Below are positions 1-64,000 of a stretch of 64,000 bases of DNA, piece after piece; within the stretch, counting starts at the first letter, position 1; each line of letters starts with the position of its first letter. A program made the translations under genes and the position numbers. This stretch comes from Candidatus Latescibacterota bacterium (GTDB lineage Bacteria; JAAXHH01), in assembly GCA_012270975.1 (NCBI GenBank), contig JAAXHH010000148.1, positions 1 through 64,000 on the forward strand, in the 5' to 3' direction. Under the pieces are notes generated by a model. That model had not been told where the DNA came from, did no database searches, and was given only the letters and a program-made list of their open reading frames with translations.

Positions 1-778
1 GTCCACAAAAACGGGGTAACTTCAATCTCTTCAAGATCTCTTCGTTTTCATCTTCTATCTGCAACTGTTTGCCATTGCATTCTATTATGATTTGAAACTC
101 ATCAGCGGTTTCATGTTTAGCGATTTTTGAAATAGGATCAGTCAGTGCAGAAAGGTCTTTAACCAGTCTGCTCACTGCTTTCATACTCCATACCCCTTTT
201 GTCTTACATATTTCAATCTTTGTCCCATGAGTCTGTTGTATCGTCTGAGGCGGTGAAGATTCTGAGTAAAGAACTCTTATCTCATCCAAGAAAATGTCCT
301 TACTTTCACTTTGTTCTTCCGTAAACTCGGAATCGTATTCTGTAAAATCATGAACTAATACCGACTCAAAATCCGTATCTCTGGTCCGAGTTGTTACAGT
401 TATGTAGCTACCTAGTTTTAGTAGCGCAAATCGCCCTATACCCTTTTCACCCTGTACAATTCTCTTCTTACCGGATGTTGTTCTGTTTCCCTTTCGCTTT
501 CTGATGTACTTCTGAGGATTAGCTGGATTCATCCATGATTCACGTATCTCTGCGGGATTCATACCTTGGCCATCGTCTTCGACGATTATCCGGGAATCGT
601 TATTCGCCGACATATCTTCATTAAATGAGTCAAAACAAACTCTAACCCAGTTCGCGTCCGCGTCGTAAGCATTCTTTATTAACTCAAGCAGAGCAACCCG
701 CTCATTCTTTATGAGCTGCTCACTGAGCATGGTCAATAGTCTTGCATAGGGCCTTATAGGCAGTTCGGTTGTTTTCAT
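1..778 (-). CDS. GHKL (HSP90/MutL/MORC-type) ATPase, C-terminus outside window
   Basis: The reading frame starts at ATG 778 and stays open to base 2, giving 259 visible residues. The Bergerat ATP-binding fold is clear: an N-box around residues 24-41 (ELIKNAYDADANW), the G1 box VEDDGQGM near residues 67-74, a GEKGIGRF lid/G2 motif near 110-117, and a THGTKIEI segment that fits the last ATP-site motif. There is no signal peptide or histidine-kinase dimerisation domain. The start codon overlaps the stop of the methyltransferase gene as ATGA, so translation is probably coupled. Base composition is much more AT-rich than the rest of the window. GHKL ATPases of MutL/MORC type are known partners of restriction-modification loci (Iyer, Abhiman and Aravind). 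Membership of that group is an inference because the C-terminal domain is missing. Confidence 0.85.
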   Translation of the reverse strand, partial: MKTTELPIRPYARLLTMLSEQLIKNERVALLELIKNAYDADANWVRVCFDSFNEDMSANNDSRIIVEDDGQGMNPAEIRESWMNPANPQKYIRKRKGNRTTSGKKRIVQGEKGIGRFALLKLGSYITVTTRTRDTDFESVLVHDFTEYDSEFTEEQSESKDIFLDEIRVLYSESSPPQTIQQTHGTKIEICKTKGVWSMKAVSRLVKDLSALTDPISKIAKHETADEFQIIIECNGKQLQIEDENEEILKRLKLPRFCG

Positions 779-2028
779 CTTTTCCTACCAATCACCACGT
801 ACTCTTCGTTATAGACCTTTCTTTCCGATGAATCCCTGGTGAAACGACCCTTGGAATCCCGATACGGTGTCATGATCTTCAACGATACTTTTCGTTTTAT
901 AACCTCAATATCCACAAAGTGTGATATTACCATACATTCTCTTAAGTATCCAGCATTGTCTATCGTTACACCTTTGTACTCCGTGTTTCCAATCACAAAC
1001 ACCGCTAGTCCATCGTGGTTTAACAAATGCCAGCATTGGTTGGTAGTTTTCTGTAAATCCATGAAATATCGAATGACCGAAGCCGCTTTCCCACGGTCTA
1101 CCTGCAATAAATCACGATACGTTTCTACACTGGAATTGCAGAGATTGTTTAAATCGGTGTCCTGTGGCGGTTTGATGCCGTACTGATTACCGATCATGTT
1201 TTTCCTTAAGTCCCGATAGTCTGTAGCAAAACCAAGCCACAGTGCGGACAACTGGTGTAGATCAGCATAGTTGTAGGAGACAACATAGGGCGGACTCGTG
1301 ACGATTAAATCTGCCACGGGTTTCTGCAGACGCGTGGATAGAAAGTCTTTTGTTACAATCGATGTTTTATGGTTTTTCCGCCGTGTGAATGCCTCCATAC
1401 TACTTTTGTTGGCTTTTTGCATCATTTGAATTTGACATTCGAATGCATCCATGACGTCATGTCGCGATTTGTTCGGATCCACTTGTGCCTTAATTGATTT
1501 TGTTAGCCATTTAGAAGTCGATTTCAAGATGTTCGAGAACGCGCAAAGAAAGAACTTCCTGTACTTACTGTTACTAGGAACTATAAGCTTGATTGCTTTC
1601 TGTAATCTAAGCAGATCATCGATGTTCTGATCTTCGAACCAGTACCTTATCCTGTCATTGACACGCTTATAATCATCCTCATCAGTGCACACCGTATAAA
1701 ACATATTTTTGATATTAGTGAAGTATCTTGCCAACGTGGATTCGCAATAATCCCTTGATTTGACCTGTGCGATCAGGGTAGCCACAGGATTGATGTCGCA
1801 TCCCCAGAAGTTAATTCCTTTTTTCTTTGCTTCAACCGCAGTTGTCCCACATCCGCAGAAAACATCTGCAACCGTATGGACCTCTACACCCTTTGCTTGA
1901 GCATATTGTAGTGCTTTAGTCGTAATGAATGCGGGAAACTTCGCCGGATAACTGTGTATCCTGTGTATAGGATCTTCCCTATCTTCGGCAAAATCCCAGA
2001 AAGTGGCAGAATCAACAGGTTTGATCAT
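775..2028 (-). CDS. DNA methyltransferase (N6-adenine/N4-cytosine type)
   Basis: This 417-residue protein is a SAM-dependent DNA base methylase. Motif I is DVFCGCG at residues 55-61, followed by an acidic CDIN motif near 77-80. The catalytic motif IV is TSPPY at 244-248. Motif I precedes motif IV with about 185 residues between, which probably hold the target-recognition region. An N-terminal YPAKFP motif at 27-32 is shared with several phage-defence methylases. A GAGGT ribosome site lies 7 bases before ATG 2028. The gene is AT-rich like the coupled ATPase downstream and unlike its GC-rich neighbours, so the pair looks transferred. No nuclease gene is visible; it could lie beyond the left edge. 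Confidence 0.88.
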   Translation of the reverse strand: MIKPVDSATFWDFAEDREDPIHRIHSYPAKFPAFITTKALQYAQAKGVEVHTVADVFCGCGTTAVEAKKKGINFWGCDINPVATLIAQVKSRDYCESTLARYFTNIKNMFYTVCTDEDDYKRVNDRIRYWFEDQNIDDLLRLQKAIKLIVPSNSKYRKFFLCAFSNILKSTSKWLTKSIKAQVDPNKSRHDVMDAFECQIQMMQKANKSSMEAFTRRKNHKTSIVTKDFLSTRLQKPVADLIVTSPPYVVSYNYADLHQLSALWLGFATDYRDLRKNMIGNQYGIKPPQDTDLNNLCNSSVETYRDLLQVDRGKAASVIRYFMDLQKTTNQCWHLLNHDGLAVFVIGNTEYKGVTIDNAGYLRECMVISHFVDIEVIKRKVSLKIMTPYRDSKGRFTRDSSERKVYNEEYVVIGRKR

Positions 2029-2115
2029 TTGTTAACCTCGAATCCAAAGAACACGTACCAATACTCTATGTCTGTATACTAAAGAATTAGACTGATTCTA
2101 GGTTTCTATCTCGTG

Positions 2116-3777
2116 TTATAGGTCACGTTCCCCCACCTCCACCCTTTCCGCCCGGTGGGTCTTCCCATCCTGCAGGAACAGGAAGTGACTCACATCCCCC
2201 ATCTCGTCCCGGACGAAGGTGATCCGGGCGTCCTCTACTTCCAGGTAGAAATCGCCTGACGATTCGAGGATGAGTTCGCTCCTGGGCTGGCCGGGCGGCT
2301 GGCCGTATAGCTTGCCGTCGCTGTAGGTGATGTCCACGGTGAACTCGGGAGAGAATTCGTAGGTGCCGGTGCAGGCCTCGTAGGCGGCCTCGGTCATGTG
2401 CACGGTCTTCTTCGGGGGCGGAGCCAGGGGGTTCCGGGCGCTCAGCAGGTGGAATCCGATGTCTTCGACGCTGGCCGAGCTGTTGGACAGGACCACGACG
2501 CCCTTGCGCCACTCTTTGAGGAAAGCGGCGAAGGCGTAGAACCCGTTCGTCCGGCCGGTGAGCCAGTGGATGTCGCGGTCTCGCGTGTCCTTGCGGACCT
2601 TCCAGCCCAGCGCGGTCTCGACGCCCTCTTCGTCGGTCGGTTTCCTGGCAACGATGAGGCTGTCGAAGGAGGCGTGGTAACGGGTCGAGTCGTCTTCGGT
2701 GAAGTCCTCCGGCAGCGCGTAGATGATGTTCATGTTGGCCGATACCAGGGTCATCAGGTCGTGGAGATTGGACCGCAGCCCTGTCCCGCCCACAAGGGTC
2801 GTATCGGACCAGGCGGGCACGGGCCGGCGGGTGTCGTCGTGTCCCGTCGCCAGGTACGTCCGCATGGACGGCGAAGGCGCATTGGCCGTGTTGGCCAGCT
2901 TGATGGGATCGCTAAGCAGTTCCCGGATCAGGTCGTCATAAGATTCGCCGGCCGCCCGTTCGAGCACGTGTCCCAGAAGCCCCATGCCGAGATCGGAATA
3001 CGCATAGCGGTCTTCCATCTCGAAGGGATCGTCCGCATCGTAGCGGTCTTCCATCTCGAAGGAGTCCTCTCCTGCCGAATCGTCTCCTTCCCGATCGCCA
3101 GAATCCAAGAGGGGCTCCTGCCCGTCGCGCTGTGAGTCGGCATACCGGGCGAGGAACGCGTACATCAGTTCCACCGAATACCCCTTCAGCGGATCGTCCG
3201 GATCGTCCGAAACCAGGTTGTCCGGCAGGCGGGGCAGTCCCGAGGTGTGGGTGGCGAGGTGCTCTATCAGGATGGGGCGTCCCGCAGGCGTGGCCGGTAC
3301 GGTCACCGTGTCCGGAAGATAGGCGGACACCCGGTCGGTCAGGCTGACGTCGCCCCGCTGGACCATGAGGGACAGCATGGCCGTCGTGTACAGGCTGCTC
3401 AGCTGGCCGATCTCGAAGACCGTCATGGCGCTCACGCGGCGTATCGTGCCGCGGTTGAGCGTGCCGTGGGCGTAGACGTACCGGTTGATGCCGCGGATGA
3501 TCCCGGCGACGACGCCCACCGTCTGGCCGTATTCGTCGACACGCTCCCGCAGCACGCGCTGCACGGGATCTTCTTCCTCGGCCTCATCCGCGCCGGGGCT
3601 TCCCGCGGTACCGGACGAACTTCCTCGCGTACCCTGCGCGTAGGCGGCTTCCTGTGCGTACACCGTGCCTTGCGCGCGTGCCGTATCCAGTGTGTACGCC
3701 ACCATCGACAGGGAGAGCGTTAACATCACACCGGAACGACACAGCCACGTTAGAAAACAACTCGAGGATAACCGCAT
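2116..3777 (-). CDS. Exported serine beta-lactamase-like protein with degenerate catalytic motifs
   Basis: The fold is that of class C beta-lactamase/DD-peptidase-like serine hydrolases (Pfam Beta-lactamase). ATG 3777 is preferred because GGGAGAG precedes it and an N-terminal signal segment follows; a start at 3834 is also open. The three catalytic motifs look damaged. The SxxK box aligns with Q-L-S-S at residues 125-128, losing both Ser and Lys. The YxN box is Y-S-D at 260-262 and is kept. The K/HxG box reads L-T-G before RTNGF. An acidic 12-residue repeat (FEMEDRY) sits directly before YSD. The protein may be a non-catalytic binding relative. A separate C-terminal domain of about 100 residues, common in this family, follows. 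Confidence 0.8.
   Translation of the reverse strand: MRLSSSCFLTWLCRSGVMLTLSLSMVAYTLDTARAQGTVYAQEAAYAQGTRGSSSGTAGSPGADEAEEEDPVQRVLRERVDEYGQTVGVVAGIIRGINRYVYAHGTLNRGTIRRVSAMTVFEIGQLSSLYTTAMLSLMVQRGDVSLTDRVSAYLPDTVTVPATPAGRPILIEHLATHTSGLPRLPDNLVSDDPDDPLKGYSVELMYAFLARYADSQRDGQEPLLDSGDREGDDSAGEDSFEMEDRYDADDPFEMEDRYAYSDLGMGLLGHVLERAAGESYDDLIRELLSDPIKLANTANAPSPSMRTYLATGHDDTRRPVPAWSDTTLVGGTGLRSNLHDLMTLVSANMNIIYALPEDFTEDDSTRYHASFDSLIVARKPTDEEGVETALGWKVRKDTRDRDIHWLTGRTNGFYAFAAFLKEWRKGVVVLSNSSASVEDIGFHLLSARNPLAPPPKKTVHMTEAAYEACTGTYEFSPEFTVDITYSDGKLYGQPPGQPRSELILESSGDFYLEVEDARITFVRDEMGDVSHFLFLQDGKTHRAERVEVGERDL
3005..3064 (-). repeat. 36-bp in-frame tandem duplication inside the beta-lactamase-like gene
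   Basis: The 24-base block TAGCGGTCTTCCATCTCGAA plus GG and beyond begins at 3005 and again at 3041, a period of 36 bases or 12 codons. It encodes two adjacent copies of an acidic FEMEDRY segment, the second running straight into the YSD active-site motif. Confidence 0.85.
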
Positions 3778-3836
3778 GACGCCAAACTCTCCCAGTGCGC
3801 TCGGTACGCTCAATGAACCCGGTACGTTCAGCACGC

Positions 3837-4619
3837 TCAGTGCCGTGGTACCAGCACTTCGTTAACACAGTCCATCCGGACGGGTTCCGCGTAGTGATAC
3901 ACGTTGACGTCCTCGGCGACCGGCGTGGGAACCCGGACGATGAACTCCACCCAGTCCGGTGTATTGAACGCCGCAAAGGCCAGTTCGATCCCTTCCATCA
4001 TGTTTTCCGGGTCGCGCGACAGGTCCGGCAGCAGCACCGGACCGGTGTCCGGCTGGTAAATCCAGTCCCGCTCGTTGGCATTGATCGTCTTGATCGGGTA
4101 TTCGAGCACCGCGGCGTACCGGTCGTTTCCGATGGTCGTCCGGGCGTTCAGGGGGACGTTGCCGAGAACGGCCTCCACGATGGCTTGCGGCGTCTCCAGG
4201 ACGCGGCCGTCGACGCGGGAGAGGTCGATCCGGACGTCTTCGAAGGTCTCCTCGATGGCGACAATCTGCCGTTCGGGCTGCTCTCCCAGGGAGGGTGGGT
4301 AGAGCGTAGCGCCCCGGTTCGCCACCTCGTAGGTCTTGATGGCCATGAAGGTGTCCGACGAGAAGATCGGCTTGAAGTCCGCGTTGGGGATGTGCCAGAT
4401 ATCCTTCTCCACCCCGACCTGTTCGGTCTTGCAACTCACCCCGAGGACGTATTCTTCCCGGAATCCGCCGTCCTTCCCCGTCACGGTCAGGGCGGCCTCT
4501 ATGGGTATGCGGGCATTGTTCAGGGAGTACGGCACCTTCCGGGTCACGGTCTTCGGCGGTTTCTTTTCGGAATCCACGCGAAAAGTAAAGGTTGAACGCG
4601 CGAAATCGATAGTCTGCAT
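3837..4619 (-). CDS. Conserved-looking hypothetical protein, 260 aa
   Basis: ATG 4619 is chosen because GGAG lies 6 bases upstream; a longer frame from 4646 lacks a ribosome site. The protein has no signal peptide or membrane segment. It is rich in alternating hydrophobic and charged residues typical of a beta protein, and contains a central segment on evaluating ranges of nucleotide-like length (IPNADFKPIFSSDTF). I do not recognise a family. The reverse-strand frame at 3795-4595 is its shadow. It lies 59 bases upstream of the beta-lactamase-like gene on the same strand and may be cotranscribed with it. Confidence 0.65.
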   Translation of the reverse strand: MQTIDFARSTFTFRVDSEKKPPKTVTRKVPYSLNNARIPIEAALTVTGKDGGFREEYVLGVSCKTEQVGVEKDIWHIPNADFKPIFSSDTFMAIKTYEVANRGATLYPPSLGEQPERQIVAIEETFEDVRIDLSRVDGRVLETPQAIVEAVLGNVPLNARTTIGNDRYAAVLEYPIKTINANERDWIYQPDTGPVLLPDLSRDPENMMEGIELAFAAFNTPDWVEFIVRVPTPVAEDVNVYHYAEPVRMDCVNEVLVPRH

Positions 4620-4699
4620 GGGAACTCCAGGAAGATTCCTCGACAACTGGTTATGGACTGTTTGATCCGGACGCGGTTTACAATGGGTCCTTGAAACCG

Positions 4700-7162
4700 T
4701 TATTCATATCTCAATGATTGGACAGGGTCGGACAGTGTGGTCTTCAACGTATGATACATCACAGTCAGTAGTGCGATCATCATGACGAAAGCCCCTACGA
4801 GACCGAAGATGCCGGGACCGATCCCGGCATGGTACTCGAACTCCTGAATCCATGTTGTCATCATCGTGTACGCTACAGGCCAGGCGATGGCGTTTGCGAT
4901 GAGCGATAATATGACCACCTCGCGGCATTGCAGGATTAACAGACTCAGAAAAGTCGCTCCCAGTGCCTTGCGTATCCCCACTTCCCTGATGCGTTTTCTT
5001 GTCGTGTATGAAACAAGGCCGGTCAGGCCCAGGCAAGCGATAAGAACCGCTATCAGCGAAAAACTGCCGAGTATCGTAAACAGTCTGTCTTCTTCTTGAT
5101 AGAACTCTGCGGTGTCTTCATCCAGGAAGTAGTAGGCAAATCCGAAATCCGGATTGACGTCCCTCCATGTCTCCTCGATGAAAGCCAGTGTTTCCTCATA
5201 GTTCTCCGAACCGAGTTTAATGGAAACATTCCAGAATTCATCTGATGCGAGCATGGCCAGCGGTTCGATTTCCGACCTTAAGCTATTGTAATGAAAGTCA
5301 TTTACTACCCCGATGACCGTTTTGAAGGATTCAGCGGTTTCTCCGGACTCTGACATGCCGCGGGGTGTGATCCACCTTATCCTCTCTCCGATGGCGCCTT
5401 CAGAAGAGTCCCAGCCGGCTTTCGCCGCCGCACGCTCGTTGAGTATGATCGAACGCCTGTCTTCCGCCGCAAAGGAACTCGAGAAAAAACGTCCCGCTTT
5501 CATGGTCAGGCCAAGCGTGCGGAGGTAGTCGGCGTCGACCCAATAAGTCCTTACCTGGATTTGCCCCCCGTCGTCTGCGGATATCGGCCGTATGGTCGTT
5601 TGCAGCGGTGGTCTTCCCGGGGGCATGTCGGACCCGGAGACACTGAGTACGCCGTGGTGTGCAAGCAGTCTTTCCTTCAGTGCCGCGAATGTTCTTACGA
5701 CAGGAGTGAATGTAAGCGGTATGACCACTATTCGACGGTTATCATAGCCCAGGTCCTTGTCCCGGATGTAATCTATTTGCTGATACACGATGCAGGTAGC
5801 GATAATCAGCACGGTTGATATGGTGAATTGAAACACGACCAGCGTCTGACGCAGCAACGCCTTTTTTGTCCCACTGCTTATCCCGCTTTTAAGTACATCA
5901 ATCGGTTTGTGAGAAGAGAGCAGGAGGGCGGGATAAATGCCGGAGACAAGCCCAACCATAAGCGAAGTGCCGAGTAACGCCGGTGCCAGCATGGAGGGAT
6001 CGTAACTGATCATATCTGGGGACGCCGTCATCATACTGCTGAACACGGGAAGCAGGAACCCGATCATTGCCCATGCGATGGGTAAGGCGAGGATGGCGAT
6101 AGACACGGACTCTCCGATGAGTTGTGCCATCAGTTGCCCTCGTTGCGCTCCCAGCGTTTTACGCAGTCCAATTTCACCTGCGCGGCCGCTCGAGTATGCG
6201 GTAGCCAGGTTAACGAAGTTCACGCAGGCGATCATCAGGATCAGTACCGCGACAGCGCCATACAGGAAAACATTTGAAATACTGCCGTTCGGTTCCAACT
6301 CGCCCATGAGCTCAGAGTAGAGATGAATGGATTCAAGGGGTTGCAGAGAGAGGTCGAAAGTAATGTTTTCACTTTCAAACCGGGGATTCACGTGTCGAGA
6401 AGCAAACTCGGGAAACTTGGATGTCAGTTCACCGGGTAAGGAAGCCGGTGTGAGCAATAGGTAAACATGGCTGCGGTTCCAAAGATCCCAGGAGTACCTC
6501 TCATCCGGTCGAAAACTGACCGATGATTCCCTTTGATGCGCGAGAAAATCATAATTCATATGCGAGTTTGGCGGCAGGTCCCGCATTATTCCCACGATAC
6601 GATAGTCCCAAGTATCTTCGGCGCGAATCGTTTTACCTATGGGGTCGGCCCCCTTAAAGTATTTCAGCGCCATCGATTCGGACAAAACTACCGTAAAGGC
6701 GTCTTTCAGCGCGGTTTCGGGGTTTCCCTGAACGAATTCGACCGAAAAGACATCAAAAAACGTGGAGTCCGTGTGATAGAACCCCTTTTCGTAGAATCGA
6801 TTTTCACCGTGGGCTATCATGTAGGAAGAACCCGGTTTCAGAACGGTCACCGACTCTTGAATTTCCGGGAACTCGTCTTTCAGGACCCTGACCAAGGGGG
6901 TCAAGGCAGCCGCGGTTTCCGTGGTGCTGTTCGGACTGTGGATGTCCATTGCCACGCGATATATCCTGTCGGAGTTTGAATTGAACCGATCGAAGCTCAA
7001 TTCGAACCGGATGTAGAGTAAAATCATCACGAAACATGTTACGCCAATTGTAAGACCCACTACATTGATGGATACATAGGCCTTTTTGTTCCACAGGTGG
7101 CGAACAGTAGTCCTTAACATGTTACTGATCAGCGACGTCGGTAGAAACCCGATAGCGGCCAT
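4700..7162 (-). CDS. MacB/FtsX-family ABC transporter permease
   Basis: This 820-residue protein has the two-half architecture of large FtsX permeases. The N-terminal transmembrane helix is at about residues 35-55, followed by a MacB-PCD periplasmic domain to about 290 and three helices at 300-420. A second helix near 445, a second periplasmic domain, and three C-terminal helices complete it. Conserved GLRKTLGAQR and GIRKALGAT loops sit after helices in both halves. GGAG lies 7 bases before ATG 7162. No ABC ATPase gene is adjacent, so its ATPase must be encoded elsewhere. Members of this family export lipoproteins, peptides or small molecules, or act as sensors. GC content appears lower than in the second permease (24 of 60 at 5281-5340). 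Confidence 0.92.
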   Translation of the reverse strand: MAAIGFLPTSLISNMLRTTVRHLWNKKAYVSINVVGLTIGVTCFVMILLYIRFELSFDRFNSNSDRIYRVAMDIHSPNSTTETAAALTPLVRVLKDEFPEIQESVTVLKPGSSYMIAHGENRFYEKGFYHTDSTFFDVFSVEFVQGNPETALKDAFTVVLSESMALKYFKGADPIGKTIRAEDTWDYRIVGIMRDLPPNSHMNYDFLAHQRESSVSFRPDERYSWDLWNRSHVYLLLTPASLPGELTSKFPEFASRHVNPRFESENITFDLSLQPLESIHLYSELMGELEPNGSISNVFLYGAVAVLILMIACVNFVNLATAYSSGRAGEIGLRKTLGAQRGQLMAQLIGESVSIAILALPIAWAMIGFLLPVFSSMMTASPDMISYDPSMLAPALLGTSLMVGLVSGIYPALLLSSHKPIDVLKSGISSGTKKALLRQTLVVFQFTISTVLIIATCIVYQQIDYIRDKDLGYDNRRIVVIPLTFTPVVRTFAALKERLLAHHGVLSVSGSDMPPGRPPLQTTIRPISADDGGQIQVRTYWVDADYLRTLGLTMKAGRFFSSSFAAEDRRSIILNERAAAKAGWDSSEGAIGERIRWITPRGMSESGETAESFKTVIGVVNDFHYNSLRSEIEPLAMLASDEFWNVSIKLGSENYEETLAFIEETWRDVNPDFGFAYYFLDEDTAEFYQEEDRLFTILGSFSLIAVLIACLGLTGLVSYTTRKRIREVGIRKALGATFLSLLILQCREVVILSLIANAIAWPVAYTMMTTWIQEFEYHAGIGPGIFGLVGAFVMMIALLTVMYHTLKTTLSDPVQSLRYE

Positions 7163-7297
7163 TGCAGATCTCCAGCAGCAAAAAACGGGATTTCGTACAG
7201 GAATGCGGAAGACATCCCATCATTACCCGGATAATATAGCGTTCCCCCCGGCATTCCGGTACGATAATACAGGCCATACGCGCCAACCAGGAGAACC

Positions 7298-9142
7298 ATG
7301 TCGAACGAACTGACCAGGACCTACCGCCCGTTCTCGGATTCCCGTCCCTATACGCGTTGGTGGTGGTTCTACGACGACATCAGGGTGACAGACATCCGTA
7401 CACAGCTCAGATGGGTGCGGGACCAGGGCTTCGGGGGCGTGGAGATCGCCTTCATGTACCCCCAGCCCGGGGCGGGTGACGGTCCTCGCTGGCTGAGCGA
7501 GGCGTGGACCGGCCTGGTGGCCGGTGCCAAGGAGGAGGCGGACCGGCTGGGAATCGGGTGCGACTTCACCTTCAGCACCTCCTGGCCCTTCGGCGGATCG
7601 ATCGTGTCCGAGGCGGATGCGGGGCAGGTGTTCCACGGCCCATCGAGCCAGCGGCTCGAGAAATCGTGGGAGTTGTCCTATTACGGCCAGGGCCGGATCC
7701 TGAACCACCTGGACCCGGATGCGCTGGAGCGGTACGCCGGCCATGTCGGCGGCGCGTTGGAACCGGCCCTGCGGGGCACCACTTCGGCGCTGTTTTCCGA
7801 TTCATGGGAGGTCTATCCGGAGGGACTCTGGAGTGCCCACCTGGACCCGGTATTCCGGGATCGCTTCGGATACGACCTGGAGCCGTTCAAGGCATCGATC
7901 GAAAAATATCCCGACGTGCGTTACGACTACCGGAAGGTCCTGTCGCAAGCGGCGATCGAGGGCTTCTTCAGGCCCTACGCCGACATCTGCCGCCGCCTCG
8001 GTTCCGTGAGCCGAGTACAGTGCCACGGAGCGCCGACCGACCTGCTGGCCGCCTTCGCCCTCGTGGACGTCCCGGAATCCGAGGCCCTGCTGTTCGAGAC
8101 CTTCTTCTCGGCCATCCCGGGTTCTGCGGCGGCCCTGGGCGCGCGGCCCGTCGTGACCTGCGAGACCTTCACCTGCATCTACGGCTACGAGCCGTGGCCC
8201 GCGCCGTCGCCCCATCACGGCGAGGAGAAGGTGGAGGACCTGAAGCTCATGGCGGACGCGGTGTTCGCCAACGGCGTCAACCACATCGTCTGGCACGGCA
8301 TGCCCTACAACGCGCCCGGCGGGACCAACACCTTCTACGCGACTACGCACGTCGGTCCGGACAGCGGGTTCGCCGACCGGCTTCCAGCCCTCAACGCCTA
8401 CCTGACGGAGGCGGCCGATTTCGTCAAGCAGGGCAGGACCTACACGGACGTGGCGGTGTACCTCCCGCTGGAAGACCACTGGATGCGCCACATGCTGCCG
8501 GAGGAGCGGCGCGGACCGGCCGCCAACTATTACTGGGAGCTGCAGACCGTTGAACGGCCGTCCGGACTACTCGGCTATCATCCCCTGTGGATCTCGACGC
8601 CATTTCTGGAGGAAGCGGTGGTGGAGGACGGCCGCGTCCGATATGGCGAGGCCGCGTTTTCCGTGATCTACGTGGATGTGGATTGGCTGGACGGCGAAGG
8701 CCTTACGGCCCTGCTTCGGCTCGCCCGGGAAGGCGCCCGGATCTGCGTCCCGCGCCGGCCCCGAGCGCCAGGTCACCGCCCACCGACGGATTACGAGGAG
8801 CGCCTGGGGAAACTGATGAGCCAGCCTACGGTCACCACGGATCCGGGCGTGGCGCTTCGCCATCCCCCGCTCGTAAGCGGCCGGGACGCGCCTGAATTCT
8901 GGTGCCGGGAGGTCGATAGCGACTACCACGTCTTCTTCGCCCATCCCGACACGAAGCGGATCCGGTACCCCATGGCCTACGAGGGCTGGCGTTCCACGGG
9001 TCCGATCGAGCGGGAGGTGGTCCTGCACGTCAACGGAAGGGAGCGGACGGTGCGCCTGGCCTTCGAACCCGAAGACGCCATGCTGGTCAAGGTTACTGCG
9101 TCGGGGGAGGTGGAGGTGAGACCGGGGCGGGTTGATGACTGA
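7298..9142 (+). CDS. GH106-like glycoside hydrolase (alpha-L-rhamnosidase-like)
   Basis: The 614-residue protein shows GH106-type signatures: RWWWFYDD near residues 20-27, QGFGGVEI near 46-53, a SDSWEVYP segment, a RFGYDLEPF segment, CETF, and NGVNHIVWHGMPY in the catalytic barrel. It has no signal peptide, so it probably acts on imported oligosaccharides in the cytoplasm. It is much shorter than typical GH106 enzymes of about 1000 residues and seems to lack most C-terminal beta domains. AGGAG precedes ATG 7298 by 5 bases. A rhamnose mutarotase gene at 54618 is consistent with rhamnoside metabolism. Substrate is inferred from the family only. Confidence 0.72.
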   Translation: MSNELTRTYRPFSDSRPYTRWWWFYDDIRVTDIRTQLRWVRDQGFGGVEIAFMYPQPGAGDGPRWLSEAWTGLVAGAKEEADRLGIGCDFTFSTSWPFGGSIVSEADAGQVFHGPSSQRLEKSWELSYYGQGRILNHLDPDALERYAGHVGGALEPALRGTTSALFSDSWEVYPEGLWSAHLDPVFRDRFGYDLEPFKASIEKYPDVRYDYRKVLSQAAIEGFFRPYADICRRLGSVSRVQCHGAPTDLLAAFALVDVPESEALLFETFFSAIPGSAAALGARPVVTCETFTCIYGYEPWPAPSPHHGEEKVEDLKLMADAVFANGVNHIVWHGMPYNAPGGTNTFYATTHVGPDSGFADRLPALNAYLTEAADFVKQGRTYTDVAVYLPLEDHWMRHMLPEERRGPAANYYWELQTVERPSGLLGYHPLWISTPFLEEAVVEDGRVRYGEAAFSVIYVDVDWLDGEGLTALLRLAREGARICVPRRPRAPGHRPPTDYEERLGKLMSQPTVTTDPGVALRHPPLVSGRDAPEFWCREVDSDYHVFFAHPDTKRIRYPMAYEGWRSTGPIEREVVLHVNGRERTVRLAFEPEDAMLVKVTASGEVEVRPGRVDD

Positions 9143-9244
9143 AACCGCGCGCAAGTACAACTTGGACTATTTAGGCGGTGCACTGCCGCATAACCACATT
9201 ACCGCACAGGTGCATCAAAGACCAACCACGGAGAACAAACACCC

Positions 9245-10360
9245 ATGCACGATCCAAGATACGGCGACCTGGCCAAGGTGCTCACCGGACATTCGACGAA
9301 GATCCAGCTGGGGGACCGGGTGCTCATCGAGGCTTTCGACGTGCCTGATGAGATGGTAATCTCGCTGATCCGGACGATTCGGGAGGCGGGCGGCGTGCCG
9401 CTGGTCTCCATCAAGCACCAGCGCGTCATGCGGGAACTGGTCTACGCCGGGGACGAGGACGCCATAGAAGCCGCCGGTGCATATGAAGCCCATCGCATGG
9501 CGCGGGTGCAGGCCTACATGGCCCTGCGCGGCAGCCGGAACGTGATGGAGATGTCGGACGTGCCGGGCGAGGCCATGCGGCTCTACGAGCAACGCTGGCT
9601 CAAGCCCGTGCACTTCGATATCCGGGTGCCGAAGACCCGGTGGGTGGTGTTGCGCTGGCCGACCCCGTCCATGGCGCAGCAGGCCGGCATGAGCACCGAG
9701 GCCTTCGAGGACTTCTTCTTCGACGTGTGCACGCTGGATTACGGGAAGATGGAGCGGGCGCTCACGCCGCTCAAAGAGCGCATGGACTTCACCGACCGCG
9801 TCCGGATCACGGGTCCGGGCACGGACCTGAGCTTCAGTATCCGGGACATCCCCACTGTGGGATGTTCGGGCGACCGCAACATCCCCGACGGCGAGTGCTT
9901 TACCGCGCCGGTGCGGGGCTCGGTAAACGGCGTCATCCGGTTCAACACGCCGACGCTGTACCACGGCGTGACGTTTACGGACGTGGAGTTGCGTTTCGAA
10001 GACGGCAGGATAACCGAGGCGACGGGCAACCGTACGGACAAGCTGAACGAGATCTTCGACACCGACGAGGGGGCGCGTTACATAGGCGAATTCGCCATCG
10101 GCTTCAATCCCCACATCACCATGCCCATGCTGGACATCCTCTTCGACGAGAAGATCGCCGGGTCCTTTCACTTCACGCCCGGACAGGCCTACGAGGAGGC
10201 CGACAACGGCAACCGGTCCGCCGTCCACTGGGACATGGTCATGATCCAGACGCCGGAATACGGCGGAGGGATCATCGAGTTCGACGGGGAAGTGATCCGG
10301 CGGGACGGGAAGTTCGTCGTTCCGGAACTCGAGGACCTGAACCCGGAACGGTTGAAATGA
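9245..10360 (+). CDS. Aminopeptidase, peptidase family M29
   Basis: This 371-residue protein resembles thermophilic aminopeptidase T (M29), a cobalt/zinc metallopeptidase that removes N-terminal residues. Expected metal-site residues are present: E217 in IPDGE, E282 in GEFAIG, H309 in GSFHF, and H328/D330 in VHWDMV. It is a soluble cytoplasmic enzyme without a signal peptide and is close to the usual family length of about 370-410. It follows the GH106-like gene by 102 bases on the same strand. The two may share a transcript but no functional link is evident. Confidence 0.9.
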   Translation: MHDPRYGDLAKVLTGHSTKIQLGDRVLIEAFDVPDEMVISLIRTIREAGGVPLVSIKHQRVMRELVYAGDEDAIEAAGAYEAHRMARVQAYMALRGSRNVMEMSDVPGEAMRLYEQRWLKPVHFDIRVPKTRWVVLRWPTPSMAQQAGMSTEAFEDFFFDVCTLDYGKMERALTPLKERMDFTDRVRITGPGTDLSFSIRDIPTVGCSGDRNIPDGECFTAPVRGSVNGVIRFNTPTLYHGVTFTDVELRFEDGRITEATGNRTDKLNEIFDTDEGARYIGEFAIGFNPHITMPMLDILFDEKIAGSFHFTPGQAYEEADNGNRSAVHWDMVMIQTPEYGGGIIEFDGEVIRRDGKFVVPELEDLNPERLK

Positions 10361-10387
10361 GAGAGGCGTGCCTCGACGCCGCGACGA

Positions 10388-12808
10388 CTACCGTTCCATG
10401 ACCAGGAAGTTGACCGATTTGGATACGGTGCTTCCCGCGTTCTGATCGGTCAACGTGACGGTAAGCACGTACTCACCCGCAGGCAGGCCAGAGGAATCCA
10501 GCGATGTGTACTCACGGTCCTCGGTCGCGTATCCTTCTCCCGAGAAAGCCATCATCACCGCCTGCATGTCTCTTTGCCCGCGGGCTGACCAGCCACGCCG
10601 TTCATAACCGTACAGGGGATTGATCTCGTAGAGGATCTCGTACCCGGTTTTCCCGTCCTGATCCTGAGCCAGATTGTACAATTCGTAGTAAACGTAAACG
10701 GGATTCCCGCGAATGTAGAGCCGCCCCGGATTGGGCGTGATGTTCAGCCCGTTGCGCACGAATGGACCCTGTACGCCTGACGGCGCGATCCGGGTGGCCA
10801 GCTTGAGGCCGCTGATGAGCAGTTCCTCCCCGCTGTAATCGGACAGGGTGACCGGTTTGTGATACACCCCGATCCTTTGCGAAGTTTCATCCCGCACCTG
10901 GACCGCCAGTGTGAAGTTACCCACCGGCGCGACGACGCTTTCAGGCAGGGTATACACCGGGACTTTCACGTGACTTTCGGCTATCGTCCGTTTCGGCCGG
11001 TCGAAGGGGCCGAAACCGAACTCGTGGGTGAACTGCGGGCTCAAGGTCGAATCGCGCAGGGTGACCAGGTGCGCGAGACGGGTGCTGTTCCCCCGTCCGT
11101 CCGATACGTCGCCGAATTGCCACACGGGTATGCTGTAGGACAGATCCAGTTCGGTTGCGCCATTGTCCGCCCGGAAGGTCACCGCGTCGAAAGCATATTC
11201 GAGCCATTCCCCGCCAAAGTCATGCCGGTATTCCTCGGGAGCTTCCGCGATCAGTTCCTCGGCGAGCCGCCGGGGGCTGAACCGTTCCTGCCGAACCGCT
11301 TCCTGCTGGTTCGTCAGGAGGTTTCCCCAAGGGTAATCGAACCTCCCCCCACCGAACTGGTCGACGAAGAACAGTTCCAGGCCATACCGGGCGTATACCC
11401 AGCTTTCGGTAGCGTAACCATGCCCCATCAGTTTTCTCTCCCCCTGTCTTCCCAGGTCCGATCTTGATGCGACGATTCCGTCGGCCAGCAATCCGCCAAC
11501 CTCGTTTATTTCTTCTTCGGTAATCCCCTCGGGCGGAACAATCGTCAAGTAGCCCCGGTCGACACGCAATTGATAACCGTACCGGGCGTTCTGCTCGCGG
11601 ACCGCATCCACTGCCGCATCATCGGAAACAGTAGCCCCTTGATAGGCATTCCGATCTGCGATATAGACGTCGCCGCGGCGGTTTTCCGGCTCGCCGAAGC
11701 GGACGTATATCTCGCCGCGGCGGTCGTAGGGGTGCTGTCCCTGTGAAAAATGGTACCGGGCATATATTACACGACGGTAATGCTCCATGAGGCGTTCGTT
11801 CACCGCGGTGGCGGGGTTTGGATCCCTGGCGTTCCAGAAGGCACGCCAGCGCGCATCACGATCGGTCCCGCCGGCTTCCTCCCAGGCGGTCAGTTCGTCG
11901 GGAGGAGCTACGTGCGCCAGGTCCCGGTAAACCTTCTTTTCATCAGGGTCCAGAAGGGAAATGTACGTCTCAAAAGCCCCATGCAGCACGTCGGGTCTAG
12001 AATTCGCGTCTTCGGACAGCGTGCTGAATTGTGTCAACAGGGTCCGAACTATCGTTGAACCCGATTCGCCCAGGTCATCTCCGGTCCGTTCGAGCAACTC
12101 CACGGCCAGGCCATACCTTTCGGTGAGAAGGGCCAGATAGAGGAAACGACTGAGTGCGTCGTAATGGGAGGGATTAACCCTGAACTGTGAGATATATGCC
12201 GCCATCGCCTTGTCGAATTCAGGCGATTCGGGCAGTTCGTAACAGCGGCCGATCTGAAAATACGCATCGGGATGGGCAGGATCCAATACCGCCGCTTTGA
12301 GGAAAAAGGTCCGGCCGTCCCGGCCGCTGCCCAGAATCCGGTCGGTCTTTCGCGGATTCATATGGGCGATTCCCAGATGGTACTGGATTTCCGGGTCGTC
12401 AGGCGAGAGCCTCGCCGCCATGCGCAGAGCTTGACGCGCGTCCAGTCTGCGATGGTCCATCTGCAGATAGGTTTTGCCCAGTCCCACGTAGCCAGATGCC
12501 CAGTTCTCGTCCAGTTCGACCGAACGCTTGAACGAACTTACCGCCTTCCGGTAGTCTGCGAGTTCGAAATAGGCCATGCCCTGCCAGTAATGAGCGGGCG
12601 CCGAGCCTCCTTCCTCCTCAACCGCCTGCTGAAACAGCGCCAGCGCTTCCTGGAACCGTTCAGCTTCGTAAAGCGCCTTGCCCGTTTCCAAGGGAGAGTT
12701 TTGTTTTTTTTCAGGAACCGGACTCGCAGACGCAGGCAGGGCCAGTATTTGGTCCTGTAGAGTACAGATCACCACGGCTAAAACGAACAGTAGGTAAAAT
12801 TTTGACAT
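10388..12808 (-). CDS. GWxTD-domain protein with N-terminal TPR repeats
   Basis: The start at ATG 12808 gives a signal peptide (MSKFYLLFVLAVV). A GTG start at 12859 would bury it. Residues about 45-260 hold tetratricopeptide repeats (ALYEAERFQEALALF, ADYRKAVSSFKRSVELDENW). The GWxTD module follows, recognisable by RWRAFWNARDP, NERLMEHYRRVIYA and DRRGEIYVRFGEPENR. The C-terminal third is beta-rich and ends in an Ig-like region that describes stress-response style strands. GWxTD proteins are found mainly in Bacteroidota-related lineages and have no established biochemical role. Its location next to envelope permeases fits a periplasmic or cell-surface function. Confidence 0.82.
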   Translation of the reverse strand: MSKFYLLFVLAVVICTLQDQILALPASASPVPEKKQNSPLETGKALYEAERFQEALALFQQAVEEEGGSAPAHYWQGMAYFELADYRKAVSSFKRSVELDENWASGYVGLGKTYLQMDHRRLDARQALRMAARLSPDDPEIQYHLGIAHMNPRKTDRILGSGRDGRTFFLKAAVLDPAHPDAYFQIGRCYELPESPEFDKAMAAYISQFRVNPSHYDALSRFLYLALLTERYGLAVELLERTGDDLGESGSTIVRTLLTQFSTLSEDANSRPDVLHGAFETYISLLDPDEKKVYRDLAHVAPPDELTAWEEAGGTDRDARWRAFWNARDPNPATAVNERLMEHYRRVIYARYHFSQGQHPYDRRGEIYVRFGEPENRRGDVYIADRNAYQGATVSDDAAVDAVREQNARYGYQLRVDRGYLTIVPPEGITEEEINEVGGLLADGIVASRSDLGRQGERKLMGHGYATESWVYARYGLELFFVDQFGGGRFDYPWGNLLTNQQEAVRQERFSPRRLAEELIAEAPEEYRHDFGGEWLEYAFDAVTFRADNGATELDLSYSIPVWQFGDVSDGRGNSTRLAHLVTLRDSTLSPQFTHEFGFGPFDRPKRTIAESHVKVPVYTLPESVVAPVGNFTLAVQVRDETSQRIGVYHKPVTLSDYSGEELLISGLKLATRIAPSGVQGPFVRNGLNITPNPGRLYIRGNPVYVYYELYNLAQDQDGKTGYEILYEINPLYGYERRGWSARGQRDMQAVMMAFSGEGYATEDREYTSLDSSGLPAGEYVLTVTLTDQNAGSTVSKSVNFLVMER

Positions 12809-12917
12809 GATTAAAACGGAACTGTTGGCGTGCGTGGACTCGAAAGGCGTGAAATACACGCTTTAGCAGGGGTTTAACAAACTACAATAAAGCGCTTCAA
12901 CGGTCAATCAAAGTCGC

Positions 12918-15293
12918 CTACTCGCGCCTCAGGGTGTCCGCTGGGTTGATCAATGCGCTCCGGCAGGTCTGTAGGCTGACCGTGATCAGGGCGATGGACA
13001 GGACCGCGAGGCCGGCGAGGATGAAGGGATCGGCGCCGATATCGGCGCGGTAGGCGAAGTCGGCCAGCCATTCGTTCATGAGCCACCAGGCCGCGGGCCA
13101 GGCGAGAACATTCGCGATCACCACCAAGTAGACGAACTGCTTCGACATCAATCCCATGATGTCCGATACTGCGGCGCCCATGACCTTCCGGATGCCGACC
13201 TCCCGAGTACGGCGTGCGACCTCTAGGGACACCAGGCCATACACGCCCAGGCAGGCGATCAGCAGGGCGAACACCGCCGAATAGGTGAAGATTCGCGCCA
13301 GGTTGGCCTCTTCCACGTAGAAGCGGCCGATGTCGTCATCCAGAAAGAAGTACTCGAATGGCGATCCCGGCGCGACTTCCGTCCAGGTCTCTCTCAACCG
13401 ATCCAGCGTGGCGGGCAGGTTCCGATCGCTGACGCGGACCAGGAAGTAACGGATCTGATCCATTGATTCCCCGAAGACCACGGGATTCAGGGTGAGTATG
13501 ACGGGTTCGATCTCGTGGTGCATGGACCGGTAATGGTAATCTTCCACCACGCCGATGACCGTGACGCCGTGCGGCAACGTGCGGCCGATGGGATCTTCCC
13601 ACCCCATTGATCTGGCCGCAGCCTCGTTTATGATACATGACCCCGATTCGTCCCCGCCGAACTCCCGCGAAAAATCCCGCCCCGCGACCAGGTTCATTTC
13701 GAGGGTCTTCACGTAGTCGTAGTCCACGGTGTACATGTACGCCTCCAGCCGGTTCCCGGCCTTGTCGGTGTACGCGGCCTGGGCTAGGCCGCGGTCCGGA
13801 CCGAAGGAGTTCGAAACACCGGTCACCTGGAGCACGTCCTCGTAGGATATCACCCGGTTCCTGAAAACATCCACGCTGCCGGAACCCTGATCTTTCTGGA
13901 TCACGATGACGTTTTCGGTGTTGTATCCCAGGTCCCCGGTCCGGGCGAAATCCAGCTGCCGCGTCATGACCAGAATGGAGACGACGAGCGCCGCGGACAG
14001 CCCGAACTGCACGACCATGAGGCCCCGGATGAGCAGGTTCGGCCCGCCGACCTGGATCCGCCGCTGGAAGATGGCGACGGGATTGAACCGGGAAAGGACC
14101 AGGGACGGGTAGCTGCCGGATACGAAGGCGACCAATAAGGTGAACGCCATGAGTGCGATCAGCGTGGATCCGCTGGAAAGGTAGTCGAGGACGAGCGAAC
14201 TCCCCGCCAGCGAATTGAAGATGGGCAGGAAGAGATGGGCCAGGACCACCCCGAGCACGAGGGCGAAGCAGCTCAGCACCAGCGATTCTCGCAGGTGCTG
14301 CCCCGCGATCTGCGACTGTTGCGCGCCGAATACCTTGCGAAGACCAACCTCCTTCGCGCGGGTCGAGGAACGGCATATGGCCAGATTCATGAAGTTGACG
14401 CACGCTATGAAAAGGACGAGCAGAGCTGTGCTGATCAGTAGGTAGGACCTGTTCGGATCGCTGGCGGTGCCCAGACCGCCCCCTACCTCCGGGTCCAGGT
14501 GGGTGTCCGTGAGCGCCTGGATTTCCAGCATCCTGGACATCTGACCCGAGAAATGGGCGCTGGAGAAATCGGGGAACTGTTCCGTGAGCAGATCGGCCTG
14601 TTGCGGATCCGCCAATTCCGCGTAAGTGGACGTGACGGAGTAGTTCCAGCTGTCAACGGCATTGGCGAGCCAGGGAGTCATGCCAATCGTTCGCTCGAAG
14701 GGGAGCAGGAAATCGAATTGAATGCTGGAATTTCCCGGGTTGTCCTCCGTCACGCCGGTTACGGTAAACGGCTCGTCCTTGATCGTGATTTGTCGGCCCA
14801 GTGCGCTTTCCCCGCCGAAGTACTTCTCTGCCATGGACCGACTGATCACCAAGGCGTTGAAATCGGCAAAAACCGACTCGGGATCCCCTTCGATCAACGG
14901 AAATGAAAACACCTGGAAGACTGAAGGATCGCAGGTGAGCATGCGGCCCTCTCTGAACGTGTCGTCCCCGACACGCACCACCGATTCACCGAACGACCGA
15001 ATCCTGACCGTTTCGACAACCCCGGGGAATTGGCGTTTCAGTGCCGGTGCGAGTGGAATCGGGGTAATCGCGGTGCGGAACGGCGTGCCGTCGAATCCCT
15101 GCCCCGATACGTTGACCCGGTAAATCCGGTCCGCTTTCTCGTGGAAGGTATCGAAGGTCCACTCCTGGCGTACGAAGAGAAAGACGAGCAGGCTGCAGGC
15201 GATTCCGGTGGAAAGGCCCAGCGTGTTGATGAAGAAGTAACCCTTGTTGCTGAAGAGGTGCCGAAACGCGATGATGAGGTGGTTGTTCAGCAT
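12918..15293 (-). CDS. MacB/FtsX-family ABC transporter permease
   Basis: This is a second two-half FtsX permease of 791 residues. It has helix 1 near residues 19-40 (FINTLGLSTGIACSLLVFLF), a large periplasmic domain, helices near 280-400, a central helix near 420, a second periplasmic domain, and three C-terminal helices. Conserved GLRKVFGAQQ and GIRKVMGAA loops are present. ATG 15293 is preferred over GTG 15299 because AGGAG sits 8 bases before it. It shares the architecture of the permease at 4700-7162 but has GC content typical of the host. No ATPase is next to it. The partner and cargo cannot be inferred. Confidence 0.92.
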   Translation of the reverse strand: MLNNHLIIAFRHLFSNKGYFFINTLGLSTGIACSLLVFLFVRQEWTFDTFHEKADRIYRVNVSGQGFDGTPFRTAITPIPLAPALKRQFPGVVETVRIRSFGESVVRVGDDTFREGRMLTCDPSVFQVFSFPLIEGDPESVFADFNALVISRSMAEKYFGGESALGRQITIKDEPFTVTGVTEDNPGNSSIQFDFLLPFERTIGMTPWLANAVDSWNYSVTSTYAELADPQQADLLTEQFPDFSSAHFSGQMSRMLEIQALTDTHLDPEVGGGLGTASDPNRSYLLISTALLVLFIACVNFMNLAICRSSTRAKEVGLRKVFGAQQSQIAGQHLRESLVLSCFALVLGVVLAHLFLPIFNSLAGSSLVLDYLSSGSTLIALMAFTLLVAFVSGSYPSLVLSRFNPVAIFQRRIQVGGPNLLIRGLMVVQFGLSAALVVSILVMTRQLDFARTGDLGYNTENVIVIQKDQGSGSVDVFRNRVISYEDVLQVTGVSNSFGPDRGLAQAAYTDKAGNRLEAYMYTVDYDYVKTLEMNLVAGRDFSREFGGDESGSCIINEAAARSMGWEDPIGRTLPHGVTVIGVVEDYHYRSMHHEIEPVILTLNPVVFGESMDQIRYFLVRVSDRNLPATLDRLRETWTEVAPGSPFEYFFLDDDIGRFYVEEANLARIFTYSAVFALLIACLGVYGLVSLEVARRTREVGIRKVMGAAVSDIMGLMSKQFVYLVVIANVLAWPAAWWLMNEWLADFAYRADIGADPFILAGLAVLSIALITVSLQTCRSALINPADTLRRE

Positions 15294-15461
15294 GGCCACA
15301 ACTCCTCCCGTGTCTCACGGCTGCATACTGCAATCGCTCACCAGGGACCGCATTCCCGGTGGAATGGAAAAGGGAATCTACGGTTTCGACCCATAGATCC
15401 CCTTGAAGGTTGCATGTGGAAACTGTTACGATTCAGAACTTATGACACACGCTCCTGGCAA

Positions 15462-17645
15462 TCAGGGATCAACGACGAACGTGTTTTCGCTGCGGCGATG
15501 GCTCCTTTCACCGTTGAGCGTTATCTCACCGACCAGTCGATACTCACCGGCGACTTCGGGATTGTATGTGCAAGCGTCATACATCACCCGTGTGCCCTCG
15601 ATACTCTCCCACGTACTGCCCATATCGTCGCTTCGCTGCCATTCGGAGTAATGAACGGTAAGAGTATCATTAGTGAAAGAATTAGTCCAGTCTTTCAGTC
15701 CCTCGGGGGGGAGACCTAAAAACCCCGCAAGAGGGTTTCTAGTGTTAGTGAAACAATCAGGATATTCTATTTCTAATTCAAGTCCTCCTGATGTACTGAA
15801 TATCAACTTGCCGCGCTCGACCGTCACACCTTCCCACCGGACGTATTCAATCTCTTCCCCTCCTTCACCGTCACCACCCTCTCCGCCGTCTCCACCGTCC
15901 TCGACTTCACACATCATAATCCCCTGCCTAACGTCCATTTCGTCCAGCCAGGCCTGGAATTCGGCATCCGGAGGTACGCAGATATTCGTGCCCTGCAGCA
16001 ACAGGTCATGGATTGGGGCGTCAAGAAAGGATCGGGGAAGCGATCCGGTCAAATCCGGGTTGCCATTCAGTTTCATGATGTTAAGCCGGGTCAAACCACC
16101 AATTTCGGCGGGCACGGTTCCTTCCAGTTCATTGTTCGACAAACTCAACAAACGGAGATTGGAGAGCTGTCCGATTTCCGGGGGTATGTTTCCGGACAGG
16201 CTATTCGAATCCAGGGTCAACCGCTCCAGAGCGGTCATTTGACCCAGTTCGGGAGGGATTGCTCCGGACAACGCGTTGCGACTGAGACTAAGCAAATCCA
16301 TGCTGGTCAACTGCCCCAGTTCAGCAGGGATCGATCCGGTCAAATGGTTACTGTCCAGGGTCATTTCCCTGAGTCCGGTTAGCTGTCCCAGTTCTGCGGG
16401 GATCGGTCCCGTCAAGTCATTGGTGCTCAGATTCATGAGAACAAGACGCTCCAGCTGACTCAGTTCAGCGGGTATTGATCCCGTCAAATCGTTGCTCCCG
16501 ATTTGCAAAGTGTCAAGATGCGCCAGTTGACCGAATTCCGCGGGGATTGATCCGGCCATGCCGACCGCTGAAAGGTCTACCCTGGTTACCCGGGCCATAT
16601 CATTGGTCGTAATGCCTTGCCAGGTACTGATGGGTGCCTCACTCAACCAGTTGTCCTGGCTTGTCCAGTTCGGTCCGTCCGTTGCGTTGTATATTGCGAT
16701 GAGCGCCTCGCGATCCGGACTGGGCAGCATCACCGTAACCGTCACGCTCTCCGACGCCTCGCCTGCCGTGGCCGTTATGTCCGCCGTACCGGAACTCACG
16801 GGCGTAACCAGTCCGTCCGCGTCCACGGTTGCCACCGATTCATTGCTGCTTGACCAGGATACCATCGCGTCTTCAATGGTGACATCGTTCGCGTCACTCA
16901 CCGTGGCCGTGAACTGCAACGTCTGATCTATATCGGTCAGTGTGGTAGAGTCCGGCTCAACGGCGATCACGATGGCGGCCGGTACCTGCTCGACGGTAAT
17001 GTCCGCACCGGAAGACAGGCTGCCGGACTTGGCCGTTACTTCAGCCATGCCGTTGCTCACCGCCGTCACGAGGCCCGTTCCGCTCACGGTCGCCACAGCT
17101 TCATTCCCGCTGGACCAGGTAATAGTCTGGCCGGCCATGACGTTGTTCCGCTGGTCCCGTACCGTTGCGCTAAGTTGAACGGTCGCCCCAATCGCCTCCA
17201 GCGTATGCGACGAAGGTGTTATCGCGACCCGGGTCGGCACCGGTTCGGCTACAGTAATCGACGCCGTACCCGACGCGTTGCCCGAACGCGCGGTGATCTG
17301 GGACGTACCGTTGCTCACCGCCGTCACCAGGCCACTGCCGCTAACCGTCGCCACTGCCGTATTCGCACTCGTCCAGCTCACGGTCTGGCCGGTCATCGGG
17401 TTGTTGTTCTGGTCCCGCACCGTTGCCGTCAACTGCACGGTCGTGCCGATTGAAGCCAGGGTGTGCGAAGAAGGCGTGACGGTAATGCTCGTCGCCACGG
17501 GCGCCGGCGGTGGCGTGGGCGTCGTCGGTGTGGACGGAGTGGTGGGGCTCGTCGGGCCGCTGTCCCCGCCGCCGCACCCCGCCAGGATCATGAAGTACAA
17601 AGAAGCCGTGATCATTGCGAATGCGCGGCTATATGGGCGAATCAC
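15462..17645 (-). CDS. Surface lipoprotein with three Big2 domains and leucine-rich repeats
   Basis: GTG 17645 is chosen because AGGAG lies 6 bases upstream and the product then starts with a compact lipoprotein signal ending in LAGC. ATG 17699 is also open. After a Thr/Pro linker (TPSTPTTPTPPPAP) come three bacterial Ig-like (Big2) domains, each with the SxNxxVATVSxxGLVTAVS signature. About eight plant-type leucine-rich repeats (GSIPAELGQL, GAIPPELGQM, GNIPPEIGQL) follow. An acidic glycine tract and a C-terminal beta domain of about 110 residues close the protein. The design indicates an exposed binding or adhesion protein. Ligand unknown. GC content is somewhat lower than flanking genes. 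Confidence 0.85.
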   Translation of the reverse strand: MIRPYSRAFAMITASLYFMILAGCGGGDSGPTSPTTPSTPTTPTPPPAPVATSITVTPSSHTLASIGTTVQLTATVRDQNNNPMTGQTVSWTSANTAVATVSGSGLVTAVSNGTSQITARSGNASGTASITVAEPVPTRVAITPSSHTLEAIGATVQLSATVRDQRNNVMAGQTITWSSGNEAVATVSGTGLVTAVSNGMAEVTAKSGSLSSGADITVEQVPAAIVIAVEPDSTTLTDIDQTLQFTATVSDANDVTIEDAMVSWSSSNESVATVDADGLVTPVSSGTADITATAGEASESVTVTVMLPSPDREALIAIYNATDGPNWTSQDNWLSEAPISTWQGITTNDMARVTRVDLSAVGMAGSIPAEFGQLAHLDTLQIGSNDLTGSIPAELSQLERLVLMNLSTNDLTGPIPAELGQLTGLREMTLDSNHLTGSIPAELGQLTSMDLLSLSRNALSGAIPPELGQMTALERLTLDSNSLSGNIPPEIGQLSNLRLLSLSNNELEGTVPAEIGGLTRLNIMKLNGNPDLTGSLPRSFLDAPIHDLLLQGTNICVPPDAEFQAWLDEMDVRQGIMMCEVEDGGDGGEGGDGEGGEEIEYVRWEGVTVERGKLIFSTSGGLELEIEYPDCFTNTRNPLAGFLGLPPEGLKDWTNSFTNDTLTVHYSEWQRSDDMGSTWESIEGTRVMYDACTYNPEVAGEYRLVGEITLNGERSHRRSENTFVVDP

Positions 17646-17724
17646 GATGGACTCCTCTCGGATAAGGACTGAAAAGCGGTTCGTGTCGATCTTCCGCATG
17701 TGATCTTAATACTCGGGATCATTT

Positions 17725-17749
17725 TAGTCTATATTTTAAATAGTCTATA
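17725..17749. repeat. Direct repeat TAGTCTATA x2 in AT-rich gap between hemL and the LRR lipoprotein gene
   Basis: The nonamer occurs at 17725-17733 and 17741-17749, 16 bases apart. It lies about 80-105 bases upstream of the lipoprotein start in a very AT-rich gap, so it may be part of a promoter or operator. No convincing -35/-10 pair was seen. Confidence 0.4.
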
Positions 17750-17766
17750 ATTACTCTTATTTTACT

Positions 17767-19047
17767 TTAGAACTTCATGCTCTCCCGGGCCGCGTCGAGG
17801 GTCCGATCGATGTCATCTTCGGTGTGTGCCAGGGACACGAATCCCGTTTCAAGGCGCGAAGGCGCCAGGTAGACGCCGCGGTCCAGCATGTTCCAGAAAT
17901 AACGCCCGTACGTATCCGCGTCTGAAGTGGAGGCGGCATCGAAATTATCGACGGCCTGGTCGGTGAAGAAGGTACACATCATGGACCCGACGCGCGTCAG
18001 GTACGCGGGGACGCCCGCCTCTTTCGCCGCGGCGCGGAGGCCGTCGCCGAGCCGGGAAGCAAGGTTTTCGAGCCGTTCGTATACACCGGGTTCCTGAAGC
18101 TGACGCACTGTTTCATACCCCGCGGTCATGGCCAGTGGGTTGCCTGAAAGCGTGCCGGCCTGGTAGACTGCGCCGACGGGCGCCACGGTTTCCATGATTT
18201 CCCTGCGTCCGCCATAGGCGCCGACGGGGAGCCCTCCGCCGATGATCTTCCCAAGGCAGGTCATGTCGGCCGTGATGCCGAATCGTTCCTGCGCGCCGCC
18301 GAAAGCGATCCTGAATCCCGTAATGATCTCGTCGAAAATCAGGATGATGCCCCGCTTTTCCGTCTCTTCCCGGATGGTTTCGAGAAAGCCTTCGGCCGGC
18401 GGGATCATGCCCATGTTGCCGGCGACCGGTTCGACGATCACGCAGGCGATGTCGTCGCCCCGCTCCGACAGGGTGCGGCGGACGGCCCCGACGTCGTTGT
18501 ACGGCAGGTTGATGGTCATCTTCGCCAGGTCCGCGGGCACGCCGGGACTGTCGGGAATGCCGAACGTCGCGGCGCCCGATCCGGCCTGGATGAGAAAGCT
18601 GTCTCCGTGGCCGTGGTATCCCGCCTCGAACTTGACCGCCAGGTCGCGTCCCGTGTATCCGCGGGCCACGCGCAGGGCGCTCATGGTCGCCTCCGTACCG
18701 GAGTTGACCATGCGTATCAGCTCAATGGACGGGAAGGCGGTCTTGACCAGTTCCGCCAGCCTGATCTCGGCTTCCGTGGGCGTGCCGAAACTCGTGCCCC
18801 GCTCACAGGCCTTCTTCAGGGCTTCGACCACGGCGGGGTTTCCGTGGCCCAGGATCAGCGGTCCCCAGGATCCCAGATAGTCGATGTACTCGTTGCCGTC
18901 CACGTCGTAGACCTTCGATCCCGCGCCCCGGCCCATGAAGACGGGCCGGCCTCCGACCCGTCCGAAATTGCGCACGGGACTGTTCACCCCGCCTGGCATG
19001 GATCGCAGGGCCTGGTCGAATAGGGTACTGGATCGGGATCGGTTCAT
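17767..19047 (-). CDS. hemL: Glutamate-1-semialdehyde 2,1-aminomutase
   Basis: HemL is a PLP enzyme that converts glutamate-1-semialdehyde to 5-aminolevulinate in the C5 tetrapyrrole route. The 426-residue length is normal. The PLP lysine is K267 in [11 protein letters not shown], preceded by the cofactor aspartate in FDEIITGFR at 238-246. [12 protein letters not shown] at 115-126 binds the phosphate. The start codon overlaps the hemB stop as ATGA, so it is translationally coupled and lies last in the hem operon. Confidence 0.97.
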
Positions 19048-20030
19048 ACACTTTTTCCGATCTGGAGTCCGCGCGCGACGTCCCGTGCGAAATAGGTGAG
19101 GATCATGTCCGCGCCGGCGCGCTTAATGGCGGTCAGCGACTCCAGGACGATCCGTTCCTCATCGATCCACCCCATCTGTCCCGCCGCCTTGATCATGGCG
19201 TATTCACCGCTTACGTTGTAGGCGGCCACAGGCACTTCAAAGGTCGATTTCACCCGGTGTATCACGTCGAGGTAGGCCAGGGCCGGCTTGACCATGACGA
19301 TATCGGCGCCTTCCTCGAGATCCAGCTCCACCTCCCGAAGCGCTTCGTTGGAGTTTGCCGGATCCATCTGGTAGGAACGGCGGTCACCGAATTGCGGGAC
19401 CGAGTCCGCGGCGTCGCGAAAGGGCCCGTAATAGGCCGAAGCGTACTTGGCGGAATAGGCCATGATCGGGATATGCTTGAGTTGTCCGCTGTCGAGGCCC
19501 TCCCGTATCGCACCCACGCGGCCGTCCATCATATCCGATGGCGCGACCATGTCGGCGCCGGCTTCAGCCTGCGAGAGCGCCGTCCTGACGAGCAGTCGAA
19601 GCGTGGCGTCGTTCTCCACGTCGTCTTCCTTAATGACACCGCAGTGGCCATGATCGGTGTACTCGCAGAGGCACACGTCGCCGATAACGGTGAGCTCCGG
19701 TGTCGCCTGCTTGATCGCCCGAATGGCCCGTTGGACGATTCCGTCGTCCGCGTAGGCGCCGGAGCCGTAGGCGTCCTTGCTCTCCGGGATGCCGAAGAGC
19801 ATGACGGCCGGGATGCCCAGGTCCGAGACTTCACGGCAGACCTCCACGCCCTGGTCCACCGACAACCGGTCCACGCCGGGCATGGAATCCACCGGGGAAC
19901 GGACGCCTTCTCCCGGGCAGATGAACAGGGGATAGATCAGGTCGTCCACGGAAAGCCGGGTCTCGCCGACCATACTTCGCAGACGCTCGGTGCGGCGCAG
20001 GCGCCGCAGTCTGTGTACAGGAAATGCCAT
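19044..20030 (-). CDS. hemB: Porphobilinogen synthase (delta-aminolevulinate dehydratase)
   Basis: HemB condenses two aminolevulinates to porphobilinogen. Schiff-base lysines are K195 in [11 protein letters not shown] and K248 in [11 protein letters not shown]. The cysteines C120, C122 and C130 in the [13 protein letters not shown] segment are those of zinc-dependent enzymes, as opposed to the Asp-rich magnesium form. It is cytoplasmic, 328 residues, of standard length. It lies between the zinc-ribbon gene (69 bases upstream) and hemL (4-base overlap). Confidence 0.97.
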
Positions 20031-20054
20031 CAGATTTCCCTGCCCGCTATCGGG

Positions 20055-20131
20055 GCATCAGGGACCGCCGCAGTTGGCGCATCTGCCGGTATTGGCGCAT
20101 CAGGAACCGCCGCAGTTGGCACATCCGCCGG
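20055..20131 (-). repeat. Two 35-bp copies, 42 bases apart, spanning the zinc-ribbon stop codon
   Basis: Blocks at 20055-20089 and 20097-20131 are nearly identical. The upstream copy (relative to transcription) encodes the end of the zinc-ribbon protein, CANCGGS, then TGA. The next copy continues in the same frame as CANTGRCANCGGP followed by TGA. The period is 14 codons. Confidence 0.85.
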
Positions 20132-20717
20132 CGTCGAATCCGTTCACGGCGCTGCAGCGTTCACACTGGAATAAAACGTGTCCGTCGTCGACGGATCGTG
20201 ACGCCATCCACTTCCGCGCCCGTTCCCGGTGTTTCGAAGGTACGATGATCCTGGCTGTTTCGATCGGATTCTTTCCGATGAGGAGGCCGGTGTCCTGATC
20301 GGCCGAGAAAACCCGGCATTCCACGCCCTGCTCCGCGAGGTAGCGCCGGTAGTTCAGGGCTTCCCGGTCTTCCGCCCGATAGAGTATTTCTTCCTCTGCC
20401 GGCTCCTCTTCCACACTGTGTCTTTCACAGAAGTACCGTCCCAGCCTGCGAATCCCGCATTCAGCGCACACGTGTTGTCCGCAGACGATGCACCGTCCGT
20501 GGGCGGGTCCGGCCGGATGGGTCAGACAGCGGAGATTGTCGATGAATACCGTCCCGCAGACCGGGCAGGAATCGGTGTCGCCCGGGATCTCGGCTTTGCA
20601 TTCGTCGCAGACCCACGTCGACTCCTCGTTCAGCGCGTCGACCAGGGATGTCGCGCAGATCGGGCATTTATCCAGGCCAGGGGCGTATTCACATTCGCAT
20701 TCCGGACAGAAAGGCAT
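20100..20717 (-). CDS. Multi zinc-ribbon protein with DUF2007-like domain, inside hem operon
   Basis: The 205-residue protein carries paired CxxC motifs: CPEC/CPIC at residues 4-22, CDEC/CPVC at about 38-54, CIVC/CAEC at about 75-88 with a nearby C..H B-box-like pair, and a C-terminal CERC/CANC ribbon. Between them, residues about 115-170 (RAEDREALNYRRYLAEQGVECRVFS and IIVPSKHRERARKW, described here in two parts) resemble DUF2007, a small signal-type fold. It has no catalytic motif. It is transcribed with hem genes on both sides, which suggests a metal-linked or regulatory role, but the function is unknown. The last ribbon is duplicated beyond the stop codon. Confidence 0.78.
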   Translation of the reverse strand: MPFCPECECEYAPGLDKCPICATSLVDALNEESTWVCDECKAEIPGDTDSCPVCGTVFIDNLRCLTHPAGPAHGRCIVCGQHVCAECGIRRLGRYFCERHSVEEEPAEEEILYRAEDREALNYRRYLAEQGVECRVFSADQDTGLLIGKNPIETARIIVPSKHRERARKWMASRSVDDGHVLFQCERCSAVNGFDAGGCANCGGS

Positions 20718-20890
20718 AGAAAACCGCTCATATCAACAGGATACCGGACAGGCCGAAGGCGGTTCGGCCACGCCCCTCCGGTTGCATAGTGAATCGACCC
20801 CGTACCCGCCGCGTAACGTATTCCACAACGGTATGTTAGACGGACACAAGCCCGACAAATATACACCGTGGCGTCTTATCATGGCAATCG

Positions 20891-22462
20891 TTATTCCGTA
20901 TGCCGCGCCGCCACGGTCTGCCGGTCGCGCACGATCGCGTCCACAAGTGCGGGGATCGTAGCCTGATCGGGCATGATGTCCACGGCCAGGCCCGCCTCTT
21001 CGGCGGTTTCCGCCGTGGCGGGACCTATGCAGGCTATGCGGACGTTTTCGGTGTATCGCCGCAGGCGGTCCGGTCCCACGGCCGTCGCGAAAGCCTTAAC
21101 GGCTGAAGAACTCGCGAATACAGCTACGTGGATCTTCCCGCCTTCCAACAAAGAGTCGATGCCGCCCGGCAAGACCTCTTCCATGGCCGTCCGGTAGATC
21201 GTCACCCGCGTCACGTTCGCGCCGGCGGTGGTCAACCCCTCGCCCACGGCGGGACCCGCGATGTCCGCCGCGGGGAAGAGGATTCGCGCGTCCCGCAAGT
21301 CACAGTTTTCGACCAGGGTCTCCACCAGCTTTTCAGCCCGGAAAACATCGGGCTGGTAGTCCGCCTCGATACCGCGTGCCCGGAGCGCATCGGTCGTGGC
21401 CCGGCCGACCGCGGCGACCCTCACTCCGCCCAGCGCCCTGGCGTCCATCCCGTTTTCTATCAACCGCGAGAAGAAAGCCTCCACGGCGTTTCCGCTGGTG
21501 AATACCACGTGATCGAAACCGGATAGATCGGCCAGCGCGGTATCCACGCTCGACCAGTCATCCGGCGCTTCGATGCGTATCAGGGGTGCTTCGACCGGCT
21601 CGGCGCCCATCCGGACGAGCGATTCCGACAGTTCGCCGGCCTGGTCCCGGGCGCGGGTGACCAGGACCCGCACGCCGAAAAGCGGTTTCGATTCGAACCA
21701 GTTGAGTTGCGGCCGCAGCGCCACCACTTCGCCCACGATGATCAGCACGGGCGGCGTGAAGGCGGCCGACCGGGCCCTGGACACGATATCGTCCAGAGTG
21801 CCGACGAGGGTTCTTTGCTCCGGCGTGGTGCCCCACTGGATCAGTGCGACGGGCGTGTCCTTCGGGCGTCCGTGGTCGATCAGTCTCTCCACGATGACCG
21901 GCAGGTTGCGTGCGCCCATGTAGAAGATCAGGGTGCCGATCCGCCTGGCGAGGGCTTCCCAGTCGAGATCCGGCCGGGCCTTGTCCGGCGATTCGTGGCC
22001 GGTGACGACGGTCATCGTCGAGGTGATCTCTCTGTGGGTCACCGGTATGCCCGCGTAGGCCGGCACCGCGACGGCCGCCGTGACGCCGGGAACGACCTCG
22101 AAGGGTATCCCGCGGCGCTGAAGATGCAGCCCTTCTTCGCCTCCCCGGCCGAACACGAAGGGATCGCCGCCTTTCAACCGGACCACGGTCTTTCCGGCCT
22201 CGCTGTGACGAACCAGCAGGTCGTTGATCTCCTCCTGCCGACCCGGACGCCACGGAACGTGGATGCGTTCGGCGTGGGCGGGCGCCTCCGCCACCAGCCG
22301 CTCGTCGGCCAGGTAGTCCGCGACCACGACGTCGGCCTTCCGTACGCAGGCCAGGCCCTTCACGGTAATCAATCCGGGGTCGCCGGGACCCGCGCCGACC
22401 AGGTAAACGATACCCGAAGGCCGTGGAGTTGTCGCGCTCATACCTTGGTTTTCGTCACTCAC
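20891..22462 (-). CDS. cobA-hemD: Fused uroporphyrinogen-III C-methyltransferase / uroporphyrinogen-III synthase
   Basis: The 523-residue protein joins two enzymes. Residues about 15-255 form the SAM methyltransferase (SUMT) that makes precorrin-2, with VGAGPGDPGLIT near the N-terminus, GGDPFVFGRG, and PGVTAAVAVPAYAGIPVTHRE. Residues about 265-523 form HemD, which cyclises hydroxymethylbilane to uroporphyrinogen III; VLVTRARDQAGELSESL opens this half. Such fusions are known in several bacterial phyla. The start overlaps the hemC end by 8 bases. Confidence 0.95.
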   Translation of the reverse strand: MSDENQGMSATTPRPSGIVYLVGAGPGDPGLITVKGLACVRKADVVVADYLADERLVAEAPAHAERIHVPWRPGRQEEINDLLVRHSEAGKTVVRLKGGDPFVFGRGGEEGLHLQRRGIPFEVVPGVTAAVAVPAYAGIPVTHREITSTMTVVTGHESPDKARPDLDWEALARRIGTLIFYMGARNLPVIVERLIDHGRPKDTPVALIQWGTTPEQRTLVGTLDDIVSRARSAAFTPPVLIIVGEVVALRPQLNWFESKPLFGVRVLVTRARDQAGELSESLVRMGAEPVEAPLIRIEAPDDWSSVDTALADLSGFDHVVFTSGNAVEAFFSRLIENGMDARALGGVRVAAVGRATTDALRARGIEADYQPDVFRAEKLVETLVENCDLRDARILFPAADIAGPAVGEGLTTAGANVTRVTIYRTAMEEVLPGGIDSLLEGGKIHVAVFASSSAVKAFATAVGPDRLRRYTENVRIACIGPATAETAEEAGLAVDIMPDQATIPALVDAIVRDRQTVAARHTE

Positions 22463-23405
22463 CGGGTTCCGCCAGTCCGCCTGGTCCGCCCGGGGTCCTT
22501 GCCATTACGGCCTCCGCCAGCCTGCGGCCCAGGCCGGGGCCGTCTTCAGGATCCCCATGGAGGGTATGGCGCACGATCCGGCTGCCATCGTCGGCGGCAA
22601 GCACGCCGTCGAGCCGGAGGACGCCCTCTTCGATTCTTCCCCAGGCGCCGACCGGGGTGTGGCAACCGCCGCCGATACCGTGGAGAAACGCCCGTTCAGC
22701 CATTACCGCCTGCCTCGACGGAAGATGCTCGATGTTTCGCGCGGCCGCCAGGGTCCGCCTGTCGTCCCGCCGGATTTCTATCGCAAGCGCCGCCTGGCCG
22801 ACGGCCGGCATGCACAGATCGGGGGACAGCGGTTCGGAGATGCGGTCCGACCATCCCAGCCGCTGCAGGCCCGCCACGGCCAGTACGATGGCGTCCGGGC
22901 CGTCCGTTCCATGCGGACCACCCGCTTCTTCCAGCTTCTTCAACCGGGTATCGATGTTTCCGCGGATATCCGTAAAGCGCAGGTCCGGCCGGTAGTGTTG
23001 CAGGAACGCCCGCCGTCTCGGGCTGCCCGTGGCGATCCGGGCGCCCGGGGGCAGGTCGTCCAGACCGGTACCGTCCCGGCTGATCAGGGCGTCCCGGACG
23101 TCCACGCGTTCCGGTACCGCGGCGATGACCAGGCCATCCGGCAGGATCGTGGGGAGGTCCTTCAGGCTGTGCACGGCCGCGTCGATCTCTCCCGTGACCA
23201 GGGCCCGTTCCAGTTCCTTGACGAAGACGCCCTCGCCGCCGAAGGTGTCCAGCGAGGCGTCCCTGTCCGTGTCGCCTTTCGTCTTGAGTATACGCACGTG
23301 GACGGTCAGGTCCGGGTTGACCGTCTCGAGGTCTTTTGCCACGGACCGGGCCTGGACGAGGGCCAGCCGGCTGCCGCGGGTGCCTATGGTGATTGAGGAA
23401 ACCAT
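22455..23405 (-). CDS. hemC: Hydroxymethylbilane synthase (porphobilinogen deaminase)
   Basis: HemC links four porphobilinogens into hydroxymethylbilane. The frame opens at GTG 23444, but ATG 23405 directly precedes the conserved N-terminus TIGTRGSRLALVQ. Neither start has a good ribosome site. The dipyrromethane cofactor cysteine is C248 (in HGIGGGCHTPVGA). The aspartate of the HSLKDLP segment is kept. The gene sits 52 bases after hemA and overlaps cobA-hemD, consistent with one transcript. Confidence 0.95.
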   Translation of the reverse strand: MVSSITIGTRGSRLALVQARSVAKDLETVNPDLTVHVRILKTKGDTDRDASLDTFGGEGVFVKELERALVTGEIDAAVHSLKDLPTILPDGLVIAAVPERVDVRDALISRDGTGLDDLPPGARIATGSPRRRAFLQHYRPDLRFTDIRGNIDTRLKKLEEAGGPHGTDGPDAIVLAVAGLQRLGWSDRISEPLSPDLCMPAVGQAALAIEIRRDDRRTLAAARNIEHLPSRQAVMAERAFLHGIGGGCHTPVGAWGRIEEGVLRLDGVLAADDGSRIVRHTLHGDPEDGPGLGRRLAEAVMARTPGGPGGLAEPGE

Positions 23406-23456
23406 GGATATGGGGATCGATGCGGCGGCGGCCCGGCCCGACACGGGCTTGCCGGG

Positions 23457-24755
23457 CTATTCGTCTCCGGCGCCGTTCCTGTCGTTCCGATGTTCATCGA
23501 GACCGAAGAGATGGCGCAGGCTGTAGAGGTGGTAGTCCTTGTGCTCCGGATCGGAAGTGTTTCTGAGCTGGACCGTCGGTTGGTGCAGCAGCTTGTTCAC
23601 GATGGCCCGGCTCATCTTGTCCACGGTTTCCCGGTCCTTCTCGGAAAGGTGACCCAGCTGGGCAAGGGCCCGGTCGACTTCCTGGTGCCGGACGCCGTCG
23701 GCGAAATGCCGGAGCTGCGTAATGGTAGGCGTAATGGCAAGGTTCTGGTACCACGCCAGGAACCGGTCCACTTCCGTTTCCACGATCCCTTCCACTTTCC
23801 GCGCTTCCACCTTCCGCGCCTCGGCGTTGTCGTCCACCACCGACTGCAGGTCGTCCATGTCGTAGAGGATGACGTTGTAGAGGTTGCGCACGCGCGGGTC
23901 GATATCCCGCGGCGCCGCGATATCGATCAGGAAGATCGGCCGGTTCCGCCGGTCGTGCATGATCTCCGCCATCCGGTCCCTGCCCAGCACGGGTTCCGTG
24001 GCGCCGGTGGAACTGATGACGATATCGACGTCGGAGATCATCTGGAGTCCGTCGTGCAGGGATACGGCGATGCCGTCGAAGCGATGGGCCAGGTCGGCGG
24101 CCCGGTCGTAGGTCCTGTTGGCCACGATGAGCCGTTTCACGCCCTGTTCGACCAGGTACTCGGCGGTCCGTTCGCCGGTCTCTCCCGCGCCGATCAACAT
24201 GGCGGTATGCTGCCGCAGGTCCTTGAAGATCTTCCTGGCCAGCTCGACCGCCACGGAGCTGACCGACACCGCGCCCGCCCCGATCTCCGTCGTCTCCCGT
24301 ACCTGCTTGCCCACGGCCAGCGCCTTCTCAAACAGCCTGTTGAGCACCACGCCCGTGGTCTTCGTGTTCAGCGACTGCATGTAGGCCTCCCGGACCTGGC
24401 CCAGGATCTGCTGTTCGCCCACGACGAGGGAATCCAGGCTGGAGACGACCCGGAACAGGTGCCGGATGACGGCCTCGTCCTTCCGGTGATAGAGATAGGG
24501 GGACAATACGCCTTCGTCCAGGCCGTGGATCTCGTGAAACCACGCCTCGATGGGCCTGGGGTCGGTATGCTCTTCGTCGGTGGTCGCGTACATCTCGCTA
24601 CGATTGCACGTGGACAGCAGGACCGCTTCGAGGATGCCGCTCGAAGACCTGACGAAGGAAAGGGCTTTCTCCTGGAGCGTCTTCGTCAGCACCGCCTGGT
24701 CGCGCACATCGATAGGCGCGGTATGGTGACTCAGTCCGACGAGTGTAAGATGCAT
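23457..24755 (-). CDS. hemA: Glutamyl-tRNA reductase
   Basis: HemA reduces glutamyl-tRNA(Glu) to glutamate-1-semialdehyde, the first and usually regulated step of the C5 route. The catalytic cysteine is C50 in LLSTCNRSE, with GLSHHTAPIDVR near the start. The NADPH site is the GAGETGERTAEYL segment near residue 190. The 432-residue length and C-terminal dimerisation helices are normal. The start overlaps the upstream siroheme gene by 25 bases. Confidence 0.97.
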   Translation of the reverse strand: MHLTLVGLSHHTAPIDVRDQAVLTKTLQEKALSFVRSSSGILEAVLLSTCNRSEMYATTDEEHTDPRPIEAWFHEIHGLDEGVLSPYLYHRKDEAVIRHLFRVVSSLDSLVVGEQQILGQVREAYMQSLNTKTTGVVLNRLFEKALAVGKQVRETTEIGAGAVSVSSVAVELARKIFKDLRQHTAMLIGAGETGERTAEYLVEQGVKRLIVANRTYDRAADLAHRFDGIAVSLHDGLQMISDVDIVISSTGATEPVLGRDRMAEIMHDRRNRPIFLIDIAAPRDIDPRVRNLYNVILYDMDDLQSVVDDNAEARKVEARKVEGIVETEVDRFLAWYQNLAITPTITQLRHFADGVRHQEVDRALAQLGHLSEKDRETVDKMSRAIVNKLLHQPTVQLRNTSDPEHKDYHLYSLRHLFGLDEHRNDRNGAGDE

Positions 24756-25375
24756 GACTCCACCCGGTCGCGCGCTTCGTCCGCGCGGCCTTCACGTATG
24801 AGATCGAGGATATCGGAATCGACTAGGGACGTCCACAACTTCGCCCGGGTTTCGATTTCATCGGGGTACCGGGCCTTCATCTGGGGCCGGTATTGTCCCA
24901 GCAGGTCGAGCAGGTCGGCGTACTCGGTCCCGAAGGAGCCTTCCAGCTGCCCGCGGATCTTCTTCGCCAGCGCGGGACTCTTGCCTCCCGTGGATACGGC
25001 GATGCACAGGTCGCCCCGGCGAACGATGGAAGGTACGATAAACCGGCACAGCGCGGGCACGTCTACCACGTTGACCATGACGCCCTCCGCCTCGGCGTCG
25101 CGGTATACCCGTTCATTGGCTTCCGTCGAGTCGGTCGCCGAGATGACTAGGCGGAAGCCCCGGACGTCGCCGGGTTCGTACCGTCTCGCGATCCAACTGA
25201 TTTCACCGCGGTCTGCCCGGTCTTGCAGTGTTTCTGTTAAATCAGGGCTGACTACGGTCACTTCGGCCCCGCATTCGAGGAGCGCCGCCGCCTTTTCCTC
25301 GGCGATCCCGCCGCCGCCCACCACCAGGCAGGGCTGATCCTCGATGTCTACAAAGGCGGGATAGAATTTCTTCAT
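24731..25375 (-). CDS. Precorrin-2 dehydrogenase / sirohydrochlorin ferrochelatase (siroheme synthase N-domain)
   Basis: This is the Met8/CysG-N type bifunctional enzyme of 214 residues. The NAD-binding VVGGGGIAEEKAAALL motif is at about 18-33, and SATDSTEANERVY and VNVVDVPALCRFIVPS complete the family pattern. Combined with the SUMT half of the cobA-hemD protein it would convert uroporphyrinogen III to siroheme, the cofactor of sulfite and nitrite reductases. The gene overlaps hemA by 25 bases. Confidence 0.93.
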   Translation of the reverse strand: MKKFYPAFVDIEDQPCLVVGGGGIAEEKAAALLECGAEVTVVSPDLTETLQDRADRGEISWIARRYEPGDVRGFRLVISATDSTEANERVYRDAEAEGVMVNVVDVPALCRFIVPSIVRRGDLCIAVSTGGKSPALAKKIRGQLEGSFGTEYADLLDLLGQYRPQMKARYPDEIETRAKLWTSLVDSDILDLIREGRADEARDRVESCILHSSD

Positions 25376-25443
25376 GGTTGAATCACCTTAAGTTGTCGTC
25401 GTCCAGTCGCCGTTTTCCAGTCGCCGTCATCCGGTTGCCGTCG

Positions 25444-26265
25444 TCAGTCGAAGATGTGCAGGTTCGTCCAGAGTCCGGCGCCTAGATAGGCCAGCAGCAC
25501 GGACGCGAACCCGGCCATGGAGATGATCGCCGCCCGCTCGCCCTGCCATCCCGCGGTATAGCGGGTTACAAGCTGGGAAGTGTAGATGACCCAGGTCAGC
25601 ATCACGCACAGCACTTTCGGGTCCAGCAGCCAGGGCGTGATCGAATCCCATGCGGCCGTCGCCCACCAGATGCCCGTGGCGATGCCCGCCGAGAGGAACA
25701 CCCAGCCGATGAGCGTCGCCTTGAGGTTCATCTCGTCCAGCATGCCCAGCGCGGGCAGCCGCGAGAACACCAGGCCCACGCGGCGGTGGTGGATGTAGTA
25801 CATCTGCATGACGTACAGCAATCCCGTGATGAAGGAGAAGGAAAACGCCGCGTAAGCTAGGAAACTGGCCGTTACGTGGAAATTGAACCAGGGACTCTGC
25901 AGGAGAGGCGGCAGGGGGTCGACGGGACTCATGAACGCCGTGGACGCCGCCTGCGCCGCCAGGACGAGGGGCAGGACGAACACGCCCAGCGACCGGTCGT
26001 GGAAACGGCGCTCCAGGAACAGGTAGACCACGGCGATGAGCCAGGCGAAGAAGCTCATCGACTCGTGGAGTCCCACGAACGGCGCGTGACTGGATTCGAA
26101 GCCGCGGGCGATCAGGAATACGCTGTGGAAAACCAGTGCCAGGACCAGGAACAGGCTCGCATAAAACCCGGTCCGGGACTGTCTCGTCCAGAAATGGCGG
26201 AAGTAGATTACCGTGGCTACCGCGTAACCCGCCAGGATCAACCCGTGAAGAATGTAGATACTCAT
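25444..26265 (-). CDS. CcsA/HemX-family membrane protein (cytochrome c assembly)
   Basis: The 273-residue protein has about eight hydrophobic segments. It resembles CcsA/HemX-type integral membrane proteins, which handle haem in cytochrome c maturation. The SAGIATGIWWATAAWDS segment holds the tryptophan-rich motif. As in Bacillus hemAXCDBL, a HemX-like gene precedes hemA, and HemX there lowers HemA amounts. Whether it acts in cytochrome assembly or HemA control here is open. It is the first gene after the promoter at 26322-26350. Confidence 0.85.
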   Translation of the reverse strand: MSIYILHGLILAGYAVATVIYFRHFWTRQSRTGFYASLFLVLALVFHSVFLIARGFESSHAPFVGLHESMSFFAWLIAVVYLFLERRFHDRSLGVFVLPLVLAAQAASTAFMSPVDPLPPLLQSPWFNFHVTASFLAYAAFSFSFITGLLYVMQMYYIHHRRVGLVFSRLPALGMLDEMNLKATLIGWVFLSAGIATGIWWATAAWDSITPWLLDPKVLCVMLTWVIYTSQLVTRYTAGWQGERAAIISMAGFASVLLAYLGAGLWTNLHIFD

Positions 26266-26321
26266 GTGATACGGCTCCGACCCGACCCCGGGTCAAAACT
26301 CGCCGGCTGACAAGATACCCT

Positions 26322-26350
26322 AAAATACCGTCATATCATGTATTTATCAA
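26322..26350 (-). promoter_or_regulatory. Predicted sigma-70-type promoter of the hem operon
   Basis: On the minus strand TTGATA (26345-26350) is separated by exactly 17 bases from TATTTT (26322-26327). Transcription would begin about 50 bases before the HemX-like start at 26265. The region is AT-rich in an otherwise GC-rich context. Confidence 0.6.
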
Positions 26351-26443
26351 GTTTAATGGGGTGCGAGAAGGAACCGCAGCGGCCTGGCCGGGTCACGGGA
26401 ACAGTTCGAGATACTTGGATTCCGTCGCAACCGCACGGGCCGC

Positions 26444-27361
26444 CTATTCCGCGTTCCGCAACTGGTCCATGATATCCATCCCCACGCGGCGGCTCCACGC
26501 TTCCATGACCCGTCCGAACAGCGGGCCGGGCCTGCCGTCGCCGATGGGCGTACTGTTGATGCGCGTACACGGCGCCAGGCAGTACGGCGTGCTGGTCAGC
26601 CAGGCCTCGTCGGCATTGACGGCGTCGTAGGGCTGCAGGTCCTTTTCCACCCAGCCCAGCCCCAATTCGGGCGCCAGTTCCCGCAGCGTGACCAGACTCA
26701 CCCCTTCCAGTATGTGGCGGCTGGTGGGTGTAAAGATCGTATCGTTTTCCACCGCGACGAAGTTGGCTCCCGAGCACTCGGTGAGGTTGCCGTCCAGATC
26801 GAGCAGCAGCGAGGTGGCAGCGGGGTCGACGGCCTGCGTCTGCCTGTCGGCCATCCAGTAGTGCAGGCGCGAGCGGTTTTTCATCTTTGGATCGACGCAC
26901 TGGGGCGGCACGTGGCGGATGGACGGCGTCACCACGTGTACGCCCTCCTCGAACCAGGGCCGCCAGACGGAAAAGGGCAGGGGGAAGGAATGGATGCACA
27001 GCGTGGGTTCCAGGCGCGCCGGTTTGCCGGCGCTACCGGCGTAGATCTGGTTTTCCCCAGGCGTTACGAAGTGGACGACGCCCAGGTCCTGCTCAGGCCC
27101 GATCAGCCCGCTGTTGGTTTCGATCAGCGTCCGCGTGCGCTCGACCAGCCCGTCATGGCCCAGGGCCAGCTCGATGCCGGCGTGCTTGCACGACCGCAGA
27201 AGCCGCTTCACGTGCTCCTCCAGGCGGAAGGGCTCGTGCCTGAACGTACGGGTCATTTCCGTCAGGGTGGCACCCAGGACGATCCCCAGATCGTAGATGT
27301 TGAGATGGGCTCGGGAAGCGGGGACGAAGCCATCATTGAGATAGACGACCGGTTCTTTCAT
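26444..27361 (-). CDS. Class IV PLP aminotransferase (branched-chain/D-amino-acid/ADC-lyase type)
   Basis: The 305-residue protein fits fold-type IV aminotransferases: VYLNDGFVPASRAHLNIYD at the start, RLEEHVKRLLRS near 47-58, LLLDLDGNLTECSGANFVAV, and SLVTLRELAPELG. The PLP lysine is probably the one in PKMKNRSR; the alignment needs a two-residue shift from the classical position. AGGAG lies 9 bases before ATG 27361. Substrate cannot be set among branched-chain, D-alanine or aminodeoxychorismate types. It is divergent from era. Confidence 0.85.
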   Translation of the reverse strand: MKEPVVYLNDGFVPASRAHLNIYDLGIVLGATLTEMTRTFRHEPFRLEEHVKRLLRSCKHAGIELALGHDGLVERTRTLIETNSGLIGPEQDLGVVHFVTPGENQIYAGSAGKPARLEPTLCIHSFPLPFSVWRPWFEEGVHVVTPSIRHVPPQCVDPKMKNRSRLHYWMADRQTQAVDPAATSLLLDLDGNLTECSGANFVAVENDTIFTPTSRHILEGVSLVTLRELAPELGLGWVEKDLQPYDAVNADEAWLTSTPYCLAPCTRINSTPIGDGRPGPLFGRVMEAWSRRVGMDIMDQLRNAE

Positions 27362-27409
27362 AGCATTGTTCTCCTAAAAAAACAGTCCTTTTTCTTTTCC
27401 GGACGAAGT

Positions 27410-27445
27410 GTTACGTATAGGTGGAGCGTTACGTGCAGGTGTTAT
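27410..27445. repeat. 18-bp imperfect tandem repeat in the era / aminotransferase divergent promoter region
   Basis: GTTACGTATAGGTGGAGC at 27410 is followed at once by GTTACGTGCAGGTGTTAT at 27428. The shared core is GTTACGTnnnGGTG. Two side-by-side copies between divergent genes suggest a binding site, though a chance duplication is possible. Confidence 0.5.
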
Positions 27446-27501
27446 GAAACATGAGAGAATAAGCAGAACTATATAAGAAATACAAAAGAGGAAAACATCT
27501 C

Positions 27502-28431
27502 ATGGAATCCACCGGGCAGGTGGCGGGCGCTGCCGGCGACGGAGCGCATCGCGCGGGGTTCGTGGCCCTCGTCGGGAAACCGAACGTGGGCAAGTCCACC
27601 CTGATGAACGCGCTGCTGCGGCATCGGCTGTCCATCGTGACGCCAAGGCCCCAGACCACCCGCCAGCGGGTACTGGGCATTCTTACGAAAGAGTCCTGCC
27701 AGGTCCTGTTCCTGGATACGCCCGGCCTGCTTGAACCCGGCTACCGGCTCCAGGAATACATGCTGCAGTCCGCGGTCCACACCCTGCACGATTCGGACGC
27801 GGCCGTGGCCATCGTGGACGCTACCCGGTTCGCCCGCGACCTCGACGACCGGGTCGTCGGCTACCTCGAACAGAGCAGCGGTCCCGTGATCCTGGCGATA
27901 AACAAGATAGACCGGACGTCCAGGACTTCCCTACTGCCCATGATCGACCAGGCCGCCAACCGCTTTCCCTTCACCGAAATCGTGCCCGTTTCCGCCCTCG
28001 AGGGCGACGGCCTCGAACCACTGCTGACCGCCGTCATCCGCGTGCTCCCGCCCGGTCCGGCGCTCTACCCCGAAGACATGCTCACCGACCAGCCGGAGCG
28101 GTTCTTCGTGGGAGAAATCATCCGGGAGCACCTGTTCCTCGCCGTACGCGAAGAACTGCCCTACGCGTCGGCCGTGATCGTGGAGGATTTTACGGACCGG
28201 CCCAATGGCACGGCCTTCATCCAGGCAAGTATCATTATCGAGCGATCTTCCCAGAAGGGCATCATCATCGGCAAAAACGGGCGCATGCTTAAACACATCG
28301 GCACGTCCGCGCGAAAGGCCGTGGTCGATTTCCTTGACCGCCCCGTCTATCTCGATCTGCGGGTCAGGGTCCGTCCCTCCTGGCGGAAAAACGAGCAGGA
28401 GTTGAGACGGCTTGGGTATACCAGAAGGTGA
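27502..28431 (+). CDS. era: GTPase Era
   Basis: Era is an essential GTPase that helps mature 16S rRNA and assemble the 30S subunit. The G1 motif is GKPNVGKS at residues 25-32, the switch region has RPQTTRQRVLGI, G3 is DTPG, and G4 is NKID. The C-terminal KH domain carries the IIIGKNGRMLKHIG motif that binds RNA. The 309-residue length is normal, with a short N-terminal extension. A GAGG site precedes ATG 27502 by about 10 bases. It stands alone without the usual rnc or recO neighbour. Confidence 0.97.
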   Translation: MESTGQVAGAAGDGAHRAGFVALVGKPNVGKSTLMNALLRHRLSIVTPRPQTTRQRVLGILTKESCQVLFLDTPGLLEPGYRLQEYMLQSAVHTLHDSDAAVAIVDATRFARDLDDRVVGYLEQSSGPVILAINKIDRTSRTSLLPMIDQAANRFPFTEIVPVSALEGDGLEPLLTAVIRVLPPGPALYPEDMLTDQPERFFVGEIIREHLFLAVREELPYASAVIVEDFTDRPNGTAFIQASIIIERSSQKGIIIGKNGRMLKHIGTSARKAVVDFLDRPVYLDLRVRVRPSWRKNEQELRRLGYTRR

Positions 28432-28476
28432 TCGAAGCAGCCGGGTACACGAAGAGGCGACTGGCGCGCCCGGGCG

Positions 28477-29535
28477 TTAAGCCGAACCCCATGTCGTCTC
28501 CCCCGGTCTCCCGGCGGCCAGCCCGATGTACCGGTCCAGGTCGCCCCACAGCGATGCCAGCGGCCGGTGTTCGCTCCAGGGCTGGACCGCCTCCCGGTCG
28601 TACCCTTCGATCAGGGACAGGATCCGCACGCACCACTGCACGGGGAGTATGGCCTGATACACCGCCATCATCTCACTGGCGTGGGGATGTGTGCTCCTTT
28701 CACAGTAATCCGCGATGGCCTCTTTCCGCAAGCCCGTCTCCAGGACCGCGCTCTGCGGATGCCAGAAAAAACCGGCGACCTCGAAGAGCGGGTCCATGAT
28801 CCCCGCGTGCTCCCAGTCGACCAGGCCGATACGGTCCGCGCCGGTCCTGATCACGTTGCCAGGCCGGAAGTCTCCATGACACAGGCAGGGCGGGCAATCC
28901 GCCCATAACCCGGGCCTCAGATCCATCATGTCCAGGCCGCGTCTCAGGTCCCGCAGCCGGTCCAGGGCCTCGCGGAACGACGGGTCGTTCATGGCGGCGG
29001 TCGCGGTCAGGGCACGCAGGGTTTCGTCTATGAAATCGAGGCAGTCCCGGGCACGGACCGGCCCCGCCGGCCTGGACAGGGAGGAATAGCCAGGGTCCGT
29101 AATGCCATGCACCTCGAGCAAGGTCTCCAGGAGCTGGTTCAGCGCTTCCCGGGCCATGCTTTCGGGTCTCACCGGAGTTCCGGGGAGTTTTTCGTAGATC
29201 AGCACTGGGGCGTTCAATTCGGCGGCCCAAGGATCGCCGGTTACGGCTGTCGGCACGGCTTCCAGGAAGGAAAGCCGTTGCATCGCGGCGTATTCCCGTT
29301 CCAGGCGCTGATGGCGATCGGCCGGATATACTTTGACCAGGTAGATGCCACCGCCGGAATCTACTTCGTATATACGGTTGTTGAATCCGCCTCCCAGCGG
29401 CCGGATATGGCATTGCCCAGCGGCGAATGCGTGTCCGTCTCCGGCCAGCCGGGCCAGGTAACGCGCCACGGACGCCAGGTCCGGTGATTCATCGTCGCGG
29501 CGCGGCGACGCGCCCAAATCGTTCCGCGAATCCAT
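28477..29535 (-). CDS. APH-family phosphotransferase (kinase-like)
   Basis: The 352-residue protein has the aminoglycoside-phosphotransferase/choline-kinase fold. The catalytic loop is LCHGDFRPGNVI, and the metal-binding aspartate is in GLVDWEHAGIMDP. NRIYEVDSGGGIYLVKVY at about 50-65 is the ATP-binding lobe with its lysine. Substrate is unknown; the family includes antibiotic, homoserine, choline and macrolide kinases. The start sits inside a 19-bp tandem duplication (29518-29555) that gives two out-of-frame ATG codons. The gene converges on era. Confidence 0.82.
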   Translation of the reverse strand: MDSRNDLGASPRRDDESPDLASVARYLARLAGDGHAFAAGQCHIRPLGGGFNNRIYEVDSGGGIYLVKVYPADRHQRLEREYAAMQRLSFLEAVPTAVTGDPWAAELNAPVLIYEKLPGTPVRPESMAREALNQLLETLLEVHGITDPGYSSLSRPAGPVRARDCLDFIDETLRALTATAAMNDPSFREALDRLRDLRRGLDMMDLRPGLWADCPPCLCHGDFRPGNVIRTGADRIGLVDWEHAGIMDPLFEVAGFFWHPQSAVLETGLRKEAIADYCERSTHPHASEMMAVYQAILPVQWCVRILSLIEGYDREAVQPWSEHRPLASLWGDLDRYIGLAAGRPGETTWGSA

Positions 29536-29555
29536 AATCGTTCTGCGAATCCATC
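29518..29555 (-). repeat. 19-bp tandem duplication covering the start of the APH-family gene
   Basis: ATCGTTCCGCGAATCCATA at 29518 is followed by ATCGTTCTGCGAATCCATC at 29537. Each copy holds a minus-strand ATG GAT TCG, but because 19 is not a multiple of 3 only the copy ending at 29535 is in frame with the gene. Confidence 0.8.
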
Positions 29556-29740
29556 GCTTTTGAAAGGGCCGCGAGTCTATACACGGCCTGCTGTTTCAGT
29601 CCGGTCTTTTCCGATTGCCCGCGAATCCGGGATTTCGTATCTTCAGTGCGCGGAACCCGTCCGTCTCTACACCCCGCAACCCGTGGTCAGTCCGTCTACC
29701 GTTCCGTTCCCGGCACGTGCCGGATTCCGGTGTGATTCAA

Positions 29741-30655
29741 ATGAAATTCCATGCGCTGATTCGACATGCACTCGCGGGCCTGTCCCGGTTCCTGTCGCTC
29801 AAACCGGCCGTCGCGTCGATCTCCCTCCTGCTGCTGACGGCCTCCGGCTGCGGAAGCGCCTTTCAGAACATCAACATCCTCTCCGACGCGGATGAAATCG
29901 CGCTCGGACGCGAGTTTTCGAGACAGATTGAAAGAGAGGTCAGGCTATACACGGACCCGGAGGTGGTCCGCTACATCGATGAGCTGGGCCAGACCCTCGT
30001 CCGGCATTCCACGCGATCGAATATAACGTATTACATAAAAGTCGTGGATACGGACGAAGTCAACGCATTTGCCCTGCCGGGCGGCTATCTCTACATCAAC
30101 CGCGGGCTCATTTCAATTGCCGGCACCGAGTCGGAACTGGCGGGCGTGATCGGCCACGAGATCGGCCACGTGGCCGCGCGCCACGGCGCCAAGGCCCTGA
30201 CCCGGCAACTCGGTCTGGAGGTCATTCTGGGCATGATATCGGGACGAAACCCCACGGGGGTCCGGCGTGTCGCGTCGCAACTCGCGGGTGTCGGCGGCAT
30301 CCTCTCGATGCTGCACCATTCCCGCCAGGCGGAACGGGAGGCGGATGCCCTGGCGGTGGTGAACCTGCGCGAGGCCGGCTACGATCCCGGGGGCGTCACG
30401 GTGTTTTTCGAGAAACTCCTGGAGATCAACGACCGCGAACCCGGTGCGCTGGCTTCCCTGTTCGCGACCCATCCAGCGAGCAGGGAACGCGTCGAGAACA
30501 CCCGGAAGCAGATCGCCGCTCTGCCGGCACTGGAGGGACTGGTCACCGATTCGGAAAGGTTTCGGCAGATTAAGAATCAACTGCCGCCGCTTGAGGACAA
30601 CCCCCTGAAAAACAAGAAGAACGACAAGGAAGAACAACCTGTTCGCGAACACTGA
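29741..30655 (+). CDS. M48-family metalloprotease lipoprotein (BepA/LoiP-like)
   Basis: ATG 29741 gives a lipoprotein signal with lipobox TASGC (C37); an upstream open frame from 29615 would bury it. The zinc motif is HEIGH at residues 139-143, and the third ligand is in EREADALAV. The fold and size of 304 residues match periplasmic M48 proteases that clear misfolded outer membrane proteins. A role in envelope quality control is an inference from the family. The C-terminus is lysine-rich and lacks TPR repeats. Confidence 0.92.
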   Translation: MKFHALIRHALAGLSRFLSLKPAVASISLLLLTASGCGSAFQNINILSDADEIALGREFSRQIEREVRLYTDPEVVRYIDELGQTLVRHSTRSNITYYIKVVDTDEVNAFALPGGYLYINRGLISIAGTESELAGVIGHEIGHVAARHGAKALTRQLGLEVILGMISGRNPTGVRRVASQLAGVGGILSMLHHSRQAEREADALAVVNLREAGYDPGGVTVFFEKLLEINDREPGALASLFATHPASRERVENTRKQIAALPALEGLVTDSERFRQIKNQLPPLEDNPLKNKKNDKEEQPVREH

Positions 30656-30701
30656 CCAAGGCACGTCCGCCTTATCCGTATCCGAAGACCGCCGGGGCCT
30701 G

Positions 30702-31883
30702 TTGCTTCGCGGCGGGACCGTCGTGGACCCGTCTCAGGATCTGTACAAGGTATGCGACGTCTCGATTCGCGACGGTTCGATTTCGGCCGTCGGCGACGGC
30801 TTGCCGGCGGAAGGTCACCGGATCGTCGACGTATCGGGCCGGTACGTCTTCCCCGGCCTGGTCGACCTGCACGCGCACATCTGCTGGGGGTTCACCGACA
30901 TCGGCCTGGTCCCGGACGACATCTGCCCTTCCACTGGGGTCACGACCATCGTAGACGCCGGAAGCTCGAGCTGGCCCAGCCAGGAGGCATTCCGAAGCAA
31001 CGTGGCGGATCCGTCCCGGACCCAGGTCTTCGGTTTTTCCAACATCTCCAGCGTGGGCATCCCGACGGCGGGTACGCCGGAACTGGCCAGCCTGCGGTTC
31101 GTGGACGTGGACCGGTCCGTGGCCGCCGTCGCGGGGAACCGGGACCTGATGACCGGAATTAAGGTCCGCATGGGCCGGCACCTCATCGGCGACAACGGGC
31201 TCGAACCGATGCGCCTGGCCGTTGAGGCGGCGGATCAGGCAGACGTTCCCGTCATGGTCCACGTGGGCAATACGCCCTGTCCGCTGGGTGGCATCATGGA
31301 CCTGCTCAGGCCGGGCGACATCATCACGCACGCCTATCACGGCCATCCACACGGCATACTGGATGATCATCGCGCGGTCTGGGAGGACGTAATCGAAGGG
31401 CGGTCCCGGGGCATCCTGATGGACGTCGGGCACGGCGCCGGCAGCTTCAGCTTCGACGTGGCCAAGGCGGCCTTCGAACAGGGATTCTTCCCGGATGCCA
31501 TCAGCACGGACCTGTACACCGTGAACGTCAACGGCCCGGTCTACGACCTGCCGACCACCATGTCCAAGATGCTGAACCTGGGCATGCCGCTTGAAGATAT
31601 CGTGCGGAGCACGACCGCCATTCCGGCCGCGGCGATCGGAAGAACCGAACTCGGCACGCTTCGTCCGGGCGCGGCCGCCGACGTGGCGGTATTCGAACTG
31701 GAAGAAGGCGACTTCGAATTCAGCGATTCGCACGGCGACCGCCGGAGGTGGCCCCGTCGCCTTACCTGCGAAATGACCTTGCTGGACGGGGGGATCGTGT
31801 TTGAGCACCAGTCCATCGGCAACCAGCCCGTTGAGCGCCAGTCCACCGGCAGTCAGCCCAGTAAACAGCATCCACAGGAATAA
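30702..31883 (+). CDS. Amidohydrolase/deacetylase-family metallohydrolase
   Basis: The 393-residue protein belongs to the dihydroorotase/deacetylase branch of the amidohydrolase superfamily. The metal motif is DLHAHI near residues 53-58. IKVRMG carries the likely carbamylated lysine. MVHVGN, ITHAYHGHP and a late STDLY aspartate provide the other ligands. The start is a TTG at 30702; no better codon lies upstream in frame. The last 25 residues are a glutamine-rich tail from a 30-bp tandem duplication. It is followed 6 bases later by a small membrane protein gene. Confidence 0.88.
   Translation: MLRGGTVVDPSQDLYKVCDVSIRDGSISAVGDGLPAEGHRIVDVSGRYVFPGLVDLHAHICWGFTDIGLVPDDICPSTGVTTIVDAGSSSWPSQEAFRSNVADPSRTQVFGFSNISSVGIPTAGTPELASLRFVDVDRSVAAVAGNRDLMTGIKVRMGRHLIGDNGLEPMRLAVEAADQADVPVMVHVGNTPCPLGGIMDLLRPGDIITHAYHGHPHGILDDHRAVWEDVIEGRSRGILMDVGHGAGSFSFDVAKAAFEQGFFPDAISTDLYTVNVNGPVYDLPTTMSKMLNLGMPLEDIVRSTTAIPAAAIGRTELGTLRPGAAADVAVFELEEGDFEFSDSHGDRRRWPRRLTCEMTLLDGGIVFEHQSIGNQPVERQSTGSQPSKQHPQE
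31803..31860 (+). repeat. 30-bp tandem duplication encoding a Gln-rich C-terminal tail
   Basis: GAGCACCAGTCCATCGGCAA at 31803 recurs with changes at 31833. The two copies encode EHQSIGNQPV and ERQSTGSQPS at the end of the amidohydrolase. Confidence 0.75.
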
Positions 31884-31889
31884 AGCGCA

Positions 31890-32513
31890 ATGAAAACCAG
31901 ATACTGGGTGGGCGGGTGCCTCTCCCTGGTCATCCTGCTCGCCCTCTTTGCCGCTGCTGCCTATTGGTTTCTTCGCCAGACGAGCGAAAACCTGGTCGAA
32001 TCCTATACGAGTCAGGCGCCGTTGGATCTAGCCCGCGTGGAGACGAATCCGGACGAAACCCTCTCCGTCATCGACCGGCTCAGGGATTTCATAACCGCCC
32101 TCGAGCGGGGCGAAGAAACCGGAAGTTTTTCTCTTTCGGCGGACGATATCAACACCCTGCTGCAAAACGAGGAACTGCTAAGCGAACTTAAGGGGATGGC
32201 GCGCGTGACCATCCAAGATGACCTGTTGCGGGCCGATATCAGCGTACCTCTCGGCATGTTCAACGAACGGTTCGAGGGCAGGTACCTGAACGGAACGGGC
32301 GAACTCGCCGTCGAGATGAAGGACGACCGGCTCAGCGTCACCATCGACCGGCTGGAAGTCGGCGGCCGGGACCTGCCCCGGGAGATCATGAATGAAATTC
32401 GAAAGAACAACCTGGTCGCAGCGCTGTACGAGGAGCCGTCCCTGGAGGAATTTCTCCGGCTCATCAAGTCCGTGAAGATCGAAGACGGCCGGCTCGTCAT
32501 CCAGCCCAAGTAG
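31890..32513 (+). CDS. Hypothetical membrane-anchored protein, 207 aa
   Basis: An N-terminal helix of about 22 residues (LSLVILLALFAAAAYWFL) anchors the protein, leaving a soluble domain of about 175 residues outside. The domain has charged beta strands in the pattern SLSADDINTLLQNEELL then RVTIQDDLLRADISVPL, reminiscent of lipid-binding barrels of the DUF2993/YpmS kind, but this is weak. AGGA overlaps the end of the upstream gene, and ATG 31890 follows by 6 bases, so they are probably cotranscribed. No catalytic motif seen. Confidence 0.72.
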   Translation: MKTRYWVGGCLSLVILLALFAAAAYWFLRQTSENLVESYTSQAPLDLARVETNPDETLSVIDRLRDFITALERGEETGSFSLSADDINTLLQNEELLSELKGMARVTIQDDLLRADISVPLGMFNERFEGRYLNGTGELAVEMKDDRLSVTIDRLEVGGRDLPREIMNEIRKNNLVAALYEEPSLEEFLRLIKSVKIEDGRLVIQPK

Positions 32514-32543
32514 GTCCCGGCCTTCACCCCATGGGATCCCTTC

Positions 32544-33389
32544 ATGCCGATCCTCCTGGCCATTGCCCTGCATCCCGAAGCACGCCCGGTGATCGAGCGC
32601 TTCCGGTTGAAACAGGACGCTTCCTTCGACCTGCCCGTTTTCCGGCGGGACGACGTCTGGCTTGCCGTTACCGGCACGGGGCGCATGAAATCCGCCATAG
32701 CGACCACCCATCTGATCGCGCAGGTTGAAACTCGGGAGAACACGTTCATCTTCAACCTCGGCATCGCGGGCCACACGCAAAAGGCGGGGGAAGGTCCCGT
32801 CTCTGTGGGCGACCGGTTCCTCGTGAACAAGATCGTGGAGCAGGGAACCGGCCGGTCCTTCTATCCGGACCTGCTGGCCAGGACGCCCCTGGCGGAATCC
32901 CCGGTCACCACCGTGGACCAGCCCCTGGGCCGTACGGATGCGGACGGCGTCGAACCGGGGCTCGTCGACATGGAAGCGACCGGGTTCTACCAGGCAGCCG
33001 CGGCGTTCCTCCCGCCCCACCGGATCGGATGCGTCAAGATCGTTTCGGATCACCTGGAAACGCGGCGCCTCGACAAGCGCCACGTGAGCGAACTGATCGC
33101 GCAGAGCCTGGAGGAACTCGAAGAGACGATCTCAGCCTACAGCAATGTCTCTGACGGCGGAGAGGACGTGCTGACCGATGCGGATGTCCGGATCGTCGAA
33201 CACATACGAAACCGGCTGCGCCTGACGGCCAGCCGCCACAGGATACTGTCGGACCTGGTACGGGCCTACAAACTTCATACCGGGTCGGATATGCCGGATC
33301 TATCGAATTTCACCCGGGTTGTGGTAAAAACCAGACAGGAAGGCAACGCCCAATTTGAACGACTCCGCGGCATTCTCTCGGTGGAATAA
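32544..33389 (+). CDS. Nucleoside phosphorylase/nucleosidase-like protein
   Basis: The 281-residue protein resembles MTA/SAH nucleosidases and purine phosphorylases: TGTGRMKSAIATTHLI near residues 46-61, NLGIAGHT near 71-78, the VDMEATGFYQAA motif with the glutamate that binds ribose, and KIVSDHLE with the catalytic aspartate. The last 80 residues are an extra helical tail. Its stop overlaps the start of the radical-SAM gene by 35 bases, so the two are tightly coupled. It might process the 5'-deoxyadenosine by-product of the radical enzyme; this is an inference. Confidence 0.78.
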   Translation: MPILLAIALHPEARPVIERFRLKQDASFDLPVFRRDDVWLAVTGTGRMKSAIATTHLIAQVETRENTFIFNLGIAGHTQKAGEGPVSVGDRFLVNKIVEQGTGRSFYPDLLARTPLAESPVTTVDQPLGRTDADGVEPGLVDMEATGFYQAAAAFLPPHRIGCVKIVSDHLETRRLDKRHVSELIAQSLEELEETISAYSNVSDGGEDVLTDADVRIVEHIRNRLRLTASRHRILSDLVRAYKLHTGSDMPDLSNFTRVVVKTRQEGNAQFERLRGILSVE

Positions 33390-34386
33390 CTTCTCCCACC
33401 TCTATATCGAGCGCGGCGCGGCCGACTATCCGCTCACGCGGCACATCCGGGACCGCTTCGCGAAGGCCCGTGTGGTGGAAATCGACGACTATAAGGCGGT
33501 CTTCGCCAGGCCGCGGCAGCGGTTCCAGGCGCAGAAAGCGAGCATGAAACTGATCCTGGCCGTGAAGAAAGACCGGTTCCTGTACGAAGGATCGGGGAAC
33601 AGCCAGAACTTCAGCTACGATGAATTCTACTACAACACGCTCATGTTCAACTGCGTGTACAACTGCGAATACTGTTATCTGCAAGGCATGTACCCATCGG
33701 CGAATATCGTGGTCTTCGTGAACCTGGAAGACTACTTTACCGCGACGCGCGAGGGCATGCGAGGCAGGTCGAATCCGGCGCAGCCGCTTTACCTGTGCAT
33801 CTCCTACGATACCGACCTGCTCGCCTTCGAATCGGTCGTGCCTTACTGCCGCGCGTGGATCGAATTCGCCCGCGAGGAGCCGGATCTGCTTGTCGAAATC
33901 CGTACCAAGAGCGCCGCGTACCAGAACATAAAGGATCTGCCGCCCGCGGACCGGGTCATCCTGGCGTGGACGCTCTCTCCCGAACCGGTCGCCGCACGTT
34001 ACGAGCACGGCGCGGCGCCTCTTCGCAGGAGGCTGGAGGCCGTCCAGTCCGCTATAGAGGACGGCTGGCCGGTACGCCTCTGCTTCGACCCGGTCCTGGC
34101 CGTTCCGTCGTGGGAGTCCATGTACGGAGAACTGGTCGACGAGGTCGTACGGCGGATCGATCCGGCCGCCGTTCGCGACGTGACCGTGGGCGTCTTCCGC
34201 ATGGCGAAGGACCATTTCCAGCGTATGAAGCGTCAGCGGCGGGATACGCCCTTTCTGTACGACGGATACGTTCAGGAGGGGTCGACCGTGACCTATCCGG
34301 CCGAACGCCGGGAGGCCATCACCACCTTCATGCGGCGGCGCCTGGGCGACCACTTCAAAGAGGAGCAGATCGTCCCATGGACGTAG
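33355..34386 (+). CDS. Radical SAM enzyme of the spore photoproduct lyase family
   Basis: The 343-residue protein has the radical-SAM cluster motif with C100, C104 and C107 (CVYNCEYC), preceded by FSYDEFYYNTLMFN as in spore photoproduct lyases. These enzymes reverse the 5-thyminyl-5,6-dihydrothymine lesion in UV-damaged spore DNA. C148 is placed near where the hydrogen-donor cysteine (C141 in Bacillus) would fall. The start is TTG 33355. This host has no sign of sporulation here, so the substrate may be different. It overlaps both flanking genes. Confidence 0.85.
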   Translation: MNDSAAFSRWNNFSHLYIERGAADYPLTRHIRDRFAKARVVEIDDYKAVFARPRQRFQAQKASMKLILAVKKDRFLYEGSGNSQNFSYDEFYYNTLMFNCVYNCEYCYLQGMYPSANIVVFVNLEDYFTATREGMRGRSNPAQPLYLCISYDTDLLAFESVVPYCRAWIEFAREEPDLLVEIRTKSAAYQNIKDLPPADRVILAWTLSPEPVAARYEHGAAPLRRRLEAVQSAIEDGWPVRLCFDPVLAVPSWESMYGELVDEVVRRIDPAAVRDVTVGVFRMAKDHFQRMKRQRRDTPFLYDGYVQEGSTVTYPAERREAITTFMRRRLGDHFKEEQIVPWT

Positions 34387-35096
34387 CCCTGGTCACCGGC
34401 ACTTCCTCCGGAATCGGCCTGGCCGTCGCCAGACGCCTGGTCGAACTGGACTATACCGTCTACGGATATGCCCGGGACCACGGCAAGGTCGTTTTCCGCC
34501 ACGACCGGTACCACCCGGTCGTCTGCGACATTACCGACACACGGGCCTTGCTGAAACGAACCGAGGCGCTGCTCGAAGAGACCGGGGGGCTGAAGATCCT
34601 CGTCAATAACGCCGGTATCGGATACTTCGGTCCCCACGCCGCCATGGCGCCCGACCGGATCGAACGCATGGTCCGGACCAACCTGGTCGCGCCCATGATC
34701 CTGACCCGGGCCACCCTGAGATGCCTGGAGCAATCGCGGGGGTTCATCGTCAACATCGCTTCTACTGCGGCGTTGAACCCTGGATCCCACGGCGCAGCCT
34801 ACGGCGCGACGAAGGCCGGCCTCCACCAGTTCGGACAGGCGCTCTTCAGCGAGGTTCGGAAGAGCGGTGTCCGCGTGGTGACCCTGTACCCCGACATGAC
34901 CCGGACGCCTTTCTATGACGAAACCGACTTCGAACCCGGCGACGCGCCCGATACCCACATTACGCCGGAATGCGTGGCCGACGCCGTCGCCCAGGCCGTG
35001 GACCAGCGGGAGGGTACGGTGATCACGCAGATCGTCATCAAGCCGCAGCGCACGCAGGTCGTCCACAAGCGTCCGCCGCGAAACAACCAATCATAA
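34377..35096 (+). CDS. Short-chain dehydrogenase/reductase
   Basis: Classical SDR of 239 residues. The cofactor motif is TGTSSGIG at residues 7-14, NNAG is near 80-83, and the active-site YGATK is near 142-146. The frame extends upstream to 33795 but that part is a shadow of the lyase gene. ATG 34377 follows a GAGGAG by 11 bases and overlaps the lyase by 10 bases. The overlap makes it the third member of a coupled trio. Substrate unknown. Confidence 0.93.
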   Translation: MDVALVTGTSSGIGLAVARRLVELDYTVYGYARDHGKVVFRHDRYHPVVCDITDTRALLKRTEALLEETGGLKILVNNAGIGYFGPHAAMAPDRIERMVRTNLVAPMILTRATLRCLEQSRGFIVNIASTAALNPGSHGAAYGATKAGLHQFGQALFSEVRKSGVRVVTLYPDMTRTPFYDETDFEPGDAPDTHITPECVADAVAQAVDQREGTVITQIVIKPQRTQVVHKRPPRNNQS

Positions 35097-35105
35097 GGAA
35101 CTACG

Positions 35106-35918
35106 ATGCCCTATATCTCTTCCCTCCACGTCTATCCCATCAAGTCCTGCGCCGGCCACGAACTGACGCGGGCGGAGCTCGACGCACGGGGAATCCGCGA
35201 CGATCGGTCGTGGGTCGTCGTCGGCGACGGAGGCGGGATGCTCACCCAGCGCGAAATGCCCGCCCTTGCCCTCGTACAGCCCGCTCTGGCGGAGGGAGGA
35301 CTGGCCCTTTCGGCGCCGGGAATGGAGGATCTGGAGGCGCCGCGCATGGAGGAGGGTGACATTCGGAACGTGGACGTGTGGGGAGATCCCTGCGACGGAA
35401 TCGACCAGGGCGACGATGCCGCGGAGTGGTTCGGTACGTACCTGGATTCTTCCTGCCGCCTGCTGTATTTCAAGCCGGATTTCGTGCGGTCCGTGGATCC
35501 GGATTATGCGCCCCGGTCCGGCGACCAGGTGGGCTTTGCGGATGGCTTTCCCCTGCTGATGATCTCGGAAGCCTCCCTGGCGGACCTGAACGCGCGGCTG
35601 GAGGAACCCATCCGCATGAACCGCTTCAGGCCCAATGTCGTGATAGCCGACTGCCCGCCCTACGCGGAAGACACCTGGAAGCGTGTTCGCGTCGGGGACG
35701 TGGAACTCGACCTGGTGAAACCCTGCGGCCGGTGCGCCACGACCCTGGTCGAGCAGGAGAGTGGAACGCCGGGCAAAGAGCCGCTGAGAACGCTGGCGAC
35801 CTACCGCAGGTTCGGCCGTCCGGCGCCGTCCTTCGGCCAGAATGCCGTGCACCGGTCCCCGGGCGTGCTGGAAGCGGGCTCGGCCATTCAGATTCTCGAC
35901 ATACGGGACCCGGCTTGA
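35106..35918 (+). CDS. MOSC-domain protein (YcbX-like)
   Basis: The N-terminal MOSC beta-barrel domain starts at PYISSLHVYPIKSCAGHEL. The MOSC core has RMNRFRPNVVI, followed by the KPCGRCATT motif that holds the conserved cysteine for molybdenum cofactor sulfur chemistry. Relatives reduce N-hydroxylated compounds or carry sulfur to Moco. The 270-residue length is standard for the molybdenum-only forms without a ferredoxin domain. AAGGA precedes ATG 35106. It lies 9 bases after the SDR gene and is probably in the same transcript. Confidence 0.92.
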   Translation: MPYISSLHVYPIKSCAGHELTRAELDARGIRDDRSWVVVGDGGGMLTQREMPALALVQPALAEGGLALSAPGMEDLEAPRMEEGDIRNVDVWGDPCDGIDQGDDAAEWFGTYLDSSCRLLYFKPDFVRSVDPDYAPRSGDQVGFADGFPLLMISEASLADLNARLEEPIRMNRFRPNVVIADCPPYAEDTWKRVRVGDVELDLVKPCGRCATTLVEQESGTPGKEPLRTLATYRRFGRPAPSFGQNAVHRSPGVLEAGSAIQILDIRDPA

Positions 35919-36018
35919 AATCGGCGGTTGCCGCGACTGGTCGTGCCAGGCCCGTTGCATCTGCCGGTGCGACCAGGATACGCGTGTTGCTGCCGGGACC
36001 ACCAGGAAGGAGGACCGT

Positions 36019-37464
36019 TTGAGCCAGCGCGTGATTTCCATGCCGGCCGCCCGGTGCGAACTGGGCTTCGCACGGATCGACATCACCCCGCCCGCGGGTA
36101 TCTACCATCGCAGCTGGGGCGCCGCGAAGCACGACGCGTCGACGGGCGTGCACCGGGAACTGACCGCATCCGCGCTCGTATTCGTGGATCCCGGTTCCAG
36201 GGCGGAACACGCCCTTGTCTCCCTCGAACTGGGCTGGCTGCAGGCCGGCGATCTGCAACGCCTTTCGGATACCGTCTCCTCCGGCACCGGCCTGCCCGCC
36301 GAACGCTTCGTCCTCACGTTCTCGCATACCCACGCCGCCGGCAACTACGATCCGGATCGACTGGAGCACGAGGGCGGCTCGCTGATCCCGGGATACCTGG
36401 ACGATCTGGGCACGAGGCTCGTTGGTGTAGTGGAAGAGGCCCGGGCCGCCGTGCAGCCGGTTGACCTGGCCTTCGGATACGGCCGGTGCGACCTGGCGCG
36501 CAACCGCGACTACTGGGACGAAGAGAATCAGCTGTATGCCTGCGGGACCAATCCCGAACGTTCCGCTGACGATACGGTCGTGGTGACACGCGCCACCGAC
36601 CGGGAAGGCAGGGTGATCGTCACCCTCGTCAACTACAGTTGCCACCCCACCACCCTGGCCTGGGACAATACACTTATCAGTCCCGACTACCCCGGGGCCA
36701 TGCGAGAGGTCGTGGAGCAGGCCACCGGCGCGCCCTGCGTGTTCCTGCTGGGCGCGAGCGGCGATCTCGGTCCCCGGTATGGATTCGCGGGCGAAACGGA
36801 GGCGGCGGACCGGAACGGCCGTCAACTGGGCTACGCCGCGCTGTCGGCCCTGGAGGCCTTGCTGCCTGACGGAACCGAGTTGCGCTACGACGGCCCCGTG
36901 ATATCGGGCGCTACCATCGGCGTTTGGCGCCATAGTCCCGTGGATGCTGGGCGCGGGCAGCGGCTCGGAGTCTTCGACTCCGCCGTTATGACCCTGGATC
37001 TGCCTTTGCTGGATCTGCCCGCGCAGGATGAACTGGACCGGCAACTCGCCGAATGGACGTCCCGGGAAGAAACCGCCAGGCGGGAAGGGCGGAAGGAGGA
37101 AGCCGCCGACTGCCGGGCCAGGATAGAACGGGTTCGGCGGGCTATGCGGCGCGTCGAGACGCTTCCGCCGGACAGAAAGGCCGCGCCCTACGGCGTCTCG
37201 CTCTGGCGCATAGGCGAAGGCGTCCTCGTGCTGGTCAGCGGCGAGCCCTATAATTTGTTTCAACGCGAACTGCGGGCACGCTTCCCCGCTACCGCGATCA
37301 TCGTGGTCGTCCTGTGCAACCGGGGAACGGGCGGCTACCTCCTTCCCAGGGACGACTATGGCAAGGGGCTCTACCAGGAAGAGGCCGCGGCGATCGGCCC
37401 GGGCGGACTCGAAGCGGTGTCCGAAGCCGTAACGCGACAGTTGCAAGCCTGGGGCCTGGAGTAG
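36019..37464 (+). CDS. Neutral/alkaline ceramidase-like hydrolase (N-terminal domain family)
   Basis: TTG 36019 is the start: AAGGAGG is 6 bases before it, while the frame to 35842 has no ribosome site. The 481-residue protein opens with GFARIDITPPAGIYHRSWG, and has SHTHAAG (zinc histidines) and YSCHPTTLA with further likely ligands. It matches the neutral/alkaline non-lysosomal ceramidase N-terminal domain family. Bacterial members are often of unknown substrate and lack the C-terminal domain of true ceramidases. No signal peptide is present, so it is probably cytoplasmic. Confidence 0.85.
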   Translation: MSQRVISMPAARCELGFARIDITPPAGIYHRSWGAAKHDASTGVHRELTASALVFVDPGSRAEHALVSLELGWLQAGDLQRLSDTVSSGTGLPAERFVLTFSHTHAAGNYDPDRLEHEGGSLIPGYLDDLGTRLVGVVEEARAAVQPVDLAFGYGRCDLARNRDYWDEENQLYACGTNPERSADDTVVVTRATDREGRVIVTLVNYSCHPTTLAWDNTLISPDYPGAMREVVEQATGAPCVFLLGASGDLGPRYGFAGETEAADRNGRQLGYAALSALEALLPDGTELRYDGPVISGATIGVWRHSPVDAGRGQRLGVFDSAVMTLDLPLLDLPAQDELDRQLAEWTSREETARREGRKEEAADCRARIERVRRAMRRVETLPPDRKAAPYGVSLWRIGEGVLVLVSGEPYNLFQRELRARFPATAIIVVVLCNRGTGGYLLPRDDYGKGLYQEEAAAIGPGGLEAVSEAVTRQLQAWGLE

Positions 37465-37581
37465 GCGAAGCCCAGGAACCGATTCGGGGCGTCGAAGTCC
37501 GGGAACCGAACGGGACTCGCATACGGAACGCGGCGCAGATCAAACCAGAGGAACAGAATGTAGATCAGACAGGAGCGGCAT

Positions 37582-38679
37582 ATGTCAACCGGCAACATAC
37601 GCATCGGACTCATCGGCCTCGGTACGGTCTGCGAATACGTGCATTACCCGGGGTTTTCCCGCATTCCCGGGGTGGAGATCGCCGGACTCTGCGAAGTGGA
37701 CGAAGGCCTGCTGGCCCGCAGGCAGGCACAGTGGGGCATCGCGGCCGGCTTTACGGACGTGGACGGGTTCCTGGCCGCCGTCAGGCCGGACGCCGTGGCC
37801 GTCGCCGTGCCGAACGTGTACCATCACGGGATCGTACTGAGCGCCGTCCGGGCGGGTTGCCACGTGCTGTGCGAGAAGCCCATCGGCATGACCGTTGCGG
37901 AGACCGTCGACATGTACGAGTCCGCCCGGGACGCCGGCGTCCGGCACATGACCGCCTTCACCTATCGGTTCGTGCCGGGCATGCGCTACCTGAAGCACCT
38001 GGTCGACGAAGGACGGCTCGGCGAGATACGCCACGCACGCTTCCAGCGTCTGCAGGACTGGGGCGAGCATTCCGTGGGATGGCGCCAGTACAGGCGCATG
38101 GCGGCCACGGGAGAACTCGGGGACATGGGCATCCACCGCATCGACTTCGCCGAAAACCTGCTCGGCCCGATCAAATCCGTATGCGCGTCGCTTAAACAGA
38201 TCGTTCCCCGGGATCGTACCGCGAATGGATCGTCCTGCGAACCACAGGACGTGGAGGACTGGGTCGCGTGGATCGCCGAGTTCGAATCGGGAAGCACGGG
38301 CGTGTTCGAAATGGGGAAACTGACCAAGGGCCGCGGGCCCGGCGGCGACCACGACATCTGCGAGCTGAACGGGAGCAAAGGATCCGCCGCCTACCAGCTT
38401 CATACGCCATACGCCATCCTTACCGGTTCGCGGAAGGAGAAATACAGGAGGCGCAGCGTACCCAAAAGCTTCCTCACCCTGCCCGGTTCCCCCCGTGACC
38501 CAAAGGACGGCGACCCGCTCCAGACCTTTCGCTTCGACCAGGCCTGGGAGTTCGTCAGCGCCATCCGCGAGCGGCGGGATTGCGTGCCTTCCTTCCATCA
38601 CGGCATGCGCGCCCAGGTCGTGGCGGAGGCCATCCTCGAAGCGGCGGCGTCCCGGCGCTGGGTGGACGTGCCGGATTGA
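37582..38679 (+). CDS. Gfo/Idh/MocA-family oxidoreductase
   Basis: The N-terminal Rossmann domain has the IGLIGLGTVCEYVH nucleotide motif at about residues 7-20 and CEKPIGMT near 97-104, with the EKP catalytic lysine. The second domain begins at FTYRFVPGMRYLK, and the conserved aspartate/histidine pair is in GDMGIHRIDF. Such enzymes oxidise or reduce sugars and inositols. AGGAG is 6 bases before ATG 37582. Substrate cannot be predicted. Confidence 0.93.
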   Translation: MSTGNIRIGLIGLGTVCEYVHYPGFSRIPGVEIAGLCEVDEGLLARRQAQWGIAAGFTDVDGFLAAVRPDAVAVAVPNVYHHGIVLSAVRAGCHVLCEKPIGMTVAETVDMYESARDAGVRHMTAFTYRFVPGMRYLKHLVDEGRLGEIRHARFQRLQDWGEHSVGWRQYRRMAATGELGDMGIHRIDFAENLLGPIKSVCASLKQIVPRDRTANGSSCEPQDVEDWVAWIAEFESGSTGVFEMGKLTKGRGPGGDHDICELNGSKGSAAYQLHTPYAILTGSRKEKYRRRSVPKSFLTLPGSPRDPKDGDPLQTFRFDQAWEFVSAIRERRDCVPSFHHGMRAQVVAEAILEAAASRRWVDVPD

Positions 38680-38776
38680 GTCGAAATCCGGGCGTATGGC
38701 ATGTCAGCCCGAGCAATCTCGCGTGCTACCGAATTTTCATGTTGTCGTCATGGTTTCGTCATACGGGACCATTATC

Positions 38777-38807
38777 TTGCGACTGATCCCGGGATTGGAA
38801 GTATAAT
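38777..38807 (+). promoter_or_regulatory. Predicted promoter of the PorV-like porin gene
   Basis: A perfect TATAAT (38802-38807) follows TTGCGA (38777-38782) with a 19-base spacer, slightly longer than ideal. It lies about 100 bases before the GTG start at 38909, in a 229-base gap. Confidence 0.5.
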
Positions 38808-38908
38808 ACCGGTACAAGTCGCGTGACACGCCTTACATAATCTGCAGGAAGTCGGTGTCGGACCGGAGCCTGATTGATCTGATGGAAAGAACAAGGAGGG
38901 GTTCAATT

Positions 38909-39847
38909 GTGAAATTCCAGCGTTACCTGCTTATCGCAGTCCTGGCGGCCCTGCCGGTCCAGCATATCCAGGCGGGTGTCGGCCAGGCCGGCGGCCTCTT
39001 CCTTCAGATCGCTCCCGACGCGCGGTCCACGGCCATGGGAGAGACGGGTGTCGCCCACGCTCGCGGCGCCCAGGTCCCGGCGTGGAATCCCGGCGGCCTG
39101 GGATTCCTTGAGCACCGCGGCGCATCGGCAACCTACTTCAAATGGCTGCCCTACCTGGCGGACGACCTCTACTACCTGCATTTTTCCTACGTGCAACCCG
39201 TAGAAGGCATCGGAACCTTCGGGGTCAGTGTGCCTTATCTATCACTGGGGGAACAACAGAGGGTGAACGCGGCCGGGGACAGCCAGGGAACGTTCAATAG
39301 TTCGGACATGGCGGTCTCCCTTTCCTACGGCACGAGGGTCAATGAACTGCTGGGAGTCGGAGCAAACCTGAAGTTCGTCCGAAGCGCCCTGTCGGACGAG
39401 GACGACGGGGTGGGAACGAGCTTCGCCCTGGACTTCGGCTTCACCGCCCATGTCACGCCCCGCTTCACGTTGGCCGGCGCGCTGCAGAATCTTGGAACGG
39501 AGATCAAGTACGTCAATCCGGACCAGGGGGATCCCCTGTCCCGGAACCTCAAGGTAGGCGCCGCGCTGAAAGCGCTGGAAATCGAGTCGAACAGTCTGCT
39601 GCTGGCCGTTGACCTGAACCGAATGCTGCTGGAGGACAGCGGGAACGTCCTGAACGTCGGGGCCGAATTCTGGTACCGGGATCTCATCGCGCTGCGTACC
39701 GGGTACGTGCACGACTCGGAAGGCGATGTGAAAACGCCCACGTTCGGCGGCGGCCTGCAGTGGAAGATGTACCGAATCGACTTCAGCTATACTTCAAGCT
39801 CGACGCTCCAGGACATTACCAAATTCACCATTTCGGCCAGGTTTTAA
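38909..39847 (+). CDS. PorV/PorQ-family (UPF0164) outer membrane beta-barrel protein
   Basis: GTG 38909 is chosen because AAGGAGG is 9 bases upstream; the frame opens at 38855. The product of 312 residues has a signal peptide ending near IQAGVGQ, then the GGLFLQIAPDARSTAMGETGVA motif of PorV-type proteins. Repeating amphipathic strands and a C-terminal phenylalanine indicate an outer membrane barrel. PorV relatives carry cargo in type IX secretion, but no other T9SS gene is visible here, so that role is not shown. Several paralogues are usual in FCB genomes. Confidence 0.88.
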   Translation: MKFQRYLLIAVLAALPVQHIQAGVGQAGGLFLQIAPDARSTAMGETGVAHARGAQVPAWNPGGLGFLEHRGASATYFKWLPYLADDLYYLHFSYVQPVEGIGTFGVSVPYLSLGEQQRVNAAGDSQGTFNSSDMAVSLSYGTRVNELLGVGANLKFVRSALSDEDDGVGTSFALDFGFTAHVTPRFTLAGALQNLGTEIKYVNPDQGDPLSRNLKVGAALKALEIESNSLLLAVDLNRMLLEDSGNVLNVGAEFWYRDLIALRTGYVHDSEGDVKTPTFGGGLQWKMYRIDFSYTSSSTLQDITKFTISARF

Positions 39848-39903
39848 GACAAGGAAGGCAGAGATCCGATGGTCGAACAGGGCAGGACCGGCCGGGTAAA
39901 CGG

Positions 39904-40758
39904 TTACCCGGAGGGGTCCTGTTTTTCGACCAGCCGGATCTCGAAGAGCCGGGGCCACCACTTCCCGGTGACGAACAGCCGGTCCCCCGCGGCATCGTAT
40001 GCGACGCCGTTGAGCACGTCTTCCGTTCCGTCCGCCCTGTCATACCCGCCTGACTCGAGCAATCCCGCGAGATCGATCCACCCGGTCACCCGTCCGGTTT
40101 CCGGATCGATGCGGGCTATACGGTCCTCCCGCCAGATATTGGCGTATATCTCGCCCTTTACATACTCCAGTTCGTTCAGATTGCGTACCAGGCCGTCCCC
40201 GTCCCGCACGAACACCCTGCCGGTCTCTTCGAAGGTCACCTTGTCGCGGAAGTACAGCGTGGACGATCCGTCGCTCATGATGAACCGCTCCCCGTCGTAG
40301 GTTATGCCCCATCCTTCGCCCGGATAGGCCACGCTCCGCAGCAGTTCGAAAGTATCCCGGTCGTAGATGAAGCCCACCCCGGACTTCCAGGTCAGCTGGA
40401 TGATCTTGCCGTCGTAGAGGGCGAGTCCTTCTCCGAAGATCGTCGAGGAGAGGCGGCGGATCCGTTCCACCGCGCCGGTCTGCAGCGCCACCTGGCGCAA
40501 GGTGGACTGGCCGTAGTTCCCGGTGCTTTCGAACAGCGTGTCGCCCTCGATGGCCAGGCCCTGGGTGAAGGCGCCGGTGTCGTGGGGGAACGAACGGACC
40601 ACCTCGTAGGTATACGCCTTTGCGGCCACCCCCTCCGTGGCACCGGTCCCGTCCGGCGTAACGTCGGGATGGGGGCTCGAATTCGTCGGCTCGGAACAGC
40701 CGGCGAGGGCAAACAGGCCCGCCAGGCAGATCAGAGCGGTGCAGGCTTTCCGGATCAT
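39904..40758 (-). CDS. Glutaminyl-peptide cyclotransferase lipoprotein
   Basis: The product of 284 residues starts with a lipoprotein signal and lipobox LAGC at about 18-21. The mature part has the plant/bacterial glutamine cyclotransferase pattern: FTQGLAIEGDTLFESTG near 71-87, FGEGLALYDGKIIQLTW, GWGITYDGERFIMSDGS, and LNELEYVKGEIYANIW. It forms a five-bladed beta-propeller that turns N-terminal glutamine into pyroglutamate, outside the inner membrane. TAGGAAA precedes the ATG. It is the last gene of a tightly packed minus-strand run. Confidence 0.93.
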   Translation of the reverse strand: MIRKACTALICLAGLFALAGCSEPTNSSPHPDVTPDGTGATEGVAAKAYTYEVVRSFPHDTGAFTQGLAIEGDTLFESTGNYGQSTLRQVALQTGAVERIRRLSSTIFGEGLALYDGKIIQLTWKSGVGFIYDRDTFELLRSVAYPGEGWGITYDGERFIMSDGSSTLYFRDKVTFEETGRVFVRDGDGLVRNLNELEYVKGEIYANIWREDRIARIDPETGRVTGWIDLAGLLESGGYDRADGTEDVLNGVAYDAAGDRLFVTGKWWPRLFEIRLVEKQDPSG

Positions 40759-40767
40759 CGACGTTTC

Positions 40768-41253
40768 CTACAACTTACGGTACATGATGTGGGCATCCAC
40801 GAGGCCGTGTTCAGGATGATTGAATGCGTCCGGTATGGTGGCGGCTACCGTAAACCCAAGGTCCCGCCACAGCGCCACGGCCCGATGGTTCGTGCTGACG
40901 ACCATGTTGAACTGCATGGCCAGGAAACCCTCGCGGCGCGCCTCTTCGATGGCGTGTGCCCCCATCGCCCGTCCCACGCCGCGGCCCTGCCGGTCCGGGT
41001 CGACCATGAACCCGGCATTGGCCACGTGGGCGCCCAGCCCCGGTTGGTTTGGCCGCAGATAGTAGGTTCCCGCCACCTCGCAGCCGTCCAGTGCCACGTA
41101 GGGCCGGTTCGGCGGCGCCATCCACAACGCGTACGCCTCCTGCCTGTCCGTCTCGGGCGGATAGGGATAGGTGTCGGCCGCCCGCACGACCCGGTGAAAG
41201 ATCGACCAGATCGCGTCGAAGTCGTCCTCGCCGGCACGGCGAACCCGAATCAT
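40768..41253 (-). CDS. GNAT-family N-acetyltransferase
   Basis: The 161-residue protein has the GNAT acetyl-CoA motif RQGRGVGRAMG near residues 91-101, and the conserved core strand YLRPNQPG. Its substrate is unknown. The start overlaps the ankyrin gene stop as ATGA, and the gene ends 9 bases before the cyclotransferase start. Confidence 0.92.
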   Translation of the reverse strand: MIRVRRAGEDDFDAIWSIFHRVVRAADTYPYPPETDRQEAYALWMAPPNRPYVALDGCEVAGTYYLRPNQPGLGAHVANAGFMVDPDRQGRGVGRAMGAHAIEEARREGFLAMQFNMVVSTNHRAVALWRDLGFTVAATIPDAFNHPEHGLVDAHIMYRKL

Positions 41254-42317
41254 TCAGCCCCTCTTTCCCGCAGCATCGATACGATCGTCTTCCGCTTCCG
41301 ATCGCGGGCGATGTCCAGCGCCGTAGTGCCGTCCCGGTCCCGGATCGACGGGTCCGCGCCCCGGTCGAGAAGATAGGTGACGAATTCCTTCCCGGCGCCC
41401 CGGACGGCAGTCCAGTGGAGCGCGGTGCGCCCGCGGTGATCGTCGACGCCGTTCACGTTGGCGCCGCGGTCGATCAGGAACCGGGCCATGTTGTAGGTGC
41501 CGTACTGTACCAGTTCGCTCAGGGTGTCGTCCACCGCGGGGTGCCGGATGTCCGCTCCCGCCGCCAGCAGCATTTCCACGGAGTCGTAATCCACGTTCCA
41601 CAAGGCGCTGATGAGGCCGGGATCGGGTTTCGCGCCGGCATCCAGCAGCGCACGCATCATGGTCGGATTCCCGATTGCTGAGGTCAGCGCGGGGGGAGGC
41701 CGGTTTACCTCGGCGCCCCGTTCCAGGAGCAGCGCGACGATCTGCTCGAGACGCTTCGCCACCGCCGCGTCGTCCTTTCCAGCCCTGGAGGCCGCGGCGT
41801 AGTTCAGGGGCCGCCACCGGTTCTCGTCCACTGCGTCCACCAGGTTCGCGTCCCCGTCGAGGAGCGTCCTGGTGCGATCCTGCTCGCCCAGCGCCACGCT
41901 GGTGAAGATATCCCATTCCTCGATGTATTCCCGGAGCACCGGAAGGAACTGGATTTCCCCACCCACGGCGGCGAGACAGGGCGCCGTCATGCGGCCGTGC
42001 CCGCCGCGGAGTTCAACGCGCGCGCCGTGCTCGAGGAGGACGCGCACGGTCTCGACATGATGCGGCCCCTTGGGTATGGTTTTCTTGTGCTCCAGTACGC
42101 GATGCAGCGGACGGTGCCGATGGTTGTTGCGGCTTATCACGTTGGGGTCGGCCCCGTGTTCGATCAGCAGCCTGACAATCTCCGTACTCCCCGTAAAGGC
42201 GGCGGTCATGATGGGCTGCCAGTGTGCGGCGGCCTCCGGGTCTTCCTTCAACAGGGCTTTCGTGGCGTCCAGGTCGCCTGACCACGCCGCGCTCGTCAGT
42301 TGTTTCTCCAGGGCCAT
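41250..42317 (-). CDS. Ankyrin-repeat protein
   Basis: ATG 42317 is chosen for the GGAGG 8 bases upstream. About eight ankyrin repeats fill the 355-residue protein, with clear units TEIVRLLIEHGADPNV, ETVRVLLEHGARVEL, RGRTALHWTAVRGAG and GTTALDIARDRKRKT. It has no signal peptide or other domain, so it is probably a cytoplasmic protein-binding scaffold. It overlaps the GNAT gene by 4 bases. Confidence 0.92.
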   Translation of the reverse strand: MALEKQLTSAAWSGDLDATKALLKEDPEAAAHWQPIMTAAFTGSTEIVRLLIEHGADPNVISRNNHRHRPLHRVLEHKKTIPKGPHHVETVRVLLEHGARVELRGGHGRMTAPCLAAVGGEIQFLPVLREYIEEWDIFTSVALGEQDRTRTLLDGDANLVDAVDENRWRPLNYAAASRAGKDDAAVAKRLEQIVALLLERGAEVNRPPPALTSAIGNPTMMRALLDAGAKPDPGLISALWNVDYDSVEMLLAAGADIRHPAVDDTLSELVQYGTYNMARFLIDRGANVNGVDDHRGRTALHWTAVRGAGKEFVTYLLDRGADPSIRDRDGTTALDIARDRKRKTIVSMLRERGAE

Positions 42318-42336
42318 GGCCTCGACCTCCATTCCC

Positions 42337-43386
42337 TCAGTACCTTACGGCCACCTTGATCACTTCGTACGGCGCGTGCCGGATCTTACCGTACGCTTCG
42401 GGCAGTTCGTCCGGCGTCACGACCGGGTCGGGCAGTCCGTGGGGATGCAGCGTGCCTTCCCGGAACAGCCGGATCAGCGTCTGGAATATCCGGTCTTCCT
42501 CCCAGAAAAGGCCCCGCTGCGGATGGCTGCACGCCCGGGCCGAGACGATGTCGATCTGGTTGAAGTGAAACTCCTCGCCCAGGTACAGTCCCTTCGCGTC
42601 CCCCAGGTAGAAGGCCAGGGGCACCACCCGTCCCGCGTACCGGGTCGCCCGGATGGCCTGGTTCAGTGCGTGGTAGCTCCCGCTCGCCTCTATAGTGACG
42701 TCCGCGCCCAACTCGAGCCACTTCCGGGACGCCATGCCGAAGTCGTCGACTTCGACCGGATCGACCGCCATGGTGGCCCCGTGGCGAAGGGCCAGTTCGC
42801 GCCGGTGCGCGATCGGATCGACGGCCACTACATCGACCGCACCCGATAGCCGGGCCAGCTGGACCGTGAAGAGCCCGATGGCGCCCATGCCGAAGACCAT
42901 GACTCGTTCGCCGATCCGCACCTGTCCGTCCCGCACGGCCGCCAGGGCGAAGTCGGCCGGGTCCATGCAGCAGGCCGCCTCCTCGGTCAATCCCGGGAGC
43001 AATGGCTTGAAGTGACGGCCCTGGTGGACCGTCCTGAATCCGCCATAGCCGTAAACCCTGTCGCCCTCCTTCAGGCCTTCGACTTCCTTTCCGGCGGCCA
43101 TGACCGTACCCACGGTCGTATTCCCCACGGGCTTCCATGCCGTCGGATCGTAAGGTTTGGTGCGGGACCGGTCGAATACCCGGCCTTCCTGGTCCATTGG
43201 CACGCTTGAATAGATGGACTCGCCCGTGATTTCGCCCTTTTCCGTCCCGTGTTTCGCCGCGGTGATCTCGCTGCGGACACGGACCTCGTCGGGCCCGAAG
43301 TCATCAAGCGCAAAGGACTCCCAGCGGGGCTTGAAGGCGTTGTTGCAGACCAACTGCAGGAGTTCGACACCGTCTACGGCGGCCAT
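42337..43386 (-). CDS. Medium-chain dehydrogenase/reductase
   Basis: The 349-residue protein has an MDR fold with the nucleotide-binding segment VMVFGMGAIGLFTVQLARL near residues 163-181. The structural zinc four-cysteine lobe of alcohol dehydrogenases is absent, and the usual GHE motif is not visible in the N-terminal domain, which has AAKHGTEKGE in its place. GGAGG precedes ATG 43386 by 5 bases. It could act on sugar alcohols given its GH32-like neighbour, but this is a guess. Confidence 0.88.
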   Translation of the reverse strand: MAAVDGVELLQLVCNNAFKPRWESFALDDFGPDEVRVRSEITAAKHGTEKGEITGESIYSSVPMDQEGRVFDRSRTKPYDPTAWKPVGNTTVGTVMAAGKEVEGLKEGDRVYGYGGFRTVHQGRHFKPLLPGLTEEAACCMDPADFALAAVRDGQVRIGERVMVFGMGAIGLFTVQLARLSGAVDVVAVDPIAHRRELALRHGATMAVDPVEVDDFGMASRKWLELGADVTIEASGSYHALNQAIRATRYAGRVVPLAFYLGDAKGLYLGEEFHFNQIDIVSARACSHPQRGLFWEEDRIFQTLIRLFREGTLHPHGLPDPVVTPDELPEAYGKIRHAPYEVIKVAVRY

Positions 43387-43411
43387 GCGATCCTCCGAAG
43401 TTACCGACGTT

Positions 43412-44941
43412 TCAGTTCCAGATCGACTTCATACGATAGGCCTGGAGCGAAAGAATCCGGCTGTCGACCCCCTGGGAGCGGAAGGACACCCCGGTGCTGT
43501 CCGACCGGTCGGGGTAGACCCGCAGCGCGACGCACTGGCGGCCGTTGGCGAAAACCTCCACGACGCTTCGGTCCACGAACACCCGCAGTTTCAGGGTTTC
43601 GTCTTCCTCCAGCGCCAGCGGCGCCGTCTCGGGCGCACGGGACAGAACGTCGGACGCGGTGGACGCGTAGGAGGAGTCGACGGAAAGCAGGCTCTTGCCA
43701 TGGAATCCCCGGCCCCGGTAGAAGGCAATGCGCGTGAATTCCTCCCGGTCCGGCGACCGCAGCACGTTCATCTCCACCATGGGCGAGGCGTCCGTGTCGA
43801 TCTCCACCTCGAACTCCATGGTGTTTCCGCCTTCCAGCGCAGGCAGCACGACCTCCTGGTTCGCCGGCAGCGTCATGGCATCGAAACGGGTCGGGGCTTC
43901 ACGCAGCGATTTCAGGGCCTCGACCGGCACCTGGTACAGGTCGTCGCCATCGACGGTCAGGTGCCTGGGCAGGGACATGATCTGGTTCCAGTCCTTTGTC
44001 GGCTTGCCGTGGTTCATGTTGAAGATCGCTACGAGACCGCCCTCGCCGTCCGGCGTGGCCGAGGGCGCGTGAAGCCCGGACGGTTTGTACGCGCCGAAAT
44101 TGAACTTGGCGCCGTAAGTGACGACGAACTTGTCCCGTCCCGTGTCATAGTCGCCGATCAGGTACTGGGGACCGCTCATGTGGCTGAAAAAGAGCAGGAT
44201 GTGGCGGTCGCCGATGGGCCAGAAATAAGGGCAGGCACCGTCGTCCCCCACCAGGGTGTAGTCGTCGTCCTCGACAAAGGGATGGAGGTAGGTCCAGGTG
44301 GCCAGGTCCTCGGAGCGGAACAGGTAGTTCGCCCGCCTCTTCTTGCCGGCCGGCCCCGTCGGCTTGGTGCCCGCGGAGAGCGAATAGTAAAGCCCGTCCT
44401 TCTTCCAGATGCATGGGTCGAACACGTTGTAGGGCGTGGGCGGACCGTCCTTCGGCGGCATGGGGATGACGGGTCCCCCGGTGACCTTCTCCCAGTTGAG
44501 GAGCAGGGGGTCGCCGGATACGGCGACCATGTTGCCCGCGACCGTCCCGTGGTACATGGCGATCACGCGGTCTTCCTCCACCAGCGTCGCGCCCGAGTAG
44601 CAGCAACGCTCCGGGTTGGGATAGATGCAGTAGGGCAGGTCGCGCCAGCGGACGAGGTCGTCGGAAATGGCGTGTCCCCAGTGCTGCCGCGTGTCCTCGG
44701 GCGGGTAGGCCTGGTAGAACAGATGCCAGCGTCCCTGCCAGAAGCACAGGCCGTTGGGATCGTTGAGCATGGCTTCCGGATTCACGTAATGGTACGCGGG
44801 CCGGTGGGGATCGCCTTCGTAGCCCTTGCGCGACGCGTTGAGCCGCATAAGGAGCGGATTGTCCGCCAGCGCGGCTTCCTGCGCCTCGAGGGAATCATCG
44901 GGAAATGTGTAGTACGGAACGAGGGACGTGTAATCTTCCAT
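43412..44941 (-). CDS. GH32-like glycoside hydrolase with altered acid/base motif
   Basis: ATG 44941 has GGAG 6 bases upstream. The 509-residue protein has the five-bladed propeller signatures of GH32: NDPNG at residues 60-64 with the nucleophile D61, the FYQAYP segment, a VFDPCIW segment in place of FRDP, and a C-terminal beta-sandwich ending in DRSVVEVFANG. The canonical EC(P) motif with the acid/base glutamate reads GACP at 235-238, so Glu is replaced by Ala236. No signal peptide. It may be an inactive or altered enzyme; family membership itself is clear. Confidence 0.85.
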   Translation of the reverse strand: MEDYTSLVPYYTFPDDSLEAQEAALADNPLLMRLNASRKGYEGDPHRPAYHYVNPEAMLNDPNGLCFWQGRWHLFYQAYPPEDTRQHWGHAISDDLVRWRDLPYCIYPNPERCCYSGATLVEEDRVIAMYHGTVAGNMVAVSGDPLLLNWEKVTGGPVIPMPPKDGPPTPYNVFDPCIWKKDGLYYSLSAGTKPTGPAGKKRRANYLFRSEDLATWTYLHPFVEDDDYTLVGDDGACPYFWPIGDRHILLFFSHMSGPQYLIGDYDTGRDKFVVTYGAKFNFGAYKPSGLHAPSATPDGEGGLVAIFNMNHGKPTKDWNQIMSLPRHLTVDGDDLYQVPVEALKSLREAPTRFDAMTLPANQEVVLPALEGGNTMEFEVEIDTDASPMVEMNVLRSPDREEFTRIAFYRGRGFHGKSLLSVDSSYASTASDVLSRAPETAPLALEEDETLKLRVFVDRSVVEVFANGRQCVALRVYPDRSDSTGVSFRSQGVDSRILSLQAYRMKSIWN

Positions 44942-44973
44942 GGTGCGCTCCAATCAGAACTTCGGTTGCTCCC

Positions 44974-45967
44974 TTAGCGCGCGGTCACTTCGGACACCCA
45001 GGAATCGACCAGGAACCTGGCGATGGAATCCCGGCGGGGCAGGGCATAAGCCGCCGATCCGTCGCCCCATTCGCCGAAACCCCGAACCTCCTCCGCGGTA
45101 AACCAGCGTGCTTCGACGAGTTCCTCCGTGTTCACCACGATGGCGGTGGTTTCCGCCCGCGCGCGGTAACCCAGCATCAGCGACGACGGGAAGGGCCAGG
45201 GCTGGGAGGCCTGGTAGTACGCGGCGCTCACGCGGACTCCGACCTCTTCGAACACTTCCCGGGCCACGGTTTCCTCCAGGCTTTCCCCCGGTTCCGCATA
45301 GCCGGAAAGGGTGGAAAACACGTTCGGGGGCGGCCTGTGGTGGTTGCCCAGGAGACACATGGGCGGCTGTCCGTCATCCGGCCGGTACTCTACCAGCGTG
45401 ATCACCGCGGGGTCGATGCGGGGAAAGGCGTTCCTGGCGCAGTCCGCGTTCGCGCACCGGCGCCGGTGGCCCCCTTCCCGGCTTTCAGTGGCGTGGCCGC
45501 ACCGGCCGCAGTATCGGTTCTGCCGGTGCCAGTACAGCATCCCCCGCGCGTACGCCATCAGCGCGGACCCGCGCGCGTCGATGGACGGACCGGCACGCCA
45601 GAGATCCTGGAATCTACCGCGACTCCCGGCCGCTGCCACCGCTTCCTCTTCCTCCAGATCGGAAAGGTCCACCGCGAAAACGGCGCGGTCTTCCTCCATG
45701 CCCAGGAACACGATTTCTCCGCCGGCTGCCAGCAAGTCCGCGGCGGGCGGGCAGGCCGAACCGGCCGATCCGGCAGGGTCCCTGCAGATGACGGCGGACG
45801 GCAGGGACGCCGCATCCCCGTCGTCGATCAGGCTCAGGTCGCGCCAGACGGGTATGACGCGGGTGTCGTCCCAGTTCACACCGTCCCGCGAGCCATTCCG
45901 GATCGTTGCGCCGCTCCGCCGCGCGATCCAGCGGGACTTCCCCGAATTTCAGCACCGGATTGTCCAT
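44974..45967 (-). CDS. nudC: NADH pyrophosphatase NudC, frameshifted near the N-terminus
   Basis: NudC cleaves NAD(H) and removes NAD caps from RNA. The zinc ribbon is at the C..C and C..C pairs around YCGRCGHATES and CANADCARN. The Nudix box runs GYAEPGESLEETVAREVFEE then VGV, and SQPWPFP is the NudC-specific motif. The main frame opens at GTG 45879, but a NudC-like N-terminus (NPVLKFGEVPLDRAAERRNDPEW) lies in another frame from ATG 45967. One extra G in the CCC run at 45885-45887 (plus strand) would account for the shift: removing it joins DPEWLA to DGVNWDD. About 330 residues would result. Confidence 0.85.
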
Positions 45968-45995
45968 GGGCCCCGTGTTTTGTCCAAATGCCGCG

Positions 45996-47216
45996 CTACA
46001 ACACCGCTTCCAGCGTATTGATGAAGGCCTCGTTCTCGTCCCGGGTGCCGACGGTCACGCGCAGATACCCCTTCAGCCCCCACCACGTACCGTCGGCGAT
46101 CCAGACCTTCCGCTCCTGGAGCGCATTAAACACGGATTCGGCCCTGTCCCCGAGCCTGAACAGGACAAAGCAGGCATCGCTGGGCGTATACGCGATGCCC
46201 AGCCGGTCGAAGACCTGGCCCAGATAGGCTTTGCCTTCCTCCACCGTCCGCCGGCTCCGTTCGTAATGCGCATGGTCGTCCAGCGCGGCGATGGCGGCGT
46301 ACGCGCCCAGGTTGCTCGGCGGGCCGCCCAGGTTGTAGAGCGACAGTTTCCGTCTCAACCGGGGCGAAAGCACGGCATACCCGACGCGCAGTCCCGCGAG
46401 GCCGTGAATCTTGGAGAACGTTCGGGAGACGATCACGTTGTCCTGTTCCCGAGCCAGGTACACCGCGTTGCGGTAACCGGGATCGGAGGTGTAGTCGATA
46501 TACGCTTCGTCGATGAACACCGTTACCTGTTCCGGCACGGAACGCACGAAATCGACCAGGGCGTCGTGGTCGACCACGGTGCTGGTGGGGTTATTCGGAT
46601 TCGTCACGACCACGACCGTCGTGTTGTCGTTGATCTTTTCGTACATGGCGTTCAGGTTGTGCCGCAGGTCCCGGGTCAGGCGGACGTAGTTGATCTTGAC
46701 GTCTACCCCTTCTTCTTCCCCGAACCGTCTCCATACGTCCGCCGTATCGAAATAGGCGGGCTGGGCCTGGACCAGTTCCGCCTTGTCCCGGACCGTCGCC
46801 AGGCCCACGGCGTGGAGTATCATGCTGGAACCCGCGCTGAGGACCATGCGGCGGTCTTTCGTAACCTCTTCCCAGTTGTCCCACGTCGTCTCGGTTACAG
46901 GCAGGCCGTGTTTCCGTTCGAGGGCGTTGATCAGGGTTTCCACCGGGTCCGGCATGAAACTCCAGTGGTAGCGGTTCACGTCGAAAATGCGTGCGGCGAC
47001 CGCCTCGACCGCCCGCGGTGACGGTCCCAGGGGGTTTTCGTTGGACGACAGGTTCACGTAGCCGGGCTCGATACCGTGACCCTGAATGTCCTCCGGTTTC
47101 TTGCCCGACACAAGAGCCTGCGCCATCACCAGCGGGTCGGCAGCCAGGGCGCCCAGGCCTCCCAGCAGCGAGCCTCCGATGAATCCCCGGCGCGACAGGT
47201 TGGAATCAGGTTTCAT
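45996..47216 (-). CDS. Histidinol-phosphate-aminotransferase-like PLP enzyme with Tat signal
   Basis: ATG 47216 follows AAAGGAG by 11 bases and gives the N-terminus MKPDSNLSRRGFIGGSLLGG, a twin-arginine export signal; an ATG at 47249 lacks a ribosome site. The rest is a fold-type I aminotransferase of the HisC type: NENPLGPS, NPNNPTSTV, IDEAYIDY, and the PLP lysine in SRTFSKIHGLAGLRVGY. HisC itself is cytoplasmic, so an exported relative is unusual. The substrate is unknown. It lies next to a class III aminotransferase. Confidence 0.87.
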   Translation of the reverse strand: MKPDSNLSRRGFIGGSLLGGLGALAADPLVMAQALVSGKKPEDIQGHGIEPGYVNLSSNENPLGPSPRAVEAVAARIFDVNRYHWSFMPDPVETLINALERKHGLPVTETTWDNWEEVTKDRRMVLSAGSSMILHAVGLATVRDKAELVQAQPAYFDTADVWRRFGEEEGVDVKINYVRLTRDLRHNLNAMYEKINDNTTVVVVTNPNNPTSTVVDHDALVDFVRSVPEQVTVFIDEAYIDYTSDPGYRNAVYLAREQDNVIVSRTFSKIHGLAGLRVGYAVLSPRLRRKLSLYNLGGPPSNLGAYAAIAALDDHAHYERSRRTVEEGKAYLGQVFDRLGIAYTPSDACFVLFRLGDRAESVFNALQERKVWIADGTWWGLKGYLRVTVGTRDENEAFINTLEAVL

Positions 47217-47294
47217 GAAGTCTTCAACTCCTTTTGCCACTTTATCCATAATCAGTAACTGAAAAACAGTGTGCGTATTAACGCTTCGCCGGTA

Positions 47295-48653
47295 CTAAGC
47301 CCTTACCTTCTTTACCGTTTCCCGGATGCTGTCCGACACTATGTCCAGCATGAGATCCGTCTCTGCCCGGGTGATGACGAGCGGCGGCGCCAGGGCGATC
47401 CAGTTGGGATCGAAGCGCGTCAGCAAACCCTTCTCCAGCGCGGTCCGGCCCACGTCCACGCCGAACTTGATCGACGAATCGAAGGGATCGCGCGTTTCAG
47501 GGTCCGCCACGAATTCGACGCCTGCCAGCAGGCCGCAACCCCGGACGTCCCCCACGATCCCGAATTCCCGTAAATCCTCCAGCCGCTGCCGGAGATAGTC
47601 GCCCATCTCACGCGAGCGTGCGCACAGATTCCGTTCCTCGATCTCCGCCAGGTTCGCCAGCCCGGCCGCCGCGGCCAGTGGATTTCCGCCGTAGGTGTGG
47701 CCGTGGGAGAACTCGACCTCGTCCTCCTCCCTGCCGAGGAAGGCGGCGGCGATGGAATCACGGAAGGCGATCCCCGCCAGGGGTACGTACCCGCTGGACA
47801 TGCCCTTGCCCATGCACAGGATGTCGGGCGTCGCCTCGAATGTCTGGGCCGCGAACATGCTGCCGGTACGGCCGAAGCCGGTAATGATTTCGTCGTAGAT
47901 CAGGAGGATTCCGTGCCGGTTGCAGATATCCCGCAGCTCGGGGAGGTACCCCGGCGGCGGCATGATGATGCCCCCGGTGTTTCCCACGGGCTCCAGGATG
48001 AGCGCGGCGATGGTCTCGGCGCCTTCCAGCTCGATGAGGTCCTCCACCGTCCGGGCGCAGAAGACGTCGCAGTCCGGGAAGGTCTTTTCATAGGGACACC
48101 GGTAGCAGGTCGGCGGGTGGACGTGCAGGAAACCGTGCAGCGTGGGTTCGAACATGGTCTTGCGCCGGCGCGTGCCCGTGGCCGACAGAGCGCCCATGGT
48201 CGCGCCGTGGTACCCGTGAAACCGAGAGATCACCTTGAACTTACCCGGGTTGCCGGTCTGCCGGTGGTATTGCCTCGCCAGCTTCATGGCCGCCTCGGTG
48301 GCTTCCGATCCGCCGGACAGGAGCTTGATGGTGTTCAGGTCTTCCGGCGTAACTTCCGCCAGCCGCTGGACCAGCTCAATGGCCGGGGGACTGGTGGCGT
48401 GCAGCGGCGGCGCGAAGGCCATGGTATCCAGCTGCGCCTTGACCGCCTGGATGATCCGCCGGTTGTTGTGGCCCGCGTTCACGGTAAAGATGCCGGATAT
48501 GCCGTCCAGGATCCGGCGTCCGTTTACGTCCTCGTACCAGACACCGTCCGCCTTCCGGATGACGAGGGGATCCTCGATGAAGGTCTCCATCTGGCGCAGG
48601 TCAAGGACGAGCCGCCGCAGGGATTCAGGCGCGGTGAGCAGTTCGGTATTCAT
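47295..48653 (-). CDS. Class III PLP aminotransferase
   Basis: The 452-residue protein is a class III (omega-type) aminotransferase. LLIYDEIITGFGRTG holds the cofactor aspartate, and CMGKGMSSGYVPLAGIA holds the PLP lysine. GGSEATEAAMKLARQY is the phosphate-binding segment. Members act on beta-alanine, putrescine, taurine and similar omega-amines or on N-acetylornithine. Neighbour context gives no clear substrate. Confidence 0.93.
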   Translation of the reverse strand: MNTELLTAPESLRRLVLDLRQMETFIEDPLVIRKADGVWYEDVNGRRILDGISGIFTVNAGHNNRRIIQAVKAQLDTMAFAPPLHATSPPAIELVQRLAEVTPEDLNTIKLLSGGSEATEAAMKLARQYHRQTGNPGKFKVISRFHGYHGATMGALSATGTRRRKTMFEPTLHGFLHVHPPTCYRCPYEKTFPDCDVFCARTVEDLIELEGAETIAALILEPVGNTGGIIMPPPGYLPELRDICNRHGILLIYDEIITGFGRTGSMFAAQTFEATPDILCMGKGMSSGYVPLAGIAFRDSIAAAFLGREEDEVEFSHGHTYGGNPLAAAAGLANLAEIEERNLCARSREMGDYLRQRLEDLREFGIVGDVRGCGLLAGVEFVADPETRDPFDSSIKFGVDVGRTALEKGLLTRFDPNWIALAPPLVITRAETDLMLDIVSDSIRETVKKVRA

Positions 48654-48704
48654 CGGGTAATCTCTCGAGCGCGGGCAAAACGGGGGCGTGCATGTGGCCG
48701 CCGA

Positions 48705-49238
48705 CTAATACAGCGTGTCGATGACGACGTCCGCCCTGGAATCTCCGATGACCACCCGGGGGATGACGCCTTCCATGTCCCCGGACTGGGGGACGCCGGC
48801 GTTTCCGTCCAGGTCGATGCGCGCCACGATGGTGACTTCACCGGTGAAAGGCGGCCCCTGGACCGCCTGGTCCGCCTCGGTCAGCGTGTAGGCCATGGGA
48901 AACCGCAGGCCTTGGAATCGCTTGACGGCCACGGGTGGTCCGCCCGCGCCCCGTCTCGCCATGACGTAAAGGGTCTCGGAGCCCCTGAGGCGCGCGAAGA
49001 GTTCCGGCGTGATGTCGATGGTCCCAGAAACGCTTGCCCCGCCTGCCGGGACCCCGGTGGGCTGTCCTTCCTCGAAGCTTCGGCCTGCCACCCGGCTGCC
49101 GTCGACCGGCCGCTGCGCTTCCACCATGGACCTTCCGGAAACCCGGCCGCCATCTTCGGGCAAAGGACGCAGATTCTGGTCGCATCCGCACCAGAACAGC
49201 AGGCCCATCAGGATCGATTTAAGATGGTATGCGCGCAT
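48705..49238 (-). CDS. Lipoprotein with CcmI/CycH C-terminal-type domain
   Basis: The start at ATG 49238 yields a signal peptide with a lipobox-like WCGC. The C-terminal domain (about residues 70-175) has VSGTIDITPELFARLRGSETLYVMARR, described here in parts, then PPVAVKRFQGLRFPMAYTL and EVTIVARIDLDGNAGVPQSGD. This matches the C-terminal domain of CcmI/CycH proteins of cytochrome c maturation. The N-terminal TPR and helical parts of CcmI are missing, so it is a free-standing domain on the membrane. Role in haem delivery is inferred only. Confidence 0.72.
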   Translation of the reverse strand: MRAYHLKSILMGLLFWCGCDQNLRPLPEDGGRVSGRSMVEAQRPVDGSRVAGRSFEEGQPTGVPAGGASVSGTIDITPELFARLRGSETLYVMARRGAGGPPVAVKRFQGLRFPMAYTLTEADQAVQGPPFTGEVTIVARIDLDGNAGVPQSGDMEGVIPRVVIGDSRADVVIDTLY

Positions 49239-49590
49239 GATTCGAAAGGGATCCCGCCGCCGGGAAGGCCTTGGTTTCAAGGATGTTTTTCATCTCCGGA
49301 TTACTCCGGATAGTCTAGGCGAACCGCCGGCCGTTGTCAACCTCTATGTACCTGTCCGCGCATGAAGAAAAACCTTGACTTCGCCCTCACGCCGATCCTA
49401 ACATGAGACTTTGTTACCGGTCCCGGGACCGGGTCAGCCGACACGGTTTCGCAGGCGGGCGAAACACCAGTGCTCGTCTTCATCGCTGCGCCACCCAAAG
49501 GTGGAATGGTCTCACCCGATTCCACCCTCCCATTGCGCCACACCGGATCTTGTTTTCTCACCGGTTCCACGGAACCAGGACGGACGGGCC
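49239..49590. other. Divergent 352-base intergenic region with leader of the CSD-VOC gene
   Basis: This gap separates the CcmI-domain gene (minus) from the cold-shock-fusion gene (plus). It holds a sigma-70-like promoter at 49375-49404, a perfect 16-base palindrome CCGGTCCCGGGACCGG at 49417-49432, a stem GGTGGAAT/ATTCCACC at 49500-49507 and 49519-49526 with an 11-base loop, and a direct repeat TGCGCCAC at 49487 and 49534. A transcript from the promoter would carry a leader of about 180 bases with these hairpins. Confidence 0.6.
49375..49404 (+). promoter_or_regulatory. Predicted promoter with long leader, cold-shock-type gene
   Basis: TTGACT (49375-49380) and TAACAT (49399-49404) are separated by 18 bases. 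The start of transcription would be near 49411, 180 bases before ATG 49591. Long structured leaders are typical of cold-shock mRNAs in other bacteria. Confidence 0.6.
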
Positions 49591-50223
49591 ATGCCTCAAG
49601 GTACGATTTCCAGGTTGAATCAGACCAGGGGATACGGGTTCATCAACACGCCGGATAACGAGGACCTGTTTTTCCACCGATCCAACATCAAGGATGCACA
49701 GTTTTCGTTGCTGCAGGTCGGCGACCGGGTGGCCTATACCGTGCAGTTCACCTCGCGCGGGCCCCGGGCCGACGAGGTCCAGGTCCACAATCAGTCAACG
49801 AAACTCCAGGTAAACCTGGCCGTGAAGGACCTGCAGGTCTCCGCCGCGTTCTACACGGAAACCCTTGGTTTCAAGGAACGCGCAAACAGTCCGGGTTACA
49901 TCCTGCTCCAACGTAACGACCTGGTGCTGGGACTGAAGACGGACGAGTTGCTCTGGTATCCGGACCCGGGAGAACAGCCCGTCGAGTTGCTCGTTCGGGG
50001 CGTGGGCGTCGAACTGGTCCTGGAGGCTTCGGATATCGATCAGTTCCATGCACGGATGCAACAGGCCGGCGTGGTCATATACGAACCGCTGAAAGAACAG
50101 CCCTGGGGCGCCACGGACTTTCGCATGCTGGATCCGGACGGGTACTACTGGCGGATCACGTCCCCCCGCGAACAGGACTCCGTCCCCGCCGAAGAAGAGC
50201 CCATGGAAGGAGAACCCGCGTGA
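49591..50223 (+). CDS. Cold-shock domain fused to a VOC (glyoxalase/bleomycin-resistance) domain
   Basis: The 210-residue protein joins two unrelated domains. Residues about 3-70 are a cold-shock domain with RNP1 RGYGFI and RNP2 LFFHRS, which bind single-stranded RNA/DNA. Residues about 75-195 form a VOC domain: NLAVKDLQVSAAFYTETLGF, EQPWGATDFRMLDPDGYYW. ATG 49591 is taken as the start; the frame stays open to 49411. Its stop overlaps the next start as GTGA. Why a nucleic-acid-binding and a metal-dependent small-molecule domain are joined is unknown. Confidence 0.88.
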   Translation: MPQGTISRLNQTRGYGFINTPDNEDLFFHRSNIKDAQFSLLQVGDRVAYTVQFTSRGPRADEVQVHNQSTKLQVNLAVKDLQVSAAFYTETLGFKERANSPGYILLQRNDLVLGLKTDELLWYPDPGEQPVELLVRGVGVELVLEASDIDQFHARMQQAGVVIYEPLKEQPWGATDFRMLDPDGYYWRITSPREQDSVPAEEEPMEGEPA

Positions 50224-50957
50224 GTTTTCTGGGGATCGATATCGGCGGAACGGGCATTAAGGGCGCGCCGGTCTGCCTGGAAACCGGAAAACTCGAGACG
50301 GAACGGTACAGGATCGCCACCCCCAGGCCGGCCACCCCGAAGGACGTCATCAAGACCGCGGCGGAAATCGTCCGGCACTTCGACCTGCCGGGACCCGTAG
50401 GCTTCGGTTTTCCGGCGGTAATCAAGAAAGGCACGGTGCGGACCGCCGCGAACATCGACCCCTCCTGGATCGGTGTCAACGCCGCCGAACGCATGGCGAA
50501 GGCGACAGACCGGCCGGTGGTTTTCGTGAACGACGCGGATGCCGCCGGGATCGCGGAAATGCGGTACGGCGCGGGCAGGGACAGGGACGGGGTCGTGGTC
50601 ATCGCAACCCTGGGAACCGGCATCGGCACCTCCCTGTTCATCGACGGCGCGCTCGTGCCCAGCACGGAATTCGGCCACATCGAGATGAAAGGGCGCGTGG
50701 CGGAGAAATACGCCGCGGAAAGCGTGCGGAAGGCGAAGGGGCTGGGCTGGCTGGAATGGGGCGAACGCGTGAACGAGTACCTCTGCAAGCTGGACGAATT
50801 GATCCGCCCCGACCTGATCATCGTAGGCGGCGGCGCCAGCAACAAGTATGAAAAGTTCTCTCCGTGCTTCACCGTGGACACCGAGGTCGTGCCCGCCCTG
50901 CTGCGAAACCAGGCCGGGATCATCGGGGCGGCCCTCGCCGCGCAGACCGCCGCGTGA
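50220..50957 (+). CDS. ppgK: Polyphosphate glucokinase (ROK family)
   Basis: The 245-residue ROK kinase has GIDIGGTGIKG at residues 4-14 as the phosphate-binding motif, NDADAAGIAEM with the catalytic aspartate, and TLGTGIGTSLF for the second phosphate loop. The short length, and lack of the ROK zinc-binding CxCGxxGC motif, fit strictly polyphosphate-dependent glucokinases, which phosphorylate glucose at the expense of polyphosphate. The GTG start overlaps the CSD-VOC stop (GTGA), indicating a shared mRNA. Confidence 0.9.
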   Translation: MSFLGIDIGGTGIKGAPVCLETGKLETERYRIATPRPATPKDVIKTAAEIVRHFDLPGPVGFGFPAVIKKGTVRTAANIDPSWIGVNAAERMAKATDRPVVFVNDADAAGIAEMRYGAGRDRDGVVVIATLGTGIGTSLFIDGALVPSTEFGHIEMKGRVAEKYAAESVRKAKGLGWLEWGERVNEYLCKLDELIRPDLIIVGGGASNKYEKFSPCFTVDTEVVPALLRNQAGIIGAALAAQTAA

Positions 50958-50984
50958 CCTGAGGGTTCGACGAAAGCATCGTAC

Positions 50985-51868
50985 ATGTCCATACTAACCA
51001 AGTCGAAGCTGTTTCCCATGTTGCCCGAAGAGGTCCGCGGGCACGTGACCGAAAGTCACCGCCTTTCCCCGTCCAGCCGGCTCAGGAACAGGAAGCAGGC
51101 CGGGGAATTCATCCAGGAACGGTGTTTCGTCTCGGTTTTTTCCGGAACGGAACTTCCCAGCATCCAGGAGGCGATAGACGGCAGGACCGATCTTGCCGGC
51201 AACGGTGACCGGATAAGCACGGGACAGGGGATCGCCAGCATCTGGCTGAGCGACCTGCCGGAAGCCGTTCCCTGTCTATTCGGCACCTTCGTCAAGCGCA
51301 GACCCACGCTGGTCGCCCGGAAGCACTGGGCGGCCCTGCTGGCCATGGAAGGGGAAGGATTCCAGGGCGCCCGGGAGCACAACCGGATTTCCCCGGCGGC
51401 TTTTCGTCTGGCCGACTGCATCGAGCGGGACGGTCCCGCCACGGGACAAGCGCTGCGTGATCGTCTCGCCGGATCGGCCCGCATGGACGGGCGAACCTTC
51501 CGCAGGGCGCTGCTGGAGCTCGAGAAGCTGTGGTTGATCATTCCCGGACGGACCGGCCGGCCTGGAAAGAACGTTCATGGCACGGCTTCATGCGTCTGGG
51601 AACTGACGAAGCGGTGGGTGCCCGACGACATCGAACGGGAAGCCGCCTCCATGACCCGCCGGCACGCCATGCGCAGCCTGATCGTGGGCGCTGTGGATTC
51701 CGCGGGGCTGTCGACGAGCAGGCGGTCTACCGGTGGTTCGGCTGGCCCCGGTCCATGACGGGCGCCCTTGTGAACGAAGCCCTGTCGGCTGAAGCGTGCT
51801 ACCGGGTGGAAGGGCCCAACCCCGTGATCATATCCAGTTCGCTGGCCGAAATCTGGCCAGGCGTTTAG
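50985..51868 (+). CDS. AlkZ-related winged-helix-like protein, frameshifted at 51704-51707
   Basis: The frame from ATG 50985 ends early at 51758, but its C-terminus continues in the -1 frame to TAG 51868. Inserting one G in the GGGG run at 51704-51707 joins GAVDSAG to AVDEQAVYRWFGWPRSMTG. The joined product is about 294 residues. Its pattern ELPSIQEAIDGR, IASIWLSDLPEA, RRPTLVARKHWAALLAM and RTFRRALLELEKLWLII suggests the winged-helix fold related to AlkZ-type DNA glycosylases and their relatives. The assignment is tentative; the key catalytic QxQ of AlkZ is not seen. It precedes a DNA methyltransferase by 15 bases. Confidence 0.55.
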
Positions 51869-51883
51869 CACGGCTTTCCGCTT

Positions 51884-52654
51884 ATGCGGCTTTACCACGA
51901 TGACGACCAGGTCCGGCTCTGGCAGGGCGATGCGCGGTATATGGACCTGGTTCCCGACGAATGCGCCGGCCTGGTGCTGACCTGCCCGCCGTGGTGGGAC
52001 AGCGGCGACTACGGCCACCCTGATCAGATCGGATTCGGCCAGTCCTATCCCGACTTCCTGGCTTCCCTGTCCAGTGTGTGGGCGCACTGCCTCCGTTGCC
52101 TGATGCCCGGCAGGGCGATCATCGTGTGGATCGCCGACCTGCTCTGGCGGGAGGAACCGGTCGCGCTGGTGGCGGACACGCACCGTGGCCTCCAGGAGGC
52201 CGGATTTCGATACGAGGCGACCTGGTACTGGTTCGAACCGGGGAAGAAACCGCGGAAGGAAGCGGCGGATGTCCTGCTGCCGCTGGGATGCCGTCCCAAG
52301 GCGCACGCCGAGACGATCCTGGTCTACCGGAAGCCCGGCGAACCCGAGCCGCCGGCGCCTGATGTCATGGAGAAAAGCCGTGTGCCGGAGGAAGCATGGC
52401 GGGCGGGCCGCCAGGCCGTATGGACGCCCGATGAAAACCTGGAAGACCCCTACAGGCGCCTGATCCGCCTCTGGTCATACGCGGGAGAAACGGTCCTGGA
52501 TCCCTTTGCCGGCCAGGGGGCCATCGCCCTGGCCGCGCGCTCGCTGGAACGGCGCTGCGTCACGGTGGAATTGAATCCCGACTCCTGCCGCCACATCGCC
52601 GCGCTCCTCACGGCGCCTCACATGCCGTGTTCAGCCAGCAGGCGCCGCAGGTAG
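51884..52654 (+). CDS. DNA methyltransferase, beta-type motif order
   Basis: This 256-residue protein has the catalytic motif IV as TCPPWW (residues 33-38) before the SAM-binding motif I LDPFAGQGA (205-213). This order is that of the beta class of N6-adenine/N4-cytosine methylases. The inserted segment of about 165 residues contains the target region. CVTVELNPDSCRH follows motif I. No restriction enzyme is next to it, so it is solitary in this window. Base composition matches the host. Its stop overlaps the convergent isomerase gene. Confidence 0.85.
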   Translation: MRLYHDDDQVRLWQGDARYMDLVPDECAGLVLTCPPWWDSGDYGHPDQIGFGQSYPDFLASLSSVWAHCLRCLMPGRAIIVWIADLLWREEPVALVADTHRGLQEAGFRYEATWYWFEPGKKPRKEAADVLLPLGCRPKAHAETILVYRKPGEPEPPAPDVMEKSRVPEEAWRAGRQAVWTPDENLEDPYRRLIRLWSYAGETVLDPFAGQGAIALAARSLERRCVTVELNPDSCRHIAALLTAPHMPCSASRRRR

Positions 52655-53454
52655 GCGACGGCCTTGGGCACCGCGCTTTCCTCGGCTTCGACGTCCTGGC
52701 CTTCGTAGACGACCGACATCCAGCCATTGAACCCGACGTTCTTCAGGATCCCCAGTATGCGGGGATAGTCCAGCCACACTTCCTCGCCGGACTGGACGCG
52801 GTAGAATTTCGCCCGGACGTGCACCGCGTAGGGCGCGCTTTTCTCCATGCTGCCATAGAAATCGTAGGCCGGATCGGGATTGCCTCTGCTTCCCGACGCA
52901 CCCGGTGATCCGGCATACTGGCCCGTGTCCAGGATGTGCGTGAAGCCGGGATGATCCACCTCGTTGAGGATCCGCACCACGTCGTCGCCCGTGCGGGTCA
53001 CGCAACCGTGGTTGTGGTTGTGCAGTCCCACGGCGACGCCCCGAGAGGCTCCGTGGGCGACCACCTCCGAAATCGCGTAGATCATGCGGGACCAGGTGAC
53101 GTAGGCGGGCGTATCGTCCCGGTCCCACGCGGCGAAGATGCGCACCATCGGCACGTGCAGCCGCGCGGCCACGTCGATCCAGTGATTCACCATCTCGATT
53201 TCCGCGGAGATCTCCCCGGCGGGCTTCCCGAAGTTGTTGCTGATGCCCAGGTAGGAAATGGCCAGCCCCCGTTGCAGGCATCGCATGCGCACGTCCCCCA
53301 GATACGCGTCGTCTTCCGATGCCAGCGCCCTGGTATGGATGTCGATCCCGTCAAGTCCCAGCTCACGCGCGCGGTCGATGAAGTCGAAGAGGTCCATGCG
53401 GCCATCCTGAATGGCGCGGCTGTAGCTGAGGGACATGCATCCGAGTTTGATCAC
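52618..53454 (-). CDS. Sugar phosphate isomerase/epimerase-like TIM-barrel protein
   Basis: The 278-residue protein resembles AP-endonuclease-2/xylose-isomerase-like barrels: IKLGCMSLSYSR, GLDGIDIHTRAL, VAVGLHNHNHGC and FTHILDTGQYA hold the typical metal-site residues. Such proteins act on sugars or inositol derivatives. GTG 53454 overlaps the stop of the upstream gene as GTGA. It converges on the methylase gene with 37 bases of overlap. Confidence 0.85.
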   Translation of the reverse strand: MIKLGCMSLSYSRAIQDGRMDLFDFIDRARELGLDGIDIHTRALASEDDAYLGDVRMRCLQRGLAISYLGISNNFGKPAGEISAEIEMVNHWIDVAARLHVPMVRIFAAWDRDDTPAYVTWSRMIYAISEVVAHGASRGVAVGLHNHNHGCVTRTGDDVVRILNEVDHPGFTHILDTGQYAGSPGASGSRGNPDPAYDFYGSMEKSAPYAVHVRAKFYRVQSGEEVWLDYPRILGILKNVGFNGWMSVVYEGQDVEAEESAVPKAVAYLRRLLAEHGM

Positions 53455-54557
53455 TTCGAGGCATCCTCTCTCCCGCCGGGCTGGCTGTTGCCGGCGCGGT
53501 CGTTTTCATCGCGGACCTGACTGTCGCCTTCCATCGAACAGGACTGCTCCAGGAAATAGACCATCACGTACTCTTCCGCCGTGCGCTTGGGACCGGGCAG
53601 GTTTCGGATCCGCCGTGCGTGGGCTTCGAGGTGGCGCTTTACGAAGAACAGGTAGAGCCGGGTGACGAAGTCGGTCGCCGTATGGTTGTAGAGATACGTG
53701 GGCGGCAGCGAGAGCGTCGTGCCCACCCTGACGTTGGCGTCCGCCTCCGTTTTTTCCTGTCCCTTCAGCAGCCTGTCGCTCAACGATTCGAGCTCCTCGG
53801 TGGACACGCTGAAGAGAAACTCGCGAAAGGCCTGCAGTTCCTCCGGCGGACAGGTTTTCCGGGAGAAGTAGTCGAGGAACCGGATGTCGCCGCCGGCGCG
53901 CATCAGTGCGAAAATCTCGGACACGCCCATGAGGGTGCCCAGCTGCACGGTGGTCTGCCGCCGGGCTTCCCAGGTGGTTTCGAGGACGGGCAGGAAGGCT
54001 TCGATACGGCGGGAGAACCGGTCTTCCCAAAGGTGGGTCAGGGCGGTGGCCGCCTTGATACGGACCGCGCGATCCAGGCTGTCGTCGCAGACAACGGCGA
54101 TCAGGAGAGATTCGATCACCTTGTTGTGGATGCTTTGGCTGATCCGGCTGCCGATGGCGTCTTCCACGGCCGTGAATTCGTCCCGGTCCCCCAGCGCCTC
54201 CTGGGCAACCTGGTGCAGGAGACGAAACAGGTTGAGCCTGGCCATGACGTACACCTGCCCGACCGCGGCCCGCATGGGAAGCAGCATGTCGACGGTGAAG
54301 AGCGTGGCGTTGGACAGCGCCTCGATGAGGGAAGCGGCATCCCGCCGCTGCTGGCCGAGGGACTGGCTTTCCAGCAGGGAAGGATAGGCGTTCATGACCC
54401 TGGCCAGGTCGCTCAACCGGGCAATGGCTTCGCAGATTGCCTTGTCGAGATGCGCGGCGTCGGGATTCCTGCATTCCTTCAGCGAATCGGTGATGTCCCG
54501 GATCAGCCGCTTTTCGTCTTGCGTCAGGACGGGCGTATCGAGGGTGGTCGTGTCCAA
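53451..54557 (-). CDS. Hypothetical alpha-helical protein, 368 aa
   Basis: The protein is mostly helical, with repeating hydrophobic units (ALSNATLFTVDMLLPMRAAVGQVYVMARL; RAVRIKAATALTHLWEDRFSRRI, both given partially). Residues about 130-250 look like HEAT-type repeats. There is no signal peptide or clear membrane segment. I do not recognise a family. The start is a TTG codon at 54557, and the gene is coupled to the isomerase gene by a 4-base overlap. Confidence 0.7.
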   Translation of the reverse strand: MDTTTLDTPVLTQDEKRLIRDITDSLKECRNPDAAHLDKAICEAIARLSDLARVMNAYPSLLESQSLGQQRRDAASLIEALSNATLFTVDMLLPMRAAVGQVYVMARLNLFRLLHQVAQEALGDRDEFTAVEDAIGSRISQSIHNKVIESLLIAVVCDDSLDRAVRIKAATALTHLWEDRFSRRIEAFLPVLETTWEARRQTTVQLGTLMGVSEIFALMRAGGDIRFLDYFSRKTCPPEELQAFREFLFSVSTEELESLSDRLLKGQEKTEADANVRVGTTLSLPPTYLYNHTATDFVTRLYLFFVKRHLEAHARRIRNLPGPKRTAEEYVMVYFLEQSCSMEGDSQVRDENDRAGNSQPGGREDASK

Positions 54558-54617
54558 GTGTTCTTGTTTTACCCTTGTTACCCTGCGCGCGGGGTGCGCT
54601 TTACGTGCTGTTCCCTG

Positions 54618-54938
54618 CTATTCCAGGTAGAAAACCTGCTCCAGCGGCACCATGTTCTCGTCGGCGTGCTTCCCGCCGAGGTTCTCGAAGTAAGGCGCCA
54701 TGAACTCCTGCCAGCGCGCGTTGACGTCCGTCTCCGCCATCCTGGCCAGCGCTTTCTCGAAATCCGGTGTCTCGCAGTAACCGAAGAGCAGTCCGTCCTC
54801 GCGCATGAAGAGCGAGTAGTTGCGCCAACCCGCGTCGCTCAAGGCCTCCAGCATCTCCGGCCAGACCTCCCGGTGGTGCTTCTTGTAGCCTTCGATCATG
54901 TCTTCCTTGACTTTGAGAATGAATGCCACCCGTTGCAT
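54618..54938 (-). CDS. rhaM: L-rhamnose mutarotase family protein
   Basis: ATG 54938 follows AAGGAG by 6 bases. The 106-residue protein fits RhaM, a small mutarotase that interconverts rhamnose anomers: RVAFILKVKEDMIEGYKKHH at the N-terminus has the catalytic histidine region, followed by NYSLFMREDGLLFGYCET, and MAPYFEN. Length is close to the 104 of Escherichia coli RhaM. No rhaBAD genes are next to it; the GH106-like gene at 7298 is a distant partner. Confidence 0.9.
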   Translation of the reverse strand: MQRVAFILKVKEDMIEGYKKHHREVWPEMLEALSDAGWRNYSLFMREDGLLFGYCETPDFEKALARMAETDVNARWQEFMAPYFENLGGKHADENMVPLEQVFYLE

Positions 54939-55010
54939 GGGGATCTCCTTCATTTATATAGCTTCGCGTACCTGTAACTCACGTTTTGTACTTGTAACTG
55001 ACCTTTTCAT

Positions 55011-55871
55011 TCACGCTTTGTACTTATAACTGACCTTCTCGATGTTCTCGTGGTCCGACCTGCGGGCCCGTTCGAGGGCGTAGGACGAGACGGGGAAGTA
55101 GTAGTGGGTTTCCGCGTTGAGCGAAATGAACCCTTCGGCGTAGGCGACGTGGCCCGCGCTTCCAAACGCCCCGTCGGACGTCTCGATGCGTTTCCGCGCA
55201 TATGCTCCCCCGTAGCCCTGGCTCACCAGGGCGTCCAGCGCAGCCAGCTTCTTGTCGACCACGTCCGTGATATCGATGAATACGTCATTGTAATATCCGC
55301 CGCGGGCGTCCCAGACGTTCCGCGGAAGACTCGCCGCGCCGCAGCCCCAGTAGAATACCTGCGCGACCTGGTGGGGCGGACGCCGGTCGCCCGGGTCGAC
55401 GGAACCGGCCAGGCCCAGGGCGAGCATCACGATGCGGCCTGCCACGGCGTGTGGGTTCCAGGTGCCGCCGCCCTCGTCGGGGAAATGGGTGAGGATGATA
55501 TCCGGCTTCAGCTCCCGCAGCAGGCTGGCGAGCTGGCGCACGATCGGCCGCTCGGGCAGGAGGACGGCGTCATCGGCGCCCAGGAAATAGACGTCCTCCA
55601 CGCCGAGGGCGCGGCACGCCGATTTCACTTCTTCCGCCTTCACGTCGGACCGTTCCGCCATCATTTGCTTCAGGGTGTCCCCGTCCGGTACCTCTTCCGC
55701 GTGGAACAGGTCGTCGCTGATCACCTTGTCGTGCACGCGGGCTCCGTGGGTCAGCACCACGCACCCCACCCAGTCTCCCCGGGCGGTGTGATGGGCTATG
55801 GCGCCGCCCGACTGGTCGAAAATGTCGGCCGGATGCGCACCGATCGACAGGATGCGAAGCCCGTCACTCAT
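55011..55871 (-). CDS. PIG-L/LmbE-family deacetylase with AHPAD motif
   Basis: The fold is that of zinc-dependent GlcNAc deacetylases (MshB, PIG-L). The signature AHPDD reads AHPAD at residues 12-16, with H13 and D16 (zinc ligands in MshB) kept and the catalytic base Asp15 replaced by Ala15. Later HFPDEGGGTWNPH supplies the third histidine region. GGAG is 7 bases before ATG 55871. The enzyme may be altered or inactive; many bacterial relatives act on sugars or bacillithiol precursors. Confidence 0.87.
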   Translation of the reverse strand: MSDGLRILSIGAHPADIFDQSGGAIAHHTARGDWVGCVVLTHGARVHDKVISDDLFHAEEVPDGDTLKQMMAERSDVKAEEVKSACRALGVEDVYFLGADDAVLLPERPIVRQLASLLRELKPDIILTHFPDEGGGTWNPHAVAGRIVMLALGLAGSVDPGDRRPPHQVAQVFYWGCGAASLPRNVWDARGGYYNDVFIDITDVVDKKLAALDALVSQGYGGAYARKRIETSDGAFGSAGHVAYAEGFISLNAETHYYFPVSSYALERARRSDHENIEKVSYKYKA

Positions 55872-56095
55872 GACGACACTCCATATTTCAAGCAGGCGTA
55901 ATCAAGATGTTCGAACGGGTATGCGGAACGCTTGACTGTGGCCGATAGAAAGGCTTTCTTGTCCCAGAATCACCGGCGGACCGAATTGTCGGCAGACGAC
56001 GAGGAGATCCGGTTTTCGGTGGTGCCGAAAGTTCAGATAAATCGGAATATAGATGGTCCCCCCTGCCCGTCAACAGGATTTTCCACAGGGCGTCC

Positions 56096-57325
56096 ATGTT
56101 CGCGCGGCTTGGCTCACGCTGGAAAGCGGCCCGCCTGCTTTCCATCCCCGACTTCCGTAACCTCTGGATCTCCAGCAGCATCTGGTGGCAGACGCGCTGG
56201 ATGGATGAACTGATCGTCGGCTGGGTCGTGCTGGAACTGACCGACTCGGCCGGCATGGTGGCGCTGGTCAGTTTCTGCCGCATGGCGCCGTTCATGCTCT
56301 TCGGCCCCTTCTTCAGCACAGTGGTCCGGTACGTGAGCTACCGGTGGCTGATCGTCAACGCCCAGTTCATCAACTGCATCGTCAACGGCCTCTTCTGGGT
56401 CCTCGCCTTCCTCGGCGACCTCGCCTTCTGGCACGTCGTTCTCGGCTCCATCCTGATCGGCTTCGGCAGCGCTTACGACTGGTCCTCCCGCAGGGCGCTC
56501 ATACCGGACCTGGTGGGCAAGGACCGGACGACGGACGCCATGATCCTGGAGACGGTGCCCCAGAACATCTCCCGGCTGATCGGTCCGCTCATGAGCGGCG
56601 TCCTGCTCGAGTTCGCCGGAGTGCAGGGCGGCTTCCTGGCCCTCTTCCTCATGCAGGTCGTCCAGATCATCGTCATCGTGCGGCTTTCCGCCGATACGGA
56701 CCGGAAGGACCGCAAGAAAGGCCGGCTCGGCCCCCGGAAGGACCTGCTGCTCGCATACCGGTACGCCCGCCGGAACCCCCGGATCTCGGGGGTGCTGATC
56801 ATCACTTTTCTCATGAACGCCTTCGCCTTCTCCTACCAGGTCCTGCTGCCCGTCTTCGTGCGGGACGTGCTCTTCCTCGGTCCTCTGGAACTGGGCGTCC
56901 TGGGCGCCGGCGCCGGCATCGGCTCCATCCTCGGCATCGCCCTGATAGACCGGCTCGGACAGTACTACCGGGAAGGAATCGTCTTCACCATCAGTTCCCT
57001 GCTCAACGCCGTGGCCACGATGATCTTCGCCCTCTCAATCTCCTTCCCGCTTTCTCTGGCCATGTTGATCCTGGTGGGCATCGGCCAGACCGGGTTCAGC
57101 ATCATGCAGTCCTCCATCGTCCTCCGCACTTCCAGCGACGCCATGCGGGCCCGGGTCATGGGCCTGCTCGTACTCGCCATCGGCGGCGGTCCGCCGGGCC
57201 GGTTGCTGGTCGGCGCGCTCGCCGGAATCGCCGGCGCGCCCCTGGCCCTTGCTACGTGCGCAGGGATCGCGAGCGTGGGCGTCGTGAGCGTGTTGTGGCG
57301 GCTGGGGGGTATGCGGAGAGACTGA
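56096..57325 (+). CDS. MFS transporter
   Basis: The 409-residue protein has about twelve hydrophobic segments and the MFS loops typical of the enterobactin-exporter-type (EntS-like) group: SRRALIPDLVGKDRTTDAM in the second loop and RVMGLLVLAIGGGPPG near the tenth helix. Such pumps move siderophores or drugs. No siderophore gene is nearby. ATG 56096 has AGGG 5 bases upstream. Confidence 0.9.
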   Translation: MFARLGSRWKAARLLSIPDFRNLWISSSIWWQTRWMDELIVGWVVLELTDSAGMVALVSFCRMAPFMLFGPFFSTVVRYVSYRWLIVNAQFINCIVNGLFWVLAFLGDLAFWHVVLGSILIGFGSAYDWSSRRALIPDLVGKDRTTDAMILETVPQNISRLIGPLMSGVLLEFAGVQGGFLALFLMQVVQIIVIVRLSADTDRKDRKKGRLGPRKDLLLAYRYARRNPRISGVLIITFLMNAFAFSYQVLLPVFVRDVLFLGPLELGVLGAGAGIGSILGIALIDRLGQYYREGIVFTISSLLNAVATMIFALSISFPLSLAMLILVGIGQTGFSIMQSSIVLRTSSDAMRARVMGLLVLAIGGGPPGRLLVGALAGIAGAPLALATCAGIASVGVVSVLWRLGGMRRD

Positions 57326-57442
57326 GGCGCGGAAGGGCTGAGGAGGGGGCGACGCGTTAAGGCGGAGCCGAGGGTTCCGGTGGTGTAGCCGGGCCAAAGC
57401 CGGCAAGTTCAGTTGCGACGCGTCGAGCCCTGTCTGACGCAC

Positions 57443-58825
57443 CTACCGCAGCCAGCCTATCCGGTCCTTGCGCCAGCCCAGCCGGTCGAGGTGGTCCGCC
57501 CGGATTGCCTCGATATGCCGGGTGTGCAGGGCCTGTTTCTCCTCGGTCCACCGATACTGCTCCAGCAGATCGGCGTCCAACTCGACGCCCAGCCCGTGTC
57601 CCTCCGGAACACGCAGGCACCCGTCCTCGTAGGGCCTCTTGCCGCCCTTGATGACGTCGCCCACCCACTGGTTGTAGTGGGCGTCCAGGCCGTGGAGCGA
57701 CATGGGCATGGTCCCGTTGCCGTGCACGATGTGGTACGGAATGGTGTAGGGGAAAGCGAAGGCCGCGACGTGGAGGCGTATCGCCGTGCCCGGACCCAGT
57801 TCGTAGGCGCTGTGCATGCCCAGTTCCATGCCCATGAACCGGGCGGTGTCGTAGTACCGCTTGAGGGCCAGCGGCCCCGCGTAGGCGTCCGGCGCGGACA
57901 CGTCGGCGGCCACGTGGCGGCGCATGACGTCGAGATCCAGCGGCTGGTCCAGCGTCTCGTCGCCGTACCGGCCGGAAACGTAGGAGCCGTAGGGACGGGG
58001 CGCCGCGTCCCTACGGAGCGGCGGCAGCCAGGCATGGGAGGATATGGGGATACTGCTCATGAGTCGCAGCCGGTGGCCGGCGCGGAAGATGTTCTCGTAC
58101 AAGCCGCCGACCGGCTCCTCGATCCATTCGATCCGGCAGTCTTCCACCCCCTGCATGAACCGCAGGGCTTCGCTCTCGCTCCACGACGCGTGGGGATCGA
58201 CGCGGATATCCACGTCGAAGCCGGCCTCGTCGCGGATGTTGTGGACGAGCTCGATGTACCGATGGGGCTCGAAATCACACATGGACAGCTTGATGATCCT
58301 GAAAGTCTCGTCCTCCATGAGCGACTTCACGTGGCGCGGATAGGTATCGAAGGTCACCTCGTTCTCGCCGTTGACATCGGGAAAGCGGTACCAGGTATAG
58401 GCCGCGATGGGGATCTTCGTGACCACGGGCGTATCCAGTTCGAAGACCTCGCGCAGGTACCGGTAGAGCGGCTTGCCGGCGATCTTGCCGGCCAGGTCCC
58501 AGTAGGCCAGTCCCATCAATCCGCGGATTTCAGGATCGAAGGGGTTTTTATCCAGGACCCGGGAACGCAGCTCGTCGGCCTCGCTGGACAAACCTTCGGC
58601 TACGCCCACCAGGCCCTGGTCAGTTTCGAATTCGGCGAATGAGAACCCTTCCGCGGACCCGTCCCATCGCTTCGTGCCCCGCCAGGGCATCAGCACGCGC
58701 CAGGTGCGCACGTCCGTGATCTTCAGCCCGGCCGCGTGGCCGCTCGCGTTGATGTGACCCTGGCGGGCCTTGATGTCGGCCACGTTTTCCCGGTCGAAGG
58801 CGGCGATGGCGTCCACGTCATACAT
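57443..58825 (-). CDS. Enolase-superfamily enzyme (mandelate racemase/muconate lactonizing type)
   Basis: The 460-residue protein has the capping domain at residues about 30-160 (KITDVRTWRVLMPWRGT) and the barrel with DIRVDPHASW, which gives the first metal aspartate, and IEWIEEPVGG, which gives the second metal glutamate. A later HVAADVSAPDA and the HSAYELGPG motif contribute ligands or acid/base groups. Such enzymes dehydrate acid sugars. GGGAGA precedes ATG 58825. It is divergent from nothing close and reads toward the MFS gene. Confidence 0.9.
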   Translation of the reverse strand: MYDVDAIAAFDRENVADIKARQGHINASGHAAGLKITDVRTWRVLMPWRGTKRWDGSAEGFSFAEFETDQGLVGVAEGLSSEADELRSRVLDKNPFDPEIRGLMGLAYWDLAGKIAGKPLYRYLREVFELDTPVVTKIPIAAYTWYRFPDVNGENEVTFDTYPRHVKSLMEDETFRIIKLSMCDFEPHRYIELVHNIRDEAGFDVDIRVDPHASWSESEALRFMQGVEDCRIEWIEEPVGGLYENIFRAGHRLRLMSSIPISSHAWLPPLRRDAAPRPYGSYVSGRYGDETLDQPLDLDVMRRHVAADVSAPDAYAGPLALKRYYDTARFMGMELGMHSAYELGPGTAIRLHVAAFAFPYTIPYHIVHGNGTMPMSLHGLDAHYNQWVGDVIKGGKRPYEDGCLRVPEGHGLGVELDADLLEQYRWTEEKQALHTRHIEAIRADHLDRLGWRKDRIGWLR

Positions 58826-58850
58826 GGCGGGTTCTCCCTTGGTAGTCCGG

Positions 58851-59255
58851 TCACTCCTCGAACGGATTGAGCGTCTGCACGCCCAGCCGACCGAAATCGC
58901 CGGTGTTCCGTGTCACGACGATCAGACGGTGAACCACGGCCGTAGCCGCGATCATGGCGTCTGTCATGCGTATGTCCCATCGGCGGTACAGGAGCCTTCC
59001 CCACACGCGGAAGACCGCCGGATCCATGGGAAGTATACGGTCGGTATCCACCAACATCCCCAGCCAGGATTCCAACTCCGCCGCCCGGGAAGCATCCGTT
59101 GCGCGGGTGAACTCGATGCCCGTCTGGACTTCGCCCACAGTCACCGCGGAAAGGTACACCTGGTCCGGGGCTGCGCCCGAAAACCACTGCAGCGCGCCCG
59201 GATGGGGTTGATTCCTGCGAAGTTCCGATACGACGTCGGTATCGAGGAGATACAT
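58851..59255 (-). CDS. vapC: PIN-domain toxin, VapC family
   Basis: PIN nucleases of VapC type cut tRNA or rRNA. ATG 59255 gives MYLLDTDVVSELRR with the first acidic residue D5. Further acidic residues lie in SAVTVGEVQTG and RMTDAMIAATA, and a final residue is in TRNTGDFGRLG. The 134-residue length is typical. It starts 4 bases after the antitoxin stop, so both are in one transcript. Host RNase target is unknown. Confidence 0.9.
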   Translation of the reverse strand: MYLLDTDVVSELRRNQPHPGALQWFSGAAPDQVYLSAVTVGEVQTGIEFTRATDASRAAELESWLGMLVDTDRILPMDPAVFRVWGRLLYRRWDIRMTDAMIAATAVVHRLIVVTRNTGDFGRLGVQTLNPFEE

Positions 59256-59259
59256 GAGG

Positions 59260-59520
59260 TCAGTCCGGGTCCGCGGTTCCGCTTGATCGGCGTTTTTCAC
59301 TCAGCGGAGTCAGGGATTCGGTGCGCGCTTCCGGCGAGAGCAGCAGATCCTGCAGGCCGGTCCTGGACGACCGCTTCATCCGTTCCCACTCCTCGAAGGA
59401 AACCAGGACCGCCGTTTTCACGCCCCGCTTGGTCACGACCTGCGGGCCCGCGGTCCGGCTGGTTTCGAGCAGTTCGCTGAACTTCGCCTTCGCTTCCTGG
59501 ACCTGCCATTCCCTGTCCAT
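59260..59520 (-). CDS. Phd/YefM-type antitoxin
   Basis: ATG 59520 follows AGGAGG by 4 bases. The 86-residue protein has EWQVQEAKAKFSELLE and PQVVTKRGVKTAVLVSFEEW, which are the DNA-binding domain of Phd/YefM antitoxins. The unstructured C-terminus would neutralise the VapC toxin coded just downstream. An inverted repeat before the gene is the likely operator. Confidence 0.9.
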   Translation of the reverse strand: MDREWQVQEAKAKFSELLETSRTAGPQVVTKRGVKTAVLVSFEEWERMKRSSRTGLQDLLLSPEARTESLTPLSEKRRSSGTADPD

Positions 59521-59573
59521 GAAGCCTCCTGATCGGATATTGATGTTTCTCAAATGGATCGAAAAACAATATC

Positions 59574-59610
59574 TAACTAGTCAGATAACTAGTTATTTCT
59601 ATAAAGTCAA
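59574..59610 (-). promoter_or_regulatory. Predicted promoter and operator of the Phd-VapC pair
   Basis: On the minus strand TTGACT (59605-59610) is 17 bases from TATCTG (59582-59587). An exact inverted repeat TAACTAG/CTAGTTA (59574-59580 and 59589-59595, 8-base loop) covers the -10 element, a position that fits autorepression by the antitoxin. The start of translation is 60-90 bases downstream. Confidence 0.55.
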
Positions 59611-59772
59611 GAGAAATCCGCAGAATCCTGCACAAAATAACAGGCACCGTCCATCCCGATTCGATCTGACTTATCCCTTGCTTAGTCCTTTCTGCGGAGT
59701 TTAATTCGATGCTACGTACGCCGGAACGCACTCGCTTTGTACGTGGCATTTAACTCCAAAATCGGAAACGGC

Positions 59773-60576
59773 ATGACCACCGGTACAATCCCCCTGGGTG
59801 GCAGGACCGCGGACCGGGCGCAGATCCAGGAATGGGTCGATACGTTCAACCGCCGGGGTTTTCTCTTCCTGAAGAACGTGCTGCCGCCCGACTGGTGCGA
59901 AGCCCTGCGCGGGGACCTGGAATACGGCATGCGGGAGAACCCGAACGGGCTGAATTCGGACAGCGAGTACATGTCGCTGTGCCACCGCATGTTCGAGTTC
60001 AGCGAGACGAACCGCCGCCTCTTCGACCTCGAACCCATCGTCAGCTTCGCCGAGGCGCTGGTGGCCGAGAACTGCCATGTGATTCACAACAACTCCTTCG
60101 TCACCCGGCCCGGCGGGTCCTTCCGGTGGCACCAGGACGACGCGCCGCACTTCCTGGTGACGGACGGCGAACCTCCGGACAACATCCGTCTACCGGTCCT
60201 CTTCTTCACCTGCAACTACTACCTGACCGACGTCACCGAGCCCGAACACGGCGGCACGGAGGTCATCCCGGGTTCCCACCTCTTCGGCCGACCCTGTCCC
60301 GAATCGCTGGAGGGCACCGAGTGGGAGGACCGGATCCACTACAATCTCGGTCCGGCGGGCAGCGTCACCATGTTCAACAACCAGGTCTGGCACCGGGGCG
60401 GGCCGAACCGGAGCGACCGGACGCGGTACATCACCCAGATCACCTACGCGCGGCGCGTGATCGGTCACAAATACTACCCCTTCATCGACTACACCATGCC
60501 CGAGCACGTGTACCGGGACGCCGACCCGCGCCAGAAGCGTCTGTTCGGATTCCTGGAGCACGGGGCGTACGGGTGA
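59773..60576 (+). CDS. Phytanoyl-CoA dioxygenase family protein
   Basis: This Fe(II)/2-oxoglutarate oxygenase has the HxD iron motif in FRWHQDDAPHF and the distal histidine in VWHRGGPNRSDRTRY, where the arginine binds 2-oxoglutarate. ATG 59773 is taken as the start; a TTG at 59737 is also open. The 267-residue length is normal. Substrates in this family range from lipids to small secondary metabolites; none is indicated here. Confidence 0.9.
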   Translation: MTTGTIPLGGRTADRAQIQEWVDTFNRRGFLFLKNVLPPDWCEALRGDLEYGMRENPNGLNSDSEYMSLCHRMFEFSETNRRLFDLEPIVSFAEALVAENCHVIHNNSFVTRPGGSFRWHQDDAPHFLVTDGEPPDNIRLPVLFFTCNYYLTDVTEPEHGGTEVIPGSHLFGRPCPESLEGTEWEDRIHYNLGPAGSVTMFNNQVWHRGGPNRSDRTRYITQITYARRVIGHKYYPFIDYTMPEHVYRDADPRQKRLFGFLEHGAYG

Positions 60577-60666
60577 CGGCGCGGGAGCTATTGGAGCGGC
60601 TTGCAGGAGCGCGGCGTTGAGGGACCGAGGGTCTCAGGGACGAATCCGCAGAACAAGGAGTTATGT

Positions 60667-61428
60667 ATGAGCACCATCAGGCAGTCCATCTGTTTCGGCT
60701 GTTTCAACCGGGGCGGCGTCACGCCCGACCAATTAATCCGGGAAGCGGCTAGTATTGGCTACGCGTCCGTCGAGATGCTGCCGGAGGAGCACTGGGACCA
60801 GGTGCGCGACGCGGGCATGGACATCGCCATCGTCGTGGGCCATGCTTCCCTGCCCGACGGTTTGAACAAACGGGAGAATCACGATCGCATCGAGGACGAA
60901 CTGCTGGCCAACATGGACCAGGCCGTCGAGTACGGCATTCCAGGCCTGATCTGCTTCTCGGGCAACCGGGAGGGCAAGTCCGACGACGAAGGACGCGACA
61001 ACTGCATCGAGGGCCTGCTGCGCGTCGCGAAGGCCGCCGAAGAGAAGGGCGTTACCCTGTGCATGGAACTGCTCAACAGCAAGGTGAACCACCCGGACTA
61101 CCAGTGCGATTACACGGACTGGGGCGTATCGGTCTGCAACGGGGTCGGCTCGCCGCGGGTCAAGCTGCTTTACGACATCTACCACATGCAGATCATGGAA
61201 GGCGACCTGATCCGGACCATCCGGGACAACATCGACCATATCGGGCACTTCCACACGGCGGGCAACCCCGGCCGGAACGACCTCGACGAGACCCAGGAGA
61301 TCTTCTACCCGCCCGTCATGCGCGCCATCGCCGAGACCGGCTACACGGGGTACGTGGGCCACGAGTTCGTGCCCCTGGGTGACCCGCTGGCTGCGATGCG
61401 GGCGGCCTACGATACGTGCAACGTCTGA
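60667..61428 (+). CDS. Hydroxypyruvate-isomerase-like TIM-barrel protein
   Basis: AAGGAG is 6 bases before ATG 60667; the frame extends upstream to 60601. The 253-residue protein has the barrel motifs MELLNSKVNHPDYQCDYTDWG, VKLLYDIYHMQIMEGD, IGHFHTAGNPGRND and YVGHEFVPLGDP, each with metal ligands of the xylose-isomerase-like fold. It resembles Hyi, which interconverts hydroxypyruvate and tartronate semialdehyde, but other sugar-isomerase roles are possible. Confidence 0.88.
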   Translation: MSTIRQSICFGCFNRGGVTPDQLIREAASIGYASVEMLPEEHWDQVRDAGMDIAIVVGHASLPDGLNKRENHDRIEDELLANMDQAVEYGIPGLICFSGNREGKSDDEGRDNCIEGLLRVAKAAEEKGVTLCMELLNSKVNHPDYQCDYTDWGVSVCNGVGSPRVKLLYDIYHMQIMEGDLIRTIRDNIDHIGHFHTAGNPGRNDLDETQEIFYPPVMRAIAETGYTGYVGHEFVPLGDPLAAMRAAYDTCNV

Positions 61429-61486
61429 GCGGGTCGAGCAGGTTCCGCGACATAGGGCCGTCACTTTTTTGGCCCCATGCTCATTG

Positions 61487-61939
61487 TTAACTTTCAATCA
61501 GGGATCTGTAGTAGTTCTTGATAAGGTCATTGGGAATAATCGAGCCGGTTCCGTATTTATGGTATGTGATATCCCAGGGACTGCCTTTTTTATGTGTGAT
61601 GGCCGACAAAGTGACACCCGGAGTATCTTTGTACAGGTCTAATACCGCTCGAATGATCTCCAGTTGTTCATCTGAAAAACCGAAACTCAAATCTTGTGTG
61701 TCGTCTGTTATGGGGTTTCTGCCGAATCGCTTGTACGTAAAATACACACTAGGCACAACCGGCCCGTAGGTCCATGCTTCCACCGGTTCACTGGTCAACG
61801 GCTCGCCGTGTATTCCCAACACCCAACCATGAGACAGATACACCAGTTTTAGTACTTGCATAGGATCGGTTGGGATGTTGAGTGCAGATCTTTCGAAAAG
61901 AATCTGCTCCGAGACAAGCATCGCAGGCATCGAATTCAT
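61487..61939 (-). CDS. Panacea-domain (DUF4065/SocA-like) protein, solitary
   Basis: ATG 61939 follows AGAGG by 8 bases. The 150-residue protein has the Panacea pattern: LKLVYLSHGWVLGIHGEPL, VEAWTYGPVVPSVYFTYKRFG and TLSAITHKKGSPWDI. Panacea domains act as antitoxins for many unrelated toxins (the PanAT systems) and also in SocA and phage GepA. No toxin gene lies next to it in the AT-richer stretch 61430-62100 (25 G/C of 60 at 61501-61560). It may be a lone antitoxin or regulator. Confidence 0.8.
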   Translation of the reverse strand: MNSMPAMLVSEQILFERSALNIPTDPMQVLKLVYLSHGWVLGIHGEPLTSEPVEAWTYGPVVPSVYFTYKRFGRNPITDDTQDLSFGFSDEQLEIIRAVLDLYKDTPGVTLSAITHKKGSPWDITYHKYGTGSIIPNDLIKNYYRSLIES

Positions 61940-62103
61940 CTTAATCACCTCTTTGGAACTGTATGATTCATTCGCATAAGTTAGCTTTGTCCCGCTATGA
62001 GAGTATTAGTCGTGATCTGTCAGGAAAAACTCGTAAGTTCCCGTATTCAAAGCTGATCATCTTACATGTTCGTTAGTCAGAGTTTAAGGACAAGGGTAAC
62101 CGC

Positions 62104-62949
62104 ATGATCGTTGACACCCACGTACACGTCTGGGAGATCGACCCGCCCCGGTACCCGGTAGGGCCCACCGCGCCAACGTGGACGGCGGAACCGGACGAGC
62201 CGGGCACGGCCGACGAGTTGATCGAGGACATGGACGCCAACGGCGTGGACGTGAGCGTGCTGGTGCAGACGTCGTGGTCGACGTGGGACAATGGATACAT
62301 GTCCGATTCCGTGGCCCGGTTTCCGGACCGGTTCGTGGGGCACGGTTTGATCGATCCGCAGGATACCGAAGGGAACGCCGAGCAGGTCCGGCACTGGATG
62401 GAGGACCGGGGGCTGGTCGGTTTCCGTTTCCACCCCTTCTACTATCCGGACGAGCAGATTCTCGTGGCTGAAGGCAACCGGGCCATGTGGGAGGAACTCG
62501 CCACGCGGCACGCGGTGATCCAGTTCCACATGAGACCCGGGGACGCGCCCCAGGTTGACGAAATCGCCCGGCGCCATCCGGACATGACGCTGATCATCGA
62601 CCACATGGGATATCCCGATCCTGAAACCGGGAGGGAGGTTTTTCAGCCGATTCTCGACCTCGCCCGGCACGACCGGATGTTCGTGAAGATATCAGACGTG
62701 AAGGGGCGGTCCCGGGAGCCCTTCCCCTTCCGCGACATGCACCCTTTCATCCGCGCACTTCTGGACGCATTCGGGGTGGAACGGGCCATGTGGGGCACCG
62801 GGTACCCGGGCCATCACCGGGAGAAGCACAACTGGCTTTCGCTGGCCGACGAGCTGCGGCTGGTCCGGGAGGGTTACGACTTTCTTACGAGCGCGGAGAA
62901 AGAACGTTTGCTGGGGGGTACGGCGGCGGAGGTGTGGGGCCTGGGGTGA
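62104..62949 (+). CDS. Amidohydrolase 2 family protein (ACMSD-like barrel)
   Basis: The 281-residue protein starts with MIVDTHVHVWEIDPP; the HVHxW pattern is typical of amidohydrolase-2 enzymes. A later IIDHMG and MWGTGYPGHHR supply further metal ligands. Relatives decarboxylate or hydrolyse aromatic and sugar lactones. The substrate is unknown. It is a relative of the partial gene at 63535. Confidence 0.9.
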   Translation: MIVDTHVHVWEIDPPRYPVGPTAPTWTAEPDEPGTADELIEDMDANGVDVSVLVQTSWSTWDNGYMSDSVARFPDRFVGHGLIDPQDTEGNAEQVRHWMEDRGLVGFRFHPFYYPDEQILVAEGNRAMWEELATRHAVIQFHMRPGDAPQVDEIARRHPDMTLIIDHMGYPDPETGREVFQPILDLARHDRMFVKISDVKGRSREPFPFRDMHPFIRALLDAFGVERAMWGTGYPGHHREKHNWLSLADELRLVREGYDFLTSAEKERLLGGTAAEVWGLG

Positions 62950-63148
62950 CCGAGCACGCGCAGGACGCCAACTAAATCAGATTAGAGAAGAAAAAACACG
63001 ATCCCGGCGGCCCGAGTTTCGACTATTTCGATTTACATAGTAATAAACTGGGTATCGCTGGCCTGTTCGAGATCGCCACACCACATGCCAGCCGTTCCCG
63101 GGAACTGTTGTATGAACACGTCGGGCTTTCCCGGAAGGAGTCACGAAA

Positions 63149-63520
63149 ATGGGCGCAACCTATGTTACGGTACGAATCACCAATCCCGCAGATCCGGAAC
63201 GGCACTGGGAAGGACTTTTTCTGGTCGACACCGGGGCGACTGATACGCTCGTTCCCAGACCGCATCTGGAAGCCATCGGTCTCCGGCCCAAAGGCCAGCG
63301 GACGTACCAGTTGGCCGATGGCAGCGATCTTGTCATGGACGTCACCACGGCGGACATCGGATTCATGGGTGAACACGTAGGCGGGACCGTGCTTTTCGGT
63401 GAGCCTGGTGCGGAGCCTCTTCTGGGCGTCACAGCACTGGAATCCGTCGGTATTGAGGTAGACCCGCTGAACCAGCAGTTGAAAAGGCTTCCATCCGTCC
63501 ATCTGAAGACCGTAGCGTAG
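63149..63520 (+). CDS. Retropepsin-like (clan AA) aspartic protease, 123 aa
   Basis: AAGGAG is 8 bases before ATG 63149. The protein has the active-site motif VDTGATDTLV near residues 26-35 and the partner flap hydrophobics, with LLGVTALESVGIEVD near 91-105 matching the retropepsin C-terminal strand. It has one copy of the catalytic aspartate, so it should work as a dimer. No membrane anchor is evident. Its role is unknown; it lies between two amidohydrolase genes. Confidence 0.85.
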   Translation: MGATYVTVRITNPADPERHWEGLFLVDTGATDTLVPRPHLEAIGLRPKGQRTYQLADGSDLVMDVTTADIGFMGEHVGGTVLFGEPGAEPLLGVTALESVGIEVDPLNQQLKRLPSVHLKTVA

Positions 63521-63534
63521 GAGAAAGGTTCACC

Positions 63535-64000
63535 ATGGTCATCGACATTCACGCCCACGTCTTCCGCTGGCCGGTGCTGAAGAAACGCAATAACGGCCTG
63601 CCCATGATGTCGGCCGAGGAGCAGGTCCGGCGCATGGACGAGAAGGGGGTCGACAAGGCGGTGATTCTGCCCCTGACGTCGGCCGAGGTGATCGGAGAAC
63701 CCCAGAGCATGGGCGAGGTCTTCGACATCTGCCGGCTCTATCCCGGGCGGTTCATCCCCTTCTGCGATTTCGACGTGCGCCGCTACGATCTGGACAGCGT
63801 GGACGCATTCCGCGATGTACTGGATCAATACGTGGCCCGCGGTGCCAAGGGTGTGGGGGAGCTGACCTGTCGGGTCTACTGGGACGATCCCCGGCTCTGG
63901 AATCTCTTCACTGCGTGCGAGGAACTGGGCCTGCCCGTCACCTTTCACACTTCTCCTCCGGAAGTGATTACGTACGGACTGATCGACGAACTGGGCTTCT
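63535..64000 (+). CDS. Amidohydrolase 2 family protein, C-terminus outside window
   Basis: ATG 63535 follows AAAGG by 6 bases. The first 155 residues have MVIDIHAHVFRWPVLKKR and VDKAVILPL, then a CDFDVRRYD segment and LPVTFHTSPP, typical of the metal-dependent amidohydrolase-2 barrel (residues given in short pieces). The reading frame is open to the end of the window. It is 14 bases after the protease gene, so the two may be cotranscribed. Confidence 0.85.
   Translation, partial: MVIDIHAHVFRWPVLKKRNNGLPMMSAEEQVRRMDEKGVDKAVILPLTSAEVIGEPQSMGEVFDICRLYPGRFIPFCDFDVRRYDLDSVDAFRDVLDQYVARGAKGVGELTCRVYWDDPRLWNLFTACEELGLPVTFHTSPPEVITYGLIDELGF

Follow-up and report, generated by a model that had tools for sequence, protein, structure and literature searches.

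Does the AT-rich gene pair at the left end of the window, the whole 64,000-nucleotide stretch of DNA analysed here, form a system in its own right, or is it part of a larger one? An earlier note, made from the sequence alone, had placed at 1..2100 a candidate uncharacterised defence system of a DNA methyltransferase and a MORC-like GHKL ATPase. Comparison with relatives disclosed that the window holds what is left of an acquired operon, its three genes being those for an amino-methyltransferase, a MORC-type histidine kinase, and a receiver protein, with an insertion element in the kinase gene. We are highly confident of this identity and architecture. G-numbers denote genomes (G000, the window's own; G007, a member of the same genus) and L-numbers loci of relatives, L131 being the G007 locus.

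Gene Content and Composition of the Locus

The methyltransferase gene (775-2028, minus strand) is intact and encodes an amino-DNA methyltransferase of 417 aa, in which FCGCG represents motif I and TSPPY motif IV. Profile searches matched the protein to N6_N4_Mtase (E 5.5e-11) and, over residues 11-402, to PADLOC MTase_II (E 3.5e-45), in agreement with the earlier assignment. Among PDB sequences, the only match was a short one to MboIIA, covering 30 residues with E 7.8e-4, and judged from its sequence the enzyme could make either N6-methyladenine or N4-methylcytosine. On the same strand, an open frame spanning 2-778 overlaps the methyltransferase gene at 775-778 (ATGA). It matches HATPase_c_3 (E 2e-20) and retains the ATP-binding motifs, as expected for the GHKL ATPase that the note had described; its part at 25-778 (minus strand) comprises codons 1-251 of a hybrid histidine kinase, the kinase half of which is missing. 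PADLOC also gave a weak match to NsnC (E 0.015).

The AT-rich composition of the pair was likewise borne out. The G+C content of 25-2028 is 0.419, whereas 120 overlapping windows of two kb over the remainder of the 64 kb average 0.623 (s.d. 0.032) and none falls below 0.516. Between the operon and its host gene lies a leader (2029..2115, minus strand), a probable promoter region that is partly conserved in G007, as judged from the junction sequences and from 77-89% identity in comparison windows including it. The host gene itself (2116..3834, minus strand), which we take to be serine-hydrolase-like, marks the insertion boundary and is outside the system; it has a match in 10 of the 11 genus genomes, own included, and its 3' end (2135..2291, minus strand) matches a 158-bp repeat in G007.

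An Insertion Element at the Contig End

Base 1 of the window is a contig end in a 160-contig assembly, and nothing therefore lies to its left in that assembly. Bases 1..24, to which no strand was assigned, are the terminal inverted repeat of an insertion element and end the contig. The 22-base core of this repeat has 22 exact copies in the genome (0 for the reversed control), 18 of which are placed by known coordinates no more than 215 bases from a contig end, and three more contig-end copies are suggested by loci clipped at the repeat. Contig ends that extend further into the element encode a transposase C-terminus (rve_2/rve_3), presumably of the IS3 type. Since homology of the ATPase to its relatives stops where the repeat begins, the gene was cut by the insertion element after codon 251, and the final 8 residues encoded in the open frame stem from the repeated insertion-element end and are not ATPase. 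The limits of 1..2100 proposed for the unit thus enclose a real pair, of which the ATPase part starts at base 25 and bases 1-24 are foreign to it. The suggestion that the system continues past the left edge was correct inasmuch as relatives have more gene there; in the window, the contig ends and the gene is cut. As a side observation, the repeat occurs at no fewer than 18 contig ends of G000 and seems to be a main cause of its assembly breaks.

Searching the assembly with the C-terminal half of the L014 kinase did not recover the missing half and returned only weak, partial matches in other frames, the best with E 6.1e-7 over 69 residues. DNA downstream in G007 retrieved only pieces already in the same contig (40 of 50 first-look candidates scored), and the receiver gene was not found with it either. 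A location of the missing half on another contig was rejected on these weak protein matches and the lack of new DNA pieces among the 40 candidates scored. The absence of the kinase half and the receiver gene from the assembly reflects either loss or an assembly gap, and it is the reason why function is deduced here from relatives. As the assembled kinase gene has no kinase half, the methyltransferase left behind probably acts on its own, and the unit is probably dead as a signalling unit in this genome.

An Intact Operon in the Same Genus

G007 carries the operon in intact form, encoding a methyltransferase of 417 aa, a kinase of 734 aa, and a regulator of 392 aa. The window methyltransferase is 91% identical to its G007 orthologue (dN/dS 0.16, dS 0.23), and the ATPase fragment is 80% identical to the 734-aa kinase over the shared part (dN/dS 0.07 at a dS of 1.95, near saturation). 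The operon occupies the same locus as in the window, at the 3' end of the conserved host gene, and has a G+C content of 0.418 compared with 0.648 and 0.607 outside it. It is flanked by a 158-bp direct repeat of the host-gene end, the two copies of which (L131:5443-5600 and 10394-10551) are 95% identical. No recombinase was evident between the repeats among ORFs of at least 90 aa, which were the three operon genes and antisense frames.

The operon was absent from the locus in all seven other genus mates inspected (G001-G004, G006, G008, and G010); the flanks are continuous in six of them, and G004 has a different next gene. Both genes occurred side by side as close copies in only one of 11 genus mates, G007, which excludes a pair belonging to the core genome. 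A methyltransferase at 54% identity and without a close ATPase partner is present in G011, and distant GHKL matches (29-32%) occur elsewhere in G003, G006, and G011. This patchy distribution and the low G+C content agree with the view of the pair as acquired DNA.

Identity between the window and G007 is uneven along the operon. It is about 90-97% in the methyltransferase gene and about 71-80% in the kinase part, from about base 750, with a break at the gene boundary (window 748-848 vs. L131) from about 93% to about 74%. These sequences suggest a mosaic operon in which the kinase module was exchanged under a constant methyltransferase. In G011 (L158:1-2266), the 54%-identical methyltransferase is directly followed by a different gene, presumably GHKL-like, an arrangement suggesting that the methyltransferase may swap ATPase partners.

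Conservation of the Operon among Relatives

Relatives were taken from the best 80 of 253 matching stretches in a scan of species genomes, a choice that favours close relatives. The close branch comprises 42 loci, drawn from these 80, an Allorhizobium pseudoryzae plasmid (L013), and G007. In a tree of 78 kinases of at least 450 aa, a branch with support 100 separated its 39 testable members from the rest. The tree was built by a quick method with SH-aLRT, has no bootstrap and contains long branches, and the grouping of the HEF kinases and L085 in it may be spurious.

The same gene pair recurs throughout the branch: in 40 of the 42 loci, the kinase gene is preceded on its own strand by a match to an amino-methyltransferase. 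The exceptions are L022, truncated where its contig starts, and L051, with none within 6 kb. The methyltransferase seems disturbed in L029 and L056, and in one locus, L020, a weak C5 methyltransferase match (46 bits) accompanies the amino-methyltransferase. A receiver-type gene lies downstream in 36 of the 42 loci. Where it is missing, the locus ends within the kinase frame (L029, L039, L042, and L048) or the kinase frame stops early (L043 and L056). The order methyltransferase, kinase, regulator is kept in the branch.

No fourth gene was conserved around the operon in 40 loci, 27 of which had at least 1.5 kb of flanking sequence on the given side. Most frequent was another methyltransferase-like gene, oriented opposite to the operon and present in 7 of 40 loci (L013, L025, L033, L042, L045, L046, and L072). 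A large methyltransferase gene adjoins the operon in L016, L017, and L024, the L017 copy scoring as HmaB. By their sequences, the neighbours in these three loci form a defence-island setting, such as the earlier note had proposed looking for. An additional ATPase gene was also observed beside the operon in L016 and L024, that of L024 being PDC-M07A and MADS3-like.

Architecture of the Kinase

In relatives, the ATPase is a protein of about 750 aa in which a MORC/Hsp90-type module is fused to a histidine kinase core. An N-terminal HATPase_c_3 and a C-terminal HATPase_c domain occurred in one protein in all 30 kinases of the set examined (A2) and in G007; the window fragment retains only the former. 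The predicted fold of the L014 kinase, a model of middling confidence (pLDDT 74.7), matches MORC3 over 8-468, and the window fragment ends inside this MORC-like module. An acidic residue follows the core His of the H-box in relatives, a region missing from the window: His-Asp in 39 of 39 close-branch kinases and His-Glu in 34 of the 39 other kinases of the tree set. The assignment to MORC-type GHKL ATPases is right for the module and incomplete for the protein, which is neither a stand-alone MORC nor a nuclease fusion. Its C-terminus, for which the earlier note had proposed a domain search, carries the histidine-kinase catalytic domain in 30 of 30 relatives and is followed by the receiver-type gene.

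Restriction-enzyme models gave matches restricted to the N-terminal region. NF050001 (BbrUII/HgiDII type II restriction enzymes) matched the window fragment with E 3.7e-19 and 68.7 bits and the full-length L014 kinase with 79.8 bits (residues 15-245), compared with a cut-off of 550 bits. Its 4 matches in the window's own genome are uninformative, because the model also matched in 13 of 14 control genomes. PADLOC REase_II matched the window ATPase in the GHKL region only (E 2.2e-8) and the L014 kinase partially (E 8.5e-12); PDC-M43B matched residues 603-746 of the latter (E 2.2e-4). An ATPase with a C-terminal nuclease, as in BbrUII/HgiDII, is ruled out, since the relatives continue into a histidine kinase. 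Continuation into MutL is equally ruled out by a TIGR00585 score of 17.2 bits vs. 180, so that of the two objections anticipated, a housekeeping protein and a core-genome pair, neither was sustained.

The Regulator and Its C-Terminal Domain

The receiver-domain partner in relatives is a response-regulator-like protein of about 400 aa. Of 36 regulators, 29 make up set A1; those of L013, L014, L022, L031, L041, L047, and L131 are outside it, being cut, disturbed, or from a source not used for folding. The G007 regulator scored 29.4 bits with Response_reg_2 (PF19192), above the cut-off of 27, and that of L014 scored 20.9 bits. Only 4 of the 29 A1 regulators matched this family at E up to 1 (best E 0.011, 16.3 bits), none reaching the cut-off; OKR_DC_1_N was matched instead by 5 of 29 (best E 5.3e-4).

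Structure comparison of the model predicted a MazF/CcdB toxin barrel fold for the C-terminal domain of the regulator. With Foldseek by itself, nothing reached E ≤0.001; the best match was at 2.3e-3 and the best to MazF at 3.2e-3. Sequence families were silent on this point: none of the 29 A1 regulators matched the MazF/PemK or CcdB Pfam families at E up to 1, one plasmid PemK went unmatched when profiles were compared, PDB sequences did not match the regulator profile at E up to 1, and no PADLOC family was found in the two regulators tested. No DNA-binding family exceeded its cut-off in A1 (n = 29), the nearest being a weak MADF match in one regulator (E 0.073), and weak nuclease-like matches to TOP6A-Spo11_Toprim (E 0.1) and DUF4258 (E 0.66) appeared in one regulator each.

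Within the barrel domain, a Cys-Asp pair and an Asn are invariant and an Arg nearly so; the domain has a motif of the Arg-Pro/Ala-x-Cys-Asp type. The Cys-Asp pair is common to the three branches sampled (HEF_HK, C5-linked, and amino-linked), and profile comparison of A1 with two HEF regulators (prob 50.8, E 1.6e-4) is suggestive only. The predicted MazF/CcdB-fold output domain, with a Cys-Asp pair common to these branches, is the new element here; we found no description of a MazF-type output for these regulators among the open-licence papers listed. Unlike MazF, PemK, and CcdB, the domain has no sequence-family match, bears its own motif, and is fused to a receiver domain. MazF-type barrels, moreover, need not be toxins.

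Comparison with Known Systems

Systems in which a kinase with HATPase_c_3, HEF_HK, and HATPase_c domains adjoins a Response_reg_2 receiver protein near restriction-modification genes were described in 2021 (Bellieny-Rabelo et al., PMC8011034), as far as the passages drawn on here go. The window family resembles them in its upstream methyltransferase, its HATPase_c_3 and HATPase_c kinase, and its adjacent receiver protein, and the HEF_HK kinase profile aligned nearly end to end with close-branch kinases (prob 100, E 4.6e-46). The HEF_HK domain (PF19191) was nevertheless detected in none of 30 close-branch kinases at E up to 1, the kinase of G007 likewise gave no match to it up to E 0.1, and the close-branch H-box reads His-Asp, compared with mostly His-Glu in the others. 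In those same passages, C5 methyltransferases are the conspicuous neighbours and a relation to paraMORCs is drawn, whereas the fixed partner in the close branch is an amino-methyltransferase. Amino-methylases near such genes had already been seen, since the Fig. 5 legend of PMC8011034 labels an N6/N4-Mtase among the neighbours.

Lacking the HEF_HK domain and having A1 regulators below the Response_reg_2 cut-off, the window family is a separate branch or variant of the HEF_HK/Response_reg_2 kind and not a plain member. The earlier description as an uncharacterised system accordingly needs revision: the kind is, in the text of PMC8011034 seen here, a restriction-modification-linked, two-component-like one, and the open-licence papers listed yielded neither a description of the amino-methyltransferase branch as such nor phage data for it. 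Typical HEF_HK systems with a C5-type methyltransferase were also observed within the genus, in G004 and G011 (L156:3924-10105 and L157:4290-10541). That of G004 comprises a C5 methyltransferase, a HEF_HK kinase (102.2 bits), and a Response_reg_2 protein (113 bits), and near both systems lies an endonuclease gene that we take to be Vsr-like.

Similarities to three further groups are partial. Relatives share with paraMORCs and prokaryotic MORCs, as outlined in the portion of Iyer et al. 2008 (PMC2292703) consulted, a GHKL and S5-type module beside a DNA methylase, evident here from the MORC3-like fold of L014 and the adjoining methyltransferase, and the window holds part of the module. They differ in that the ATPase is fused to a histidine kinase core and partnered by a receiver protein rather than a helicase or nuclease. 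With BbrUII/HgiDII, they share the N-terminal GHKL region (68.7 bits), while their C-terminal half is a kinase instead of a nuclease and the score is far under the 550-bit cut-off. The GHKL-Shedu protein VcSduA (paraMORC3), from the excerpt of PMC12137116 used here, likewise has an N-terminal GHKL ATPase and a setting in phage defence; unlike the relatives, it has a Shedu nuclease domain and is a single protein without a methyltransferase or receiver partner.

Proposed Mechanism and Alternatives

In working copies, the unit most likely operates as a methylation-coupled phosphorelay with a toxin-like output, a reading based on the gene order, the phosphorelay residues, the MORC-type module, and the predicted barrel as found in sequences and models. 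The methyltransferase would mark host DNA, and the N-terminal MORC/Hsp90-type clamp of the kinase would sense DNA, alone or in complex with protein, whose methylation state is wrong. On closing, the clamp would activate the C-terminal kinase core, which would phosphorylate its own invariant His, and the phosphoryl group would pass to the invariant Asp of the partner receiver domain. Phosphorylation of the receiver would free or activate the MazF/CcdB-fold domain, resulting in growth stop or damage to the invader. Because the relay would arm a toxin-fold domain, the unit would act like a restriction or abortive-infection system with a phosphorelay in place of the nuclease, and is possibly a defence unit. 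As an overall explanation, a remnant operon together with such a relay seems to us evenly balanced between right and wrong; the full mechanism of methylation-sensing clamp, His-Asp relay, and barrel output is tentative, the balance lying somewhat against it.

A sharper form, in which the clamp kinase reads the marks of its own methyltransferase and arms a MazF/CcdB-fold toxin by His-to-Asp transfer as a suicide switch, is rather doubtful. If it were true, this would be restriction-modification without a nuclease, with a toxin checked by dephosphorylation instead of an antitoxin protein, and, given the shared Cys-Asp motif, the toxin-fold domain would be an output that the HEF_HK, C5-linked, and amino-linked branches have in common.

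Alternatively, the kinase and response regulator could control the methyltransferase and a restriction enzyme encoded elsewhere, either in their expression or in their activity, the barrel binding DNA or protein without being toxic. The fixed order of the three genes would suit such a role, as would the failure of the regulators to match any MazF, PemK, or CcdB sequence family and the weak MADF match (1 of 29, E 0.073), and section 10 of PMC8011034, in the portion available, speculates that the domains could control restriction-modification systems. On the other hand, no fourth gene is conserved, even the commonest neighbour being limited to 7 of 40 loci, the fold matched by the output domain is that of a toxin, and matches to DNA-binding families stay below their cut-offs. 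We regard this as a possible explanation that the odds do not favour.

An unlikely third reading places a nuclease in the regulator barrel or the kinase middle domain, in place of an RNA or gyrase toxin. The invariant Cys-Asp and Asn and the nearly invariant Arg could indeed form an active site, nuclease domains do occur in MORC-type ATPases (VcSduA, in the part of PMC12137116 cited), and two models of restriction enzymes, NF050001 (E 3.7e-19) and REase_II (E 2.2e-8), have matches in the N-terminal part. Those models, however, match the GHKL region only, with NF050001 at 68.7 and 79.8 bits vs. 550, and the regulators gave just single weak nuclease-like matches (1 of 29 each) and, in the two tested, no PADLOC family. 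That the window pair is a complete unit, its kinase half lost for good and its truncated ATPase in a new role, is very improbable: both frames are open with low dN/dS relative to G007 (0.16 and 0.07), but the fragment ends inside the MORC-like module at the insertion-element end, and the low dN/dS of the fragment may have been established before the element inserted.

Returning to the methylation-coupled relay, the unit in relatives suggests a switch that watches DNA marks and whose partner ends in a toxin-shaped domain. The output of the restriction-modification-linked two-component-like systems was left open in 2021, no assignment for the regulator output domain appearing in the sections of Bellieny-Rabelo et al. 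(PMC8011034) considered here. A predicted toxin-fold output with a common Cys-Asp would turn a vague regulation of restriction-modification into a direct question about arrest or RNA/DNA cleavage. Animal and plant MORC relatives act in silencing (PMC8011034, section 10), and a MORC ATPase upstream of a phosphorelay offers a simple setting for asking what the MORC clamp senses.

Further Relatives

Among plasmids, 91 records matched the ATPase part, all at <60% identity, and a regulator match was present only in the Allorhizobium plasmid. A conjugative plasmid of Campylobacter jejuni (L159:4992-9445) carries a distant relative in the order kinase, response regulator, and, on the opposite strand, C5 methyltransferase. 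A 46%-identical ATPase part was also observed in a short unannotated fecal contig labelled 'Bacteriophage sp.' (MT837790.1:2041-2664).
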